Shown: positions 1 to 6,912 of the stretch, in pieces
How the letters are laid out: every line of letters starts with the position of its first letter
Numbering within the stretch: position 1 is the first letter of the stretch
NCBI GenBank assembly: GCA_903930515.1
Contig: CAIYYW010000226.1
Location: 1 to 6,912, forward strand
Length of the DNA stretch: 6,912 nt
Origin: an uncultured delta proteobacterium
GTDB lineage: Bacteria > RBG-13-61-14 > DRUE01
Direction of reading: 5' to 3'
The notes under the pieces: generated by a model
Told to the model about the DNA's origin: nothing
The model's database searches: none
The model's input: the letters and a program-made list of their open reading frames with translations, nothing else
Position numbers and translations under genes: made by a program

Positions 1-729
1 ATCCCGGTCCTGGTCGGGTTCCAGGATAGTTCGCTCAGGTGGGTTTATCATTTCCGGGTTGAGCGGCCGAAAGGGTTGCACGAGCTTGAGCGGAATTTAA
101 AATTGCTGGAGCCGATTACCGAGCTTCCCAAAAACTTTTCGCCCAGGCTCCGGCTTCCGCTCCCGGAAAATTTTGATCCGGCACGGTTCGGGATCAAGCC
201 GGAAGATCATCCCCTGATCGGCTTTTCTCCCGGCGCGGCCTGGGAGACCAAACGCTGGCCCGCGGAAAAATTCGCGGACCTGGCCCGGCTTCTGTCCCGG
301 GAACTCAACGCTAAAATTTTGCTCTTGGGCGATCAGGAGAACGCTCCGGTTTGCGCGGAAATAGAAAAACGCTCCGGCCTTTCCCTGCTCAATCTCGCGG
401 GCAAGACCAAAATCCAGGAGCTGTTCGGGATCGTCTCCCGGCTGGACCTGCTGGTCACCAATGACAGCGCGCCCGTGCATATCGCCTCGGCCTTCTCGGT
501 CCCCGCCCTGGTGATCTTCGGACCCACGGTTCCGACCTTCGGGTTCGGCCCCTGGAACAATCCGGCCCGGATCATCCAGCGCGATCTTCCCTGCCGGCCC
601 TGCCACCATCACGGCCCGCGGGAATGTCCGGAAGGGCATTTCCAGTGTATGCTGGGAATAAAGCCCGAGGAGGTTTTGGCCGCGGCCGGGGAATTATTGT
701 CTGAGAGGGATCGTTCTCGCGCGGGATAA
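1..729 (+). CDS. Family 9 glycosyltransferase (ADP-heptose:LPS heptosyltransferase-like), 5' end outside window
   Basis: This gene is partial. The frame is open from base 1 with no stop upstream, so the true start lies left of the window. 242 codons are visible, and roughly 100 residues are missing compared with usual family members of about 340. Family members transfer heptose from an ADP-sugar to the LPS inner core at the cytoplasmic face of the inner membrane. Visible support: HELERNLKLLEPI (codons 26-38), typical of the domain linker; the FSPGAAWETKRWP stretch starting the C-terminal Rossmann half (about codons 75-87); TNDSAPVHIASA (from base 457), the nucleotide-sugar binding signature; FGPTVPT just after it; and the C-terminal CRPC, ECPEGH and QCM cysteine cluster seen in WaaF-type heptosyltransferase II proteins. 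Which sugar it transfers cannot be read. The TTG at 76 is an internal leucine codon, not the start. The next gene begins three bases after the stop, so the two are probably cotranscribed. Confidence 0.9.
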   Translation: MPVLVGFQDSSLRWVYHFRVERPKGLHELERNLKLLEPITELPKNFSPRLRLPLPENFDPARFGIKPEDHPLIGFSPGAAWETKRWPAEKFADLARLLSRELNAKILLLGDQENAPVCAEIEKRSGLSLLNLAGKTKIQELFGIVSRLDLLVTNDSAPVHIASAFSVPALVIFGPTVPTFGFGPWNNPARIIQRDLPCRPCHHHGPRECPEGHFQCMLGIKPEEVLAAAGELLSERDRSRAG

Positions 730-732
730 AAA

Positions 733-2307
733 ATGGAATTCAGAAGGATCAGGCGGGAACGATGGCAATGGGATTTGGTCCCGGAATTATGGCCGGTGGA
801 ACCCGAACTGTTTGCCCAACTGCAAGACCCGAAGAAGGATTTCCGATCCCGGCTGGTTTCGCGGCAAGACCGGGAGTCCTGGTATGAGAGCAAATTGGAT
901 CATCCGAAATTGCCGGCCTTGATCTGGATCCGCGTCCGGGATTACAGCGAACTCAACCCTTTAAACTTCTTCTGGCGCAAAACCAATTTCCGATCAGCCT
1001 TCCTCCGGATGGGAGAACTCGGCCCGAAAAAATCCTTCGTCCCCAGGCCCTATGCCTGCGGCAGGATGAGAAGGGATTTGAGGGTTCAGCGAGAGGTATT
1101 GGCATTCGCCCCCCTGACCCATTTCCAGCCCCTGCCCCAATGGTTGAAGGACAATTTTGATTACCGGCTGACCCGGAACTCCTTTGAAGACAAGAAAGAC
1201 CTGACCCGACGACTGATGAGTGCGTTTCGGGAAATGTTTTCCAGCCAGGTCGCCCTGGGGCCGGATTCCATCCTGGAGGATTTCCTCTGCCGGATGGATG
1301 AAGAGCTGAGGATCGTCTTCCGCTTTCCGGAAAAAATCCGGATCCGGGAGCGGACCCCGGAGGCGCAGAGGCATTTCCTCGCCTGGCTCCTGCTGGAGCT
1401 GAGGCCATATCTCCCCAAGACCTATTTGATCCGGCTTCTCAATTCGTTCCTGCAGGCAGAGGGTCTGGGAAAAAAATCGCTCCATTCGGAGTTTCAGGAA
1501 ATATTTTCCCGGGCAGAGCAAATCCTGGATCGGCGGATTGAAAAAATGCAAAAGCAATTCTGGCGGAAAAAATCATCCTTCTTCTGGTTCGACCTCAAGG
1601 CCGGGCGGGTCTTGCTCCATTATTCCATTGACCAGAACCAGGCCCTGGGGCTGATCCCGCAACTGGCCCTGCTCAGCCGGAGACGGGAGAAGATCAGGAT
1701 CACGCCGATCGGGGAAAAGGAACCGCTGGAATGTGAAGTGATGGAGGCGACGGCGAAGCCCGGGAACGAACGTCCGGTGACCCGGGCCTTTTGGTTTTAC
1801 CAGCGGCTCCTGCTGGAGAATGTCCCGGGCCAAAGGCCGCTGCTGGGAGTGGAATCCAGCCGGGGAGATTTTTTGATTTATCAGCCGCTCAGTTCCTCCA
1901 GTGTGGGTTTGAATGAATATTTGGCGCGGGTGTTGGCGGACGAGCTTTCCGGCAAAAGCTGGGATCGGAAAATATTGCTCCGGCTGGCGCATCTGCTCCT
2001 GGCCCTGCACGAGCGGGGAATGGTTTACCAGCAGCCGCAAGGGGACGAGATTTGGGTGGAAGAATTGCCCGAGGCCAGAATGAATTTTTATCTGACCCAT
2101 CTGGAGCGGCTGGCCGCGGCTGGGCGATTGGAGGCCGAATCCGCCGGCAGGAATTTATTTGAAATATTTTCCTCCCTGCCGCTCTCCGAGCCGGATTCCC
2201 TGATCATCCTGGAGGAATATTTAAGGCACACGGCCAAGTTCAAGGATTTCAAGAAAAGTTTCAGCGCGCATTCGCATTTAACCGGAAGGGCGGGAAGCGG
2301 TAGTTGA
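733..2307 (+). CDS. Tandem LPS-kinase-like protein, apparently a double pseudokinase
   Basis: This 524-residue cytosolic protein has no signal peptide or membrane segment. Two halves each resemble the Kdo/WaaP-type LPS kinase fold. Half A (about residues 60-245) shows a PRPYACG N-lobe turn at 105-110, a helix at 155-169 leading into the catalytic-loop position, and the family-like tail RPYLPKTYLIRLLNSFL (224-240). A charged helical linker follows (about 247-280). Half B (about 281-500) has LALHERGMVYQQPQGDEIWV, which lines up without gaps with the kinase pattern LHxxGxxHRDLxxxNILV. The catalytic residues are replaced: His-Arg-Asp becomes Tyr432-Gln433-Gln434, the metal-binding Asn becomes Glu439, and the DFG-position Asp becomes His456. 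In half A the HxD position reads Leu-Gly-Pro (175-177). Family assignment is inference from these patterns. Active LPS kinases phosphorylate core sugars; this protein more likely binds or regulates, perhaps scaffolding the flanking glycosyltransferases. The start is ATG, with GGGA 6 bases upstream. The stop overlaps the next start. Confidence 0.72.
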   Translation: MEFRRIRRERWQWDLVPELWPVEPELFAQLQDPKKDFRSRLVSRQDRESWYESKLDHPKLPALIWIRVRDYSELNPLNFFWRKTNFRSAFLRMGELGPKKSFVPRPYACGRMRRDLRVQREVLAFAPLTHFQPLPQWLKDNFDYRLTRNSFEDKKDLTRRLMSAFREMFSSQVALGPDSILEDFLCRMDEELRIVFRFPEKIRIRERTPEAQRHFLAWLLLELRPYLPKTYLIRLLNSFLQAEGLGKKSLHSEFQEIFSRAEQILDRRIEKMQKQFWRKKSSFFWFDLKAGRVLLHYSIDQNQALGLIPQLALLSRRREKIRITPIGEKEPLECEVMEATAKPGNERPVTRAFWFYQRLLLENVPGQRPLLGVESSRGDFLIYQPLSSSSVGLNEYLARVLADELSGKSWDRKILLRLAHLLLALHERGMVYQQPQGDEIWVEELPEARMNFYLTHLERLAAAGRLEAESAGRNLFEIFSSLPLSEPDSLIILEEYLRHTAKFKDFKKSFSAHSHLTGRAGSGS

Positions 2308-3434
2308 AGGAAAAATTAAAACTGTTGATTTACGCGCCGATCCGCTGGCTCAACGCCGAGACGGAATACCTACTGGTCTTGTGCCGGAGGCTCAAGGAGC
2401 GCGGGGTGGAAATCGTGATCATGGGCTCGGAAGGAAACCCGATGTTGGAGGCGGCGAAAAAAGCGGGCCTGCGGGTGGAAGACCGGTTTGATTTGCTTTC
2501 GCTGAATCCCCTGAAAATCGGCCTGGCCATTCCGAGACTGAAGCGATGGATGAGCGAGGAGAAATTTGACCTCATTGATATTCACCGCTCCGAGGGGTTT
2601 GTCATCCTGGCTTCGCTGGCGCGAAGGCTCCATCCCCGGCCGGCCCTGATCCGCACCCGGCAGGATATGCGGCCGGCGCGGACCGATCCGATCAACCGCT
2701 GGACATATCGCTCAATGGACAAGGTAATTGTGTCCAACCAACTCCTGGCCGAGGACCTGATCGCCAGGCTCCGGATGGATCCCGACAAGGTCCGGGTGAT
2801 TTATTTCGGGATCAATCCCGAAGAATTCAAGCCGGCCAAATCGCCGGAAGCAATGCGCCAAGAACTCGGGCTCCGGCCGGAATGGAGACTGGTCGGACTA
2901 TCCGCGAGGCTGGCCGTGGTCAAAGGGCATCAGTATTTCTTGGAAGCCGCGAAGAAAATTTCCGGGCAGATGCCGGAAGCCCGGTTCCTGATCTCTTACC
3001 GCAAGGTTGAAAAAGAATGCGATTTCCTCGCCCGGCTGGACCGAAGTTCGCTCAAGGATAAATTTTTCGTCTTCGGGCCGAGAGATGACCGGGCGGATTT
3101 GCTCAACCTCTGCGAGCTGGGCGCGATCAGTTCGGTCGGGAGCGAGGCCAGCAGCCGGGCCTGCCTGGAATGGATGGCGCTGAAAAAACCGGTGGTGGCC
3201 ACCCGGGTGGGAACTTTGCCCGAGTTGGTGATCCCGGCCGAGACCGGATACCTGGTGATGCCCAGGGATTCAAACGGATTGGCCGGCGCGATCCTGAAAC
3301 TGCTCCAGAACCCGGAGCGAGCCCGGGAAATGGGCGAGCGGGGATACCAGGTCTTCCTGCAAAACTTCCAGGAAAAAATTATGATTGAAAACACCCTTCA
3401 GATTTTATCGGAGTTGACCGGGAAAAAGGCGTAG
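2304..3434 (+). CDS. Glycosyltransferase family 4 (GT-B fold)
   Basis: This complete 376-residue enzyme is predicted to add a sugar from a nucleotide-sugar donor to a growing LPS core or other surface glycan on the cytoplasmic side. The N-terminal Rossmann half shows an acceptor-side loop, APIRWLNAETEYLL (11-24), plus HRSEG (94-98) and RTRQDMRP (117-124), which mark a recognisable GT4 subgroup. The C-terminal half holds FGINPEEF (168-175), the phosphate-binding pair Arg202 and Lys207 in ARLAVVKG, and the retaining-enzyme motif EX7E (Glu281 to Glu289, EASSRACLE), followed by KKPVVATRVGTLPELV. All the expected catalytic elements are present, so it should be active. The start is TTG. Its bases 2-4 form the upstream TGA stop (TTGA overlap), so translational coupling is likely; a GGGA sits 8 bases upstream. 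Donor and acceptor sugars cannot be predicted. Confidence 0.9.
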   Translation: MKEKLKLLIYAPIRWLNAETEYLLVLCRRLKERGVEIVIMGSEGNPMLEAAKKAGLRVEDRFDLLSLNPLKIGLAIPRLKRWMSEEKFDLIDIHRSEGFVILASLARRLHPRPALIRTRQDMRPARTDPINRWTYRSMDKVIVSNQLLAEDLIARLRMDPDKVRVIYFGINPEEFKPAKSPEAMRQELGLRPEWRLVGLSARLAVVKGHQYFLEAAKKISGQMPEARFLISYRKVEKECDFLARLDRSSLKDKFFVFGPRDDRADLLNLCELGAISSVGSEASSRACLEWMALKKPVVATRVGTLPELVIPAETGYLVMPRDSNGLAGAILKLLQNPERAREMGERGYQVFLQNFQEKIMIENTLQILSELTGKKA

Positions 3435-3435
3435 C

Positions 3436-4242
3436 TCAGAGCAGGTCTTTAACCAGCTCAATCAGTTTGGGCATTGCCTGTCCGGAGGGGGCGGGAAGGT
3501 AAACCGCGCTGATGGAATTGTAATAATTATCGGTGGGATTGATCTCAATGATCTTGGCCTTCCGGTCATAGGCCTGGCAGGGAATCGCGGCCGCGGGATA
3601 GACCACTCCGGAGGTTCCCAGCACCAGCATCAGGTCGCAACTTTCAGCCTGGGCAAAGGCCTCGGGCATTTGCTGGACCTGCTCCCCGAACATCACCACA
3701 TCCGGCCGGGTCAGGCCCTGGCAATTCGGACAGCGCGGCAGCAGCTGGACCAAGTTCATTATTTCAAAATCAGCGGGCGCTGCGGCAAAAAAGTTTTTCA
3801 GACGCGCCAGCAACTCCTGCTTGTTGAGCTGCTGTTTCCTTCCGCAATTCAAACAGCGCGCCCGGAACAGGTTCCCATGCACCTCAATCACATTACTGCT
3901 TCCAGCCTCCTGATGCAGGTTGTCAATATTCTGGGTGATGATGGCTTTCAACAGCCGCAACTCTTCCAGGGCCTTAAGCCCGAAATGCCCGGGATTGGGC
4001 CGGGCCTGTTCAAAAATCACCGCGGTTTGCAGGAAAAAATCCCGGATCAATTCCGGCTTGCGCATCACCGTGGCGATAATCCCGCCCGTGGTCCCGATTT
4101 CGTCCGGGTCAAATTGATCCCAGAGTCCGCCCGGATCTCGGAAGGTCGGGATTCCGCTCTCGGCGCTGATCCCGGCTCCGCTGAACGCGACAATGGTTTT
4201 GCTGTTCGCGATTATTTCCGCGGCCTTTTGATATTGGTCCAT
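3436..4242 (-). CDS. cobB: Sirtuin, NAD-dependent protein deacylase (SIR2/CobB family)
   Basis: This complete 268-residue cytosolic enzyme removes acyl groups from protein lysines using NAD, releasing nicotinamide and O-acyl-ADP-ribose. In bacteria it commonly regulates acyl-CoA synthetases and other metabolic enzymes. The NAD-binding GAGISAESGIPTFRD spans residues 22-36, TQNID is at 103-107 and the catalytic His is 122 (EVHG). Two zinc-binding CxxC pairs lie at Cys130/133 and Cys171/174, and GTSGVVYPA at 209-217 follows. All catalytic and zinc residues are present and the length is normal. The motif style is class III (CobB/SIRT5-like), but the Tyr-x-x-Arg pair that binds succinyl or malonyl groups is replaced by Phe70 and Thr73, so deacetylation or another deacylation seems likelier than desuccinylation (inference). 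The ATG is supported by GGGAG five bases upstream. It converges on the glycan operon and diverges from the RCC1-repeat gene. The symbol denotes the family; strict orthology is not shown. Confidence 0.95.
   Translation of the reverse strand: MDQYQKAAEIIANSKTIVAFSGAGISAESGIPTFRDPGGLWDQFDPDEIGTTGGIIATVMRKPELIRDFFLQTAVIFEQARPNPGHFGLKALEELRLLKAIITQNIDNLHQEAGSSNVIEVHGNLFRARCLNCGRKQQLNKQELLARLKNFFAAAPADFEIMNLVQLLPRCPNCQGLTRPDVVMFGEQVQQMPEAFAQAESCDLMLVLGTSGVVYPAAAIPCQAYDRKAKIIEINPTDNYYNSISAVYLPAPSGQAMPKLIELVKDLL
3439..3459. terminator. Imperfect hairpin at the convergent gene junction, possible terminator
   Basis: GAGCAGGT (3439-3446) pairs with ACCAGCTC (3452-3459) around a 5-base loop, giving seven base pairs and one A-A mismatch. 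It starts four bases after the glycosyltransferase stop and lies inside the last codons of the sirtuin gene. No T-run follows on the plus strand. On the minus strand a run of five T lies about a dozen bases beyond the hairpin, so any terminator action would favour sirtuin transcripts. It could also be chance pairing in coding DNA. Confidence 0.3.
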
Positions 4243-4247
4243 CTGAA

Positions 4248-4252
4248 CTCCC
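4248..4252 (-). promoter_or_regulatory. Ribosome binding site of the sirtuin gene
   Basis: GGGAG on the minus strand lies five bases before the ATG at 4242-4240. It supports that start over internal alternatives. Confidence 0.7.
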
Positions 4253-4263
4253 GAAATTATTTT

Positions 4264-4292
4264 AAATTAGCACCGGAACCCGAGCCGGTCAA
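4264..4292 (-). promoter_or_regulatory. Candidate sigma70-type promoter for the sirtuin gene
   Basis: Read on the minus strand, TTGACC (4292-4287) is five of six to the -35 consensus. It is followed after exactly 17 bases by TAATTT (4269-4264), a weak -10 box with three of six matches. Transcription would start near 4257, leaving a very short leader that still contains the GGGAG ribosome site. The weak -10 box keeps confidence low. Confidence 0.35.
4272..4289. repeat. Short inverted repeat within the candidate sirtuin promoter
   Basis: ACCGG (4272-4276) and CCGGT (4285-4289) are perfect inverted copies separated by eight bases. They lie largely in the spacer between the proposed -35 and -10 boxes, where a repressor dimer could act. 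Five-base arms are short enough to arise by chance in GC-rich DNA. Confidence 0.25.
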
Positions 4293-4359
4293 ACCCGCCT
4301 TCCTTCCAAAGAGGGCGCGGGCTTGGCGCGGAAAAATACCCGGCAAAGGGAAAATAGTT

Positions 4360-4370
4360 TATAATATAAT
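4360..4370 (+). promoter_or_regulatory. Two overlapping perfect TATAAT -10 boxes before the RCC1-repeat gene
   Basis: TATAAT occurs at 4360-4365 and again at 4365-4370, sharing one T, in an A/T-rich island within GC-rich surroundings. Transcripts would begin near 4372-4378, giving a leader of about 20 bases that holds the ribosome site. No good -35 hexamer is found at 16-18 bases upstream of either box, so activator help or an unusual promoter is possible. Confidence 0.45.
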
Positions 4371-4383
4371 ATGAGGAGAATTC

Positions 4384-4387
4384 AGGA
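4384..4387 (+). promoter_or_regulatory. Ribosome binding site of the RCC1-repeat gene
   Basis: AGGA lies six bases before the ATG at 4394, within a purine-rich run. It decides the start, together with the basic-then-hydrophobic N-terminus that follows. Confidence 0.6.
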
Positions 4388-4393
4388 AAAGGG

Positions 4394-6601
4394 ATGCGAA
4401 TAAAAAAATCAGGATGGGTCCTGCTCGGAATCGCCATTGGGATTTGTATGTGCGGCAGGGACCGGGGAAATGTCCGCTCAGCCGGAGAGGGATCGGACCA
4501 GGCGCGACAAATTTCCAAAGCCGCGGCTGAAAGCTGGGATAAATTTTCCACAGGCGGCAGGCATAGCTGCGCGATCGCGGATGACGGCGCCCTCTGGTGC
4601 TGGGGATATAATTATTACGGACAGCTCGGGAACGGGTCCAGCGCGGATCAGGTCAGCCCGGTGCAGGTCGGCCTGGAAAAAAACTGGGCCTCGGTTTCCG
4701 CGGGCGGGGATCATACCTGCGCGCGGAAGAATGACTCAAGCCTCTGGTGCTTTGGAAGGAATGACCGGGGACAGCTTGGGGATGGCTTGGGCGCGGATAA
4801 AAAGGATCCGACCCGGGTCAACCTGGATTCGGATTGGGCCGCCATCTCCGCGGGGCTGACCCATAGCTGCGCGAAAAAAAACCAAGGAACCCTCTGGTGC
4901 TGGGGAGACAACAGCCACAGCCAGCTCGGAGACGGCGCCAACCAGGATCGCTGGTCGCCGGTCCGAATCGGCAAAGCTACGGACTGGAAATCCCTTTCCT
5001 CCGGCGGCTATCACACCTGCGCGGTTAAAAAGGATCATACCCTCTGGTGCTGGGGTTCCACGGTCAGCGCCTCCAAGCCGGCCAAAGTCGGCAAGGCATC
5101 CAGTTGGGTCTCAGTGTCCTCCGGCCGCGAGCACATCTGCGCCAAGATGACCGACAAGAGCATCTGGTGCTGGGGCTCCAACAACTACGGCCAGCTCGGG
5201 CGCGGAAACAATACCGATCTGAACCGGCCGGCGCGCGTGGGCAGGAGCAAGGACTGGGCCTCGGTTTCCGCGGGCGGGTATCATAGCTGCGCGAAAAAGA
5301 CCAACGGATCCCTCTATTGCTGGGGCAGGAACCAATACGGACAAACCGGAGTCGGCGACACCGGGGTAAGGTATTCGCCGGTCCGGGTCGGCATCTATGA
5401 TAATTGGGACTCGGTTTCCGCCGGCGAGTATCATAGTTGCGCGAAAATGACCGGAGGATCGCTCTGGTGCTTCGGCTTGAACAACTCCGGCCAGATCGGG
5501 ATCGGAGAGGTTGCCAACAAAAATTCCCCCTCCCCCGTTGACTCGGACACCAACTGGTCAAGTCTATCAACCGGGTATGAACATTCCTGCGCCCGAAAAA
5601 GCGATTCCACCATCTTCTGCTGGGGAAATAACACTTCCGGACAGCTCGGGCTGGGAAATAATTTGAACCAGGATCTACCGACCCGGGCGGGAAGCCTCGC
5701 GGAATGGGTTTCAATCGCCTCCGGCTGGTATCATACCTGCGCGAAAAAAAATGACGGAACCTTATGGTGCTGGGGAAACAACGCGGATGGACAGCTGGGA
5801 ATCGGAAACAATTTGATCATCAAGAACAATCCCACCCTGGTCGGCTCGGACACCAACTGGGATTCCTTTACCGTGGGCGGGTATCATAGTTGCGCGCTAA
5901 AAACCACCGGAGCCATCTGGTGCTGGGGGCTGAACAATGACGGCCAGCTCGGAGATGGAACAACTGCTATCAATAGAATCGCCCCGGCCCAGACCGGATT
6001 GGATGCGGATTGGGCGCGGGTTTCAGACGGGTATCGCCATAGCTGCGCGAAAAAAATCGACGGAACGCTCTGGTGCTGGGGGGCCAATGCCTACGGGCAA
6101 CTGGGGGATGGAACCAATGATGACAAAAATACTCCAGTCCAGGTCGGCGCCCTTAATACCTGGGCAGAACTGAGCGCCGGTGGCGGGCATAGCTGCGCCC
6201 GAAAAACCGACGGAACGCTCTGGTGCTGGGGATATAATTATTACGGACAGATCGGGGACGGAACCACCTCGGATAAAAACGCGCCCACCCAACTGGGATT
6301 GGATCCGGACTGGCAATCCGTCTCGGCCGGGCTTTATCATACCTGCGGACTCAAAGCCGGCGCGCTCTTCTGCTGGGGACAAAATTCTTTCGGTCAGCTT
6401 GGGGACGGCGCAGATATTGATCAGCTTGCCCCGGTGCAAAGCGGATCGGATACGGATTGGGCTTTGGTCTCGGCCGGCTCTGATTATTCCTGCGCGATAA
6501 AAATCAACGGGACTATTTTTTGCTGGGGAAATAATTCACTCGGACAACTCGGGGATGGCACGGCCTGGAAAGAAAACCCACAACTGGTGAATAAGCCATA
6601 A
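4394..6601 (+). CDS. Exported RCC1-repeat beta-propeller protein, fourteen repeats
   Basis: This 735-residue protein has an export signal: basic residues at 2-5, then a hydrophobic stretch (7-20) ending in Cys18 and Cys20. The lipobox is not canonical because the residue before each cysteine is Ile or Met, so a lipoprotein is possible but unproven. After a short polar linker, residues 48-735 consist entirely of fourteen RCC1-type repeats (consensus WxSVSAGxxHSCAKKxDGTLWCWGxNxxGQLGDG, split here as WxSVSAG, HSCA, LWCWG and GQLGDG). RCC1 domains fold as seven-bladed propellers, so fourteen repeats suggest two propellers in tandem. Every repeat has a Cys in HxCA and a Cys in WCWG, 28 in total, which could form a disulfide in each blade in the oxidising periplasm or outside the cell. 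There is no anchor or catalytic motif; a binding, adhesion or envelope role is inference. It is divergent from the sirtuin gene, and no downstream gene is visible in the window. Confidence 0.9.
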   Translation: MRIKKSGWVLLGIAIGICMCGRDRGNVRSAGEGSDQARQISKAAAESWDKFSTGGRHSCAIADDGALWCWGYNYYGQLGNGSSADQVSPVQVGLEKNWASVSAGGDHTCARKNDSSLWCFGRNDRGQLGDGLGADKKDPTRVNLDSDWAAISAGLTHSCAKKNQGTLWCWGDNSHSQLGDGANQDRWSPVRIGKATDWKSLSSGGYHTCAVKKDHTLWCWGSTVSASKPAKVGKASSWVSVSSGREHICAKMTDKSIWCWGSNNYGQLGRGNNTDLNRPARVGRSKDWASVSAGGYHSCAKKTNGSLYCWGRNQYGQTGVGDTGVRYSPVRVGIYDNWDSVSAGEYHSCAKMTGGSLWCFGLNNSGQIGIGEVANKNSPSPVDSDTNWSSLSTGYEHSCARKSDSTIFCWGNNTSGQLGLGNNLNQDLPTRAGSLAEWVSIASGWYHTCAKKNDGTLWCWGNNADGQLGIGNNLIIKNNPTLVGSDTNWDSFTVGGYHSCALKTTGAIWCWGLNNDGQLGDGTTAINRIAPAQTGLDADWARVSDGYRHSCAKKIDGTLWCWGANAYGQLGDGTNDDKNTPVQVGALNTWAELSAGGGHSCARKTDGTLWCWGYNYYGQIGDGTTSDKNAPTQLGLDPDWQSVSAGLYHTCGLKAGALFCWGQNSFGQLGDGADIDQLAPVQSGSDTDWALVSAGSDYSCAIKINGTIFCWGNNSLGQLGDGTAWKENPQLVNKP
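4592..4624 (+). repeat. 33-bp exact repeat, copy 1 (RCC1 repeat 1)
   Basis: Identical to 6218-6250 in repeat 12, bounded by mismatches on both sides. It encodes LWCWGYNYYGQ, and the same synonymous codons are used in both copies. Confidence 0.9.
6218..6250 (+). repeat. 33-bp exact repeat, copy 2 (RCC1 repeat 12)
   Basis: Partner of 4592-4624. The two copies are eleven repeats apart, although intervening repeats differ here at both DNA and protein level, which suggests exchange between distant units. Confidence 0.9.
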
Positions 6602-6686
6602 GTTCAAACTTTTTTGGTTTCCCTGGGGCCGCAGGTTCTCATTTCTCGTTCCCCCTAACCTCTCCTTAAGTAATATAACGGGTCTG

Positions 6687-6733
6687 TTGCCCAAATAGTC
6701 CTTGAGTTTCAGATCTGATTCACCGTTGGGCAA
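6687..6733. repeat. Inverted repeat TTGCCCAA / TTGGGCAA
   Basis: Perfect eight-base arms at 6687-6694 and 6726-6733 flank a 31-base interior. The right arm is shared with the hairpin at 6728-6741, so the two pairings exclude each other. Confidence 0.6.
6709..6718. repeat. Perfect ten-base palindrome TCAGATCTGA
   Basis: A self-complementary decamer that sits inside the larger inverted repeat at 6687-6733. It could be a protein-binding site or chance. Confidence 0.4.
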
Positions 6734-6741
6734 GATTGCCC
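6728..6741. repeat. Hairpin GGGCA-AGAT-TGCCC
   Basis: Five perfect pairs with a four-base loop. The left arm overlaps the right arm of the preceding inverted repeat, giving an either/or fold in a transcript. Confidence 0.55.
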
Positions 6742-6747
6742 TGCCCT

Positions 6748-6788
6748 ATTTCGGGGGCGGCAAGACGCTCCTTGACTAAGCCCGAAAT
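6748..6788. repeat. Inverted repeat ATTTCGGG / CCCGAAAT with internal hairpin
   Basis: Perfect eight-base arms at 6748-6755 and 6781-6788. Between them CAAG (6761-6764) can pair with CTTG (6771-6774) around six bases, so the segment could form a nested stem. Confidence 0.6.
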
Positions 6789-6790
6789 CT

Positions 6791-6809
6791 GCCCGAACCC
6801 CGCTCGGGC
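6791..6809. repeat. Hairpin GCCCGA / TCGGGC
   Basis: Six perfect pairs (6791-6796 with 6804-6809) and a seven-base loop. Its right arm overlaps the left arm of the next stem, making these two also mutually exclusive. Confidence 0.6.
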
Positions 6810-6836
6810 CGGCGCTTGACCAGGCTGGCCGGCCCG
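6805..6836. repeat. GC-only nine-base-pair stem CGGGCCGGC / GCCGGCCCG
   Basis: Perfect arms at 6805-6813 and 6828-6836 with a 14-base loop; this is the strongest stem in the region. No T-run follows on the plus strand (AATTAAAGC comes next), so it is not a standard intrinsic terminator in that direction. Confidence 0.65.
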
Positions 6837-6871
6837 CTGGAATTAAAGCAAGACTAAATTGGTGTCCACTG

Positions 6872-6899
6872 CTACTCTGCGAAGTAGTTCAATGCGAAG
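6872..6899. repeat. Small hairpin plus TGCGAAG direct repeat at the window edge
   Basis: CTACT (6872-6876) pairs with AGTAG (6883-6887) around six bases. TGCGAAG occurs at 6878-6884 and 6893-6899, fifteen bases apart. This could be the edge of a mobile or dispersed repeat continuing right of the window, but no transposase or partner end is visible here. Confidence 0.35.
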
Positions 6900-6912
6900 C
6901 ACGAGAAAACCG

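Follow-up and report, generated by a model that had tools for sequence, protein, structure and literature searches.

The 524-aa protein encoded at positions 733 to 2307 of the window is probably (rough probability 0.55) a pseudokinase descended from fused LPS core kinases, which would bind a core intermediate and/or the GT9 and GT4 glycosyltransferases encoded on either side of it. The window is the whole stretch of DNA analysed, an entire 6,912-base contig (C226) of a 3.6-Mb MAG (G000) from a little-known phylum. Its features are compared below with those of Deltaproteobacteria bacterium RBG_13_61_14 (G002).

1..729, + strand: GT9 heptosyltransferase-like gene, 5' end cut by the contig end (PF01075, E 2e-34; 48% identity to the G002 neighbour)
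733..2307, + strand: tandem LPS-kinase-like pseudokinase, 524 aa, one ORF with a colinear G002 orthologue
733..1557, + strand: half A, residues 1-275, fast-evolving, kinase-like by alignment
1258..1284, + strand: former catalytic loop of half A, residues 176-184, GPDSILEDF, aligned to HxDLxxxN
1558..2304, + strand: half B, residues 276-524, conserved, kinase-like
1906..2010, + strand: alpha-D and start of alpha-E of half B, residues 392-426, NEYLARxxADExSGxxWDR, the top-conserved stretch
2026..2052, + strand: former catalytic loop of half B, residues 432-440, YQQPQGDEI, aligned to HxDxxxxN of tandem kinases
2304..3434, + strand: GT4-type glycosyltransferase gene (PF00534/PF13439; 50% identity to the G002 neighbour)

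The pseudokinase gene begins with ATG and runs through 524 codons in a single open frame, as the original prediction held, and Pfam identified its neighbours as GT9 and GT4, confirming the position between two glycosyltransferases. The GT9 stop lies at 729, 3 nt before the pseudokinase ATG, and the TTG at 2304, the presumed start of the GT4 gene, shares TTGA with the TGA stop of the pseudokinase, giving a 4-nt overlap. In both halves, GC by codon position and codon preference match those of the neighbouring genes and are host-like. The GT4 gene is convergent, with nearly no spacer, with a Sir2-family deacylase-like gene (3436-4242, - strand; PF02146, E 1e-46). The window also encodes a 735-aa RCC1-repeat protein with about 13-14 repeats (4394-6601, + strand; PF00415, PF13540), the hydrophobic, cysteine-containing N-terminus of which resembles an export or lipoprotein signal. 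The genome carries a Kdo transferase-like gene, named by reading of its sequence, beside another GT9, and a Kdo-type LPS core is therefore plausible.

The window protein gave no match in Pfam at E<=1 (PF06293 and PF00069, Pkinase, included), in NCBIfam, in the PDB by phmmer or in the phage collection by tblastn, and it gave none as a single-sequence query against the genome contigs. With the alignment as query, the scan of the genome contigs returned a sole match, the orthologue in G002 (P0002), a protein of 550 aa aligned over residues 12-510 with 25% identity (E 2e-39). G002 (record MGQK01000034.1) belongs to the window's order and to another family, and is the nearest relative outside the genus among the genomes examined. 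The orthologue matches PF06293 in two stretches (E 1.2e-14; 54.7 bits vs a cut-off of 21.3) and has no match to Pkinase (PF00069); a search with PF06293, which had been put forward as a check, thus succeeds with the orthologue and fails with the window protein itself.

A profile of tandems from other phyla, built without members of the window's phylum, gives the window protein 45.3 bits, against 7.2 for the best of 1000 shuffles, so kinase ancestry holds. Alone, half B receives 32.3 bits from this profile and half A 12.8, the latter rising to 24.3 bits once relatives are added. With tandem profile A5, to which both the window protein and the G002 orthologue contribute, the top PDB chain is WaaP of P. 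aeruginosa (6dfl; E 1.7e-24). The double LPS-kinase ancestry originally proposed is borne out by these homologues; judged from sequence, it is secure for half B and for the protein as a whole, and moderately well founded for half A, where it leans on colinearity. The description of the protein as duplicated agrees with its colinearity with tandem relatives, but a comparison of its half A with its half B finds no likeness (Z = 0.6), whereas the halves of intact tandems resemble each other (Z 14-31). The shuffle control also led to the rejection of two other candidates, namely a glycosyltransferase and an unrelated fold with chance kinase motifs. AlphaFold2 models from the two-sequence alignment, in both orders, reached pLDDT values of 45.3 and 40.8, at which no fold can be assigned. 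With low confidence they place helices after the C-lobes, where LPS kinases of the PF06293 type have a C-terminal three-helix sub-domain whose basic face binds acyl-ACP. Kinases fill most of the top Foldseek rows for the low-confidence model, with the BIR2 pseudokinase first and no E under 0.03; VIA-align of residues 293-387 to a kinase N-lobe gave a best Z of 5.9, a hint that lies below a meaningful level by itself.

According to a study of P. aeruginosa WaaP, the mutants K51A, H161A, D163A and D188N did not support growth and E78A was severely impaired, while the loop Asn position of this enzyme is occupied by His (H168) (PMC6147952). Loss of the equivalents of K51, E78, H161, D163 and D188 should therefore abolish kinase function. 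The residues aligned to these positions in half A are R67 (Lys), A89 (alpha-C Glu), G176-P177-D178 (HxD), D183 (Asn) and F198 (DFG Asp); half B has no Lys and carries Y432-Q433-Q434 (HRD), E439 (loop Asn) and H456 (DFG Asp). The original prediction was exact for half B, where it had read Tyr-Gln-Gln at HRD, Glu at the loop Asn and His at the DFG Asp, and the alignment also confirms its Arg67 at the beta-3 Lys position of half A. Its Leu-Gly-Pro at the HxD of half A was one residue off: both MAFFT and the profile-HMM give Gly-Pro-Asp, so the catalytic Asp may have been kept as D178. A three-sequence MAFFT alignment sets this loop differently, so half A is partly ambiguous. The proposed loss of both active sites thus stands for half B, and for half A it stands with respect to Lys, Glu, Asn and DFG Asp, with D178 possibly kept. 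Both halves are pseudokinases by the definition of lacking at least one of Lys, HRD Asp and DFG Asp, and the WaaP-essential residue set (K51/E78/HRD/DFG type) is incomplete in the window protein.

In the G002 orthologue, half A contains K70, E93, R179-P-E181, N186 and D203 (H>R, D>E), and half B contains H453-L-Q455, N460 and D477 (D>Q); both catalytic Asp are lost (to Glu and Gln) and the metal-binding residues are kept. The replacement of the half-B catalytic Asp by Gln is common to the window protein and the orthologue, so the simplest view puts this loss before the two families diverged. Compared with the LPS heptose(I) kinase WaaP/RfaP (6dfl) and PF06293, the window protein shares, by profile, the fold family and the order of elements, and its gene likewise lies among LPS core glycosyltransferase genes. 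It differs in consisting of two fused copies, in the absence of a PF06293 match of its own, and in having neither half with Lys, Asn and DFG Asp and a half B that also lacks HRD Asp.

Tandem LPS kinases with two kinase halves are present in several other, mostly tiny, phyla. Full K/D/N/DFG sets in both halves were found in five of the 13 aligned tandems (G311, G026, G049, G175 and G058 C201), although half B of G311 has His>Gln in its otherwise complete set. These intact tandems have the two-domain layout of the window protein (~520-580 aa), and some are fused to or located beside a GT2; unlike the window protein, they have lost none of K, HxD, N and DFG Asp from either half, apart from the G311 substitution. 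One half is degenerate in four of the 13, namely half B in G058 C154, G002 C45 and G000 C221, and half A in G028. One-half degeneration has thus recurred among these fused kinases, with the window protein as the extreme case: within the 13, catalytic residues are lost in both halves only in the window protein (with the caveat of D178 in half A) and its orthologue. For the proposed comparison of catalytic positions among homologues, both catalytic Asp are accordingly replaced in the orthologue but intact in several tandems from other phyla. The aligned tandem of G088 is cut by a contig end. In the G229 tandem (L087:1363-3036, + strand), which has a second tandem-like protein just upstream, His replaces the loop Asn in both halves, as H168 does in WaaP; this tandem looks separate in the tree of halves, which is poorly resolved (4/25 branches well supported).

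A second tandem, 'b', occurs in all three genomes of the window's phylum (G000 C221, G002 C45 and G001 C556), at L043:649-2088 (- strand), L034:1270-3009 (+ strand) and L041:1207-2043 (+ strand), and adjoins a GT4 in the window's genome. In contrast to the window protein, its half A (QRD..S..DLE) keeps Lys, Glu, catalytic Asp and DFG Asp; its half B is degenerate beyond recognition in two genomes and truncated at a contig end in the remaining one. In three lineages a tandem kinase carries a GT2 at its N-terminus, namely G088 (L052:3-2363, - strand), G175 (L074:1-2508, + strand) and G028 (L079:376-2901, + strand; half A dead, half B intact), which suggests physical coupling of LPS kinases and glycosyltransferases. 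In half A of the G028 protein, Lys is replaced by Gln and Glu by Ser, and HxD reads L-N-N, the mirror image of the 'b' tandems.

In the mechanism that we propose, the gene descends from two fused LPS core kinases (PF06293, Kdo/WaaP type); its product, now a tandem pseudokinase, would no longer perform phosphate transfer. The surface of half B that once faced the substrate, perhaps together with the C-terminal helices (lipid/ACP-binding), would be used for holding; the partners held at the inner membrane would be an LPS-core intermediate, the GT9 and GT4 enzymes encoded on either side, or both, and such holding would help to order core assembly. The real phosphorylation could be supplied by the paralogous tandem with K, D and DFG Asp in half A. 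A scaffold or binding role in LPS core assembly is plausible because GT2-fused tandem kinases occur in three other lineages. From its position in the sequence alignment, the alpha-D/alpha-E stretch of half B has a lipid or ACP as one candidate ligand, which is a guess. A bolder form of this proposal is that the two proteins represent a new class of tandem pseudoenzymes organising core glycosyltransferases, in which both halves were catalytically dead before the split and the alpha-D/alpha-E stretch of half B is a new, conserved, non-catalytic interface that would bind the core intermediate or the GT enzymes; we advance it tentatively. Alternatively, the pseudokinase might act in trans by pairing with the semi-intact tandem (G000 C221) or another LPS kinase as an allosteric switch. 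Regulation of kinases by pseudokinases is an established mode, and a paralogue with K, D and DFG Asp intact in half A is encoded in the window's genome, where it has a GT4 neighbour, in the genus-mate and in G002; however, pseudokinase and paralogue lie on different contigs, and we regard such a switch as unlikely.

Across the G000/G002 split, identities are 50% for GT4, 48% for GT9, 32% for a single LPS-kinase-like protein, 31% for half A of tandem 'b' and 25% for the pseudokinase, which has thus evolved faster than related proteins, though not wildly so. The window protein and its orthologue agree at 7/32 positions of the catalytic segments, whereas two intact pairs with similar overall identity agree at 39/64 (Fisher p 4e-4), the constraint statistics being those of one orthologue pair. 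Residues 392-426 (alpha-D/alpha-E of half B) are identical to G002 at 20/35 positions vs 24% overall, and this is the best 35-column segment of the alignment (permutation p = 0.0004, for a peak found post hoc). The half-B sequences of the window protein and orthologue group together with 100/100 support; the stem of their clade is long (2.26) and its tips are of ordinary length (1.11 and 1.24), while the half A branch reaches 4.44 changes per column in the window vs 1.09 in the orthologue. We read this as a probable burst of change at about the time when catalysis was lost, after which half B came under constraint again, with half A apparently much less constrained in the window's lineage; its branch of 4.44 leaves room for ongoing decay of half A. 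The GT9...GT4 context around the pseudokinase is kept in the two families, with a GT2 gene inserted in G002 that shares 4 nt with the start of the pseudokinase gene. A search of the only genus-mate, a MAG of 820 contigs with 87% completeness, did not recover the locus; the GT4 orthologue is missing there too, and the GT9 gene that matches best is part of another locus.

These data also bear on relaxed selection, under which the gene would be heading to a pseudogene and its frame would be open only since the decay is recent. Catalytic constraint is indeed gone, the half A branch is long, and half A scores 79 against the orthologue half A, below the 85 of the highest of 300 shuffles. Nevertheless, 524 codons remain open with host-like codon preference in both halves, the orthologue, devoid of catalytic Asp, has stayed intact and syntenic in a different family, the Asp-to-Gln change of half B is common to both proteins, so that the loss most simply occurred before the split, and half B combines normal tip rates with a conserved non-catalytic stretch; we regard relaxed selection on the gene as improbable. 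The original view that the gene is maintained rather than decayed agrees with the syntenic orthologue lacking both catalytic Asp and with the relocated constraint on half B, but less well with the fast evolution of half A. It is very improbable that the protein is still an enzyme with displaced or different chemistry through D178 (HxD) and D183 (Asn position), as in SelO-type atypical kinases: although MAFFT and the HMM both set D178 at the catalytic Asp, and the loop Asn position tolerates change, being His in WaaP (PMC6147952), ATP-Mg binding should not survive the combination of Lys>Arg, alpha-C Glu>Ala and DFG Asp>Phe, half A is less conserved than half B, and Glu replaces the HxD Asp in the orthologue.

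Pseudokinases have been studied mainly in eukaryotes. For bacteria, a 2025 review described seven Ser/Thr-type families, and lipopolysaccharide and Kdo kinases are unmentioned in it (PMC12599244). The Ser/Thr pseudokinases ActPs1-3, GLW and CP1 resemble the window protein in that all three catalytic motifs have diverged and their function is unknown (PMC12599244); they belong, with DYD and DLHK, to the bacterial Ser/Thr kinase tree, whereas the affinity seen for the window protein, with Pfam (PF00069 included) and the tandem profiles, is to LPS kinases. Our search of the literature outside subscription journals found no description of a pseudokinase or pseudoenzyme in the LPS sugar-kinase family. 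If the reading of the window protein as a binding pseudokinase is confirmed, it would mean that LPS kinases can persist as binding proteins within the core-assembly pathway. The series from intact through half-dead to doubly dead tandems already provides proteins with which to ask what purpose is served by the second half of such fused kinases.
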